Shown here in pieces: positions 1 through 42,918 of a stretch of DNA of 42,918 nt. A program made the translations under genes and the position numbers. Origin of the DNA: a virus; IMG/VR virus record IMGVR_UViG_3300045135_000061, positions 1 through 42,918 of that record. The stretch is one strand, 5' to 3'. The notes below the pieces were generated by a model. The model saw nothing but the letters and a program-made list of their open reading frames with translations, was not told the DNA's origin and made no database searches. Every line of letters starts with the position of its first letter. The stretch's first letter is position 1.

Positions 1-127
1 TCAACACAAACCTAGCACCACTGCTAAAACCACAGTCAATAACCTTAGAGCCATCTGTAGTCCCATCACCAGTATAACTCCCCACCTTGGATACACCATC
101 AAGTGAGGCGAATAGGTAGGCTATGTA
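1..127. repeat. 127-bp exact repeat of 41264-41390
   Basis: Bases 1-127 match 41264-41390 without a difference, and the match stops exactly at base 128 (A against G). The segment encodes the conserved C-terminal part of the tail protein in the same frame in both places. The length equals a commonly used maximum assembly k-mer, so the left end of the window is probably an assembly graph boundary and not a physical DNA end. Confidence 0.95.
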
Positions 128-1696
128 AGTTGAGGTATTATCGTTTACTTTACTATGACTTCCCAAAGTAAATGATGCATCGGTAGGCGTAGTATTATTC
201 CAATACGGCCTAGATGCTGTCGCTTGAGTGTCATTCAAGAATACGTTGTCAGTGTTTCCTAAAGCAGAATGGTAAACCGCCCAATCATCAAGTGTGTTCC
301 TACGTTTCACCCACATCATCTCAGGCGCAACACCAAGGTTATGGCTTACAGTACGCCCTGATGTTCCGTTCCCCGTGTAAGCAACGACATCAAAGAAGTT
401 GGGGGCACGTTTCCACATCCAAGAATAAAGAGCATAGGCAACATTAGGATCATCTCCATAACCCTCCATATAATCCCACGCCCAGTCGGTGTCCGTACCT
501 TCAGCATTTGTGTTTGCTGTTTCAAGTTGCCCAGTTCCAGTTAACCTACTGCCAATTGTCCAATTAGCAGAAATACTTTGTAGTTTTCTCAATGCCATAT
601 CTACAGGAAAAGTAGAAACATAAGAAGGTAAGCTACCTGTGCGTGTATCAATATCAAACACATCAGTCGCACTCTCAGGCACCGCCATTGGGCCACGGCG
701 TATGGCTATGTAGATGTAGTCACCAGTTGAGGAAGTTGTGAACCCAGTAGCCGTTGGCACTTGGCCATAACTAGTCGCTTCCGCACCAGACGTATTTGCT
801 AATAAATAATCAAACTCATGGGTAGAACTAAACGGCCCCCAGCCACGCATTGTATCTAGTAATGCCCAATTGCCTGTGCTGTCTGTTCGTTTGCGTAAAA
901 TCCACTGTGGCTCAAATCCTAAATCAACAGTCGTTGATCCACTATAACTTCCACACTTGATAATGTCCTGATCCCCTGTAGGGCCGAAGTCACCGTCACC
1001 GTCATTGTGGGCGAATAGGTAGGCAACGTAAGTGCCGCCAGAGGCGTTGACATCATTACTTGAGCCTACTGTAAATTCTGTTGACGTAGGGGCGGTATCA
1101 TTCCATATGCTTACAGCGTCTTGTGTCGCATCTGTAAGATTTAACTTTAAAAAGTCTGTATGTGGAGCAGAAGTATTACCCCTATGATATACCATCCAGT
1201 TAGCAGTACTATCTGTACGTTTTACAAATATAGAACCAACAGTCGTACCCAAGTTATGACTAACCGTTCTACCCGCAGTCCCATCCCCAGTATAAGTCAC
1301 CACATCAAAGAACTTAGGGGCTTTGCGGAATGTCCAAGAGGCGTAGTCGTTAGCTGTGCTGTTGATGTAAGCACCAGAGCCTGACACCGTAAAGCCATTT
1401 GAGTTAAAAGAAGATAAACTTGTGATAGTTCCTTCTGCGGAAGCAGTATTTGATGATAAATAATTATTAGCACCACGTTCAGTATCATACAGCAAGTTGT
1501 CGTTAGAACTTGTTCTATTCTTAACCCAAACCAACCCACCTTCGCCAGATAGGTCAATGTCATTGGTGATCGTTTGAGTGGAACTATTACCCTCATACAA
1601 ATATGTGCTGAACACTTCCTCAACGTTCAGACCACCCGCACCACCAGCCGCTGCCGTACCCGCCGCTGCTTGAAGTAACTTTTTCTTAGTAGCCAT
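1..1696 (-). CDS. Tail/fibre protein with repeated DUF7483-like domains, C-terminus cut by window edge
   Basis: Open from ATG at 1696 down to base 1 without a stop (565 codons plus one base), so the C-terminus is missing. The protein is built of repeated beta-rich modules in which a GEGGLVW-type strand, an SHNLG turn and a GTYVAYLFA-type strand recur. This pattern is typical of marine phage tail or fibre proteins of the DUF7483 type, probably on the virion surface and used in host recognition. The start overlaps the stop of the upstream endonuclease VII-like gene (TAATG). The whole length aligns colinearly with the partial gene at the right edge. Joining base 1 to base 41263 would complete it as a 634-residue protein in frame. 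A role in adsorption is inferred from family and position. Confidence 0.75.
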   Translation of the reverse strand, partial: MATKKKLLQAAAGTAAAGGAGGLNVEEVFSTYLYEGNSSTQTITNDIDLSGEGGLVWVKNRTSSNDNLLYDTERGANNYLSSNTASAEGTITSLSSFNSNGFTVSGSGAYINSTANDYASWTFRKAPKFFDVVTYTGDGTAGRTVSHNLGTTVGSIFVKRTDSTANWMVYHRGNTSAPHTDFLKLNLTDATQDAVSIWNDTAPTSTEFTVGSSNDVNASGGTYVAYLFAHNDGDGDFGPTGDQDIIKCGSYSGSTTVDLGFEPQWILRKRTDSTGNWALLDTMRGWGPFSSTHEFDYLLANTSGAEATSYGQVPTATGFTTSSTGDYIYIAIRRGPMAVPESATDVFDIDTRTGSLPSYVSTFPVDMALRKLQSISANWTIGSRLTGTGQLETANTNAEGTDTDWAWDYMEGYGDDPNVAYALYSWMWKRAPNFFDVVAYTGNGTSGRTVSHNLGVAPEMMWVKRRNTLDDWAVYHSALGNTDNVFLNDTQATASRPYWNNTTPTDASFTLGSHSKVNDNTSTYIAYLFASLDGVSKVGSYTGDGTTDGSKVIDCGFSSGARFVL

Positions 1697-2139
1697 TATT
1701 CATCATCCTCTTTGTTCTCATAACTTTCAAGGTACTCAATGGCCTTTTTAAGTAAAGAAATATCATCTCTAAGGTTACCTATTCCAGAGTTGCAATTACC
1801 GCATAGCAACCCTCTAATCATTCCTGTATCGTGACAGTGATCAACAGCAAGAGCAAGTGTTAAATCTTTCTGATGTCTTTCACAGATTAGGCACTTACCA
1901 TCCTGCTCATTAAACATTTCAAGATAATCATCATACGTAATACCATAAGTCTGTTTTAACTTAGTATTTCTATTCTTTTCGTATGAATAAGACTCTTTTC
2001 GTTTCTCAGGCGTAATCTTCTGTCTTTTGTTCCTACAGGGTTTACACACGTTGCGACAACCTAGTTTGTGTATCTTAGATTTATGATATGACGATAAAGG
2101 CTTTTCTTTATTACATACCTTACAAACTTTGTGTTGCAT
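1696..2139 (-). CDS. Recombination endonuclease VII-like homing nuclease
   Basis: Probable free-standing homing nuclease of 147 residues. The N-terminus has a zinc-binding module (CKVC near residue 5, then CKPC) and the C-terminal half has the endonuclease VII signature: a CLIC pair, an AVDHCHDTG active-site segment and LLCGNCNSGIGNL. The ATG at 2139 is preferred because it overlaps the stop of the upstream virion gene (TAATG); the longer reading from 2175 runs inside that gene. Its own stop overlaps the start of the tail gene, again as TAATG, so it is fitted between two structural genes with no spacer. It shares its N-terminal module with the HNH gene at 3943-4482. Confidence 0.8.
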   Translation of the reverse strand: MQHKVCKVCNKEKPLSSYHKSKIHKLGCRNVCKPCRNKRQKITPEKRKESYSYEKNRNTKLKQTYGITYDDYLEMFNEQDGKCLICERHQKDLTLALAVDHCHDTGMIRGLLCGNCNSGIGNLRDDISLLKKAIEYLESYENKEDDE

Positions 2140-2756
2140 TAAGCTAGTGCTAGCCCCGCTGTGAATCCGTACCACGTAGTACCAGAATCCCTAGTTGTAA
2201 ATACGAACACGTCTTTAGCTGATGCAGTAGCAGTAAGGGTGGGAGCAGTCCCTGAAGGCCAGTCCACAGACGTAGGCCATGTCACAACGAACCCAGACGC
2301 AGAGGCATCCTGAATGATCTCAATACTGAAGCTATACGCAGTGCCGCTGGCAGGGGGGTTAGAGAACGTGAACGTGGTGTTCTCTGTCAAGGTATGACTG
2401 AATGCGTTACCCGCCTCACAGTTCACTGTAGTGGACGCACCACTAGAAGTAACAGCAACGTAGGCTTCATTATAGGAAGTAGCTTTTAGTTCAGCAGCTA
2501 GAGTAACATCACCGTTAGCATCTGCAGTTACGACCTTAGAGGCTTCAGATGTGCCAAGAGTAGTAATATCTGTGTAGTTAATCTCAGCAGCAGTAGACGT
2601 AATACCTAAGTCAGCTAGTGTTAGCTCACCGTTTACGTATGCTGCAATCTGGGCACCAGTTACTTTCTTAGTTGTACCGCCATCGTTTACTTCGTATTCC
2701 TGCGTACCAGAAGCGGAGGCCGCAGCAGTCATATCTGATATTTTAATATTAGCCAT
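2139..2756 (-). CDS. Virion/tail-associated structural protein
   Basis: 205 residues. The start MANIKISDMTAA is typical of phage neck or fibre-base proteins. The middle part is rich in Ser, Thr and Ala, and a beta-type C-terminal domain follows (TVNCEAGNAFSHTLTENTTF, ending in a TWYGF strand). The N-terminal segment with LADLGITSTAAEINYTD recurs in phage tail proteins. It lies in the late unit among other fibre-like genes. No enzymatic motif is visible. I infer a structural or receptor-binding accessory role; the exact function is unknown. Confidence 0.6.
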   Translation of the reverse strand: MANIKISDMTAAASASGTQEYEVNDGGTTKKVTGAQIAAYVNGELTLADLGITSTAAEINYTDITTLGTSEASKVVTADANGDVTLAAELKATSYNEAYVAVTSSGASTTVNCEAGNAFSHTLTENTTFTFSNPPASGTAYSFSIEIIQDASASGFVVTWPTSVDWPSGTAPTLTATASAKDVFVFTTRDSGTTWYGFTAGLALA

Positions 2757-2758
2757 TT

Positions 2759-3523
2759 TTAATAAGCCCTCTTCCAGTTATTTGCGTCTATCTTCTTGTA
2801 GATAGCTAAAGGATCGTCCCATGTTCCGTCTTGTTTAACTTTAGGTGTGAACTGTGTCCACTCACCATTCCACTTAACATATGCCGTAGAACTAAATGCT
2901 ATGTAAGTATATGTTGCATTGAATACTGCTTCGGCTGCGTTAGGAAGAACATCAGCAACAATACGTACATCACCTGCTTCAGTAACTCGTACATCTCCTG
3001 ACTCAGTAATACGTGTGTACTCATCTTCAGGGTCTGCAGTAAACAACCCACCGAATACAAATGTATATCCATCATCACTTAGAGTACCGTTACCCTGTAG
3101 AGATGTAGCTGCAATACGTGTAACATCAGGGTCAGCTACTACAGAACCACTAGCAGAAACACTCAAGGTATTCAAGAAGGATGCAGTAGCCTGTCCACTC
3201 ATAGAGCCTGTAGCTACTAGGTCAGTTAGTCCTTCTTGATAGGAATCACCTGTACTTAGAGTACCCCCGCCACCTGATAAACTAATAGAAGCATCAAGAG
3301 TAAGTGAGGCAGTAAAGCTAATAACTACACTATCGAAGTCTTCTGATACACGGACGTTACCTTGTTCGTCAGTACGTTGATTTAGGAGTTCGTCTACACG
3401 GTAAGCACCACGACTCGTAGATAAACTAACAGAAGCAAAGTCTAATTCTTCTGTGATACGTGAGTCTCCAGATTCAGAAACTCGACTATCACCAGATTCT
3501 GATATTCGGAAACCACCCGCCAT
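2759..3523 (-). CDS. Virion structural protein with R-[IV]-[ST]-E-x-G-D repeats
   Basis: 254 residues, probably structural. Short units such as RISESGDSRVSESGDSRITE are tandemly repeated at residues 5-27, and related units (TRITESGDVRVTEAGDVR) recur near residues 170-190. A Ser/Ala-rich beta region lies between them, and the C-terminus is Trp-rich and resembles a fibre cap. Such acidic and basic repeats recur in marine phage virion proteins. The gene is separated from its neighbours by only a few bases. No catalytic motif was seen and the function was not recognised. Confidence 0.55.
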   Translation of the reverse strand: MAGGFRISESGDSRVSESGDSRITEELDFASVSLSTSRGAYRVDELLNQRTDEQGNVRVSEDFDSVVISFTASLTLDASISLSGGGGTLSTGDSYQEGLTDLVATGSMSGQATASFLNTLSVSASGSVVADPDVTRIAATSLQGNGTLSDDGYTFVFGGLFTADPEDEYTRITESGDVRVTEAGDVRIVADVLPNAAEAVFNATYTYIAFSSTAYVKWNGEWTQFTPKVKQDGTWDDPLAIYKKIDANNWKRAY

Positions 3524-3527
3524 TCGC

Positions 3528-3920
3528 TTATGCCATCGTTAAGTCGATGTTACCTGCACTGAATGTAATTGTGTCACCATCTTCAACAGTCTTAGATGCA
3601 GACAATACACCGTGCCATAGTAGGTTACCACCTGTGCTTGCATCGAAGATACCCATGTGAGTAACTGTTCCGTAATCACCGCCAACTGCAGTGAAGCTTA
3701 CATCAGCAGAGTTACTTGTTGTACCACCAGGAGAAGTAGCAGCATCAAATGTAACTGACTGACGAGCATACCCACCAGTAGATACTTCTGTGCCACCACC
3801 TGAGTCACTAGGCGCAGCAGTGTATAGTGCTACATACCAAGCTGTAGGGCGTGTAGCTGTACCAGATGTCATCATCCAGTCTAGTAGTAATTTCTCTGCG
3901 TAATCTGAAAGAGCAGCCAT
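3528..3920 (-). CDS. Tail-fibre-like virion protein
   Basis: 130 residues. The start MAALSDYAEKLLLDWMMTSG and the segment TAWYVALYTAAPSDSGGGTEV are characteristic of a family of small phage tail or fibre-associated proteins, which continue with GGYARQSVTF and a GIFDASTGGNLLWHGVL-type strand before a beta C-terminus. The full family length appears to be present. It sits in a run of fibre-like genes in the late unit. The structural call rests on motif recognition and context. Confidence 0.65.
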   Translation of the reverse strand: MAALSDYAEKLLLDWMMTSGTATRPTAWYVALYTAAPSDSGGGTEVSTGGYARQSVTFDAATSPGGTTSNSADVSFTAVGGDYGTVTHMGIFDASTGGNLLWHGVLSASKTVEDGDTITFSAGNIDLTMA

Positions 3921-3942
3921 TATTCGTTTCCTTCTTCGCTTT

Positions 3943-4482
3943 CTAATCGTAAGTTTTATTGTTTTTAGATAAATTTAAATCAGCAGGTAGTACTTGAAGA
4001 TTCCACGGAACATGCAACCCACAGACATTCTTACCCTGCAAAGGGATTATATGATCTACATGGTATTCTTCACCACTTACTGATTTTAAATCCTTAGCCA
4101 ACCAGTAGAACTTATTTACTTCTTTAAAATGTTCTTTTGTTAACCACGGAGGAGTTGCATTTAACTTAGATGCTCTGCGTTTTGCAGTATGAGCAACTAC
4201 CTTATCAGGATTTCTTTTTTTCCACTTTTTCTTTGCTTTTCTAACTACGTCAGGATTATTCTCATGATACTTTAAGTTCTTGGCTTGTACAGTTTCTTTA
4301 TTTTTTAAATAGTACTCTTTAGACTTAGAAACTATAAGGTCAGCGTTTTCTTTCTTGTATGAGTTAGTACTTTTTCTGTAACAATCTTTACAGGAAGAAT
4401 GAAAACCTGTCTTTGTTCCTTTTGCTTTATAGTACTCTGAGAAGGGTTTTTCTACAAAACACTTCTTGCAAACATATGTCAT
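3943..4482 (-). CDS. HNH homing endonuclease
   Basis: 179 residues. The N-terminal zinc module has a CKKC pair and a CKDC pair in an EKPFSEYYKAKG context. A highly basic Lys-rich linker follows, then a C-terminal HNH core (YHVDHIIPLQG, GLHVPWNLQVLP, NLSKNNK). The start at 4482 gives an ATGA overlap with the stop of the upstream 97-residue virion gene; the longer reading from 4500 lies inside that gene. It probably cleaves a cognate DNA site and spreads among related phages. The N-terminal module resembles that of the endonuclease VII-like gene at 1696-2139 although the nuclease cores differ. Confidence 0.85.
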   Translation of the reverse strand: MTYVCKKCFVEKPFSEYYKAKGTKTGFHSSCKDCYRKSTNSYKKENADLIVSKSKEYYLKNKETVQAKNLKYHENNPDVVRKAKKKWKKRNPDKVVAHTAKRRASKLNATPPWLTKEHFKEVNKFYWLAKDLKSVSGEEYHVDHIIPLQGKNVCGLHVPWNLQVLPADLNLSKNNKTYD

Positions 4483-4772
4483 GATGACACACGGAACCAT
4501 ATATCGCCATCTTCACCACCTGTAGGGCTTGCTGTGCTGACAGTAACATTGTCTAAGACATTCAGTACGTTTACACCATCTACATAGATAGCACGTACAT
4601 TTAAAAGATCATTTTCGTTTAGGTCTAAGTCAGCTTGCATAGCATTAGGAGTACTACCATCTAACGATAGAGTGTTATCGAATGCTGTTTGAATATTATT
4701 GAAGTTCTCATTTAACTGACTCTGTGAAGCATAGCCAGAACTAATCGTATTTACTGTAGGCCGTTTAGCCAT
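4479..4772 (-). CDS. Small virion protein resembling fibre N-termini
   Basis: 97 residues. The segment ASQSQLNENFNNIQTAF, followed by NTLSLDGSTPNAMQADLDL and NDLLNV, is a recognisable N-terminal building block of phage tail fibre and head fibre proteins. The protein ends with GEDGDIWFRVSS. A strong ribosome binding site (GGGAGG) precedes the ATG at 4772. It could be a short independent fibre-base protein. The adjoining HNH gene begins at its stop codon, so loss of a former C-terminal part by nuclease insertion is possible but not shown. Confidence 0.6.
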   Translation of the reverse strand: MAKRPTVNTISSGYASQSQLNENFNNIQTAFDNTLSLDGSTPNAMQADLDLNENDLLNVRAIYVDGVNVLNVLDNVTVSTASPTGGEDGDIWFRVSS

Positions 4773-4794
4773 TTGCTTGCGCCTCCCTTTTGAA

Positions 4795-5337
4795 TCAGTT
4801 TATTAAACCCTGATCTTTTAATCGTTTCAAGTCTTCGTTTACACCTGCTCTTTCAAAAGCTTCTTCAGATGTAGTCTTGTCTTTTAGGTTCTTTTCTTTA
4901 CGAGCAGCACGTCCGTCTTCTTTAGCTTTCCATTCTTCATTGATTAAGAACTTAGCTGCAGTAAAACTACTACGCCCACCCTCTTGTATTTCTTTTATAA
5001 CAGACTCAAAGGCAAGTGATTTACGTTTTACCTCTGCCTCTCTACGCCACTTCTCAATAGGTTTCTTGAGTGGCACAGTCGTCTGCATCTTTTCCCAGAC
5101 TTCCCAACTACCAAAGACTGCAGTAGCGAACTGGTACTCTGTCGGGTCCATTGTTGCGAATGCTATGTACAACTTACCTAGAGCCGTAGCAGGTCTGCCA
5201 TCAGGCATCACGATGTCTTCTTCTTTCAGCGTAAACAACGCATACTCTGGTGAGTCATAGGACAGTTCGTAAAACAAACTCTTAGTCCTGATGATTCCGT
5301 TCTCTGTTTTAAGTTGTTGTAAGCTATACATAGACAT
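4795..5337 (-). CDS. First late gene; possible small terminase subunit
   Basis: 180 residues, first gene behind the late promoter at 5362-5391. The protein is helical and charged. A Trp-containing segment (FGSWEVWEKMQ) and a central IEKWRREAEVKRKSLAFESV helix are followed by SSFTAAKFLINEEWK and a basic C-terminal region ending with EDLKRLKDQGLIN. This arrangement resembles small DNA-packaging proteins of several marine podoviruses, which would make it the partner of TerL (38311-39858), although that gene lies far away on the circular map. The terminase call is a low-certainty inference; otherwise it is an unknown conserved late protein. Confidence 0.4.
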   Translation of the reverse strand: MSMYSLQQLKTENGIIRTKSLFYELSYDSPEYALFTLKEEDIVMPDGRPATALGKLYIAFATMDPTEYQFATAVFGSWEVWEKMQTTVPLKKPIEKWRREAEVKRKSLAFESVIKEIQEGGRSSFTAAKFLINEEWKAKEDGRAARKEKNLKDKTTSEEAFERAGVNEDLKRLKDQGLIN

Positions 5338-5361
5338 TGGTTTCTGTCCCCCTATACTTAT

Positions 5362-5391
5362 ATATTAACACGGAAACAATAGGTTTGTCAA
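5362..5391 (-). promoter_or_regulatory. Late sigma-70-type promoter
   Basis: On the minus strand a perfect TTGACA (5391-5386) is followed after 18 bases by TAATAT (5367-5362), continuing as TAATATATAAGTAT. The first late gene starts at 5337 behind AGGGGG, giving a leader of roughly 20 bases. The same core occurs in the plus-strand promoters at 9115 and 13625, which supports recognition by host sigma-70 polymerase. Confidence 0.75.
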
Positions 5392-5449
5392 CACTAAAAC
5401 GACATAGAACGTAAAAATAATTTATTCGCTTTTGCTTACGCTTTCGCTC

Positions 5450-5491
5450 TTGACTACAAAGAACTTTTATGATACCCTATATTACTTAAAG
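5450..5491 (+). promoter_or_regulatory. Extended -10 promoter-like element, copy 1
   Basis: TTGACT (5450-5455), 17 bases, then TACCCT (5473-5478) preceded by TGA, which would make an extended -10. It is followed directly by TTACTTAAAG. The 22 bases 5470-5491 match 8801-8822 with one difference, and a TTGAC box lies at the same distance in both copies. A promoter with weak -10, perhaps activator-dependent, is inferred. Confidence 0.45.
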
Positions 5492-5497
5492 TAATTA

Positions 5498-5592
5498 TTA
5501 CTTAAAGTACTTGTGTTATAAGTATATTATAATACTTTAAACACTATTACTTAAAGTAACTGTGTTATTAGTATTTATTTATACTTTAAACA
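5498..5592. repeat. Two AT-rich modules flanked by TTAAAGTA / TACTTTAA inverted repeats
   Basis: Module one (5498-5544) and module two (5547-5592) each run TTACTTAAAGTA, then TGTGTTAT[AT]AGTAT, then ATACTTTAAACA. The outer arms are inverted repeats, so each module could form a hairpin or bind a dimeric protein. A further inverted copy, TACTTTAAGTAA, lies at 5597-5608. A third module follows the second promoter-like element at 8827-8872. Confidence 0.6.
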
Positions 5593-5670
5593 ATGATACT
5601 TTAAGTAAGGTACTACAAGTGTACACCGCACTCCAGGATTAAATACTACCTGAGAGGCTCTGTAGTGACC

Positions 5671-5735
5671 GTACAGTAGGGGTAAGCCCCTGAAGAGTAC
5701 CTACCCCCTTCTCAAAGGCTCTGCCTTTTTCTGAG
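5671..5735. terminator. Pair of stem-loops, possible terminator or structured RNA
   Basis: A stem AGGGGT/GCCCCT (5678-5691) lies beside a second stem, CTCAAAGGC pairing with GCCTTTTTCTGAG (5711-5735), whose 3' arm contains a T-run on the plus strand. It could terminate stray transcripts or form a small structured RNA. No coding frame runs through it. Confidence 0.35.
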
Positions 5736-5751
5736 ATAATTTCTTGTTGTA

Positions 5752-5764
5752 TTGTACAGTACAA
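5752..5764. promoter_or_regulatory. 13-base odd palindrome, possible operator
   Basis: TTGTACAGTACAA is a perfect inverted repeat around a central A. It lies between the stem-loops and the TGTGATCACA sites. A protein-binding site is possible; nothing else supports this. Confidence 0.3.
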
Positions 5765-5799
5765 GGCACACCCCCTTACCCCCTGCTCCCCACCCAGGA

Positions 5800-5882
5800 T
5801 GTGATCACAAAAAGTACCCCACCCCTCACTGTGATCACAAATAATACGTCAGGAATACTTACCTTTCCAGGATGTGATCACA
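5800..5882. repeat. Three TGTGATCACA palindromes
   Basis: The perfect 10-base palindrome occurs at 5800-5809, 5830-5839 and 5873-5882, each time followed by AA and twice preceded by GGA. The arms equal the CRP half-sites TGTGA/TCACA but without the usual six-base spacer, so a CRP-family or other dimeric regulator is only a guess. The spacings are 30 and 43 bases. Confidence 0.6.
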
Positions 5883-6014
5883 AATAGAATTGATACACTA
5901 TTGATATATGTTATATTGTAACACTTTCTAGGGGAAATACAATCTAGGTCAACAATCCTTACCTATCTGATTGATCTGAAACGGATAATACGTCAACAGT
6001 TCTTACCTATCTGT
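5848..6014 (+). repeat. Three 23-base iteron-like repeats
   Basis: Copies at 5848-5870, 5948-5970 and 5992-6014 share GTCA followed by CTTACCT. The last two agree at 20 of 23 positions, and ATAATACGTCA leads into the first and third. Repeats of this kind near AT-rich DNA are usual at initiator-binding origins; function is inferred. Confidence 0.5.
5890..5917 (+). promoter_or_regulatory. Candidate early promoter
   Basis: TTGATA (5890-5895), 16 bases, then TATATT (5912-5917). It overlaps the end of the third TGTGATCACA site neighbourhood, so it could be regulated there. It points toward the early genes. Confidence 0.35.
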
Positions 6015-6024
6015 GGTGTTGCTA

Positions 6025-6053
6025 TGGTCGCATAAGCAGGTACACATTATAAT
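6025..6053 (+). promoter_or_regulatory. Candidate early promoter with perfect -10
   Basis: A perfect TATAAT (6048-6053) lies about 110 bases ahead of the first early gene; the -35 region (TGGTCG, 17 bases upstream) is weak. It is directly downstream of the last iteron. Confidence 0.35.
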
Positions 6054-6165
6054 ATACAACTGGACCTATCCTTTAGTATAGACTGGATATACTTTGTAGT
6101 CGTTTACAACTGTAATTTAATTTGCAATACTGAATATATCGAAACAACAACACGAAAGTTTAAAC

Positions 6166-6333
6166 ATGACTTACAAAGTAAATATCCAAAGAGACTTGAA
6201 AGAAACCTCTTTCGTCATAACCTCAACAGTCCTAGAAACCACAGATAAAAAAGCTTGGTGGGACAAGATAAACGAATACAGAAAAAACCATTGGATTGAT
6301 ATCCTAGAAACAACAGCAACAGTTAAAATTTAA
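6166..6333 (+). CDS. First early small protein, unknown
   Basis: 55 residues from ATG 6166 to TAA 6333, starting MTYKVNIQRDLKETSF and containing WWDKINEYRKNHW. It is the first frame after the control region. The protein is soluble, mildly basic and Trp-rich, with no family that I recognise. A clear ribosome binding site is not obvious (AAAGTTTAAAC upstream). As first early gene of a lytic phage it could be a host takeover factor, but that is only suggested by position. Confidence 0.5.
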   Translation: MTYKVNIQRDLKETSFVITSTVLETTDKKAWWDKINEYRKNHWIDILETTATVKI

Positions 6334-6336
6334 CCC

Positions 6337-6366
6337 TTGACATTCTCGGCTAGGTGCTGCCACAAT
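6337..6366 (+). promoter_or_regulatory. Candidate early promoter ahead of 6409
   Basis: TTGACA (6337-6342) is followed after 18 bases by CACAAT (6361-6366, four of six consensus bases). It lies just before the DUF7178-like gene. The preceding CCCTTGACA also occurs at the 13625 promoter. Confidence 0.3.
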
Positions 6367-6408
6367 AGCACCATTCCAAGACGGTCAATCAACAGAAAGG
6401 TAAATGTT

Positions 6409-6999
6409 ATGACACAACATGTAAGAAACATACTGAAAGTGTACCGCCGAGCCACCACAGATGACATTTCGAATGGCCTGGAATGGTATGATCGTGCAAA
6501 GCGTATGGCCTATGCGATTGCCAACAAAACCAGTCTTCCTGTAAATACTGTGATCGGTGTCATGGCTGCATTGTCACCTAACAATCGGTGGGAACGCAAC
6601 GTCAAGGACACAGAAACAATGTGCGTTGCATGGATACAAGGTGGTGATCTGACTGACTTCAAGGTGTCGTGTTATAACAAGATGAAAGAAAAGGCGTGGT
6701 CTATCCTGTCAGATAGTCTAGATGATGATGATGACATACTGACTCGACTCAACGGACAGAAGATCAGATCATTTTACTCTAACATTCGTGGACTTAATGA
6801 GGTTACGATTGACGGACATGCACTCAACATTGCACGTGGGTATCGTGAAGGACTGACCACAGACAAGACAAACATGGGTAAGAAATTATATCTTGACATG
6901 CAAGCTGCATATGTTAAAGCTGCAAAGCGTGTAGGCATACTACCGCATGAACTGCAAGCGATCACATGGACTACATGGAAACGTGAACACAACATCTAA
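6409..6999 (+). CDS. DUF7178-like phage protein
   Basis: 196 residues. The blocks GVMAALSPNNRWERNVKD (residues 45-62), GQKIRSFYSNIRG and VTIDGHALNIARG in the middle, and LQAITWTTWKR at the C-terminus fit a conserved phage family that I recall as DUF7178, with a helical fold somewhat like base-excision glycosylases. No catalytic proof is visible. The ATG at 6409 follows GAAAGG and gives the conserved N-terminus; an upstream TTG reading from 6337 overlaps promoter-like sequence and is less likely. It neighbours a methyltransferase-like gene, so a part in DNA modification or host DNA handling is possible. Confidence 0.55.
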   Translation: MTQHVRNILKVYRRATTDDISNGLEWYDRAKRMAYAIANKTSLPVNTVIGVMAALSPNNRWERNVKDTETMCVAWIQGGDLTDFKVSCYNKMKEKAWSILSDSLDDDDDILTRLNGQKIRSFYSNIRGLNEVTIDGHALNIARGYREGLTTDKTNMGKKLYLDMQAAYVKAAKRVGILPHELQAITWTTWKREHNI

Positions 7000-7009
7000 G
7001 GGGTTGACA

Positions 7010-7129
7010 ATGACAAAGAAAGAACGTGTAATTAAATTAATCGCTGACCTTGGTTGGGACTACGACAAACTATCTAGCTCTGGTCAACAAACTTACAACG
7101 AACTATGTGATCTATTAGGGATACAGTAA
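7010..7129 (+). CDS. 39-residue small protein
   Basis: Starts at ATG 7010 behind AAGGGG with good spacing and ends one base before the next gene. The sequence is MTKKERVIKLIADLGWDYDK followed by an SSSGQQTYNELCDLLG helix, suggesting a compact helix-turn-helix-like peptide. A longer reading from 6947 lies inside the upstream gene and was not used. Function unknown. Confidence 0.6.
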   Translation: MTKKERVIKLIADLGWDYDKLSSSGQQTYNELCDLLGIQ

Positions 7130-7130
7130 C

Positions 7131-7844
7131 ATGACTAAAGGAATCGTACTATCGCTTTACGACTACACAGGTGAAGCACTCAAGCCGTGGGCAGAGGCAG
7201 GTTATACTTGCTATGCCTTTGACATCCAACACAGCACAGAAGAACGCAAGTGCGATCACTTCGACAGCGGTGGCTTAATCCGTTATGTTCACATGGACTT
7301 GTGGAACATCAACAACATTGACGTATTGCAAGGTGTGTTCGAGCGTAAGAACGTAGTATTCGGCATGGCATTCCCTGTATGCACTGACCTAGCAGTATCA
7401 GGTGCGGCACACTTCGCACGTAAGGAACAAGAAAATCCAGGATTCCAGATCAGGGCAAGCAATCATGCACGGTGGTGTGCCTCTTTGTTTGACGCACTAG
7501 GTGTGCCATACTTCATAGAGAATCCTGTATCTAGGTTGGCTACACTCTGGCGTAAATCAGACTACAGTTTCCATCCATACGAATACGGCGGGTACATCCA
7601 CGATGACGATGCAGAACATCCGAAGTGGCCTGACTATATCGCACCACGTGACGCATACCCTAAGAAAACATGCTTGTGGACAGGTGGTGGTTTCACTATG
7701 CCTTGGACTGATCCTGTCGAACCCGAAGAAGGACACAGTAGACAACACCTCAAGCTAGGTGGTAAGAGTATGAAGACAAAGAACATCAGATCAGCAACAC
7801 CACGTGGGTTTGCACGTGCAGTATTCGAATGGAACTCAGTATGA
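7131..7844 (+). CDS. Cytosine DNA methyltransferase-like protein
   Basis: 237 residues. The N-terminal segment LSLYDYTGEALKPWAEAGY followed by AFDI resembles the AdoMet-binding motif I of DNA methyltransferases. The FPVCTDLAVSGA block with Cys84 corresponds to the PC motif IV of cytosine-C5 enzymes, and IENPVSRL follows further on. Phages often carry this family, usually labelled DNA methylase. It could protect phage DNA from restriction or take part in base modification. The usual PPC motif is altered to PVC. Activity is inferred from motifs. Confidence 0.5.
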   Translation: MTKGIVLSLYDYTGEALKPWAEAGYTCYAFDIQHSTEERKCDHFDSGGLIRYVHMDLWNINNIDVLQGVFERKNVVFGMAFPVCTDLAVSGAAHFARKEQENPGFQIRASNHARWCASLFDALGVPYFIENPVSRLATLWRKSDYSFHPYEYGGYIHDDDAEHPKWPDYIAPRDAYPKKTCLWTGGGFTMPWTDPVEPEEGHSRQHLKLGGKSMKTKNIRSATPRGFARAVFEWNSV

Positions 7845-7927
7845 CAATAGGAATTTTTCTCTTGACAATACTAATCTGTTGCTATATTCTAGCATGGTTA
7901 ATTGAATCTTACATCGGAAGGAAATAA
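7841..7927 (+). CDS. 28-residue membrane micro-protein
   Basis: ATG 7841 overlaps the preceding stop (ATGA) and the frame ends at 7927. The peptide starts MTIGIFLLTILICCYILAWL and ends ESYIGRK, a single membrane span with a short basic tail. Translational coupling and the tight fit between neighbours support it as a real gene. No homologue is recognised. Such peptides of lytic phages may act on the host membrane; this is inference. The frame also contains TTGACA (7862) with a weak -10, which could be a promoter instead. Confidence 0.45.
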   Translation: MTIGIFLLTILICCYILAWLIESYIGRK

Positions 7928-7928
7928 C

Positions 7929-8150
7929 ATGGGTAAAGTAAACGCAATGGCAATGGACAGACTTGAATCTGCATACGACAGGGGTCACGCTGATAGATAC
8001 TACGGACGTAGAGCACACCCTAACCTATGGCTTGACAGTTTAGGATCACGTGTCGTAACAATGGAACGCATGACACAAGAAGAGATCGACGCATACAATG
8101 ATGGTTGGAACAACTGCACAGTAACAAAGGATTGGGGCGATGATGAATAA
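7929..8150 (+). CDS. 73-residue small soluble protein
   Basis: The ATG at 7929 has a strong GGAAGGAAA site. The protein contains MDRLESAYDRGHADRYYGR and EIDAYNDGWNN, a Tyr/Asp/Arg-rich pattern seen in small early phage proteins. Its N-terminal ATG is chosen over an upstream reading (7902) that overlaps the membrane micro-protein and lacks a site. Function unknown. Confidence 0.65.
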   Translation: MGKVNAMAMDRLESAYDRGHADRYYGRRAHPNLWLDSLGSRVVTMERMTQEEIDAYNDGWNNCTVTKDWGDDE

Positions 8151-8301
8151 GAAGTACCATCTACAGTACATTGACAAGGATGGATTCATCTTTGCATACA
8201 GAGAGTTCAACAACTTGAGGAAAGCAATGAACAGACGAGGCAGAGACATAGAACTATTCGTAAAGAAACTTGGACTATCACTGAAGATTGTAGAGGTATG
8301 A
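8143..8301 (+). CDS. 52-residue basic small protein
   Basis: Starts at ATG 8143, overlapping the previous stop by eight bases, and ends with TGA at 8301. Sequence MNKKYHLQYIDKDGFIFAYR with a later NLRKAMNRRGRDIELFVKKL helix. It is basic and could bind nucleic acid. GGGG lies at suitable distance upstream. Not recognised. Confidence 0.55.
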   Translation: MNKKYHLQYIDKDGFIFAYREFNNLRKAMNRRGRDIELFVKKLGLSLKIVEV

Positions 8302-8432
8302 GTTTACTAGCATGGTTGGTAGGGTTGTCACTGTACATAGCGATACCGCTACCACCACAATACGTAATGATCGTAGGCAGAGCACTGACTTTATCTATGG
8401 TTGTAATGATACTACTAGCACTAGGAACATAG
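8298..8432 (+). CDS. 44-residue membrane micro-protein
   Basis: Coupled to the previous gene by ATGA. It starts MSLLAWLVGLSLYIAIPLPP and continues with a second hydrophobic stretch (LTLSMVVMILLALGT), so two membrane spans with a short hinge. It sits in a chain of overlapping small genes, which argues for translation. Function unknown; a host membrane target is possible. Confidence 0.5.
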   Translation: MSLLAWLVGLSLYIAIPLPPQYVMIVGRALTLSMVVMILLALGT

Positions 8433-8433
8433 A

Positions 8434-8631
8434 ATGGATAACAAACCAGACGCATACGTAATCATCGCTGAACTAGAAGACAATAGTTTCAGAGTGATAA
8501 CAAAGAAACTTAATGTAAGAGAAGCACGTGAGAAGCTAGAGATAGTACAGTTGAAGATCAGAGACAAGATGTTTCACGGTGTCGTCAATGCTTTCATGTA
8601 CAACTTAAAGGAGCAGTACGTTGACAGTTGA
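8434..8631 (+). CDS. 65-residue small protein
   Basis: Starts one base after the previous stop. MDNKPDAYVIIAELEDNSF begins a beta strand, followed by a NVREAREKLEIVQLKIRDK helix and a short C-terminus. It overlaps the next gene by 11 bases. A helical, charged soluble protein of unknown role. Confidence 0.6.
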   Translation: MDNKPDAYVIIAELEDNSFRVITKKLNVREAREKLEIVQLKIRDKMFHGVVNAFMYNLKEQYVDS

Positions 8632-8803
8632 AGGATGGTTAGTAGCACTGGTTGGCCTAGCGTTTGCACTAGGATTCCTGGTGGGGCGCAAGGACTCTGA
8701 GCAGATCGACAACAAGGTTATCAACTCTAACTTCTGGAATGGATTTGAGTTGGGGTATCATGCACACATGCAAGAAGCACTTGACAAAGAGAATGATTTG
8801 TGA
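8621..8803 (+). CDS. 60-residue membrane protein with TTG start
   Basis: Read from TTG at 8621, which has an excellent AAAGGAG site at the right distance; no ATG or GTG in frame fits. The first 22 residues (VEGWLVALVGLAFALGFLVG) form one membrane span with an Arg-Lys stop, followed by a soluble tail (NSNFWNGFELGYHAHMQEAL). The orientation would place the tail in the cytoplasm. Family not recognised. Confidence 0.6.
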   Translation: MTVEGWLVALVGLAFALGFLVGRKDSEQIDNKVINSNFWNGFELGYHAHMQEALDKENDL

Positions 8804-8872
8804 TACCCTATCTTACTTAAAGGATAGTACTTAAAGAATCTGTGTTATAAGTATAGTAATACTTTATACACA
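8781..8872 (+). promoter_or_regulatory. Extended -10 promoter-like element copy 2 with AT-rich module
   Basis: TTGACA (8781-8786), 17 bases, then TACCCT (8804-8809) preceded by TGA. The 22 bases 8801-8822 equal those at 5470-5491 but for one position. A module like those at 5498-5592 follows (8827-8872). It lies ahead of the zinc-finger gene at 8909. The shared layout suggests common control of early blocks. Confidence 0.5.
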
Positions 8873-8908
8873 TTACTTATTCGTAAGAGACTAAAGAAAG
8901 GGCAGGAC

Positions 8909-9112
8909 ATGAGATGTTTTTGTTGTAACAGAGCAGACGCTACGTTTGTAGATAAGAAGATGCAACGTCACTACTGCGTCGAATGTAAGGACGATATTAA
9001 CAAGACTGCTTACAGTACATTCGGTAGAGATGATCTCGAAAGAATCTTCAAGATCAACGAACAGGATGAATTGAAAAGACTTCTTGGTATCAAAGATAAA
9101 TATGAAGAATAG
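8909..9112 (+). CDS. Small zinc-finger protein
   Basis: 67 residues. MRCFCCNRADATFVDKKMQR contains one cysteine cluster, and YCVECKDD contains a CxxC, together forming a probable treble-clef-type zinc site. The C-terminal half is a charged helix (DLERIFKINEQDELKRLLGI). It begins a new transcription block behind the repeat element at 8781-8872. Likely DNA- or protein-binding; specific role unknown. Confidence 0.6.
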   Translation: MRCFCCNRADATFVDKKMQRHYCVECKDDINKTAYSTFGRDDLERIFKINEQDELKRLLGIKDKYEE

Positions 9113-9114
9113 TC

Positions 9115-9143
9115 TTTACACGTCAATCAGAATGTACTAATAT
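9115..9143 (+). promoter_or_regulatory. Sigma-70-type promoter
   Basis: TTTACA (9115-9120), exactly 17 bases, then TAATAT (9138-9143), continuing as TAATATATAAGTATG. The same core is found at the late promoter (5362) and at 13648. It would drive the ThyX and replication genes. Confidence 0.7.
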
Positions 9144-9177
9144 ATAAGTATGAGGACTGCTTAAGCGGAGTATGAAC

Positions 9178-9351
9178 ATGAACACAGCAATAGCAACTGA
9201 ACTAGAAATTTTTATGAGAGAGATTGGTGTGATGACACCAGTAGACTTAGACATCGAAGATGATGATGACTTCTTCGATCCTCGCCAGGAATGTATGGCG
9301 AAGGGATACTATCGTAGTCCGTATGACGAGAACGGTGAGGTAATGTTTTAA
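9178..9351 (+). CDS. 57-residue acidic small protein
   Basis: First gene behind the 9115 promoter. ATG 9178 is preferred because GGAG at 9167-9170 is seven bases away; ATG 9172 is in frame but too close. The protein has an acidic core (DLDIEDDDDFFDPRQE) and a Tyr-rich end. The stop overlaps the next start as TAATG. Strong acidity recalls DNA-mimic proteins, but this is only suggestive. Confidence 0.55.
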   Translation: MNTAIATELEIFMREIGVMTPVDLDIEDDDDFFDPRQECMAKGYYRSPYDENGEVMF

Positions 9352-9473
9352 TGTTTGAGGTTGGCGGTTTAGTATGGTGGCAGTGGTGGATAATACTGAT
9401 GGTCACTATCAATACTGGAATCAATATGATTGTCTTCTTCAAACACAGATTCAAAGGTGGAAAGAATGATTGA
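9351..9473 (+). CDS. 40-residue membrane micro-protein
   Basis: Starts in a TAATG overlap and ends inside the start of thyX. MFEVGGLVWWQWWIILMVTI is a Trp-rich membrane segment, continuing NTGINMIVFF and a basic tail (KHRFKGGKND). Tight coupling to both neighbours supports translation. Function unknown. Confidence 0.5.
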   Translation: MFEVGGLVWWQWWIILMVTINTGINMIVFFKHRFKGGKND

Positions 9474-10119
9474 GGTAACCTATATCAATCACATGGGTGA
9501 TGACTTAACAGTGGTCAACGCTGCACGTGTTAGCTTCGGTAAGAAGTCAGACTACATGCCACGTGTTCACATGGGTGAGCCGAAGGTACTACAGTTCAAA
9601 GATGATAAGCTAATCAAGTACCTCGCAAAGCACAAACACATTAGTCCATTCGGACATTGCTTCGCATCCTTCCATGTCAAGGCACCTGTGTTTGTAGCAC
9701 GTCAACTAGTGAAGCATAAGTTTCTACGTTGGAACGAGATCAGTCGTCGGTATGTTGACAGTGAACCAGAGTTCTATGTGCCTGAAGTATGGCGTGGACG
9801 TAGTGCAGATAAGAAGCAAGGCAGTGAGGGTGTAGTAAAGACTAACGCTAACGTAGAGTATCACAACAACGTAATGCTACAGCTATACAAACAACAGCTA
9901 GACGAAGGTGTGTCACCAGAACAAGCACGTATGAACCTGCCTCAGTCTATGATGACAGAGTGGTATTGGTCAGGGAGTCTTGACGCATTCGTTGACATGT
10001 GTAACCTACGCTGCACTGATGACACGCAACAAGAGTCACGCATTGTAGCTGATGCTATTGACGAAGAGATGGAACGTCTGTTCCCTGTATCATGGAGCGC
10101 ACTAAGACATGCAAGCTAG
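9466..10119 (+). CDS. thyX: Flavin-dependent thymidylate synthase ThyX
   Basis: 217 residues. Makes dTMP from dUMP with methylenetetrahydrofolate, FAD and NADPH, supporting phage DNA synthesis. The ThyX core is visible: HISPFGHCFASFHVKAPVFV, then QLVKHKFLRWNEISRRYVD at residues 80-98, and LPQSMMTEWYWSG near the C-terminus. The family motif RHR-x7-S appears as KHK-x7-S (residues 83-93). ATG 9466 follows AAAGGTGGAAAG; the in-frame ATG at 9430 lies in the previous gene. Works with NrdJ and MazG in nucleotide supply. It overlaps the primase-helicase start by 11 bases. Confidence 0.9.
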   Translation: MIEVTYINHMGDDLTVVNAARVSFGKKSDYMPRVHMGEPKVLQFKDDKLIKYLAKHKHISPFGHCFASFHVKAPVFVARQLVKHKFLRWNEISRRYVDSEPEFYVPEVWRGRSADKKQGSEGVVKTNANVEYHNNVMLQLYKQQLDEGVSPEQARMNLPQSMMTEWYWSGSLDAFVDMCNLRCTDDTQQESRIVADAIDEEMERLFPVSWSALRHAS

Positions 10120-11701
10120 AGAAGTAACACACCAACCCTGCCCACATGCAGACTGTGATAGTTCAGATGCCTTTGCATACAACACAGATAAGATGACAGG
10201 GTACTGCCATAGTTGTGACCGTGGCTACCCAAGTAAAGGTATGAGCCTGAAACCCTGGGCGAAGGAGACTTATCCATTGCAAGAACTAAAACAAGTATCA
10301 GTACAAACAATCAAGACAACAGAGATCGAAGGTCTAGGTGACTACGAGGCTTACCGTGGTGTACGCAAGGATGTCATGGAGTTCTATGATGTACAGACAT
10401 TCGGATTCAATCAGGTCTACAAGTATCCATCAGGATTCCGTAAGGTGCGCAACACCAAGGAGAAAGGATTCAAGACAGACAAGGGGTTCAAGACTGATGA
10501 ACTGTTCGGTATGGATAAGTTCAATGCAGGATCAGCTAGGTCTATCGTGATCTGCGAGGGTGAGCTAGATGCAATGTCTGCATTCCAGATGCTTGATAAA
10601 AAGTACCCTTGTGTGTCCGTGCCTAGTGCCACACCTAACCAGAAACTGTGGCAGGGTAAAGCAAAGGAGTGGATAGATAGCTTCGATAGGATTGTGTTGT
10701 CAGTAGATAACGACGAGGCAGGACGTGCATTGGCTACCAAGATCGGCGCACTGTTCCCTAAGAAAACATTCCAGATCATACACGATAAGTTCAAGGATGC
10801 TAACGAGTTCCTAGAGGCAGGTGCTAAACCAAGCTACGCTGCTGCATTCTACAATGCTAAACGGTACACACCTGACAACATTCGTAGTACACCTGAACAA
10901 TTCCTGGAGCTGTTCGAGAAGCAAGACGATGCAGTGTATGTCACGACAGGTATCGAATCCTTCGATGATGTTGCACTTGGTCTGATGCAAGGACACTTCA
11001 CTGTGTTCCAAGCCCCCGAAGGTATCGGCAAGACAGAGTTCATGCGCTACCTAGAGTACCACGTCTTGACTGAGCACAAAGATACAAGCATTGCTATCTG
11101 TCACCTAGAAGAAACAGAGAAGCGGAGTGTGTTAGGTCTAGTGTCGTACCACTTGAACATGAACCTGACACGTAAAGACTTGATTGAAGAACACGATATG
11201 GAAGAGGAAGTCAAGCAAGCAATCATCGAACTATCACAAGATGAACGCCTGTTCCAGTTCCAGATCGCAGTAGACGAAGACCCTATGGACATACTAGAAA
11301 AGATCAGGTATTTCCGTGAGGCATGTGGAGTAGACTATGTATTCTTTGAACCGATACAAGACTTAGCCTACTCTCGTAAAGGTGAGGAGTCAGTAGAGAA
11401 ATGGTTGTCTGCTTTGTCAGTACAGCTATCTCGCATCGCCTCTGAACTAAACGTGGGAATCGTAACCATCGCCCATGAGAATGATGATGGACAGGTACGA
11501 GATTGCAGAACCATTGCGAAACGTGCATCTGTTGTAGTGAAACTAGAACGTGATAAGATGGCAGAGGATCGTGATGAAAGGAACACAACGAAACTACTAC
11601 TCGTCAAGAACAGACCTGCAGGTAAGACAGGATTCGCAGGTAAGCTCAGATTCGACGAGACAAGCTTCAAGCTCTCAGAAGATAGAGGCAGATGGAGCTA
11701 A
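10109..11701 (+). CDS. DNA primase-helicase, T7 gp4 type
   Basis: 530 residues, a bifunctional replication protein. The N-terminal zinc site has Cys11, Cys16, Cys33 and Cys36. The Toprim primase core has ICEGELDA near residue 148 and SVDNDEAG near 198. The RecA-type helicase domain has a Walker A (PEGIGKTE, near 302-309) and a Walker B-like FFEPIQDL. It unwinds the fork as a ring and lays primers for the polymerase encoded next. Its length is close to T7 gp4 (566). The start overlaps thyX, indicating translational coupling. The Walker A has Glu-Gly-Ile in its loop, as in other phage DnaB-type helicases. Confidence 0.92.
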   Translation: MQAREVTHQPCPHADCDSSDAFAYNTDKMTGYCHSCDRGYPSKGMSLKPWAKETYPLQELKQVSVQTIKTTEIEGLGDYEAYRGVRKDVMEFYDVQTFGFNQVYKYPSGFRKVRNTKEKGFKTDKGFKTDELFGMDKFNAGSARSIVICEGELDAMSAFQMLDKKYPCVSVPSATPNQKLWQGKAKEWIDSFDRIVLSVDNDEAGRALATKIGALFPKKTFQIIHDKFKDANEFLEAGAKPSYAAAFYNAKRYTPDNIRSTPEQFLELFEKQDDAVYVTTGIESFDDVALGLMQGHFTVFQAPEGIGKTEFMRYLEYHVLTEHKDTSIAICHLEETEKRSVLGLVSYHLNMNLTRKDLIEEHDMEEEVKQAIIELSQDERLFQFQIAVDEDPMDILEKIRYFREACGVDYVFFEPIQDLAYSRKGEESVEKWLSALSVQLSRIASELNVGIVTIAHENDDGQVRDCRTIAKRASVVVKLERDKMAEDRDERNTTKLLLVKNRPAGKTGFAGKLRFDETSFKLSEDRGRWS

Positions 11702-11739
11702 CCCACATGATGACGTGACGCACTGGATAGGAGAATTGA

Positions 11740-13620
11740 ATGATAGTATTCGCAGACATAGAGACAGAGAGCCTGACCCCTGACAAGTTGTGGTGTATCT
11801 GTGTAAAGGAGAAAGAGTCAGGTAAGACACACCAGTTCGTCAACCTACATGAGAACGAAGAGGAACGTGATCGGTTCAAACAGTACGCCAAGGGTGTCAC
11901 ACGTTGGGTTGGTCACAACTTCATCAACTTCGATGCGCCTGTGATCAACAGGATTGTAGGGCAAGTCATCGACATGCAGAATATTGTTGATACCTTGGTT
12001 GTGTCTATGCTTGTTGACTTCGGTATCGGATCACACAGTCTAGGTACATGGGGTGAGAAGCTAGGCTTCCCGAAGGATGACTTCAAGGACTTCGAGGGTG
12101 GTCTGACACAAGAGATGCTAGACTACTGTCACCGTGACGTTGAGGTAACAGAGAAACTATTCGATCACTTCTCTAAGCAGATCAAGGACAAGGATTGGTC
12201 ACAGTCTATGCGCCTTGAACATGATGTAGCAATCATCTGTCAGGAGATGCACGAGGGTGGGTTCGAGTTCGACATAGCAACTGCGAATCGTTTGCATCTA
12301 GAGATTACTAAACGACTACAAGAACTAGAGGAACGTATTCATCAGGCATTTCCACCCAAGCTAGAGCTAATCAAGACTATCAAGTACCGTGTCAAGGAAG
12401 ACGGTAACCTGTTCAAGAATGTAGAGACTGCACTTAACTCATACCCTGAGACAAAGATCGTTGACGATATGCTAGAGTGCTACGACTACGTAGAGTTTAA
12501 CCCAGGTTCTACGAAGCAACGAGTCGAGAGATTGTGGGATGCAGGTTGGAATCCTGTAGATAAAACAGTCGGTCACCGTGAAGCTATCCGCAAGGAACAG
12601 ACAGATAAGCTTGACTACTACAAGAAGTATGGTTGGACAGTATCAGAGGAGAACCTTAACACGCTGCCTCAGAGCGCACCAGAGGGGGCAAAGGCACTTG
12701 CTGAGTGGCTCACCCTAGAGGGACGCAGAAGCACACTCACAGAGTGGCTACAGGCAGTGGAGAGTAGCAAGGATACACGCATCCACGGTCAGTTCATGCA
12801 CATAGGATCATGGACAGGACGTATGGCGCACCGTCACCCTAACATGGGTAACATACCAAGTGTGTATCATGGTGATGCTAAGACTGCGGTAGATAAAGTA
12901 AAGGCAGATTACGATGGACAGTTTAGAGACTTATGGACAACACCTGATGGCTGCTATCTTGTTGGCACGGATGCTGCAGGAATCCAACTTCGGATACTTG
13001 CTGACATCATGGAAAGTAAGCAGTATGTTAAGGCTATTATCGAAGGTAAGAAAGAGGACGACACAGATATACACAACCTTAATCGTAAGGCTCTGGGTCT
13101 GAATCATATCACTAGAGACATGGCTAAGACATTCATCTATGCATTCCTACTTGGTGCAGGTACAGCAAAGATCGCACAGATACTGAAGACAGGTATGGGT
13201 CAGGCAAACAAAGCAGTGTCTAACTTTACTAATAGTATTGAAGGTCTAGCTAAACTAAAGAAGAATGTTATACCTGAGATAGCATCTCGTGGTTACTTCA
13301 GGGGGTACGATGGACGCAAGGTTGTAGTACCTAATGAACACAAGACCCTAGCAGGTATGCTGCAGAATGGCGAGACACTTGTAATGAAGTACGCTACAAG
13401 ACGGTGGCGTGAACAAGCAAAGCAAGAAGGTCTTGACTTTAAGATATGTACATGGGTACATGACGAATGGCAAACAGAAATAAGAGGGAGTTACGAAGAC
13501 GCAGAGAGACTAGCTCAGATACAACGTGATGCGATCCAATGGGCAGGTTTGCATCTCGGAATTATGTGTCCGTTAGAGGGTGAATCTTCGATAGGAAAAT
13601 CGTGGAAAGATACACATTGA
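11740..13620 (+). CDS. Family A DNA polymerase, T7-like
   Basis: 626 residues, replicative polymerase with proofreading. The exonuclease motifs are DIET (residues 6-9), HNFINFDAPV and YCHRDVEVTE. The polymerase has motif A with Asp411 (DAAGIQLR), motif B with Arg459, Lys463 and Tyr467 (RDMAKTFIYAFLLGAG) and motif C His574-Asp575-Glu576. It is somewhat shorter than T7 gp5 (704). Tyr467 corresponds to T7 Tyr526 (E. coli Phe762). The next motif B tyrosine (T7 Tyr530) is Leu471 here. The ATG follows GGAG with good spacing. It forms the replisome with the primase-helicase and the probable SSB. Confidence 0.95.
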   Translation: MIVFADIETESLTPDKLWCICVKEKESGKTHQFVNLHENEEERDRFKQYAKGVTRWVGHNFINFDAPVINRIVGQVIDMQNIVDTLVVSMLVDFGIGSHSLGTWGEKLGFPKDDFKDFEGGLTQEMLDYCHRDVEVTEKLFDHFSKQIKDKDWSQSMRLEHDVAIICQEMHEGGFEFDIATANRLHLEITKRLQELEERIHQAFPPKLELIKTIKYRVKEDGNLFKNVETALNSYPETKIVDDMLECYDYVEFNPGSTKQRVERLWDAGWNPVDKTVGHREAIRKEQTDKLDYYKKYGWTVSEENLNTLPQSAPEGAKALAEWLTLEGRRSTLTEWLQAVESSKDTRIHGQFMHIGSWTGRMAHRHPNMGNIPSVYHGDAKTAVDKVKADYDGQFRDLWTTPDGCYLVGTDAAGIQLRILADIMESKQYVKAIIEGKKEDDTDIHNLNRKALGLNHITRDMAKTFIYAFLLGAGTAKIAQILKTGMGQANKAVSNFTNSIEGLAKLKKNVIPEIASRGYFRGYDGRKVVVPNEHKTLAGMLQNGETLVMKYATRRWREQAKQEGLDFKICTWVHDEWQTEIRGSYEDAERLAQIQRDAIQWAGLHLGIMCPLEGESSIGKSWKDTH

Positions 13621-13624
13621 CCCC

Positions 13625-13653
13625 TTGACAGACACTACTATATGTATTAATAT
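13625..13653 (+). promoter_or_regulatory. Sigma-70-type promoter
   Basis: Perfect TTGACA (13625-13630), 17 bases, then TAATAT (13648-13653) continuing as TAATATATAAGTATG. It starts four bases after the polymerase stop and would give strong extra expression of the ssDNA-binding protein and downstream genes. Confidence 0.75.
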
Positions 13654-13687
13654 ATAAGTATGGCCCTACAAAATAGAAGGAAAACCA

Positions 13688-14182
13688 ATGCCTAAAACAA
13701 TCTACAAAGAAGTAACAACTACTGGTGCAATCGAATGGCCTCGTCTAACTGAGGAAAACCGTGACCTTACAGGGTATGGTGGTGCGTATGAAAAGTCGGA
13801 CGGTGCTTACACTGTCAACCAAGTTCTCACCAAGGACGGTATGAAAGCACTGAAGGACGCAGGTTCTCAGAAGCAACCTAACCAGAATCGTATGATTGAT
13901 GGTGAGATTGTAGTAAAGTTTGTACGTCCACACAAGGTTACAAAGAAGGACGGTACTGAGATTCCACAAGCAGGTGGAGCACCGAAGCTTACAGACAAGG
14001 ACGGCAATCCTTGGACTGAAGACATGGGTGTTATCGGTAACGGTACTGTAGCTGAGTGTACTAACCTAGTCACTACCTTCACAGGTTCAGATGGTAAACA
14101 GTACAGCCGTACATCCTTGGTTGGTGTCAAGGTGCTTGAGCTTGTTGAGTACGTCAAAGAGAACGAGGCAGTAGGCTTCTAA
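13688..14182 (+). CDS. Probable ssDNA-binding protein (gp2.5-like)
   Basis: 164 residues. Conserved blocks VVKFVRPHKVTKKDGTEIP, APKLTDKDGNPWTED and TGSDGKQYSRTSLVGVKVLE suggest an OB-like beta fold, and the C-terminus is acidic with a terminal Phe (ENEAVGF), as in T7 gp2.5, where that residue contacts the polymerase. A dedicated promoter (13625) fits an abundant replication protein. It lies between polymerase and exonuclease genes. I do not see a textbook OB signature, so the call rests on context, length and C-terminus. Confidence 0.55.
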   Translation: MPKTIYKEVTTTGAIEWPRLTEENRDLTGYGGAYEKSDGAYTVNQVLTKDGMKALKDAGSQKQPNQNRMIDGEIVVKFVRPHKVTKKDGTEIPQAGGAPKLTDKDGNPWTEDMGVIGNGTVAECTNLVTTFTGSDGKQYSRTSLVGVKVLELVEYVKENEAVGF

Positions 14183-15042
14183 TGAAAACCATTGATACTC
14201 TGATTGCTGATATGCAAGAGGTTATCAAAGGTAACGGTGGGTGGTCTGGTTTAGAGGGTTCTATGCTAGGCCACAACATCGCTCTGATGGCTAACAAACG
14301 ATTCAGCAAACCACAGGAGCCACGAGGTTATCTATCTCTGTCTTCTATCGGTACGCCATGCAAGAGAAAGTTATGGTACAAAGTCAACACACCTGCAGAG
14401 GGTTCACCTCTAGAAGCTAACGCACTGTTCAAGTTCTTTTATGGTGACATGATTGAAGAACTAGCACTGACCATTGCAATGGCTGCAGGGCATGATGTGA
14501 AGGGACAACAAGATCGTCTGAATGTACACGGTATCAAAGGACATCGTGATGCAGTGATTGACGGTATGACTATTGATGTCAAGTCTTGTAGTCCATACGC
14601 ATTCAAGAAGTTCAAGGAAGGAAACCTACGACAAGATGATCCATTCGGTTACATCAGTCAGCTATCTAGTTATGTGTACGCAGGGCGGGATGATGACAAG
14701 GTAACAGATAAAACACACGGTGCATTCTTAGCGATAGATAAACAGAACGGACACATGTGCCTAGATGTTTATGACTTCACAGAGGAACTCAGAACCAAAG
14801 AGCAAGAGATGCTAGAGGCTAAAGAACTTGTCGCAGGTGACTTACCTGATCAACGACAGAAGAAAGTTCCACAGTCCAAGTCGAGTCCCAATAGCAAGCT
14901 GCCTATGATGTGTAGCTACTGTGAGTTTAAGAAGCAGTGTTGGCCTGAAGCACGTAAGTTTATTTACAGCACTGGCCCTGTCTACCTAGTCGATGTACGC
15001 TCAGAACCTAAAGTTCCAGAGGTATCTATGGATGAGGAGTAA
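14182..15042 (+). CDS. PD-(D/E)XK exonuclease with Fe-S cysteines
   Basis: 286 residues. The nuclease core is GHRDAVIDGMTIDVKSCSP, with Asp and the DVK lysine as metal and catalytic residues, followed by a YISQLSSYVYAG helix (Cas4/RecB-type QhxxY). Cysteines at IGTPCKRKLWY near residue 54 and CSYCEFKKQC near 243 would hold a 4Fe-4S cluster as in Cas4 and AddB. It probably degrades host DNA or processes ends and replaces T7 gp6 exonuclease. The start overlaps the previous stop as TAATG, and its 3' end overlaps endonuclease I. Confidence 0.8.
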   Translation: MKTIDTLIADMQEVIKGNGGWSGLEGSMLGHNIALMANKRFSKPQEPRGYLSLSSIGTPCKRKLWYKVNTPAEGSPLEANALFKFFYGDMIEELALTIAMAAGHDVKGQQDRLNVHGIKGHRDAVIDGMTIDVKSCSPYAFKKFKEGNLRQDDPFGYISQLSSYVYAGRDDDKVTDKTHGAFLAIDKQNGHMCLDVYDFTEELRTKEQEMLEAKELVAGDLPDQRQKKVPQSKSSPNSKLPMMCSYCEFKKQCWPEARKFIYSTGPVYLVDVRSEPKVPEVSMDEE

Positions 15043-15433
15043 GCTAAGACAGAGAGCACTGAGGGCAGGTTACCGTTCAGGTCTTGAACAAGATACTGCT
15101 AAGTACCTAAAGCAAAAGGGTGTGAACTTTACATACGAAGAGTTCAAGATTAAGTGGGTTGATCCTAAGACTAAGACCTACACACCTGACTTTGTTTTAG
15201 AGAACGGTATCATAATCGAAACCAAGGGACGGTTCATTTCCCCAGATAGAGCTAAACACCTAGCTGTACGTGATCAATACCCTGACCTAGATATACGGTT
15301 TGTCTTTACAAATAGTAGGACTAAACTATATAAGGGTAGTAAGACTACCTACGGTATGTGGTGCGACAAGTACGGATTCAAATATGCAGACAGGTTTATT
15401 CCTGATGCTTGGTTAAAGGAACCTAAGAAATGA
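15032..15433 (+). CDS. Endonuclease I, T7 gp3-like Holliday junction resolvase
   Basis: 133 residues, close to T7 gp3 (149). The aligned blocks are YRSGLEQDTAKYLKQKGVNF, YTPDF, IIETKGRF, DIRFVFTNSRTKLYKGSKT and a C-terminal IPDAWLKEPKK. The catalytic residues are Glu19, Asp53, Glu63 and Lys65, matching T7 Glu20, Asp55, Glu65 and Lys67. It cuts branched DNA and helps break host DNA for nucleotide recycling. ATG 15032 lies nine bases after AGAGG; the earlier ATG at 14993 adds residues absent from the family. It overlaps the exonuclease gene by 11 bases. Confidence 0.93.
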   Translation: MRSKLRQRALRAGYRSGLEQDTAKYLKQKGVNFTYEEFKIKWVDPKTKTYTPDFVLENGIIIETKGRFISPDRAKHLAVRDQYPDLDIRFVFTNSRTKLYKGSKTTYGMWCDKYGFKYADRFIPDAWLKEPKK

Positions 15434-15660
15434 AACTCATACTACACAAGGTGTTGCAAGAACCATTTGAGCACCCTGAGTACGTGGATGAAGACGGTAA
15501 CAATCCTTACTGTGTTGTCTACTTATCAGAGTACAATGGTGAAGTAGAAGAAACAGAAATGTTATACGAGACTTTCGACGAGGCATATGAAGAAGCTAAG
15601 AAAGTATCACAATCTATAGAGGGTGTTGTTATCCGTAACAATAGTATGTACGATGCTTAA
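15430..15660 (+). CDS. 76-residue acidic protein
   Basis: Starts in an ATGA overlap with endonuclease I and overlaps the phosphoesterase. It is acidic and Tyr-rich: MKLILHKVLQEPFEHPEYVD, then a FDEAYEEAKKVSQSIEGVVI helix-strand unit. It looks like a small alpha/beta protein. No family recognised; an accessory to the neighbouring nuclease genes is possible. Confidence 0.55.
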   Translation: MKLILHKVLQEPFEHPEYVDEDGNNPYCVVYLSEYNGEVEETEMLYETFDEAYEEAKKVSQSIEGVVIRNNSMYDA

Positions 15661-16441
15661 AAAGAAGAAGACTGTACTGGTATTCACGTGTGCTCACGCT
15701 GATCCAGGTACGCCTAACGACAGGTTCAGTTGGTTAGGTGCATTCATATATGATCTGAAACCAGACTACGTTGTAGACTTAGGTGACGGTGCTGATCTTA
15801 AATCACTCAACAGTTTCGATACACGATACCCACAGGCTATTGTATCACAGAACTACGGTAAAGATATTGAGTGTTACAATGACGCACAAGAAAGACTACG
15901 GTGGAAGTTCAGACATCATAAACGTAAACGTCCCTTCTGGATAGGACTTGAGGGTAACCATGAAAATAGAATCAAAAAGGCTATCGCCCACGACCCAAGA
16001 CTACAGGGAGAGAAGTACGGGATTTCCTTCGGGCATCTTCAAACGAAGTACTGGTTCGACGAGTACCATGAGTACCACAATTCGGCCCCCAGTGTCGCTG
16101 ATTACGATGGCGTATCTTACGCTCACTTCTTTGGTTCTGGTAATTATGGGACACCTGTCTCTGGTGTTCATCATGCTTACACCCTACTACAAAACAGGAA
16201 CCATAGTTCTACTTGTGGTCACAGTCACAAACGTAGTATTTATTTTAAAGATACTGCACATCCTACTTCGATTATCGGGCTTGTTGCGGGATGCTTCAAG
16301 GGAAGCGAGGAAACGTGGGCAGGACAATCAAATAATGAGTGGTGGAAAGGTGTTGTAGTTAAACGTGAGTTAGAGAACGGTGTCTACGAGCCTGAGTTTG
16401 TATCACTCGAAACAATCAAACGGCAGTATGGGGGTGGATGA
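15653..16441 (+). CDS. Metallophosphoesterase (calcineurin-like)
   Basis: 262 residues. Visible motifs are VVDLGDGADL (GD, residues near 45), GLEGNHENR (GNHE, near 100), YAHFFGSG and CGHSHKR (GHSH). This is the phage calcineurin-like phosphatase type also carried by SIO1-like roseophages. The first family motif, normally D-x-H, reads C-A-H here, so one metal ligand may be missing or supplied by the nearby Asp. The substrate is unknown; nucleotides or nucleic acid ends are likely from context. ATG 15653 overlaps the previous stop. A longer reading from 15623 lies inside the upstream gene. Confidence 0.8.
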   Translation: MLKKKKTVLVFTCAHADPGTPNDRFSWLGAFIYDLKPDYVVDLGDGADLKSLNSFDTRYPQAIVSQNYGKDIECYNDAQERLRWKFRHHKRKRPFWIGLEGNHENRIKKAIAHDPRLQGEKYGISFGHLQTKYWFDEYHEYHNSAPSVADYDGVSYAHFFGSGNYGTPVSGVHHAYTLLQNRNHSSTCGHSHKRSIYFKDTAHPTSIIGLVAGCFKGSEETWAGQSNNEWWKGVVVKRELENGVYEPEFVSLETIKRQYGGG

Positions 16442-16632
16442 TGTTTGATTATAGAGGACAACTTGAATTGTTAGTTGATAGCTACGGACTAAGTAAACTC
16501 TTAGAGATGAATGACATCACTGAGAATGTAGTCCTTGAGTTGTTAGTTGAACGTGGTGACATAGACTTGGCAGACTATTTCTACAACGATATGCCTATTG
16601 ATATGTTAGAAGAGGATGATGAATATGATTAA
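16438..16632 (+). CDS. 64-residue acidic helical protein
   Basis: ATG at 16438 (or 16441, adjacent and in frame) overlaps the phosphoesterase stop. Two helices (YRGQLELLVDSYGLSKLLEM and VVLELLVERGDIDLADYF) are followed by an acidic tail (MLEEDDEYD). A short helical phage family of unknown function; it is coupled to mazG by overlap. Confidence 0.55.
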   Translation: MMFDYRGQLELLVDSYGLSKLLEMNDITENVVLELLVERGDIDLADYFYNDMPIDMLEEDDEYD

Positions 16633-16990
16633 CGAGAGTGACATCGAAGCATTCGAGTATTACAACGAGGATGTAGACATTACTATGAACTACTACCAGA
16701 AGCAAGCTGCTAAGACTGCAGTCTACAAACAAGAACATGCAGTGATCTACCCTGCCCTTGGTCTTGCAGCAGAAGCAGGTGAGGTAGCAAACAAAGTAAA
16801 GAAGATTATGCGTGACGGTACATTCAATCGTCAGGCTATTGCAGACGAGGTAGGTGATTGCCTCTGGTACATTGCAGCATTGTGTCGTGACTTGAATGTA
16901 GACATGTCAGACCTAGCTACAGCTAACCTAGAAAAATTACATGATCGTAAGAAACGTGGTGTCATACAAGGGAGTGGGGACAAACGGTAA
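16625..16990 (+). CDS. mazG: MazG-like nucleotide pyrophosphohydrolase
   Basis: 121 residues, one all-alpha NTP-PPase domain. The magnesium-binding motif is E50-x-x-E53 (LAAEAGEVANKVKK) and E75-x-x-D78 (DEVGDCLWYIAAL). It hydrolyses nucleoside triphosphates or alarmones; in cyanophages and roseophages it is thought to tune host nucleotide signals or clean the dNTP pool. ATG 16625 follows AGAAGAGG at about nine bases; the earlier ATGs are too close to that site. It overlaps the genes on both sides. Confidence 0.88.
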   Translation: MINESDIEAFEYYNEDVDITMNYYQKQAAKTAVYKQEHAVIYPALGLAAEAGEVANKVKKIMRDGTFNRQAIADEVGDCLWYIAALCRDLNVDMSDLATANLEKLHDRKKRGVIQGSGDKR

Positions 16991-17196
16991 TGAGTAAAAA
17001 GAAAACAGGTATGACTTGGTTCTGGCGTTGGGTAAACTACCTAGCAACATGGCGAGAACATCGTAATACAATTAAGCAGCTTAATGCACTAAGCGATAAA
17101 GAACTAAATGACATAGGCATTAGCCGTGCAGACATTGATCGTCTGGTGTGGCTAGGTGAAGACAAGACAATGCGAGGACGAGGTAAAGATGACTGA
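16990..17196 (+). CDS. DUF1127 small Arg-rich protein
   Basis: 68 residues. The C-terminal YjiS/DUF1127 signature is complete: LNALSDKELNDIGISRADID. A Trp-rich amphipathic N-terminus precedes it (MTWFWRWVNYLATWREH). Alphaproteobacterial homologues influence RNA turnover and phosphate or carbon metabolism, so the phage copy may imitate a host regulator. It starts in a TAATG overlap with mazG and its end overlaps nrdJ, so it is co-translated with nucleotide genes. Confidence 0.85.
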   Translation: MSKKKTGMTWFWRWVNYLATWREHRNTIKQLNALSDKELNDIGISRADIDRLVWLGEDKTMRGRGKDD

Positions 17197-18931
17197 ACAA
17201 TACGGACCAACACTATCTATCAGTGAAGAGATTCATGCTATGAAGTATCGTAGCAAGGGTGAGACTTTCAAGGAAGCTATGACACGAGTAGCTGAAGCAC
17301 TGAAGGATGACGAAGGACACTTCAATAACTTCCGTAACATCCTATACAACCAACGCTTCCTACCTGCAGGGCGTGTACAATCTGCTATGGGTGCGCCTCG
17401 TCGTGTAACACCATACAACTGCTTTGTGTCTATGACTATCGAAGACAGTATGGACGGTATCATGGAAGCTGCTCGTCGTGCTGCAGAGACTATGCGTCTA
17501 GGTGGTGGGATTGGTTATGACTTCTCAACACTGCGTCCACGTGGTACACTGATCAAGTCACTAGACTCTAAGTCTTCTGGCCCTCTGTCGTTTATGAGTA
17601 TCTTTGATGCAGTGTGTAAGACGATTGCATCTGCAGGTCACAGACGTGGAGCACAGATGGGTGTGTTGCGTGTCGATCACCCTGACATCGAAGACTTCAT
17701 TACGGCAAAGAACAACAGTGATACACTGACTCAGTTCAACATCTCTGTAGGTGTGACTGACGAGTTTATGACTGCAGTTAAAGATGACCTAGACTTCGAT
17801 CTAAAGTTTGATGGGCGTGTCTACAAGACTGTTAGTGCTCGTGCATTGTGGGATCAGATTCTACGTAGTACATGGGACTGGGCAGAACCTGGTATCCTTT
17901 TCATTGATCGTATCAATAAGAAGAATAACCTATGGTACGCAGAGAAGATTGCTGCAACAAACCCATGTGGTGAGCAACCACTACCACCTAACGGTGCATG
18001 TCTACTAGGCTCGTTTAACTTAACCAAGTATGTAGTAGAGCATGAAGGTAAGTACGTCTTCAACATGAACCAACTACGTAACGACATTCCACATGTTGTC
18101 CGTGCTATGGATAATGTGGTTGATCGTGCAACGTATCCACTAAAAGAACAGGAGCAAGAAGCTAAGAGTAAACGTCGAATGGGCCTTGGTGTTACTGGTG
18201 TAGCGAATGCTATCGAAGCACTAGGGTTTGAGTATGGTACTGAACGATTCCTACAGACCCTTGAAGAAATCATGGGAGTAATTAGGGATGTCGCTTATCG
18301 CACGTCTGTTGAGTTGGCTATTGAGAAGGGGCCGTTCCCTCTCTTTACTCAAGCTTATCTTGAGAGTGACTTTGCTAAGTCTTTGCCTAGTGATATTCGT
18401 AATCTCATTAGCGATCACGGTATTCGTAACAGTCATCTGCTTTCTGTTGCTCCAACAGGAACTATCAGTCTGTCAGCCGACAACGTATCCTCTGGAATCG
18501 AGCCTGTCTTCTCACATTACTACGACAGAACTATCCAAACCTTCGACGGACCCAAGGTTGAGCGAGTAGAGGACTACGGCTACCGTGTGTTTGGTGTGAA
18601 GGGTAAGACTGCAGACGAACTATCAGTGTTCGATCACGTCAAGGTGTTGAATGTAGCATCACGATTCGTAGACTCTGCATGTTCTAAGACCTGTAACGTA
18701 GGTGATGACGTAACATGGGAAGAGTTCAAGCAGGTGTATATGGATGCCTACGATGGTGGTTCATCTGGTTGTACTACATTCCGTGCATCAGGTAAACGGT
18801 ACGGTATCTTGAATGCATCTAGCTCAGAGGATGTAGTAGAGGAGCCTGTAGTAGAGGAAACACAAGACTTCGTAGATGAAGGTGGTGCTTGCTACTTCGA
18901 TCCTGCTACTGGTCTACGTCAGTGTGAGTAG
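17189..18931 (+). CDS. nrdJ: Class II ribonucleotide reductase NrdJ
   Basis: 580 residues. It reduces ribonucleotides to deoxyribonucleotides with adenosylcobalamin as radical source, so it needs no separate NrdB, and none is encoded. Seen are the redox Cys78 (PYNCFVSM), the catalytic N258-x-C260-x-E262 loop (NPCGEQPLPPNGACLLGSF), the phosphate-binding PTGTISLSADNVSSGIEP segment, the CTTFR strand and a C-terminal cysteine pair (Cys568 and Cys579) that would be recharged by thioredoxin. The ATG at 17189 follows GAGG; the earlier ATG at 17156 lies in the DUF1127 gene. It is the hallmark gene of cobaviruses. No intein. Confidence 0.92.
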   Translation: MTEQYGPTLSISEEIHAMKYRSKGETFKEAMTRVAEALKDDEGHFNNFRNILYNQRFLPAGRVQSAMGAPRRVTPYNCFVSMTIEDSMDGIMEAARRAAETMRLGGGIGYDFSTLRPRGTLIKSLDSKSSGPLSFMSIFDAVCKTIASAGHRRGAQMGVLRVDHPDIEDFITAKNNSDTLTQFNISVGVTDEFMTAVKDDLDFDLKFDGRVYKTVSARALWDQILRSTWDWAEPGILFIDRINKKNNLWYAEKIAATNPCGEQPLPPNGACLLGSFNLTKYVVEHEGKYVFNMNQLRNDIPHVVRAMDNVVDRATYPLKEQEQEAKSKRRMGLGVTGVANAIEALGFEYGTERFLQTLEEIMGVIRDVAYRTSVELAIEKGPFPLFTQAYLESDFAKSLPSDIRNLISDHGIRNSHLLSVAPTGTISLSADNVSSGIEPVFSHYYDRTIQTFDGPKVERVEDYGYRVFGVKGKTADELSVFDHVKVLNVASRFVDSACSKTCNVGDDVTWEEFKQVYMDAYDGGSSGCTTFRASGKRYGILNASSSEDVVEEPVVEETQDFVDEGGACYFDPATGLRQCE

Positions 18932-19109
18932 GAACCGTAAACAGTTAGGTGATGTGCCTACACCCTGCATCAAGGTCTGTCGTCTAGAGGATGGATACTG
19001 TGTAGGGTGTAAGCGCACCCCCGAAGAGATACGAGACTGGATGATCATGTCTACATATGAACAGAAAATGTTAATACATGAACTGAAATGGAGAGAGTCT
19101 AATGGATGA
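18924..19109 (+). CDS. DUF1289 cysteine-rich protein
   Basis: 61 residues from GTG 18924, which overlaps the nrdJ stop; a GTG at 18954 is an alternative. The DUF1289 signature is PTPCIKVCRLEDGYCVGCKR followed by TPEEIRDW, with four cysteines likely binding metal. Family members are small proteins common in alpha- and gammaproteobacteria, function unknown. Its place between nrdJ and phoH in a coupled chain suggests it was taken from a host. Confidence 0.85.
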   Translation: MSRNRKQLGDVPTPCIKVCRLEDGYCVGCKRTPEEIRDWMIMSTYEQKMLIHELKWRESNG

Positions 19110-19806
19110 CTTTCCAGAGAAACAGAAAAGGACTCGTAGAAAAACAACTTATAAAGGCGCAGATAAAAAGAAGACATCTGGACTTATACCTAAAACAGAT
19201 AAACAGAAAGAGCTACTAGATGCCCTTAAAGAAAGTTCTCAAGTCTTTATCCTTGGCCCTGCGGGTACTGGGAAAACGTATGTTACTGCGACTTATGCTG
19301 CCGACCTCTACACGACGAAAGAGATTGATAAAATCGTCATCACAAGACCTCACGTTGCCGTAGGGAAAGAGCTAGGTTTCTTGAAGGGTGATCTACAGGA
19401 GAAGACAATGCCTTGGGCATTACCTGTATTAGATGTCCTAGAGAAACACTTAGGGAAGGGTGCTGTAGAAACAGGTATCAAGAATGGTAACATTGAAATG
19501 GCACCTCTTGCACTTATGCGTGGGCGTAGTTTCGACAATGCCTTTATAATTGTAGATGAAACACAGAACATTACAACACATGAACTAAAAATGCTCTTGA
19601 CAAGGGTAGGCGAAGACACTACTATAGTTCTTAATGGTGACATACAACAGTCAGACTTGAAAGAAGCTGATGGGTTATCTAAGGTTATACACTTAGCTAA
19701 GAAACATATGTTACCTGTGCCTATCATTGAGTTCGGTGTAGACGACATCATACGATCAGACATCTGCGCTCAGTGGGTTAAAGTATTTATGAAGGAGAAT
19801 CTGTGA
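19102..19806 (+). CDS. phoH: PhoH-family ATPase
   Basis: 234 residues. Walker A GPAGTGKT at 52-59 and Walker B AFIIVDETQN near 149, with the conserved TRPHVAVGKELGFLKGDLQE segment and a later LNGDIQQSDL sensor region. PhoH is an ATPase, probably acting on RNA, and is often found in marine phages; its link with phosphate stress is by homology only. The basic N-terminus (KQKRTRRKTTYKGADKKK) could bind nucleic acid. It overlaps both neighbours, so it is part of the coupled nucleotide block. Confidence 0.92.
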   Translation: MDDFPEKQKRTRRKTTYKGADKKKTSGLIPKTDKQKELLDALKESSQVFILGPAGTGKTYVTATYAADLYTTKEIDKIVITRPHVAVGKELGFLKGDLQEKTMPWALPVLDVLEKHLGKGAVETGIKNGNIEMAPLALMRGRSFDNAFIIVDETQNITTHELKMLLTRVGEDTTIVLNGDIQQSDLKEADGLSKVIHLAKKHMLPVPIIEFGVDDIIRSDICAQWVKVFMKENL

Positions 19807-20144
19807 TGACTACTTGCAATGACTGTGGCAACCTACTAGATGACGATGGATACTGTGGCGAGTGTTATGTCTATGAGTATCCTGATTTTACAGACGAGGA
19901 GTACAAGAAGATTAAAAAGAATGATGTAGTAAACAACCCTATACACTACAATCACAGTGGTATTGAGTGCATTGATGCAATAGAGGCTATGACAGAGAAC
20001 ATGTCAGGTAGTATAGCACCTCATGCAGCAAACGTACTCAAGTACATGTGGCGTTGCGAATACAAGAATGGCTTAGAGGATATTGATAAAGCTATCTGGT
20101 ATCTACAACGACTACGAGAACGATGGTGTAAGATACACCAATAA
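19803..20144 (+). CDS. Zinc-ribbon DUF3310 protein
   Basis: 113 residues. A zinc ribbon at the N-terminus (CNDC at residues 5-8 and CGEC near 21) precedes a DUF3310 domain: NNPIHYNHSGIECIDAIEAM, then HAANVLKYMWRCEYKNGLED and IDKAIWYLQRL. DUF3310 proteins are related to the T7 gp1.7 nucleotide kinase region and recur in T7-like phages. It is the last gene of the early unit, ending six bases before the terminator. Confidence 0.85.
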   Translation: MMTTCNDCGNLLDDDGYCGECYVYEYPDFTDEEYKKIKKNDVVNNPIHYNHSGIECIDAIEAMTENMSGSIAPHAANVLKYMWRCEYKNGLEDIDKAIWYLQRLRERWCKIHQ

Positions 20145-20150
20145 GAAAAA

Positions 20151-20180
20151 ACCCCCAGGGATTTAAACATCCTTGGGGGT
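20151..20180. terminator. Convergent terminator of early and late units
   Basis: A stem of ACCCCCAGGGA (20151-20161) against TCCTTGGGGGT (20170-20180) with an eight-base loop. On the minus strand it is followed by a run of six T, so it is an excellent late terminator. On the plus strand TTATATT follows, a weaker early terminator. Confidence 0.85.
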
Positions 20181-20181
20181 T
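20166..20181. repeat. Direct repeat flanking the HNH gene, left copy
   Basis: AACATCCTTGGGGGTT at 20166-20181 recurs as AACACTCCTTGGGGGTT at 20545-20561 with one extra base. The two copies bracket the HNH gene at 20185-20544. The left copy is the right-hand arm of the terminator. Confidence 0.85.
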
Positions 20182-20184
20182 ATA

Positions 20185-20544
20185 TTATTTATAATCTTTA
20201 TTTAATAAAGTTTTTAAACGATGACAGTTCGCACAAAGAGTTTGAAGATTACTTGGCGAGTTGTTAGTATGATTCCCATCTATATGATCTACATCTAACT
20301 GTATTCTATGCACAGCTTTAAAGCCGCAACACTCGCATCTTTTCTTTTTTATGTATCCGTCATAACGTGTTTTCCAATCTTTGTCGTTCCAGTGTTTTAA
20401 AGACCTAGGTTTACAGTATTTATCTTTATATTTTATTTTACAGCAACCAGAGCATAGTCTATGAAACTTACGACTACCATCCTTTTTGTAGCCATTGTAC
20501 TTACAAGGTTTTTCACAGCCATCTGTTTCGCATAACGGTCTCAT
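20185..20544 (-). CDS. HNH homing endonuclease inside the terminator
   Basis: 119 residues. The N-terminal cysteine-rich part (CETDGCEKPC, CSGCCK) and the CECCGFK pair bind zinc. The HNH core is LDVDHIDGNHTNNSPSNLQT followed by LCANCHRLKT. It starts at ATG 20544, four bases after AAGGAG, a site formed by the duplicated terminator arm in the 20545-20561 repeat. It ends just before the terminator stem and therefore lies between a copy of one arm and the complete hairpin. AT-richness seems higher than in flanking genes, as expected for a mobile intruder. Confidence 0.85.
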   Translation of the reverse strand: MRPLCETDGCEKPCKYNGYKKDGSRKFHRLCSGCCKIKYKDKYCKPRSLKHWNDKDWKTRYDGYIKKKRCECCGFKAVHRIQLDVDHIDGNHTNNSPSNLQTLCANCHRLKTLLNKDYK

Positions 20545-20561
20545 AACACTCCTTGGGGGTT
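20545..20561. repeat. Direct repeat flanking the HNH gene, right copy
   Basis: AACACTCCTTGGGGGTT, a copy of one arm of the terminator with an extra base. Read on the minus strand it provides AAGGAG four bases before the HNH start. Confidence 0.85.
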
Positions 20562-20565
20562 TTCT

Positions 20566-20721
20566 TTATTGTTTAGCTGCCCACATGTTGTCAATCATGT
20601 TAGGGTATTTACGTCCTGCCTTTGCTGCCCTAGCTCTAGCTTTCTTTTTCTGTGCTGCAGTAAGAGGCTTGGACTTTCCTAGTTTCTTGGGACGTTTCTT
20701 TTCCCATACAGGTTTAGCCAT
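20566..20721 (-). CDS. 51-residue very basic protein
   Basis: ATG at 20721 overlaps the stop of the preceding 29-residue gene, and the stop is at 20566. MAKPVWEKKRPKKLGKSKPL is followed by a Lys/Ala/Arg helix and YPNMIDNMWAAKQ. Similar short basic proteins occur near the end of late units in marine podoviruses. It may bind DNA or RNA. It was the last late gene before the HNH insertion. Confidence 0.65.
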   Translation of the reverse strand: MAKPVWEKKRPKKLGKSKPLTAAQKKKARARAAKAGRKYPNMIDNMWAAKQ

Positions 20722-20810
20722 TACTTCTTTTTCTTCTTCATTGTCTTAACAGGTTTCTTAGGTGTTGCCTTTTTTCCGTAAGGCATTTTCTTTCCGTTCT
20801 TGTACGGCAT
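20721..20810 (-). CDS. 29-residue Lys-rich peptide
   Basis: Starts at ATG 20810 behind AGGAAAG and ends in a TAATG overlap. Thirteen of 29 residues are Lys (MPYKNGKKMPYGKKATPKK, ending in five Lys). The ribosome site and coupling argue for translation. Possibly a nucleic-acid-binding or virion peptide; unknown. Confidence 0.5.
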   Translation of the reverse strand: MPYKNGKKMPYGKKATPKKPVKTMKKKKK

Positions 20811-20823
20811 AGTCTTTCCTTTC

Positions 20824-21009
20824 TTATGCACTTTTATTTACTTGGTGACAATGCGGTATAGCGTATATACCTCTCTGCAGCATATTAGTTGCTACAATCT
20901 CGGCCTCTTTAAGACAAGCCTCTTCACTATAGAATGCTTCTGGTTTTGCTACTACTGAGCAGGACAATGCAGAAGGATCAAGACACATTAATATAATACC
21001 TACCCACAT
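20824..21009 (-). CDS. 61-residue secreted or membrane-anchored protein
   Basis: MWVGIILMCLDPSALSCSVV is a hydrophobic N-terminus with cysteines. A helix (SEEACLKEAEIVATNMLQRG) and a CHQ end follow, consistent with a small exported protein held by disulfides. It starts one base after the previous stop (TGATATG). It lies next to the lysis genes. Unknown function. Confidence 0.6.
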   Translation of the reverse strand: MWVGIILMCLDPSALSCSVVAKPEAFYSEEACLKEAEIVATNMLQRGIYAIPHCHQVNKSA

Positions 21010-21010
21010 A

Positions 21011-21262
21011 TCACCACTTCACTTTCGCAGCCCAGTATGCTGCACTCATTTTTCCTTTAGCAATGTTCTTAGCATGTCTAGCACGAAACGCTTTATTTCT
21101 TGCGCTACCTTTAGGACTGCCTTTAACACCTTTCTGACCGAATCGGATAATCTTTTCTTTACCATTTACACACGCTTTTACTACATGAGATTTAGTTGGG
21201 TGATTAGGTGTAGTCTTAGGACTATTACATTTCATCTTAGCTTTGTTAAGCCTAGCTGCCAT
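21011..21262 (-). CDS. 83-residue basic conserved phage protein
   Basis: Conserved blocks MKCNSPKTTPNHPTKSHVVK, KEKIIRFGQKGVKGSPKG and FRARHAKNIAKGKMSAAYWA belong to a protein family I recall from many marine podoviruses and myoviruses, function unknown. ATG 21262 lies eight bases after AAGGAG; a GTG one codon upstream is possible. It overlaps the end of the spanin-like gene. High Lys/Arg content suggests nucleic acid binding. Confidence 0.65.
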   Translation of the reverse strand: MAARLNKAKMKCNSPKTTPNHPTKSHVVKACVNGKEKIIRFGQKGVKGSPKGSARNKAFRARHAKNIAKGKMSAAYWAAKVKW

Positions 21263-21647
21263 CACTCTTTCTCCTTAGTGTTGATATTAGAGCAAGTAAA
21301 CCACGTCCCATTTCTTGTGGACTAGGGGCTAACCAACCTAGCACTAGAAGGATCAAGACCCACGGCGGTATTTCATTTATGTTTATATTCTCTACGCTAT
21401 CTGTGTTTACTTTGTTTGTGTCGTTGCTTTGTTTCAGGTCACCTGTCAGTGTTTCTACTACCACCTCTTGATCAGAGTTGCTTGTAGTTCCAACTGTCTG
21501 AGAGTTAGTTTTTCCTGCCTGTACATTGGCTGCGACATTCGGTCCACCCCCACCTCCCATGAGAAAGGATGGTATCTGACTGCAACTACTTATTAATAGA
21601 AGCAGTGGTATTGCTAGTATGATTGACAGTATGCGTGTTTTTACCAT
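21252..21647 (-). CDS. Lipoprotein with C-terminal membrane span, spanin candidate
   Basis: 131 residues from ATG 21647. The N-terminal signal (MVKTRILSIILAIPLLLLIS) ends in a lipobox-like ISSC-S site, so the mature protein would be lipidated. After a Gly-rich and polar linker with NVQAGKTNSQTVG, a membrane segment (PPWVLILLVLGWLAP) and a basic tail follow. Lipid anchor plus C-terminal membrane span is the layout of unimolecular spanins, which join inner and outer membranes for lysis. It overlaps the holin-like gene by 62 bases. The spanin call is inferred from topology. Confidence 0.5.
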   Translation of the reverse strand: MVKTRILSIILAIPLLLLISSCSQIPSFLMGGGGGPNVAANVQAGKTNSQTVGTTSNSDQEVVVETLTGDLKQSNDTNKVNTDSVENININEIPPWVLILLVLGWLAPSPQEMGRGLLALISTLRRKSDGS

Positions 21648-21834
21648 TGACGTATATCCCGAAGAAACCTGCACCTGCCCCTACAATAACAGATACGAAC
21701 CCTGCTTGTGCGTTTGTGGGATCAGGTAAATCCATGAACCATGTTGTCGTTTTATAGAAAGCATATCCATACAAAGTTATAATTAATCTAGGCCATATAC
21801 GCCACTTATCTAGCCATTCTGGTGTTACTTTCAT
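21586..21834 (-). CDS. Two-span holin-like protein
   Basis: 82 residues. A first span near residues 12-34 (WPRLIITLYGYAFYKTTTWF) and a second near 44-63 (AGFVSVIVGAGAGFFGIYVN) are separated by LPDPTNAQ, with a polar C-terminus. The pattern of two spans and a short loop is typical of small phage holins. It is upstream of the spanin-like gene and downstream of the endolysin block. Function is inferred from topology and position. Confidence 0.55.
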   Translation of the reverse strand: MKVTPEWLDKWRIWPRLIITLYGYAFYKTTTWFMDLPDPTNAQAGFVSVIVGAGAGFFGIYVNGKNTHTVNHTSNTTASINK

Positions 21835-21837
21835 TAC

Positions 21838-22296
21838 TTAACCTTTCATAGCGTACATCAGTAGCCCAAGACCACCGAAGAATATTAACAACAAGACCCC
21901 TGTAATAGACCAAGTAATAATAGACTCGATCATCTCTGCTTTACGGTACTCTTGATCTCTCTTTTGCTTACGAATCTTTGCCTCTGTACGCACTAGCTCA
22001 TCCCATGCTGAAGGCCCATAGACGAAACTTATATGCTTGCGTAGCTCTTCTCTCATGGAATCTGCCTTACGCTTTGCATTCCAGACTTCCAAGGCTTCAG
22101 CTTCTACAGAACCCCCTAATGTTTTCCACCAAGGTGGGTTGTTGACTTTCTTTTCTGCTTGCCCTAGATCGGACATAGCTCCTGCCCATTGGGATAGTTG
22201 ACCATGCATATCTTGCAAGTCCTTCCCCATCTGCAGTCCCTTCTTTATTGCGTTGAAGGCTACAGTCGCACCACCTATGATAGTCACTGGGTCCAT
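21838..22296 (-). CDS. 152-residue coiled-coil membrane protein
   Basis: An N-terminal VTIIGGATVAFNAIKKGLQM helix, a charged helical middle (residues 60-125, with NAKRKADSMREELRKHI and KIRKQKRDQEYRK), and a C-terminal membrane span (ITGVLLLIFFGGLGLLMYAM). A family found in lysis regions of marine phages, function not known to me. It could be a lysis regulator or a second membrane partner of the spanin. Confidence 0.5.
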   Translation of the reverse strand: MDPVTIIGGATVAFNAIKKGLQMGKDLQDMHGQLSQWAGAMSDLGQAEKKVNNPPWWKTLGGSVEAEALEVWNAKRKADSMREELRKHISFVYGPSAWDELVRTEAKIRKQKRDQEYRKAEMIESIITWSITGVLLLIFFGGLGLLMYAMKG

Positions 22297-22526
22297 TATC
22301 TATCTCGCAAGGATTGTTCTATGCTGTCGAGCTTTAGGAATATTGCTTTGATTGTTTCTTTCATTTCTTTCATCTCACGATCATATGAGATTTTAGAGGA
22401 CTCATGTTGTGCTTGAATTACTGCAATGTCTCTTTCGTTCTTGTTTACTTTATTAAACATAACCCACACTACAACAATAATAGGAGCTACTAACCACTGC
22501 ATGAATAAGTCTATCATCTCGTACAT
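22296..22526 (-). CDS. 76-residue membrane protein with coiled coil, holin-like
   Basis: An N-terminal membrane segment (MQWLVAPIIVVVWVMFNKV) is followed by a long charged helix (VNKNERDIAVIQAQHE and EMKEMKETIKAIFLKLDSI) that would lie in the cytoplasm. This single-span plus coiled-coil layout is similar to haemolysin XhlA-type holin partners. The next gene upstream is the endolysin. Inferred lysis role. Confidence 0.5.
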   Translation of the reverse strand: MYEMIDLFMQWLVAPIIVVVWVMFNKVNKNERDIAVIQAQHESSKISYDREMKEMKETIKAIFLKLDSIEQSLRDR

Positions 22527-22528
22527 GA

Positions 22529-22975
22529 TTATAGAACCTCGAAGTGTGGGGCATCAATGAAGGGTCTACGCCCTGCAGATCGACGAATGTCTATGTACTC
22601 ATTCATCAAGTCTTCTGCCGTACCGTCCCAATCATTAAGAGCCTTGTGCCATGCAGCACCCCAACGGATAGTGACTCCTAGTTCTTTAGCTGCCTTGAGC
22701 ATTGCATCAGCTATTTCGTCGTACAAGTTCAGTTCCCAACGACCACCATCAACCCATGCCATAAGGTCTACTGCGTTACCTTCAAGGTGTTTAGACTTCA
22801 TGGTTTGTGACGCACCTTTAGCGACCAAGGCTTCCTGCTCCTGAATGGTACGTAGACCACAGATCACAGAGAAGTCCTGCTCAGACACCTCAATAGCTCT
22901 CTCCACTACAGCTACTAGCCGTGGGTTTACACCTTCAAGTTTCTGCTTACTTCGATTACCTAAAACGTATCCCAT
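22529..22975 (-). CDS. Endolysin, M15-type L-Ala-D-Glu peptidase
   Basis: 148 residues. The zinc ligands of the VanY/M15 family are His63 and Asp70 (SKHLEGNAVDLMAW) and His144 (DAPHFEV); FSVICGLRTIQEQEAL is the family entry strand. It cuts the peptide stem of peptidoglycan to release progeny. No signal peptide is visible, so it depends on a holin. The start at 22975 has AAGGAGAATAAG. It is followed directly by membrane genes that would complete the lysis set. Confidence 0.88.
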   Translation of the reverse strand: MGYVLGNRSKQKLEGVNPRLVAVVERAIEVSEQDFSVICGLRTIQEQEALVAKGASQTMKSKHLEGNAVDLMAWVDGGRWELNLYDEIADAMLKAAKELGVTIRWGAAWHKALNDWDGTAEDLMNEYIDIRRSAGRRPFIDAPHFEVL

Positions 22976-22976
22976 C

Positions 22977-25358
22977 TTATTCTCCTTGAATTAGCTGACC
23001 AGTTTCTGGATCATGTGTTCCTGAGTACAGAATGTCCCAAGCTGAAGCAAGAGATTCATCACTCGGACGTGCCATTACATTACCCTCTATGTTGGAAACT
23101 GTAATCTGTTCAGATTCTTGCATAGGTTCTTCTTGTCGATTACCAAGTGAAGACAACGCTAAGTTTACACCACGCTCTACGATCTGAGAATTAAAGTATC
23201 TAGAAGCTTCTTGACCCCCTTCCATCTCAATCATAGCACTAATTACTTTCCTCATTTCTTCTGGGTTATCTTGAAGAGTAATTGTTTTATCACTTGGAAT
23301 ACCTGTCTTTTCTGATACAAATCTTATGTAAGCTTGAGTATCATTTTCAGTAGGCGGTGCCCAACGAGATACCATACCTGCAATATTGTCTAATCCATAA
23401 CGAGTATTATATGTGTTTAAAGTACGAGCCATTGCTCTTACACCCATTTCAGGAGATTCAAAGGTTACGAAGCGAGAATCAGTTTGTTCCTCTGCCATAC
23501 CTTCCCACTGAGTACTTGTTCTATCAATATTGCCTGGGTTATTATTTCGTATACTACGAATATCACTTTGTTGCATAGTAGTGGTAGTCTCTGTAGGAGC
23601 AGTAGTATCCTGTTCTACCCCCTCAATAGCTAGATCACTTATTGTACGGTTTAGGATTGCTAGAGACTTACGACGATCTACTGCATCCTTGTAACCTTCA
23701 GGGAATGTGACGTTAGTAGGAGCTAACTTAAACCCTTTATCTGTCATCTCACCCTTATAACCGAATGCTTGTGCAGCCTTACCTTGATCACCTGTGATGT
23801 AGTATGTCTTATCCTGTTCATCCCACACTGCCCCTACAAGACTGTTTGTTTCAATGCTTTGTAGGTTAGCTTCTAATGCAGTTTTCTGCATGGTTGCAGC
23901 ACTACGGATAGCAATGCGCATTTCATCTGCAGACTCACGATCCACTGCAGCAACCATATCAATAGATTGTTTCAGATTAGGATTGTTGAATATTGAAGAC
24001 AGAGCAGTAGAACTATAAAACTCTTTATCAGACAACATACCTGCAGTGATAGACATGATGCCGTTGTATAGTTGCTTACGAGTACCCTCATTCTGCATTT
24101 CCATTGGCTTCAACTTGCCAATCATAGCAACCCCTGCATCTACGTTTTTCTTCATAGTGCTCTTATCAGAGTTAATATAAGGCTGTAAGAAGGATGGTGC
24201 AGTTTCTAGGCTGAAGGTAGAGTTAGCACTGACAGGTGTAGTCACATCTACTTGCTGTAGGTCTGAGATAATCTGTCCACGTTTCTTCCAGTTGTTATCT
24301 GTGAATGCAGACTTAGATACTTTGTTCATAACTTCAGGAATATTAATTCCTAAAGTAGCTGAGAGATTAGCAGGGTCAGATGCAGCAGCTACAGCCATAG
24401 CATCTAGAGGAGTCTCTGCAGACTGCATCATCTGAGATACCATATCAGTCAACATAGCATCAGGGTCACGAGAAGACTTCAGTGTTGTCAAGAACTCCTT
24501 CTGTAATGTAAGTCGGTCTTTAATTTCACCCCATTGTTCATCAGTGACATAGGCAGGTTTAATTAGGTCTTGAGACAGTAAGTTGTGTTGCATAAGGACA
24601 GTATCAATCTCACCTGGAGTGATAGGTTGCCCTTGTTGTGTACGAGACACAAGACCTGCTACAATCCCTTTATCAAAGGTGTCTAAAGATTCTTTATACG
24701 CACTTTTAAGTTCTGTGTCCCAGTCAAGTTGGTTACCTGCTGCCACAAGAGCTAATGTGTTTTTAGCAATAGCTTGTTTTTGAATAGATGTCAAAGCCTC
24801 GGCCATGATCTTATCTTCGGGAGCCTCTGGACCTAGTGTGCCTTTAGCTGCAAAGTAAGCCATCTGGAAGTTCTGATCGTTCTTCAACATCTCGAAGGAT
24901 TGTTGTTCACGTGTCTGCCCTACATACTCCATAGGGCGACCTGTGATTGCCTCGAATTCTGTCTTGTATTTATCTAAGTCAAGACCACTTGCAACAGCCT
25001 GTTTAGTTACCTTACGTTCTGCTAGGGCAGCTTCATTGAACTTACCCTGATCACGTAATTCTTGAGCAGTTTGAATACCATCTAACCAATCATTTGCTAA
25101 ACCTGACATCTTAGTCTTAGCTTGTGCTTGACCGTACCCTGCAACTGCGCTTCCAAGTCCAGACAACAGAGTGTTAGCCATACCTAACTTAGCACGATCT
25201 ATTTGCCCCTGCGCTCGTACTTGAGCCGCCTGAACTTCATTAGCCATTTGTTGGAACTTAGCTTGAGTCTCACCACGCTTGTCCTCTACAGGTTGAGCAA
25301 CAGGACGCTCGTAACCTATATTAAAAGAACTCTTAGGTGCGAATATATCTTGAGCCAT
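22977..25358 (-). CDS. Internal virion protein with lysozyme-like domain
   Basis: 793 residues. Most of the length is helical and polar, as in ejected core proteins. Residues about 598-716 hold a muralytic-type domain: SIRNNNPGNIDRT, W-x-G, GVRAMARTLNTYNTRYG, VSRWAPPTENDTQAY and TGIPSD. This domain is known in phage virion and lysozyme-like proteins and would locally open peptidoglycan during DNA entry. It follows the 1441-residue internal protein, the same order as T7 gp15-gp16 neighbours although the lysozyme-like domain is on the smaller protein. The start has a GGAAGG site. Confidence 0.75.
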   Translation of the reverse strand: MAQDIFAPKSSFNIGYERPVAQPVEDKRGETQAKFQQMANEVQAAQVRAQGQIDRAKLGMANTLLSGLGSAVAGYGQAQAKTKMSGLANDWLDGIQTAQELRDQGKFNEAALAERKVTKQAVASGLDLDKYKTEFEAITGRPMEYVGQTREQQSFEMLKNDQNFQMAYFAAKGTLGPEAPEDKIMAEALTSIQKQAIAKNTLALVAAGNQLDWDTELKSAYKESLDTFDKGIVAGLVSRTQQGQPITPGEIDTVLMQHNLLSQDLIKPAYVTDEQWGEIKDRLTLQKEFLTTLKSSRDPDAMLTDMVSQMMQSAETPLDAMAVAAASDPANLSATLGINIPEVMNKVSKSAFTDNNWKKRGQIISDLQQVDVTTPVSANSTFSLETAPSFLQPYINSDKSTMKKNVDAGVAMIGKLKPMEMQNEGTRKQLYNGIMSITAGMLSDKEFYSSTALSSIFNNPNLKQSIDMVAAVDRESADEMRIAIRSAATMQKTALEANLQSIETNSLVGAVWDEQDKTYYITGDQGKAAQAFGYKGEMTDKGFKLAPTNVTFPEGYKDAVDRRKSLAILNRTISDLAIEGVEQDTTAPTETTTTMQQSDIRSIRNNNPGNIDRTSTQWEGMAEEQTDSRFVTFESPEMGVRAMARTLNTYNTRYGLDNIAGMVSRWAPPTENDTQAYIRFVSEKTGIPSDKTITLQDNPEEMRKVISAMIEMEGGQEASRYFNSQIVERGVNLALSSLGNRQEEPMQESEQITVSNIEGNVMARPSDESLASAWDILYSGTHDPETGQLIQGE

Positions 25359-25362
25359 TAGA

Positions 25363-28300
25363 TTACCTTCCTAGTGTTGCTCTTAGACGCTCTGCTTCTG
25401 CATCTTGGTCTTGTCGTAGTAGTTGCTCGTACACATTAAAGAACTGATCATCAAGTCTACGATTAATACTCTTCTTTAGAGATGTTTGAATCTCTGGTGA
25501 GAAACCACTCATATCAACCATTACTTTTAGTTCATTGAATAGTTTAAATGCTTTCTCTTTATCTGCAGTATCGCCTCTTAGAAGATCGAATGCATACTCA
25601 GCTTTAGTGTTTACTTCCTTACGGAACTTAGTTAGCTTCTTACCGCTTGTAAACATACGGTTCTTAGCATCATACCACTCAGCTTGTTTCAAGCTACCGA
25701 TACCAAGTAACTGCAGGATACCTTCTGTAGTACCCATCTCACCTGGAATTGTAATACCGTTCTTACTACGATAGATACCGTTATTAAAGATACCGTAAGC
25801 TTTAGCAATGTTATCAAGGCCTGAAGGTTGACGTAGAATCTTAACTATATCCTCTGTCAACATAGTGCCACGGTTATCTCTCAAAGAAGCATAGGCTTCA
25901 AGGAATGCATCTCCTATACCACCTGCAATACCGCCGGATGGACCCCCTACTACTTCAAGGAACTGTCCCTCTTTGATCTTACGGTAAGTTTCTACAATAG
26001 CACCTGCAGGAGCAAGACGACCCGCAAGACCTGTACCCACCCTACCTTCAGTGTCTTCTAGTAGAAGGTCAGTAATACCGTCAATCATACCCCACTTGAG
26101 AAATGTGAATGCAGTACTGTCTTCTTCAACACCTAAGTATTCTGCTAAAGAACCTGCAGCACTTGTCAGACCGAAACCTGCAGTACCATACATAGGCATC
26201 ATTACAGCAAACATACGGATACGTTCTGCCTTAGTGAAGTTACGGCCTACAAACATAGACTCCATAGCACGGAATGTGTGTGACAACCACTGTGTAGGGA
26301 CTCGCATCAAACCACTCTGAATCTGAGGGCGGCCTACTGCAGTCATGTTGAACGTCAAGTCTTGGTCACGGCGACTAATCCACATACGAGCACGATCACT
26401 CAGGATAGACACCCCAGGATTCTTAGCCTTAAACTCTAGGATAGCTGTGTATGTCCCTGTAAGACGACCTAGACGTTCCCCCTGATTAAAGGGAATCAAT
26501 GCTAAGTCTAACCCTTTGCCTGTAGCTTTCTTAGCAGACAACCAAGCCTTACGTAATGTAGATGGGTTGTAGCTTTCACCACCGAAACCTGAGATACCCC
26601 ATGCTACGCCAGTGCCTTGTTCAACAGCTTCAGCATCAATGACATCACGACCAGAAGTACGAACGTATTCCATGATCTCTTTGATTTCATCGACTTCCAT
26701 ACCGTAGTATTTAGCTAGGCGTTGTGTTGCTAGGTCTACAACTTCAGGTGGCTTGTGATATAAACTACGCATAGTCAAGGTCATACTTGAACCACGGAAA
26801 CCATGTCGTGGAGAAATAGCCATGATTGTAGCAGCGTGTGATGACTGAATAATAGCCTGTGATACGTTGAAGAAACCAAAGGCTGATTGGAAACCGATAT
26901 TCAGTAGTGCGTTTGTAGGATCACCAATGCGTGTAGGAATGCTCGTTTTCTGAAAGATAAACTCAGACAGTTGTTGTCCTAAGTTATCCATAGTCTGAGC
27001 AGCTTCACTCTTGATACCCATACGGCGCATCTCAATATTACGTACTTCTCTCATACGTCTATCGAATGCAGTGTTCCCTGTAATCTTAGCTTCCATAAAT
27101 AGGCTACGATAATCATTAGGAGAGACACCTGCAGGGAACCAATCAACACCTGCTTTCTGAGCTTTCTTAACCCACCCTACCATAGCGTTGTAGGTGTACG
27201 CATGTTGAGCTAATTCTTGGACAGCCGTACCGAACTGTTGTGTAATCGTGTCCATTGGGTCTATGTTGTAAGACTTCTGGCCGCCGAACTCAGGTAGAAC
27301 GGAGTCTTGACGTGACATTTCTTTTTCGATGTAGTCAGAGAATGCCATCTTGTATGTAGCATCATCAGCATCTACGTCTTGAACATAAGAGTTACGTTCT
27401 TTGTATGCAATGATACCGTCTTCTAAGTCCCATCCGTTCTCTACAGAGTAAGTACGTAGGTCATCTAAACTTGTGATGGCAGGATTCCAGTCATTGTTAG
27501 AAGCAATAACATCATCAATGTCTGTAGCACCCTCTTTCAAGGCACGCTGTATAGTGTTAAGTTGTTGTACTGCAGTCTGTGCATCACCTTCAGCAAACGC
27601 TGTCAACAAAGACTTAGGGAACTTACCTTCACGTCCTAATACAACAAAGTAATTAGCATTAGGGTTAGTACGAGGGCCACCTGCGTTGAAGCCCATAACA
27701 TCCTGTGGTTCTAGTGCATCAACTTTCTTAGGGTATGCAACATACCGTACACCTTGATCATCACGATCTAGTTTCCAGATGTCAACACCTTCGTCGATCT
27801 CACTCTTCAACAAACGTACATTATTGTTCAAGTCTAAGATCATATCATTTGCATCAATCTTACTCTTAGGGTAAGACTTAGCAGGTACTCGAATACCATC
27901 AGGCATTTCTACTGCACGATAACCTTGTTGAACATAAGTACGCATGATGTTATTAGCACGTACAACGGCTGCAGTGTTAGAGATAGCAACCTCTGCATCG
28001 TATGCATCAATAACTTTCTGATCAGGTAGTTTACCTGTCAATGACTTATAACGATTAGAGAACTCTTCTTGTGTGTACCATCCACGGCGTGAAGCCTCGA
28101 CAGGATCATCACGTAGTTTACCTACAATAGAGGCTAGGTTAGCACGTTCAGTAGCATTAAGAGCATTGATCTTCTTTGCTTCACGTTGAAACACGCCCTT
28201 GACTGCAGACTGAGAAGCCTCGCCCATCTGAGCTAGTGTAGTTAGACGATCAACACCACGTAGTGCAGTAGACCCCATAAGAGTATTGCCGAATACTTTA

Positions 28301-29688
28301 CCTAGTGTGTCACGTACAGCACCACGTTCCATACGAAGTAACTCGTCTGGGTCAATAGCTTCAATCTCACCTGTAAGGTCTATGTTCTGACGGTGTTGTA
28401 CTACATAGCCCTGTAGATCATCTGCAGAGTTACGTACTTCTACAATCTCACCGCCTGTTTTCTCTGCTAGTCGTTGAACTGCAGTCGAAGGTTCACCAGA
28501 TGGTGTTGGCTTGTAGGGTGTCCCATCTACAGATTTACCAAGTTGAATGTTTACAGTGTAGTTACCGAAGCCTGTAGTCTCTAGGTCAGACTTGTAGACT
28601 GGGTTGCCTACACGTTTAACAAAGTTATCTACAGTAGTTGTAACAGTAGCACGAAGGGTATCGTTGTCTACAACACGACCCATAGCCCCACTCTCGTAGA
28701 TACTACGGACATCCTCTGCTAGAGTATTCTTACGTAGAGCACGTGAGTACCAACCTTCAGGAGTAGCAGTCGTAGGCGCATGTGGATTTACTACACGAGG
28801 ACCAAGGTCAGCAGAAACCTCTGGATCAACATTACGTGCAAGGATACCCTCACCAATCTCAGCAGCAGCCTCTGGTCCCTCAGTCTCTACAATACGAGCA
28901 ATACGAGTAGCAGGTTTAGACGCAACACGAGCAGCCTTAAAACCTACACCTGCTAATTCACCTAGACCTGCTAGATCAAGGAGTGCAAAGGCTTTGTTGA
29001 TATTAGATTCACTATCGTAACCATTGTTAGCGACAACACTCTTCAACCAATCAAGTTTGTTAGCATCGTTCTCACGTAGACCCTCTTGCATAATCTCAGA
29101 AGTAGTCTCTTGGAACCATGCCTTATACTCGCTAGGAGACATGTTGAGGCGGTTAAACAACATCTCTGTACCTAGACGCTCTGTACGGTCAGTAAGTGTC
29201 TCAGGAACGCCTACAGTAGACTCTCTGAGTACATACGATCCGAAGTCTAGTACACGGTCTACGATGCCTGTCTCTTCTTGGGCAGATAGTTCTTCTAAGA
29301 TACGTTGCTCAGTACGTAAGTTAACTGCAGCACGAATGTCAATAGGGCTAACATCATCATTAGCTAGAGACTTTGCTTGCTCATAGAAGAAGTCGGGATT
29401 CTCTAGGAAGTCATTACTCTTAAATGTAGCACGATCATAAGCTCTCTGTAGCTCGTCTGCTTTCATTTCTTCAGTGTAGAATTTGTCACGAATAAGTGCT
29501 TCGATAGGGTTAGCACTTTCAAACAACATCTGTTTAGCCTGATTAGGAGTTACATCCTGCCCAGTAGCCATAAAGGATTCTTGAATGCTTGATTCAGTGT
29601 CTTCTTCTAGGGTTACAGAAGTACCGAACTCCTCATCAATAGGTGTACTATTTTCTTCAACGAAGTCGATGGGACGTTCTATATTCAT
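25363..29688 (-). CDS. Large internal virion / DNA ejection protein
   Basis: 1441 residues, close in size to T7 gp16 (1318). Mostly helical, with an acidic N-terminus (FVEENSTPIDEEFG) and a hydrophobic patch near residue 1130 (MFAVMMPMYGTAGFGLTSAA), which may insert into the cell membrane on ejection. I see no enzymatic motif; the muralytic domain is in the following gene. Size, position after the tail tube genes and helical make-up support an inner-core protein. The start at 29688 has an AAGGG site. Confidence 0.75.
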   Translation of the reverse strand: MNIERPIDFVEENSTPIDEEFGTSVTLEEDTESSIQESFMATGQDVTPNQAKQMLFESANPIEALIRDKFYTEEMKADELQRAYDRATFKSNDFLENPDFFYEQAKSLANDDVSPIDIRAAVNLRTEQRILEELSAQEETGIVDRVLDFGSYVLRESTVGVPETLTDRTERLGTEMLFNRLNMSPSEYKAWFQETTSEIMQEGLRENDANKLDWLKSVVANNGYDSESNINKAFALLDLAGLGELAGVGFKAARVASKPATRIARIVETEGPEAAAEIGEGILARNVDPEVSADLGPRVVNPHAPTTATPEGWYSRALRKNTLAEDVRSIYESGAMGRVVDNDTLRATVTTTVDNFVKRVGNPVYKSDLETTGFGNYTVNIQLGKSVDGTPYKPTPSGEPSTAVQRLAEKTGGEIVEVRNSADDLQGYVVQHRQNIDLTGEIEAIDPDELLRMERGAVRDTLGKVFGNTLMGSTALRGVDRLTTLAQMGEASQSAVKGVFQREAKKINALNATERANLASIVGKLRDDPVEASRRGWYTQEEFSNRYKSLTGKLPDQKVIDAYDAEVAISNTAAVVRANNIMRTYVQQGYRAVEMPDGIRVPAKSYPKSKIDANDMILDLNNNVRLLKSEIDEGVDIWKLDRDDQGVRYVAYPKKVDALEPQDVMGFNAGGPRTNPNANYFVVLGREGKFPKSLLTAFAEGDAQTAVQQLNTIQRALKEGATDIDDVIASNNDWNPAITSLDDLRTYSVENGWDLEDGIIAYKERNSYVQDVDADDATYKMAFSDYIEKEMSRQDSVLPEFGGQKSYNIDPMDTITQQFGTAVQELAQHAYTYNAMVGWVKKAQKAGVDWFPAGVSPNDYRSLFMEAKITGNTAFDRRMREVRNIEMRRMGIKSEAAQTMDNLGQQLSEFIFQKTSIPTRIGDPTNALLNIGFQSAFGFFNVSQAIIQSSHAATIMAISPRHGFRGSSMTLTMRSLYHKPPEVVDLATQRLAKYYGMEVDEIKEIMEYVRTSGRDVIDAEAVEQGTGVAWGISGFGGESYNPSTLRKAWLSAKKATGKGLDLALIPFNQGERLGRLTGTYTAILEFKAKNPGVSILSDRARMWISRRDQDLTFNMTAVGRPQIQSGLMRVPTQWLSHTFRAMESMFVGRNFTKAERIRMFAVMMPMYGTAGFGLTSAAGSLAEYLGVEEDSTAFTFLKWGMIDGITDLLLEDTEGRVGTGLAGRLAPAGAIVETYRKIKEGQFLEVVGGPSGGIAGGIGDAFLEAYASLRDNRGTMLTEDIVKILRQPSGLDNIAKAYGIFNNGIYRSKNGITIPGEMGTTEGILQLLGIGSLKQAEWYDAKNRMFTSGKKLTKFRKEVNTKAEYAFDLLRGDTADKEKAFKLFNELKVMVDMSGFSPEIQTSLKKSINRRLDDQFFNVYEQLLRQDQDAEAERLRATLGR

Positions 29689-29706
29689 TTCTTGTATCCC
29701 TTCAGA

Positions 29707-30375
29707 TTAAAATCCTGCAAACCTAGTACCTAGATTCAGAGCAGTACCTGCAATACCCATGAAGCTAGAGGCTTGAGATGAGAACATACCTGCTTGTGCA
29801 GATGCAATATTAGCTTGAGATTGCAATACTCCTGCTTTACCGTATAGAGTATTTATTTCTGATTGTAAGTCTAATCCACGTTGACGACCTTGGAATATCT
29901 TTTCTGATAGACCTGACTGTTGTGTAGAATACCCTAGAGCAGCAGATAGTTCTGAACCGATAGATGCCTCACCACCAGACACAGCAGAAGCACCTGCAGC
30001 ACCCATAGCTTGTGCAATATTACGTTGACGTGCTCGTACAATCTGAGCTTCACGGATAGCTTGCCTACGTTGTCTACGTACAGCTAATCGTTCTTGCTCT
30101 TGCTGCCGTTCAGCTACTTGTTGTTGTACTGCTATCTGTTCAGTCTGTACTGCAGTCACCTCTTCCTGGACACCTATAATTTCTTCTTGTATCCCAGTCA
30201 TGGTTTCTGTAGCAGCCTGTGCTCTTTTAGTAGCCTCATTAGCTTTCTTGATAGCCCCTGCAGCAGTGCCTACAGCAGCCCCTACAAGAGCACCTGTTAC
30301 TACAGCACCTGCTCCTATAGCAGCACCTGCGATAGCAGCACCTGCAACAGCACCAATAATAGTAAATACAGCCAT
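29707..30375 (-). CDS. Internal virion protein, gp14-like
   Basis: 222 residues. An Ala/Gly-rich hydrophobic N-terminus (AGAAIAGAAIGAGAVVTGAL) is followed by a Gln-rich coiled coil (EEVTAVQTEQIAVQQQV) and then an Arg/Gln-rich and Ala/Ser-rich C-terminus. This composition and size match the small core protein T7 gp14, which makes the outer-membrane part of the ejection channel. AAAGGA precedes the start. Its place between the tail and large core genes agrees. Confidence 0.65.
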   Translation of the reverse strand: MAVFTIIGAVAGAAIAGAAIGAGAVVTGALVGAAVGTAAGAIKKANEATKRAQAATETMTGIQEEIIGVQEEVTAVQTEQIAVQQQVAERQQEQERLAVRRQRRQAIREAQIVRARQRNIAQAMGAAGASAVSGGEASIGSELSAALGYSTQQSGLSEKIFQGRQRGLDLQSEINTLYGKAGVLQSQANIASAQAGMFSSQASSFMGIAGTALNLGTRFAGF

Positions 30376-30376
30376 C

Positions 30377-30835
30377 TTAAAATTCCTTTATATACGCAGT
30401 CTCTGTTGCTACAAAACCTTTACGTTTAAACAAGATACCTGCTTTTCCACCTAGTATTTCATCAATGCTTGATAGTCTAACGAAGTTACAGCCTACATTC
30501 TCAGCCCACTCTGTGTATGCATCAATTAGTTTAGGAGATGTTTTACCATTCCTGTGATTCTTATCTAACCAGAACATTAACTCTTGACTTACTATGAAGT
30601 CGTTGATAGGTAACTCTGTAGCAACAGCTATAAGGCAACCTACTATTTCATCATCATGTACTACAACCTTAACAAAACCTGCAGGGGCATCTATCAAAGA
30701 AGTAATAAGTTCACTAATCTTTGTAGTATTTACTTTACTCCAAGCCTTGTGAGGTATTTCTTTACAGAATTGTTTAACCGAAAGAATTAAATCAAGAGTA
30801 TCGCTATGGTTAGCATCACGAATTGTGTAAGACAT
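30377..30835 (-). CDS. GNAT acetyltransferase-like protein
   Basis: 152 residues from ATG 30835, which follows TAGGAG; the longer reading from 30952 runs inside the tail tube gene. The strands MSYTIRDAN and VKVVVHDDEIVGCLIAVATE, the helix NHRNGKTSPKLIDAYTEWAE and the terminal ILFKRKGFVATETAYIKEF fit a GNAT fold, the last part being the usual acceptor-side strand. The position is the T7 gp13 slot between tail tube and core genes, so it may be a virion assembly protein. The acetyl-CoA site appears degenerate (HRNGKTS). Confidence 0.6.
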   Translation of the reverse strand: MSYTIRDANHSDTLDLILSVKQFCKEIPHKAWSKVNTTKISELITSLIDAPAGFVKVVVHDDEIVGCLIAVATELPINDFIVSQELMFWLDKNHRNGKTSPKLIDAYTEWAENVGCNFVRLSSIDEILGGKAGILFKRKGFVATETAYIKEF

Positions 30836-30848
30836 AAAGTCTCCTAAG

Positions 30849-33017
30849 TTAGTGTGTTTGGTTAACTCCACCAAGAATTGAGTATCCAAGTAGAACGAAG
30901 TCCTTACCTTGTTCGCTTTCGAACTTGATACGCATTGATCGACCACGACCACGTACTTTCATTCGAGTAGTGATTACTGTTTCAGGGTAATCAAAGTTAA
31001 GAAGGTTGTTAGAATCTACAACAGGCATTGATTTAAATCTGTATGCTTGTTGAGGGTTGCTTGAAGTAGTATTCTTGAAGTCCCAATAAGCAGATACTAA
31101 CATAGATGAAGGTTTGTCTGGTTGATAACCGTCTGTCTCATTACCTTCCCATGCAGTCTCAGTTAATCGCATGTAAGTTGTAATGTAGGGGGCAGTCTTC
31201 TTTAGAAGTAGGTCACCCATGAAGTCATAACCTGCTTCAGCATAAGAGCTATAGTTTGTAGTACCCCAGTCTAGGAAGTCTTCTCCTGTGAAGGAACCCA
31301 TAGTCATCTTGTTGGTATCCCCATCACGTATGATCAAGATGATTGCAGGGGAACCTGTAACTGCTAAGTTCTGAATAGAGACAACATCATCTCCTGCAGA
31401 AGTTATTACATCATTTCCTGCGCCAGTTACAACATCAAGTGTAGAAGCTGCAGCACCGAAACCAGAGAAGAACTCAATACCAATGATAGCATCTGTGTCT
31501 GTAGTTTCATCTTCGATATACCAAGGATAAAATGCTTTCAGAGGAACATCAAGTACTAGGATATTATTTATCTTAGACTCTACTGTTTCACCGTCATCAG
31601 GCCATCCCCAATAAGCACGTTTGTTTACAGGATCAAAGATAGATACAAGTCTATTCTTAGCCTCGTTAGGAATACGGTCCCAGTAAGCTTGAATAGTAGA
31701 GATAGTTAGGTTGCTTTCGACAGGGCGACCACTTGTTGAGTCGAATTGTAGAGTGTGAATACCATTCTTACTCCACCAGATAGGCGATCCATCTGCAACA
31801 ACAAAGCTGCCTTGACTAACAATACCTACGTCTGTAATCTTTTTAACTGCAAAACCTGTAGGACTAAATACACCATCAATACCTTCGATACGCCATACAC
31901 CATTCTCTGCAAAGATATACAAACTAGCATCAATAACGTAAAGTACTTTAATTCCTACAGCACCTGCAATACGGATTGTTCCACCATCTGTGGCTAGTAG
32001 ATCACTAATCTGTTCTGAGGTAGGGTCATTCTGTTGTAGACACTCACCTAATTGATAGAAGTCATCAATCAACTGGCTAAACAGTATAACATCAGAGTTT
32101 TTACTACTGTTTAAACCTGCATAGAAAGCACGACCCGCAAAGGTTGCTACAGTTTTAAACCGACTTCCTTCAGTCTCTGTAGTTAATCCTGAGATACCTG
32201 ACGCAGCAGAGCGATCCTTACTGAAGAAGTCTAAGATATAGTGACCGTTACCTACAAGACTGTTACCAGTATAAATCTCTGCCCATTCAGCAGCATCGAA
32301 CGCACCTGTAGAGTCTTTACCTGCATACCATGCATGAGTTAGTGGTGGATAGTTACTAGAATTAGCAGTCTGATACGCACTAAGTGCAGAGTCCCCATTA
32401 GGGGCTACCCACCCTGCGTTCTGTGTATCATACTTACGTGCATTAGAAGGACTTGCAGCGGCTGTGTCATATGTTGTAGTATCGCCCTGCCAATCAAAGT
32501 CACGTACACGAAAATCAATCTCAGTTACTGTAAGTGTTTCTGCTACGTTATCACGTTCAATGTAGATAGGATTGATAGCTTCTGATACTACAATCAATGC
32601 ACCTTTAAGGGAAGTGAATGAACACTTAGCCTGTGATGCGCCAACACTACCAGAAACTTCGTGAGATAATAGGTTTACTGTAGCTGACTCAATATTAGCT
32701 GAGAAAGGGGAGCCAGACTTATTGAAGAAGTGTAAGGTAGAACCATTCTGAAATACTAGAAACTCTAGACCTGACTGACCACCTACGTTGTACCACACGC
32801 CTGTTGTAGTAATAGCATCATCTGCTACAGTGAAACTAGAAAGTTCGAAGTTAGTTTCTTTAGCTGCACCTTTACGTCTACGGCGAGAACCGTCACGACG
32901 AAGGTCACAGTTTAGTTCATCTACTGATGCATCTGGTGGGAAAGTAAGTTCACCTGCCTCAGTAATCAAACCTTTAACAAATGTGTTAACTACCCTTTGC
33001 GTTAGACTCTGTGGCAT
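30849..33017 (-). CDS. Tail tubular protein B (T7 gp12-like)
   Basis: 722 residues, T7 gp12 being 794. The N-terminus (VVNTFVKGLITEAGELTFPP, then DASVDELNCDLRRDGSRRRR) is the strongly conserved opening of this family. A beta-rich propeller region follows, with segments such as FAENGVWRIEGIDGVFSPTG and SPIWWSKNGIHTLQFD. It forms the tail nozzle under tail tube A. It overlaps the upstream 104-residue gene by 32 bases. Confidence 0.85.
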   Translation of the reverse strand: MPQSLTQRVVNTFVKGLITEAGELTFPPDASVDELNCDLRRDGSRRRRKGAAKETNFELSSFTVADDAITTTGVWYNVGGQSGLEFLVFQNGSTLHFFNKSGSPFSANIESATVNLLSHEVSGSVGASQAKCSFTSLKGALIVVSEAINPIYIERDNVAETLTVTEIDFRVRDFDWQGDTTTYDTAAASPSNARKYDTQNAGWVAPNGDSALSAYQTANSSNYPPLTHAWYAGKDSTGAFDAAEWAEIYTGNSLVGNGHYILDFFSKDRSAASGISGLTTETEGSRFKTVATFAGRAFYAGLNSSKNSDVILFSQLIDDFYQLGECLQQNDPTSEQISDLLATDGGTIRIAGAVGIKVLYVIDASLYIFAENGVWRIEGIDGVFSPTGFAVKKITDVGIVSQGSFVVADGSPIWWSKNGIHTLQFDSTSGRPVESNLTISTIQAYWDRIPNEAKNRLVSIFDPVNKRAYWGWPDDGETVESKINNILVLDVPLKAFYPWYIEDETTDTDAIIGIEFFSGFGAAASTLDVVTGAGNDVITSAGDDVVSIQNLAVTGSPAIILIIRDGDTNKMTMGSFTGEDFLDWGTTNYSSYAEAGYDFMGDLLLKKTAPYITTYMRLTETAWEGNETDGYQPDKPSSMLVSAYWDFKNTTSSNPQQAYRFKSMPVVDSNNLLNFDYPETVITTRMKVRGRGRSMRIKFESEQGKDFVLLGYSILGGVNQTH

Positions 33018-33300
33018 TTCGTTTCTTACGCTCCTCGTAGTCCTTACCGAAAGCTTCTCTACGGACAGCCTTAGAAGGAGTAATTTTATTTAAGTAGACT
33101 TCTATAGCTCGTTTAGCTTTGTCTAATGACGTATACTTACCGCTTAGTTCCTTTGGAACCTTGCCTTTTTCTACATGGACTTCAAAGAATATATAACCAC
33201 CTGGGGATTTCTTTACATGGATTGGAGTACTTAGTTTCTCTAAGCAAGTGGCTGTTAAAGTTTTCTTGTCATAGTCAATGTCGAACTCAACGTCTACCAT
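32986..33300 (-). CDS. 104-residue protein between tail tube genes
   Basis: Starts at ATG 33300, overlapping the end of tail tube A by 14 bases; the longer reading from 33381 lies inside that gene. A beta-rich N-terminal half (MVDVEFDIDYDKKTLTATC) is followed by SLDKAKRAIEVYLNKIT and a basic, charged C-terminus (REAFGKDYEERKKRN). Not recognised. Its place suggests a small virion or assembly factor. Confidence 0.55.
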   Translation of the reverse strand: MVDVEFDIDYDKKTLTATCLEKLSTPIHVKKSPGGYIFFEVHVEKGKVPKELSGKYTSLDKAKRAIEVYLNKITPSKAVRREAFGKDYEERKKRNATESNAKGS

Positions 33301-34018
33301 AATACGGCCTTTTGTTTTCTTTCTTAACTCGGTACATGTCACTCTGCATGTATGACTTCTGCCTACGTGCAGCCTGTTCAATCTTCTGGTCTACACCACT
33401 CTTGAACAATGAGAAACAAGTTGATTTAGATTCAGCAATCAAGTATGGGAACAACACTTCGTCTAGGTCTGGTGTGAAGTTATCGTTTATACTAAAGTCA
33501 GGAACCTTGTGACCTAGTGCTTGTGTCTTACTTTCTGCTAGAATGTTGTCTACGTTACTGTCATAAGAGTCCATTACGATATGTAAGTCATCGAATGATG
33601 TGTAGTAGTCAGGCATCTTGTTATTACGTACAAGAATAGGTGTATTACCGTTTACATCATAGACTGTATCTACATTGTCGCCATCTCTGTTAAGTGTCAG
33701 AAACACTAGAGGTTCAATGTATTCTATTTCTTTAAAATCAGTACCGTTGGTAGTACTAATGTTATAACGTAAGAAGTCAATACGTTTAACTGACTCAGGT
33801 ACTTGGAAGTGTGTAGGACGTGCTGAGTTAGATAAACTCACAAGTCTAATTAATTCTTGGTGTTCAGGTATCATACGTGTAGATACCATGTTGTAGTAAA
33901 CATCACGTACTACAGAGGCGATCTGTTCCGCTTCAATAGAATCGCTAATGCTGTTGACATCCTCAGAATCCATGTCTGAAAGAATGTTCTGTACTATCTG
34001 TAGTAATGTTCTTTTCAT
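33287..34018 (-). CDS. Tail tubular protein A (T7 gp11-like)
   Basis: 243 residues from ATG 34018 in a TAATG overlap with the previous gene; T7 gp11 has 196. The helical opening MKRTLLQIVQNILSDMDSED, then AEQIASVVRDVYYNMVSTR and LPEHQEL-type segment, is the conserved adaptor pattern. A middle YYTSFDDLHIVMDSYDSN and a C-terminal FPYLIAESKSTCFSLFK region complete it. It makes the ring between portal and nozzle. Confidence 0.8.
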   Translation of the reverse strand: MKRTLLQIVQNILSDMDSEDVNSISDSIEAEQIASVVRDVYYNMVSTRMIPEHQELIRLVSLSNSARPTHFQVPESVKRIDFLRYNISTTNGTDFKEIEYIEPLVFLTLNRDGDNVDTVYDVNGNTPILVRNNKMPDYYTSFDDLHIVMDSYDSNVDNILAESKTQALGHKVPDFSINDNFTPDLDEVLFPYLIAESKSTCFSLFKSGVDQKIEQAARRQKSYMQSDMYRVKKENKRPYYGRR

Positions 34019-34476
34019 TATGAGCCATCCACTGAAACTACAAACCACAATTCAGTATGTGAAGAAGCACCACCATCACAACTTACTCTAATGTAATCAC
34101 TTGCTGTGACGGTATTGTTAGATGAAGGAGCTAGAGTATCTACATCTCCTGCAGCAGAACCTGCTGAAGTAACTAAAATAGTTCCCATAGAGTTTCCTGC
34201 AGAGTTACGGAATGTAAACGTAACATCTCCACCTGCAACTGCTCCTGATGATACTGACTGTATCTTAGAGATCGTACCTGCATAGGGCATTGGTAAGTAA
34301 ATATCGGACGCTGCAGAAATATCTTCAAAGTGTGCAGTTATCATAGATCGACGTGAAGTCCACGCACCTGACCCTGAACCATTTGCAATATACACATCGC
34401 CTGAACTAGCAGTAGACGCACCCTTCGGCTCATGGAGATAAGGGTCTGTAAGTGCTGAGTGGTTTACGTTTGCCAT
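34018..34476 (-). CDS. Head fibre or decoration-like virion protein
   Basis: 152 residues. The N-terminus VNHSALTDPYLHEPKGASTA followed by VYIANGSGSGAW is a motif found in small phage head or fibre proteins; the rest is a beta sandwich with GDVTFTFRNSAGNSMGTI and a TELWFVVSVDGS end. It directly follows the capsid gene, as decoration proteins often do. Exact location in the virion is inferred. Confidence 0.6.
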   Translation of the reverse strand: MANVNHSALTDPYLHEPKGASTASSGDVYIANGSGSGAWTSRRSMITAHFEDISAASDIYLPMPYAGTISKIQSVSSGAVAGGDVTFTFRNSAGNSMGTILVTSAGSAAGDVDTLAPSSNNTVTASDYIRVSCDGGASSHTELWFVVSVDGS

Positions 34477-34503
34477 TTAAATAGTCTCCTAGAGCATAAG
34501 GAA

Positions 34504-34525
34504 GGTAGCCCCCGAAGGGACTACC
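34504..34525 (-). terminator. UUCG-capped hairpin after the capsid gene
   Basis: On the minus strand GGTAGTCCC pairs with GGGGCTACC (one G-U) around a TTCG loop, nine bases after the capsid stop. Only a short T-rich tract follows (TTCCTTAT), so it probably acts as a partial terminator or as a 3' stabiliser, comparable in position to T7 Tphi. Confidence 0.65.
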
Positions 34526-34534
34526 AATTAGTTA

Positions 34535-35509
34535 TTATACGTTAGGGTTGGTTACAACAGTAACGATACCTTCTGGACGGTACTTCTTAACACCGTAACG
34601 AGCAGTTGTAACATACTCGTGACGTTGGTAATCTTTGTTGTACTCGTAGTCAACCTCTGGCATTTGACGCCATGCACCCACGAATGGGTTAGCTGTAGCA
34701 TCTGCAGAGAAGAACAAGTTAGCAACACCGTTTGTTACAGCAAAGCTGTTAGTTGTAGAACCGTCACGTTCTGCTAGAGCAGAGTCAGAGACAGTGTTCT
34801 TCAAGTAGTTCGATGTATATACGTCGAAACCGTATACGTTTGCTACGAAGCGCATACCTGTTGCGATACCATCACGAACAATACCTTCCCACATTGGGTT
34901 GTTTGATACGTTGACGATGTTAGTTAGAGTATTCAACTGATACTCAACTGATGGGTCAACGATAGCAACCATACCACGATCAGGAACATTAGACTTTTTC
35001 AATGCATAACGTGCAAAGGCGAAGTCTTCTAGTTCTAGAACACCTGCGTTACCACCTGAGATACGGTGTGCTACACCATCAGTAGTTTCTGCAGAGTTCG
35101 CTGTTACACCAACTTCAGGAGCAGCGAATGTAGTTGACTCAAAGTGTTCCATGATTGCACGTTCCTGCTCTGGAACAAAACGTGCTTCAAGTTGTGCACT
35201 ATAGAATGAGTCTTGCGCTGCTTTCTTAGTGATGTAAGAAGCTGATTGCAAGTATTGGTCAACAGTGAATTGGAACTCGGCAGTGTCCATTGGGACATAT
35301 GATACTGCTGCGTCCTCTGTATATGTTGATACAGTTGTTTCACCGATTGTTGGAATTGTAAATGTATCCCCATCTGGGAATCCATCTAGAATACGCACAT
35401 AACGCTGTGCTTGCATTTCGTCACGCAGAATCTCTTTCAGTTCTGAGGAGTATACCTCTGAACGAATCAGACGCTGCATGTCTGTGTTGGAGGAAATCAT
35501 ACCAGCCAT
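34535..35509 (-). CDS. Major capsid protein
   Basis: 324 residues. The N-terminal helix (SSELKEILRDEMQAQRYVRI), the LDGFPDGDTFTIPTIG strand, a YITKKAAQDSFYSAQLEARF long helix and the C-terminal QRHEYVTTARYGVKKYRPEG segment fit HK97-fold capsids of SIO1-like and related podoviruses. It follows a scaffold gene and is followed by a UUCG hairpin. It forms the icosahedral shell. No separate prohead protease is seen, as in T7. Confidence 0.85.
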   Translation of the reverse strand: MAGMISSNTDMQRLIRSEVYSSELKEILRDEMQAQRYVRILDGFPDGDTFTIPTIGETTVSTYTEDAAVSYVPMDTAEFQFTVDQYLQSASYITKKAAQDSFYSAQLEARFVPEQERAIMEHFESTTFAAPEVGVTANSAETTDGVAHRISGGNAGVLELEDFAFARYALKKSNVPDRGMVAIVDPSVEYQLNTLTNIVNVSNNPMWEGIVRDGIATGMRFVANVYGFDVYTSNYLKNTVSDSALAERDGSTTNSFAVTNGVANLFFSADATANPFVGAWRQMPEVDYEYNKDYQRHEYVTTARYGVKKYRPEGIVTVVTNPNV

Positions 35510-35530
35510 TGAGCTAGTCCTTTCTTAAAG

Positions 35531-36322
35531 TTAGTTGCCGAACTTATCTCCCATCCGCATCTTATCTTCCATAAGCTGTTGTTGGATTTTAGGGGAGTAG
35601 TACAGGTTACGATTTTCTCGACGAAGCTTCTGGTAGTATTGCCAATTACGCTCCGAAGAGTTTTGCATGTTAACACTTTCAGTACGCACAGACCCTTGAG
35701 TAATAGGCTTAAAGGTCTGTTGTTTCTCACCGATCAATGCAAAGAATGCTGATGGTGATTCTGCAGCAAGTTCTTGCATACGCTCCATACTAATACCAAG
35801 TTCTTGTGACTTGTTGACTAGCATGTTACGTGCTTCAGTACCGTATGTCTCTTGTAGTACATTGTCTACAGTACTGATGTTCTGCTTTGCTGTAGCTTGA
35901 TTCTCACGCTCTGTTAGTGTCTTTTCGACAAGGCTCTTTAAATCATCTTCACTCACTGCAAGGTTGGTATTACCTTCAGTATTCGTGCCACCGTTATTGT
36001 TATTGGACTCCAGAGGTTTTTCGTTGGTGGGTGCCGAAGCCTTTCCCTCTAGTTGTTGTAGTAACTGTGACGCATAGTCTTGCTTACCAAGGTCTTCTCG
36101 CATCTGTGCAAGTTGATCCTCAAGGTTCTTGATATAGGCATCTGCCTCAAGCTTACCTTTAGCTAGTACTTCTGGGTCTTTCCAGTTATTACCACGTGTC
36201 TCTACGAGCTTCTGCAAATAAGATTCCTGTGGTTGAGTCTCTTGTTGCGTAGTCTCGGCTGTAGTCTGATCTGCCTGTGGTTGGGTGTTATCAGACTGTG
36301 TTTCATTATCAAAAACTGACAT
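35531..36322 (-). CDS. Capsid assembly scaffold protein
   Basis: 263 residues. Gln/Thr-rich disordered N-terminus (QADQTTAETTQQETQPQESY), charged helices (AYIKNLEDQLAQMREDLGKQ), a low-complexity linker and a basic C-terminal helix (QQQLMEDKMRMGDKFGN) are the usual features of phage scaffolds, whose C-terminus binds the capsid protein. It lies between portal and capsid genes, the T7 gp9 place. Confidence 0.8.
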   Translation of the reverse strand: MSVFDNETQSDNTQPQADQTTAETTQQETQPQESYLQKLVETRGNNWKDPEVLAKGKLEADAYIKNLEDQLAQMREDLGKQDYASQLLQQLEGKASAPTNEKPLESNNNNGGTNTEGNTNLAVSEDDLKSLVEKTLTERENQATAKQNISTVDNVLQETYGTEARNMLVNKSQELGISMERMQELAAESPSAFFALIGEKQQTFKPITQGSVRTESVNMQNSSERNWQYYQKLRRENRNLYYSPKIQQQLMEDKMRMGDKFGN

Positions 36323-36324
36323 TA

Positions 36325-36570
36325 TTATTTGTGATCCTTACGGTTGAGGTCTATTAATCTTAACAAGTCGTCTAGAGCAGCATTGTACTCATTAACGGCT
36401 ATTTGTTTTTCAGCCCATCCTGGGCCGTAGTCACGTACAGATTCTTTCTTATATAGAGTCTGTTCGATAACATCTTGCAAGTCATCAAAGGCATTTCTGT
36501 AGTACATTACCTGTTCGATGCGCTTGGTTTTTTCCTCACCCCTTAGACCTTTTGTCCAAGCTGAGTGCAT
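36325..36570 (-). CDS. 81-residue helical protein between portal and scaffold
   Basis: A charged helical protein (KRIEQVMYYRNAFDDLQDVI and a YNAALDDLLRLIDLNRKDHK end) in the gap between portal and scaffold genes, two bases from each. Not recognised. Portal-adjacent small proteins often aid head assembly; this is inference from position. Confidence 0.6.
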   Translation of the reverse strand: MHSAWTKGLRGEEKTKRIEQVMYYRNAFDDLQDVIEQTLYKKESVRDYGPGWAEKQIAVNEYNAALDDLLRLIDLNRKDHK

Positions 36571-36571
36571 A

Positions 36572-38311
36572 TTAAATTCCCATCTCTTGAGCAGACATTA
36601 ACTCTTCTTCATTCAGCATCTCTGCTTCTTGAGCCATCTTCTGCGTTTCTAGTTGCTCACTAATAGTGATGTTCTCACCGTATAGTGTTGGTTCACCTAA
36701 TTCGTAAGCAATGATACGAGCTAGTTCTTTACCTGATAGGTGTGGAGCTACAGTAGGGTCTTGTGCTTTAACTGCAGACAACTGAATCAAGTTCTGGATT
36801 CTACGAGCACGTTCAGCAAAGTGTCTTGCGCCGATAGGAACAATCTTACCTGTAGCTGTAATATCCTCTCGTGTAATTTCTAAGAACTTTAGAACACCGA
36901 TGTCTTCGTCTGAGACACGTACTACATCAGCACGGTTCATGTAACGACGAGCAGTCTCAAGCATAGTATTCAACATTGGTTCTAGGAATGTACGCTCGAA
37001 GTGTGCAGCCTTGTGTTCAAAGATACGAGATGCAGAGTTCTGTAGTGTCTGTACTTCGAATGCAGTCTTCTCACCTGGGGTACGGATACCCATAGCTTGT
37101 TTAGGCGCACCTGCCATCTCTTCCATCTTAGCTTCTAAGATTTGAATCTGCATGTCTGCGTTTAGTGCAGTAGCATCAGGAGCCATGTAACCTACATCAC
37201 CCTCTTCACCCATGTATATACGAGCACCAGGTTCGAAGTCGAAGTCCTCTACATCACCCTTGACTTTCAAGATAGGGTAAGCGATCTGGTCAAACACATC
37301 TGCCTTTAGGTTCTCTAGGTGATCAATGCGGTACTGCATACCTACAAGATTATCTAGTGGACCCATAGCGTAGAGGTTGTCTGGGCGGTTACGCCACCCA
37401 CTGTGGAAGATCGGGGATTTACCTAACCATGATGGATTCTCTTGGTTGTCTAGAACATACGCACGATCCACGACAGTGATGATACGGTCTGACATAAACT
37501 CACCAGACTCTTGATCGTAGACATCACCGTAGAATGTTAGAATCTCTACGTAGTCTGATTCGTAGTATTGTTGGATGTTAGAGAAACCATCTGCTACAAA
37601 CCCCTCGCCTTTATCAACAAATCCCTCTGAAGAAGAAACTGTCTGTCGAGCACCAAGCATCTTATCGAATACTTTAGATAGGTACTTGTTTTTAGGATCA
37701 GCATCTATCATACGTTTGATTTCACCTAAAGACTTAATAGTCTTAATAATCTTAGGTGAATCCTCAAAGGATGATGCAGTAGGGTTAAAGCAAATATCGT
37801 ATGGAGAGATACGTACTACTTTAGGTCCAGTGTACTTAGGGATGTATTCACCATCCTCTTTAGTAACAAAACCATCTTCCCACTCAACCATAGCGAAGCA
37901 GTTACCATATAGAATCCAATCCTGAATAAGATCAGATACAGTGTTTAATAGGTCAGACTGCCTTACCTTGTTTTCCATATAGGATTGAATAATATCACGT
38001 TTAGCTTTTACTGCAGCATCTCGTGAGTCAGCTTCCCACTTCATCCACTTCTGTTGTGGAAACAATGTAGCAAAGTAGTTAGCGTGTAGGTTATCTGCAA
38101 TCTGTGTAATCTTAGGAGTAGTCGTTGTGTTAGACCAAGGAAGGATTGCGTTAGCAGTAGTAGTCGTATCTGTAGCGTATACGTAGTTACGTAGCTCTTT
38201 ACTTTGTTCGATCCAATCTTGACGAAGCTTGTTCCAAGTATTCCACTTGTTAGCTATTTCTACAGCAAGGTTATCTGGATCAATGATTTGTTCAATGTCG
38301 ATAGTTTCCAT
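36572..38311 (-). CDS. Portal (head-tail connector) protein
   Basis: 579 residues, T7 gp8 being 536. The N-terminal helical part (NKWNTWNKLRQDWIEQSKEL), LHANYFATLFPQQKWMKWEA, LIQDWILYGNCFAMVEWEDG and VRISPYDICFNPTASSFED are portal-family features. A C-terminal IVPIGARHFAERARRIQNLI region forms the crown side. It starts in a TAATG overlap with terL, as is common. It is the dodecameric DNA channel to which TerL docks. Confidence 0.88.
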   Translation of the reverse strand: METIDIEQIIDPDNLAVEIANKWNTWNKLRQDWIEQSKELRNYVYATDTTTTANAILPWSNTTTTPKITQIADNLHANYFATLFPQQKWMKWEADSRDAAVKAKRDIIQSYMENKVRQSDLLNTVSDLIQDWILYGNCFAMVEWEDGFVTKEDGEYIPKYTGPKVVRISPYDICFNPTASSFEDSPKIIKTIKSLGEIKRMIDADPKNKYLSKVFDKMLGARQTVSSSEGFVDKGEGFVADGFSNIQQYYESDYVEILTFYGDVYDQESGEFMSDRIITVVDRAYVLDNQENPSWLGKSPIFHSGWRNRPDNLYAMGPLDNLVGMQYRIDHLENLKADVFDQIAYPILKVKGDVEDFDFEPGARIYMGEEGDVGYMAPDATALNADMQIQILEAKMEEMAGAPKQAMGIRTPGEKTAFEVQTLQNSASRIFEHKAAHFERTFLEPMLNTMLETARRYMNRADVVRVSDEDIGVLKFLEITREDITATGKIVPIGARHFAERARRIQNLIQLSAVKAQDPTVAPHLSGKELARIIAYELGEPTLYGENITISEQLETQKMAQEAEMLNEEELMSAQEMGI

Positions 38312-39858
38312 TATCTACTCCCTGCTCTGAAACGACTATTCGCCCAGACAATATTGCTTTCACGTTTCCTATTAAGGTTACGAGTTGGACGCACAGCCAT
38401 ATCTACGGCAGATGCTAGAGCGTCAATTACGTCATCGTGTGGTGGGTTACGAGAAGATAGTTCGTCTTCTAAGTACTGTGTATTGCCCCCACGGTAATGC
38501 CACATTTGAAGGTTATCATATCTAGGTTCTAAGACAGAAGCGATACGCTCTTGTTTATTACCTTGTTGCTTGTTAGGTCTAAACTCGTCAATGCTAAGAG
38601 ACAGACCGTGTTGTTTAATTAACTCTTTTAGTTGCTTCACGATAGCCATCTGTGCAACAGTAACCTCTGCACGTAGCTTACGGAATGACCACTTACTATG
38701 CATATCAAAGATGTGATCGAAGTACTCTGATATACGTTCTGTTCTGAACCTGTCGATGTCTAGAACATAAACATTATTATCTGCATCTACTCCTACAAGC
38801 ACCAAGGCAGTGTAGTCAGCTTTTGCTCTCATACTAAACGCAAAGTCAATAGCAGCAAATAGATTAAGTTTATTATCTTTGTAGTACCAGAAACCATTGT
38901 CTAGATGTAAATGCTTCCTGTCGAAGTATTGTATCTTGTCTCGGCCTACAGGTACGTTATCTGGATCACTAGGATCGTTGTAGTACTGTGCTCGGAACTG
39001 ACCTTTGTCTAGGTACTTACCACGTTTCTTAGCAAGTGTAGCTATATCAAACCCGAACCACTTACCATCTTTACGTTGTTGTTTAGGCCATAGGAACTCA
39101 CCAGTACCGTCACCACGATTCTCTACAGGTTTCTCTAGAATCTCGTATATCTGATCCTCACCTGTCTGTTCACCCTGATCATCATAGAGAACTTCTTTCA
39201 TCTCCATCAGATCGTTGTACAAGTCCTTACTGTGGTAGCGTGTACCTACTACCCATTCCCTAGCGTCAGCACCTTCGATAGACGACAGCAATGAGTACTG
39301 ACTTGCTACCTTGTTACGGCCCTCTAGGGTAAGAGCATTCTCAGCTACAACTACGTCATCAAGTACAGCAATGTCACAGTGTAGACCTGTCAGTGATGTA
39401 GTCAGACCGCCTGTAAAGATACTAGGGTCACGGACGTTCTCTTGCTTACGTAGTGGATGATCTAAGCTAATCTCTGAGTTAGTCCACCGTGTACGTTTAC
39501 CTTCCTCTGCGTGGATGTGTTCAGGCCAGTAACGTCTATAGATTTCTGAGGTAAAGATACCTTTAATAAAACTAAGTTGTTTCTCAGCGAGGTTTGCTGT
39601 AGCAGAGATATACAGGATACGTAGTGTAGGGTCTTTAGTTAGTTCCCATGCTACCCTGAACGCCACGAGTCTAGACTTCTGATGATCTCGTGGAAAGAGA
39701 AGAAGCTGATAGTTACGTGCATCCTCTCTTGTCCACCATTCTATGACCTCTCTATGGCAATCGCCCATGACCTGTTGAGGGGCAACTAACTGAATAAAGA
39801 ACTCTAGATCATTCTCAGCAGCTTGCCGTATCTGGTCTGTTGCTTTTAGCTTTGCCAT
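38311..39858 (-). CDS. terL: Terminase large subunit
   Basis: 515 residues. The ATPase has a non-classical Walker A (PRDHQKS, residues 56-62), an ILYISATANLAEKQ segment and Walker B (IAVLDDVVVAE) near residue 165. The nuclease domain has AIDFAFSMRAKADYTALVLV and a C-terminal PPHDDVIDALASAVDM acidic site. The order and motifs follow T7 gp19 (586 residues). It packages DNA through the portal. A TAAGGAACC site precedes the ATG. Confidence 0.92.
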   Translation of the reverse strand: MAKLKATDQIRQAAENDLEFFIQLVAPQQVMGDCHREVIEWWTREDARNYQLLLFPRDHQKSRLVAFRVAWELTKDPTLRILYISATANLAEKQLSFIKGIFTSEIYRRYWPEHIHAEEGKRTRWTNSEISLDHPLRKQENVRDPSIFTGGLTTSLTGLHCDIAVLDDVVVAENALTLEGRNKVASQYSLLSSIEGADAREWVVGTRYHSKDLYNDLMEMKEVLYDDQGEQTGEDQIYEILEKPVENRGDGTGEFLWPKQQRKDGKWFGFDIATLAKKRGKYLDKGQFRAQYYNDPSDPDNVPVGRDKIQYFDRKHLHLDNGFWYYKDNKLNLFAAIDFAFSMRAKADYTALVLVGVDADNNVYVLDIDRFRTERISEYFDHIFDMHSKWSFRKLRAEVTVAQMAIVKQLKELIKQHGLSLSIDEFRPNKQQGNKQERIASVLEPRYDNLQMWHYRGGNTQYLEDELSSRNPPHDDVIDALASAVDMAVRPTRNLNRKRESNIVWANSRFRAGSR

Positions 39859-39885
39859 GTTGGTTCCTTATGGCTATTGCGAAAG

Positions 39886-40398
39886 TTAAGGTGCTACAGG
39901 CCAGTCCTCGTCTGCTAGGTTAGGCCATGCGTCTAGGTCTGTAATACCACGAAGCTCTTGTCTATAGGTGGCCCACAGAGTTTTAGCTTCATTGGTCAGA
40001 GGGCTGTCATTCATCTGCGTCCAATCGCTGTCAGCCAATAGCTTGTTGCGTGTGGTGCGATGACCTTCGGCAGTCTTGGCATCTAGCCCTGCTTGATACG
40101 CAGCTTCATGCTCTGCCTTGGTTGTCGTAACGCCATCCTCGTCAGTAGTGTCTGAGAACATGTCACGAGCAACGTAGTTTTCCACCCAGTTACCGTTGGC
40201 ATCTTGAACAACACCATCACGCACTGATACCTGATAGTCACCTACGGTAGCCGCTGGGCTGCGTAGCACTGGGTCTAGGTCTAGTGCATCTAGGGTTGCC
40301 GCTTTCCAGACACGAGGTAGGGACATGTTGGGATTAGCTGCCCTAATCTGCCCTTGCGTCATTACAACGCCAGTAGTTCTATTACGATATTCGCCCAT
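39886..40398 (-). CDS. Tail fibre assembly chaperone-like protein
   Basis: 170 residues. The C-terminal part, TRNKLLADSDWTQMNDSPLT, then LWATYRQELRGIT and PNLADEDWPVAP, is the phage tail-assembly chaperone signature. The N-terminal part (MGEYRNRTTGVVMTQGQIRA) is a short variable segment and a YQVSVRDGVVQDANG strand pair lies in the middle. It lies on the 3' side of the tail protein gene with one HNH-type gene between them, which fits a chaperone for that fibre. Confidence 0.7.
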   Translation of the reverse strand: MGEYRNRTTGVVMTQGQIRAANPNMSLPRVWKAATLDALDLDPVLRSPAATVGDYQVSVRDGVVQDANGNWVENYVARDMFSDTTDEDGVTTTKAEHEAAYQAGLDAKTAEGHRTTRNKLLADSDWTQMNDSPLTNEAKTLWATYRQELRGITDLDAWPNLADEDWPVAP

Positions 40399-40409
40399 AG
40401 TATTCTCCT

Positions 40410-41027
40410 CTAGGCTTGATGATTGGTTGGTTGACTAACTGCTACCTGAGCATCCCAACCGCTTTTAATTCGTTTCAATGCAGTGCTTGGGTCAATGCCG
40501 TTCTCACTGCACCAATCTGACATGATCTTTGTTACGCCATCAATCGTAATGTTCCTGTTATTTCTACGATTGCGCGACTGCTCTGCCGTTGTGGCCCACT
40601 TACAGTTTTCCTTAGAGTAAGGCCCATCAACATCAATGCGATCCAATGAACACCCCTCTGGGGCATCACCCATATCCGCATAAAAAGCATCAAATGACTT
40701 AGACCATTCGTCTGACACCTTAATACCTCTTGCACCATACCATTGATAGGATGCATCTGATGGGTTTTCACAGCGCAACTTCATGTTAGTCCACACAGAA
40801 TAAATCTTAGACTTTGACTTACCGTGTCTAGTGTTTCTTTTGTGCCTAGTAGAACCACAGCCACAAGATGTAACACTTCCAGACAACATTCCTTTACCTG
40901 TGCCTACATATTCAGAACCGCAGTCACAGGCGCACAACCAAGCAGCACGACCATTCACAGAACCATGCCGCTTAGAAACCGTTAGGCTTCCAAACCGTTG
41001 CCCTGTTATGTCTTTTACTGCACTCAT
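40410..41027 (-). CDS. HNH/AP2-type endonuclease-like protein
   Basis: 205 residues. An N-terminal zinc-ribbon part (WLCACDCGSEYVGTGKGM, then CGCGS) precedes the conserved block YSVWTNMKLRCENP, YQWYGARGIKVSDEW, GCSLDRIDVDGPYSKENCKW and EQSRNRRNNR. This family is common in phages as HNH or AP2-like homing nucleases. A C-terminal helix-turn-helix-like part (MSDWCSENGIDPSTALKRIK) would bind DNA. It separates the tail protein and its chaperone. The ribosome site is AAAGGATC. Confidence 0.75.
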   Translation of the reverse strand: MSAVKDITGQRFGSLTVSKRHGSVNGRAAWLCACDCGSEYVGTGKGMLSGSVTSCGCGSTRHKRNTRHGKSKSKIYSVWTNMKLRCENPSDASYQWYGARGIKVSDEWSKSFDAFYADMGDAPEGCSLDRIDVDGPYSKENCKWATTAEQSRNRRNNRNITIDGVTKIMSDWCSENGIDPSTALKRIKSGWDAQVAVSQPTNHQA

Positions 41028-41054
41028 TAGATTGATCCTTTCATATGAGTTTGA

Positions 41055-42918
41055 TTAGGCGATTGCGTAGAAGATGTAGTTTGCGCCATTGATGTTGTTT
41101 ATGCTAGAACCGACTACACTAAATCCACTACTGTGCGGGTCAACATTATCAAAAGAGGCCTCCGCATCTGTGCTTTCTAGTTTTAGACGTGGATCGTTTC
41201 CAGCTACAATACCTCGCTCACTATCCCATACATACCAAGAGCCGCCACCGTCTGTTCTTTTAATCAACACAAACCTAGCACCACTGCTAAAACCACAGTC
41301 AATAACCTTAGAGCCATCTGTAGTCCCATCACCAGTATAACTCCCCACCTTGGATACACCATCAAGTGAGGCGAATAGGTAGGCTATGTAGGTAGTGCCA
41401 GAGTTATTAGTATTAGCATCAGCACCAACTGAAAAGACGCTATCAGTCGGCAGTGTGGAGTTCCAGCTTGTCCCAGTAGATGCTACGGCATAATCGTTAT
41501 TTAATTCTAGCCGCTGATTTGCAGTCAACGCCTCATGCCAGACACGCCAAGCAGTTGTGCCCGACCTAGCCTTCACCCACATCATCTCTGGCACAACACC
41601 AAGGTTATGGCTTACAGTACGCCCTGCTGTTCCGTTGCCTGTGTATGCGACTACATCACAGAACGAGGGCGCACGTTTCCATTGCCAAAACACACTATCT
41701 TCGGATGTCCCACCAGAGTTGTTTCCATAGCCACCTGCTGCAATATAGTTGTTCGTGTTATGGTCAAACTCAATATAAGTTAAACCAGAGGTTTCTACAT
41801 TTGTGCTATCTGTGTAAGATATGGTGCCACTGCCACGTATTCTATCTGTGATGTAGTTAAAACCTCCTGCTATGTACCTATTACGTGATAATACCATATC
41901 AATGACATCAGTGTTACCAAGGTATAATGGTGAAGTGCTAGGCTCTCCAACTTCATCATGAACATTAAACACCTCAGTCGCATCAGTAGGCACAGCCATA
42001 GGGCCTCTGCGTATGGCTATGTAGATGTAGTTTTGACCATTTGTATTATATTGTGACTGTGTTTGGTTAATTTGAAAACCGTTAGGGAGAATGTCTATGC
42101 CCCACAAGTTAGCCGCAGAAGCCTCAGTGTCATATGTATTTGGTCTTAGAATATTACTGTACGTACCTTGGTTAGTACCTCTCATAATATCAAACATTAA
42201 CCAATGACCAGTATCATCTAGTGATTTTATTAGTACCCACTGAGGCTCAAACCCTAAGTCAATCTCAGGGCCAGTAGCAGAGCCATTACCAGTATAACTC
42301 CCACACTTAATAATATCTTGGTCAGCATCAGGACCGAAGTCCCCGTCACCGTCATTGTGGGCGAATAGGTAGGCAACGTAGGTGCCGCCAGAGGCGTTTA
42401 CGGTAGAACTGCCGCTTATAGAAAACTCTGTGCTTGTTGGCTCCGTACTACTCCATATGGTTGTCGCTGCTCTAGCATTAGTAAGATTTAGGTTTATTAT
42501 ATAACCTGATCCGTTATTTGTAGGGTGTATCGCTCTATGATAAACTTTCCAATTTTCTGCACTATCAGTTCGCTTTACTATGATACAGCCCGGAACACTG
42601 CCTAGATTATGGCTGATTGTTGTAGCAGAACCTGTCCCAGTATAAGTCACCACATCAAAGAACTTAGGGGCTTTGCGAAAAGAAAAGCTTACTTGATCTC
42701 TACCGCTTCCGTTGGATGCAGCGTGTGAACCGACATTAAAACCATTTGCGTTAAATGATGTTACTGATCCTGTCTCTTGACTAGAAGCCGCAGTTTCATC
42801 TGAACGTATTTGATAAGTTGCTCCTCTTTCAGTATCAACAAGTCGCCAACTAGAGTTAGACCCACGACTTTTTAACCATACCAACCCACCTTCGCCAGCA
42901 TCGGCTGCGTCAAAGGGG
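41055..42918 (-). CDS. Tail/fibre protein, second version, N-terminus cut by window edge
   Basis: Open from the right edge to the stop at 41055 (621 codons visible); no credible start lies inside, and a TTG at 42884 falls within the repeated GEGGLVW strand. The modules are the same as in the left-edge gene, for example GGTYVAYLFAHNDGDGDFG, YIAIRRGPMAVP, FFDVVTYTG and SHNLG. The C-terminal segment 41264-41390 is identical in DNA to bases 1-127. Variable stretches alternate with near-identical ones along the whole length. It is an allele or a tandem paralogue of the same tail protein. Confidence 0.8.
   Translation of the reverse strand, partial: PFDAADAGEGGLVWLKSRGSNSSWRLVDTERGATYQIRSDETAASSQETGSVTSFNANGFNVGSHAASNGSGRDQVSFSFRKAPKFFDVVTYTGTGSATTISHNLGSVPGCIIVKRTDSAENWKVYHRAIHPTNNGSGYIINLNLTNARAATTIWSSTEPTSTEFSISGSSTVNASGGTYVAYLFAHNDGDGDFGPDADQDIIKCGSYTGNGSATGPEIDLGFEPQWVLIKSLDDTGHWLMFDIMRGTNQGTYSNILRPNTYDTEASAANLWGIDILPNGFQINQTQSQYNTNGQNYIYIAIRRGPMAVPTDATEVFNVHDEVGEPSTSPLYLGNTDVIDMVLSRNRYIAGGFNYITDRIRGSGTISYTDSTNVETSGLTYIEFDHNTNNYIAAGGYGNNSGGTSEDSVFWQWKRAPSFCDVVAYTGNGTAGRTVSHNLGVVPEMMWVKARSGTTAWRVWHEALTANQRLELNNDYAVASTGTSWNSTLPTDSVFSVGADANTNNSGTTYIAYLFASLDGVSKVGSYTGDGTTDGSKVIDCGFSSGARFVLIKRTDGGGSWYVWDSERGIVAGNDPRLKLESTDAEASFDNVDPHSSGFSVVGSSINNINGANYIFYAIA
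41264..41390. repeat. 127-bp exact repeat of bases 1-127
   Basis: Identical to the left end of the window, in the same reading frame of the tail gene. Beyond 41390 the two genes remain homologous but differ at many bases. Cutting the window at 41263 and joining to base 1 keeps the tail frame open. Confidence 0.95.

Follow-up and report, generated by a model that had tools for sequence, protein, structure and literature searches.

Genes and contig ends at the tail locus

We analyzed a window comprising the whole of a 42,918-nucleotide virus record (IMGVR_UViG_3300045135_000061), which IMG/VR classes as linear. Judged by its genes, its backbone is that of a marine Roseobacter-phage genome, a podophage of the Cobavirinae (Zobellviridae) of about 41 kb. 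The window carries conserved Cobavirinae genes, namely ribonucleotide reductase, a DnaB-like primase/helicase, a family A polymerase, and ThyX, in synteny with the isolates. The closest isolate found was Roseobacter phage CRP-4, which shares with the window long collinear DNA stretches at 65–81% identity over most of the genome, as well as a large terminase (38311–39858) of 91% amino acid identity. This gene and the other window genes given below with coordinates lie on the minus strand.

Near the right end of the window, the terminase is accompanied by a tail assembly chaperone (39886–40398; PF16778), a free-standing HNH endonuclease gene (40410–41027) that separates tail and chaperone, and the 3' 336 bases of a tail gene (41055–41390), which encode its last domain and stop codon. 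The contig holds a single copy of this 3' part, which is used by two versions of the gene. Version L occupies positions 1–1696 (codons 1–565) as an open frame with a match to Pfam DUF7483 and runs over the join of the contig ends into 41263–41055. Version R has its private part at 41391–42918, identified by the same Pfam family and by a linker match to long relatives, and its 5' end is open at the contig end. Upstream of L, a free-standing gene of the endonuclease VII family (1696–2175; profile match) touches the tail start codon and overlaps the gene for a tail fiber/connector protein (2139–2756; 89% identical homologue of CRP-4 gp53), which forms the upstream border of the tail slot. Both endonuclease genes are absent from these places in CRP-4.

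The two ends of the contig share an exact segment, as the first-pass annotation had noticed. Bases 1–127, where the contig starts inside the tail gene at a branch point, are identical to bases 41264–41390, and the first mismatch is base 128 (A) against 41391 (G), from which the right copy diverges into version R. Chance is excluded as the source of a match of this length. Among the exact repeats of at least 25 bp in the contig, this one is the longest, and the other three (33, 38, and 42 bp) all pair L with R. Furthermore, the proposed join holds in frame: positions 41055–41263 followed by 1–1696 give 1905 bases, encoding 634 amino acids and a stop. Because joining 41263 to 1 restores both this open frame and the conserved connector–tail–chaperone–terminase order of CRP-4 and the relatives, the annotated circle of 41,263 bp is supported (the CRP-4 genome has 40,768 bp). 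Across the join, the full order reads connector, endonuclease VII, tail L, HNH endonuclease, chaperone, and terminase.

Could the 127-bp repeat be the physical terminal repeat of the phage? In the cited portion of Bischoff et al. 2019 (PMC6775973), the direct terminal repeats of cultivated cobaviruses measure 159–173 bp. In the window, motifs like those of the ICBM1 and ICBM2 terminal repeats (a conserved GC-rich start and an end motif) occur at 5751–5938, in a non-coding gap between the two arms of the genome, and this candidate region probably holds the phage's own terminal repeat, although an assembled circle cannot show ends. The 127-bp repeat lies inside a coding gene, far from these motifs, and was therefore rejected as a terminal repeat. 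The position of the motifs fits a circle assembly in which the overlap has no packaging role, and the earlier suggestion of a branch in the assembly graph is supported. A length of 127 is a usual maximum for k-mers in assembly.

The opening of a record inside the tail gene was seen a second time. In IMGVR_UViG_3300030104_000070 (G001; loci L180 and L250/L249; 43,003 bp), the last 100 bases match the first 98, after which the sequences diverge at a joint with the motif FRKAEKFF; this record probably represents an entire circular genome of about 42.9 kb that was cut open at the fiber gene. More generally, the contigs of cobavirus relatives end closer to the terminase on its tail side (median of 2,243 bases versus 6,357 on the other; Wilcoxon p = 1.2e-4, n = 47, with some contigs perhaps not independent). 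The hazard of a contig end remains elevated out to 6 kb, which points to the whole right-end module rather than the tail gene alone.

Two mosaic versions of the tail protein

The first reading took R as a second version of the same gene. Both L and R are DUF7483 (PF24299) tail proteins, scoring 280 and 364 bits, respectively, against a curated cut-off of 27. With the common 3' 336 bases left out, their aligned amino acid identity is 50%. L is a short form. R, read from 41055 to 42918 with the shared part included, starts with PFDAADAGEGGLVW, which resembles the linker at residues 240–270 of relatives that are 824–896 residues long. Short forms carry 'TITNGIDLxGEGG' at that place, and TITNGIDL-like residues occur in 48 short relatives. 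Since R starts like the linker of a long fiber, about 700–780 bases of it are probably missing; the number of lacking codons is probably about 240–260 and not about 43. All three long relatives scanned have a laminin-G domain ahead of DUF7483, and R is probably, from its linker, a long fiber of about 860 residues with such an N-terminal domain.

The tail protein has six variable segments (V1–V6) set between conserved joints. In version L, joint 1 (FRKAPKFFDVVTYTG) lies at 1286–1330, with the R copy at 42636–42677; joint 2 (TYVAYLFAHNDGDGDFGP...DQDIIKCGSY) lies at 944–1051, joint 3 (YIYIAIRRGPMAVP) at 677–718, and joint 4 (DVVAYTGNGTxGRTVSHNLGVxPEMMWVK) at 305–391. At joint 1, the DNA itself is conserved. 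Where L and R have the same residue, their codons are identical more often in the joints (75 of 99) than elsewhere (50 of 125; p = 9e-8), and the difference was significant at 0.05 in six of the seven pairs compared. A higher synonymous identity at the joints is as expected if exchange takes place there; constraint acting on the DNA itself would be the alternative explanation.

The variable segments are exchanged independently between these joints. Among 55 proteins, 19 of the 1485 pairs, including L/R, have one segment at least 80% identical and another at most 45% identical, a count stated without a null model and at thresholds picked by eye. For example, L136 and L142 are 97–100% alike in V1–V4 and 88% in V6, with only 25% in V5. 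Which segment is shared varies among the pairs (V1, V3, V4, V5, or V6), so the mosaicism cannot be put down to one segment that evolves slowly. At the 3' side, the versions L and R converge at a joint with the motif IAYLFA, as do L202 and L204; the pair L094/L239 converges just after it, and three other pairs that share V6 do so further downstream. By these alignments, the L/R branch sits at a recurrent recombination joint, though not the sole exit.

We also asked how the segments relate to the fold of the protein. A confident AlphaFold2 model of R (pLDDT 87, pTM 0.87) gave fold-comparison aligned ranges of residues 85–187, 202–303, 315–420, 416–517, and 520–620. These ranges begin close to joints, which gives the exchanged segments the look of entire beta-sandwich domains. 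The joints appear to coincide with the predicted domain boundaries, a correspondence read from residue numbers. No relative of the tail protein was found in the PDB by sequence; Foldseek gave weak matches only (best E of 6e-4, low TM), and VIA-align 2 gave none with a Z of at least 5.

The tail slot in relatives and the origin of the second version

To place L and R among their relatives, the interval from connector to chaperone was taken as the tail slot and clustered at 97%, which left 75 distinct slots with lengths of at most 3,253 bases. A single DUF7483 tail was present in 69 of them (one cluster having a split copy in addition), one held a split gene only, and five held an unrelated replacement. 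The tail in this slot varies on nearly constant backbones: with terminase genes 97–99% identical, tails may be only 62–72% identical (terminase/tail nucleotide identities of 99.0/66.8% for L202/L203, 98.7/71.0% for L206/L022, and 97.9/62.5% for L177/L182). In these same-backbone pairs, the flanks are near-identical, and identity drops only within the tail gene, starting 80–100 bases into it.

The unrelated proteins in the DUF7483 slot came from five distinct relatives at six loci (L173:3085-4746, L174:4609-6270, L183:2793-4232, L188:394-1752, L190:467-2044, and L205:7975-9498). Two of the four slot-replacing proteins scanned, those of L173 and L190, gave beta-propeller matches in Pfam that exceeded the curated cut-off. 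The chaperone beside the unrelated proteins has diverged too (41–64%), as if the two had been swapped jointly.

We consider it likely that the contig is one turn of a 41,263-bp Cobavirinae circle plus a second tail allele from other molecules, the alleles having been swapped by recombination. The contig would start at a branch in the tail-fiber gene, go once around a circularly permuted assembly, and then run 1,655 bases past its start. The 127 shared bases would be the branch node, and L and R its two branches, i.e., two forms of a single tail gene present on separate phage molecules in the sample. From the contigs, we infer that R is carried on the same backbone as L. Several observations count against this explanation: R stops mid-gene without returning to L, the bases certainly common to the R path and the backbone number only 127, tandem DUF7483 tails occur in more distant phages, the isolate ICBM2 has several fiber/chaperone modules, and near-identical copies of L and R were not found elsewhere (best 62% and 57%). 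A search with the last 44 bases of R, for R joined to other sequence, gave no match in viral contigs, a set from which records close to the window may be missing.

R might instead belong to another co-occurring phage that came to share the last tail domain through an older exchange, in which case the assembler walked across from one phage to the other. Otherwise different genes do have the last segment in common (L025/L088 at 99%, L094/L239 at 96%, and L029/L092 at 95%, with the other segments at 47% or less); moreover, R never rejoins L and, unlike the short L, probably has the long form. On the other hand, different tails do occur on backbones that are 97–99% alike, and the terminase genes of the long-tailed L168 and the short-tailed L172 are 95.8% alike. 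Therefore, no other species is needed to account for R, and we regard such a chimera as unlikely.

The first-pass annotation had also left room for a recent tandem duplication. In that case, L and R would lie next to each other in the same genome, and their common 3' end would have caused the contig to break between them. A repeat longer than k would likewise leave a k-length overlap, and full DUF7483 tails in tandem are known from two more distant phages of 54.7 and 39.1 kb, with a connector-like gene in between (L251, G006:44000-54687; L252, G009:6000-17000). Those copies, however, share 48–51% protein identity, and their 3' ends are far from identical. Given the diverged 3' ends and the intervening gene, it would be out of the ordinary for a head-to-tail copy to keep its 3' end exactly identical. 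Two full tail genes were found in none of the 75 distinct slots, and a second tail was seen in no relative at the 90% terminase level. With single-tail slots, swaps on the same backbones, and a second record opened inside the tail gene, two tail versions in one population are much better supported, and a duplication has in our judgment only a slim chance of being correct. Programmed switching within one phage would also give two receptor-binding gene versions with fixed ends, but both a diversity-generating retroelement and an invertible segment were rejected as exceedingly improbable, because the window has no reverse transcriptase (RVT_1; control search positive) and no inverted repeats better than 88%, and L and R differ along their whole length with many gaps and not adenine-specifically.

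Probable exchange of tail domains and comparison with known systems

If the contig does hold two alleles of one population, homologous recombination would have exchanged the variable part of the gene for another and returned to common sequence at the conserved joint, 336 bases ahead of the stop codon. The tail protein would be a string of beta-sandwich domains of about 100 residues each, and, because the DNA at the domain joints is alike between alleles, double crossovers between joints could swap domains singly or in blocks. Such swaps would alter the host-contacting surface while the N-terminal attachment and the chaperone are kept, and we infer an effect on the host range.

Could the endonuclease genes that flank the slot drive the replacement of the tail? 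They combine a match to an endonuclease family profile with a scattered presence in relatives, as free-standing homing endonucleases do. The HNH gene of the window has an 89% relative at the same place in L176, and other relatives have GIY-YIG genes (L088, L199) or a NUMOD3 homing-endonuclease-like gene (L122) between tail and chaperone. A third endonuclease-like gene (phrog_1035, endonuclease VII family) lies at 3943–4500, between the homologues of gp55 and gp56, and is absent there in CRP-4. In a mixed infection, the enzymes might cut the slot of a competitor, and repair would then copy the neighboring adhesin. Since endonucleases are present in few relatives while the swaps are general, they are possible contributors that are not needed, and a driving role seems doubtful to us. 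If true, selfish intronless homing would be one force that powers changes of host range among abundant marine phages.

The exchange helps account for the tendency of genomes in this group of marine phages to be interrupted at the tail module, and it provides a specific joint map for the natural exchange of a tail-fiber gene. It also carries a warning, as two alleles can sit in one contig and an IMG/VR record labeled linear can be a full circle that was cut open at a polymorphic fiber gene.

The phage belongs to the same group in which a variable tail-fiber module has been described. In the cited portion of the cobavirus study (Bischoff et al. 2019, PMC6775973), the region from the terminase to the right end is variable and missing from most environmental genomes. 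The allele exchange, the joints, and the flanking endonucleases seen here have no mention in that portion, and the word endonuclease does not occur in the text of the paper.

Among other phages, the lateral tail-fiber locus of the Markadamsvirinae (BASEL collection, PMC8594841) likewise combines high flanking identity with a drop at the fiber genes and scattered putative homing endonucleases, though in another phage family and with other fiber proteins. In T4-related phages, free-standing endonucleases bring about gene conversion in their vicinity (PMC2993671), and as in the intronless homing of T4 (SegF, SegG, MobE), their genes lie here beside exchanged genes and are unevenly distributed among relatives. 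Unlike in T4, the predicted enzymes occur in few relatives though the swaps are general.

A close parallel is with the T-even phages, in which recombination between conserved motifs reportedly swaps adhesin specificity (Tetart, Desplats and Krisch 1998). The distal tail-fiber adhesin of these phages (gp38/gp37) has, in the cited portion of PMC12529663, conserved motifs and hypervariable segments, and the tail gene of the window is likewise built of conserved motifs that separate hypervariable segments. Unlike gp38 with its glycine-rich loops, the protein here is an unrelated string of DUF7483 beta-sandwiches in a 41-kb podophage, with joints that appear to lie at predicted domain boundaries. 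The variation between L and R is thus natural variation of a known type, tail-adhesin mosaicism as in T-even gp38, to which the present analysis adds the phage group, the rejection of a terminal repeat, the probability that R is a long form, and the placement of the branch in a multi-domain tail protein, at a joint where recombination recurs.
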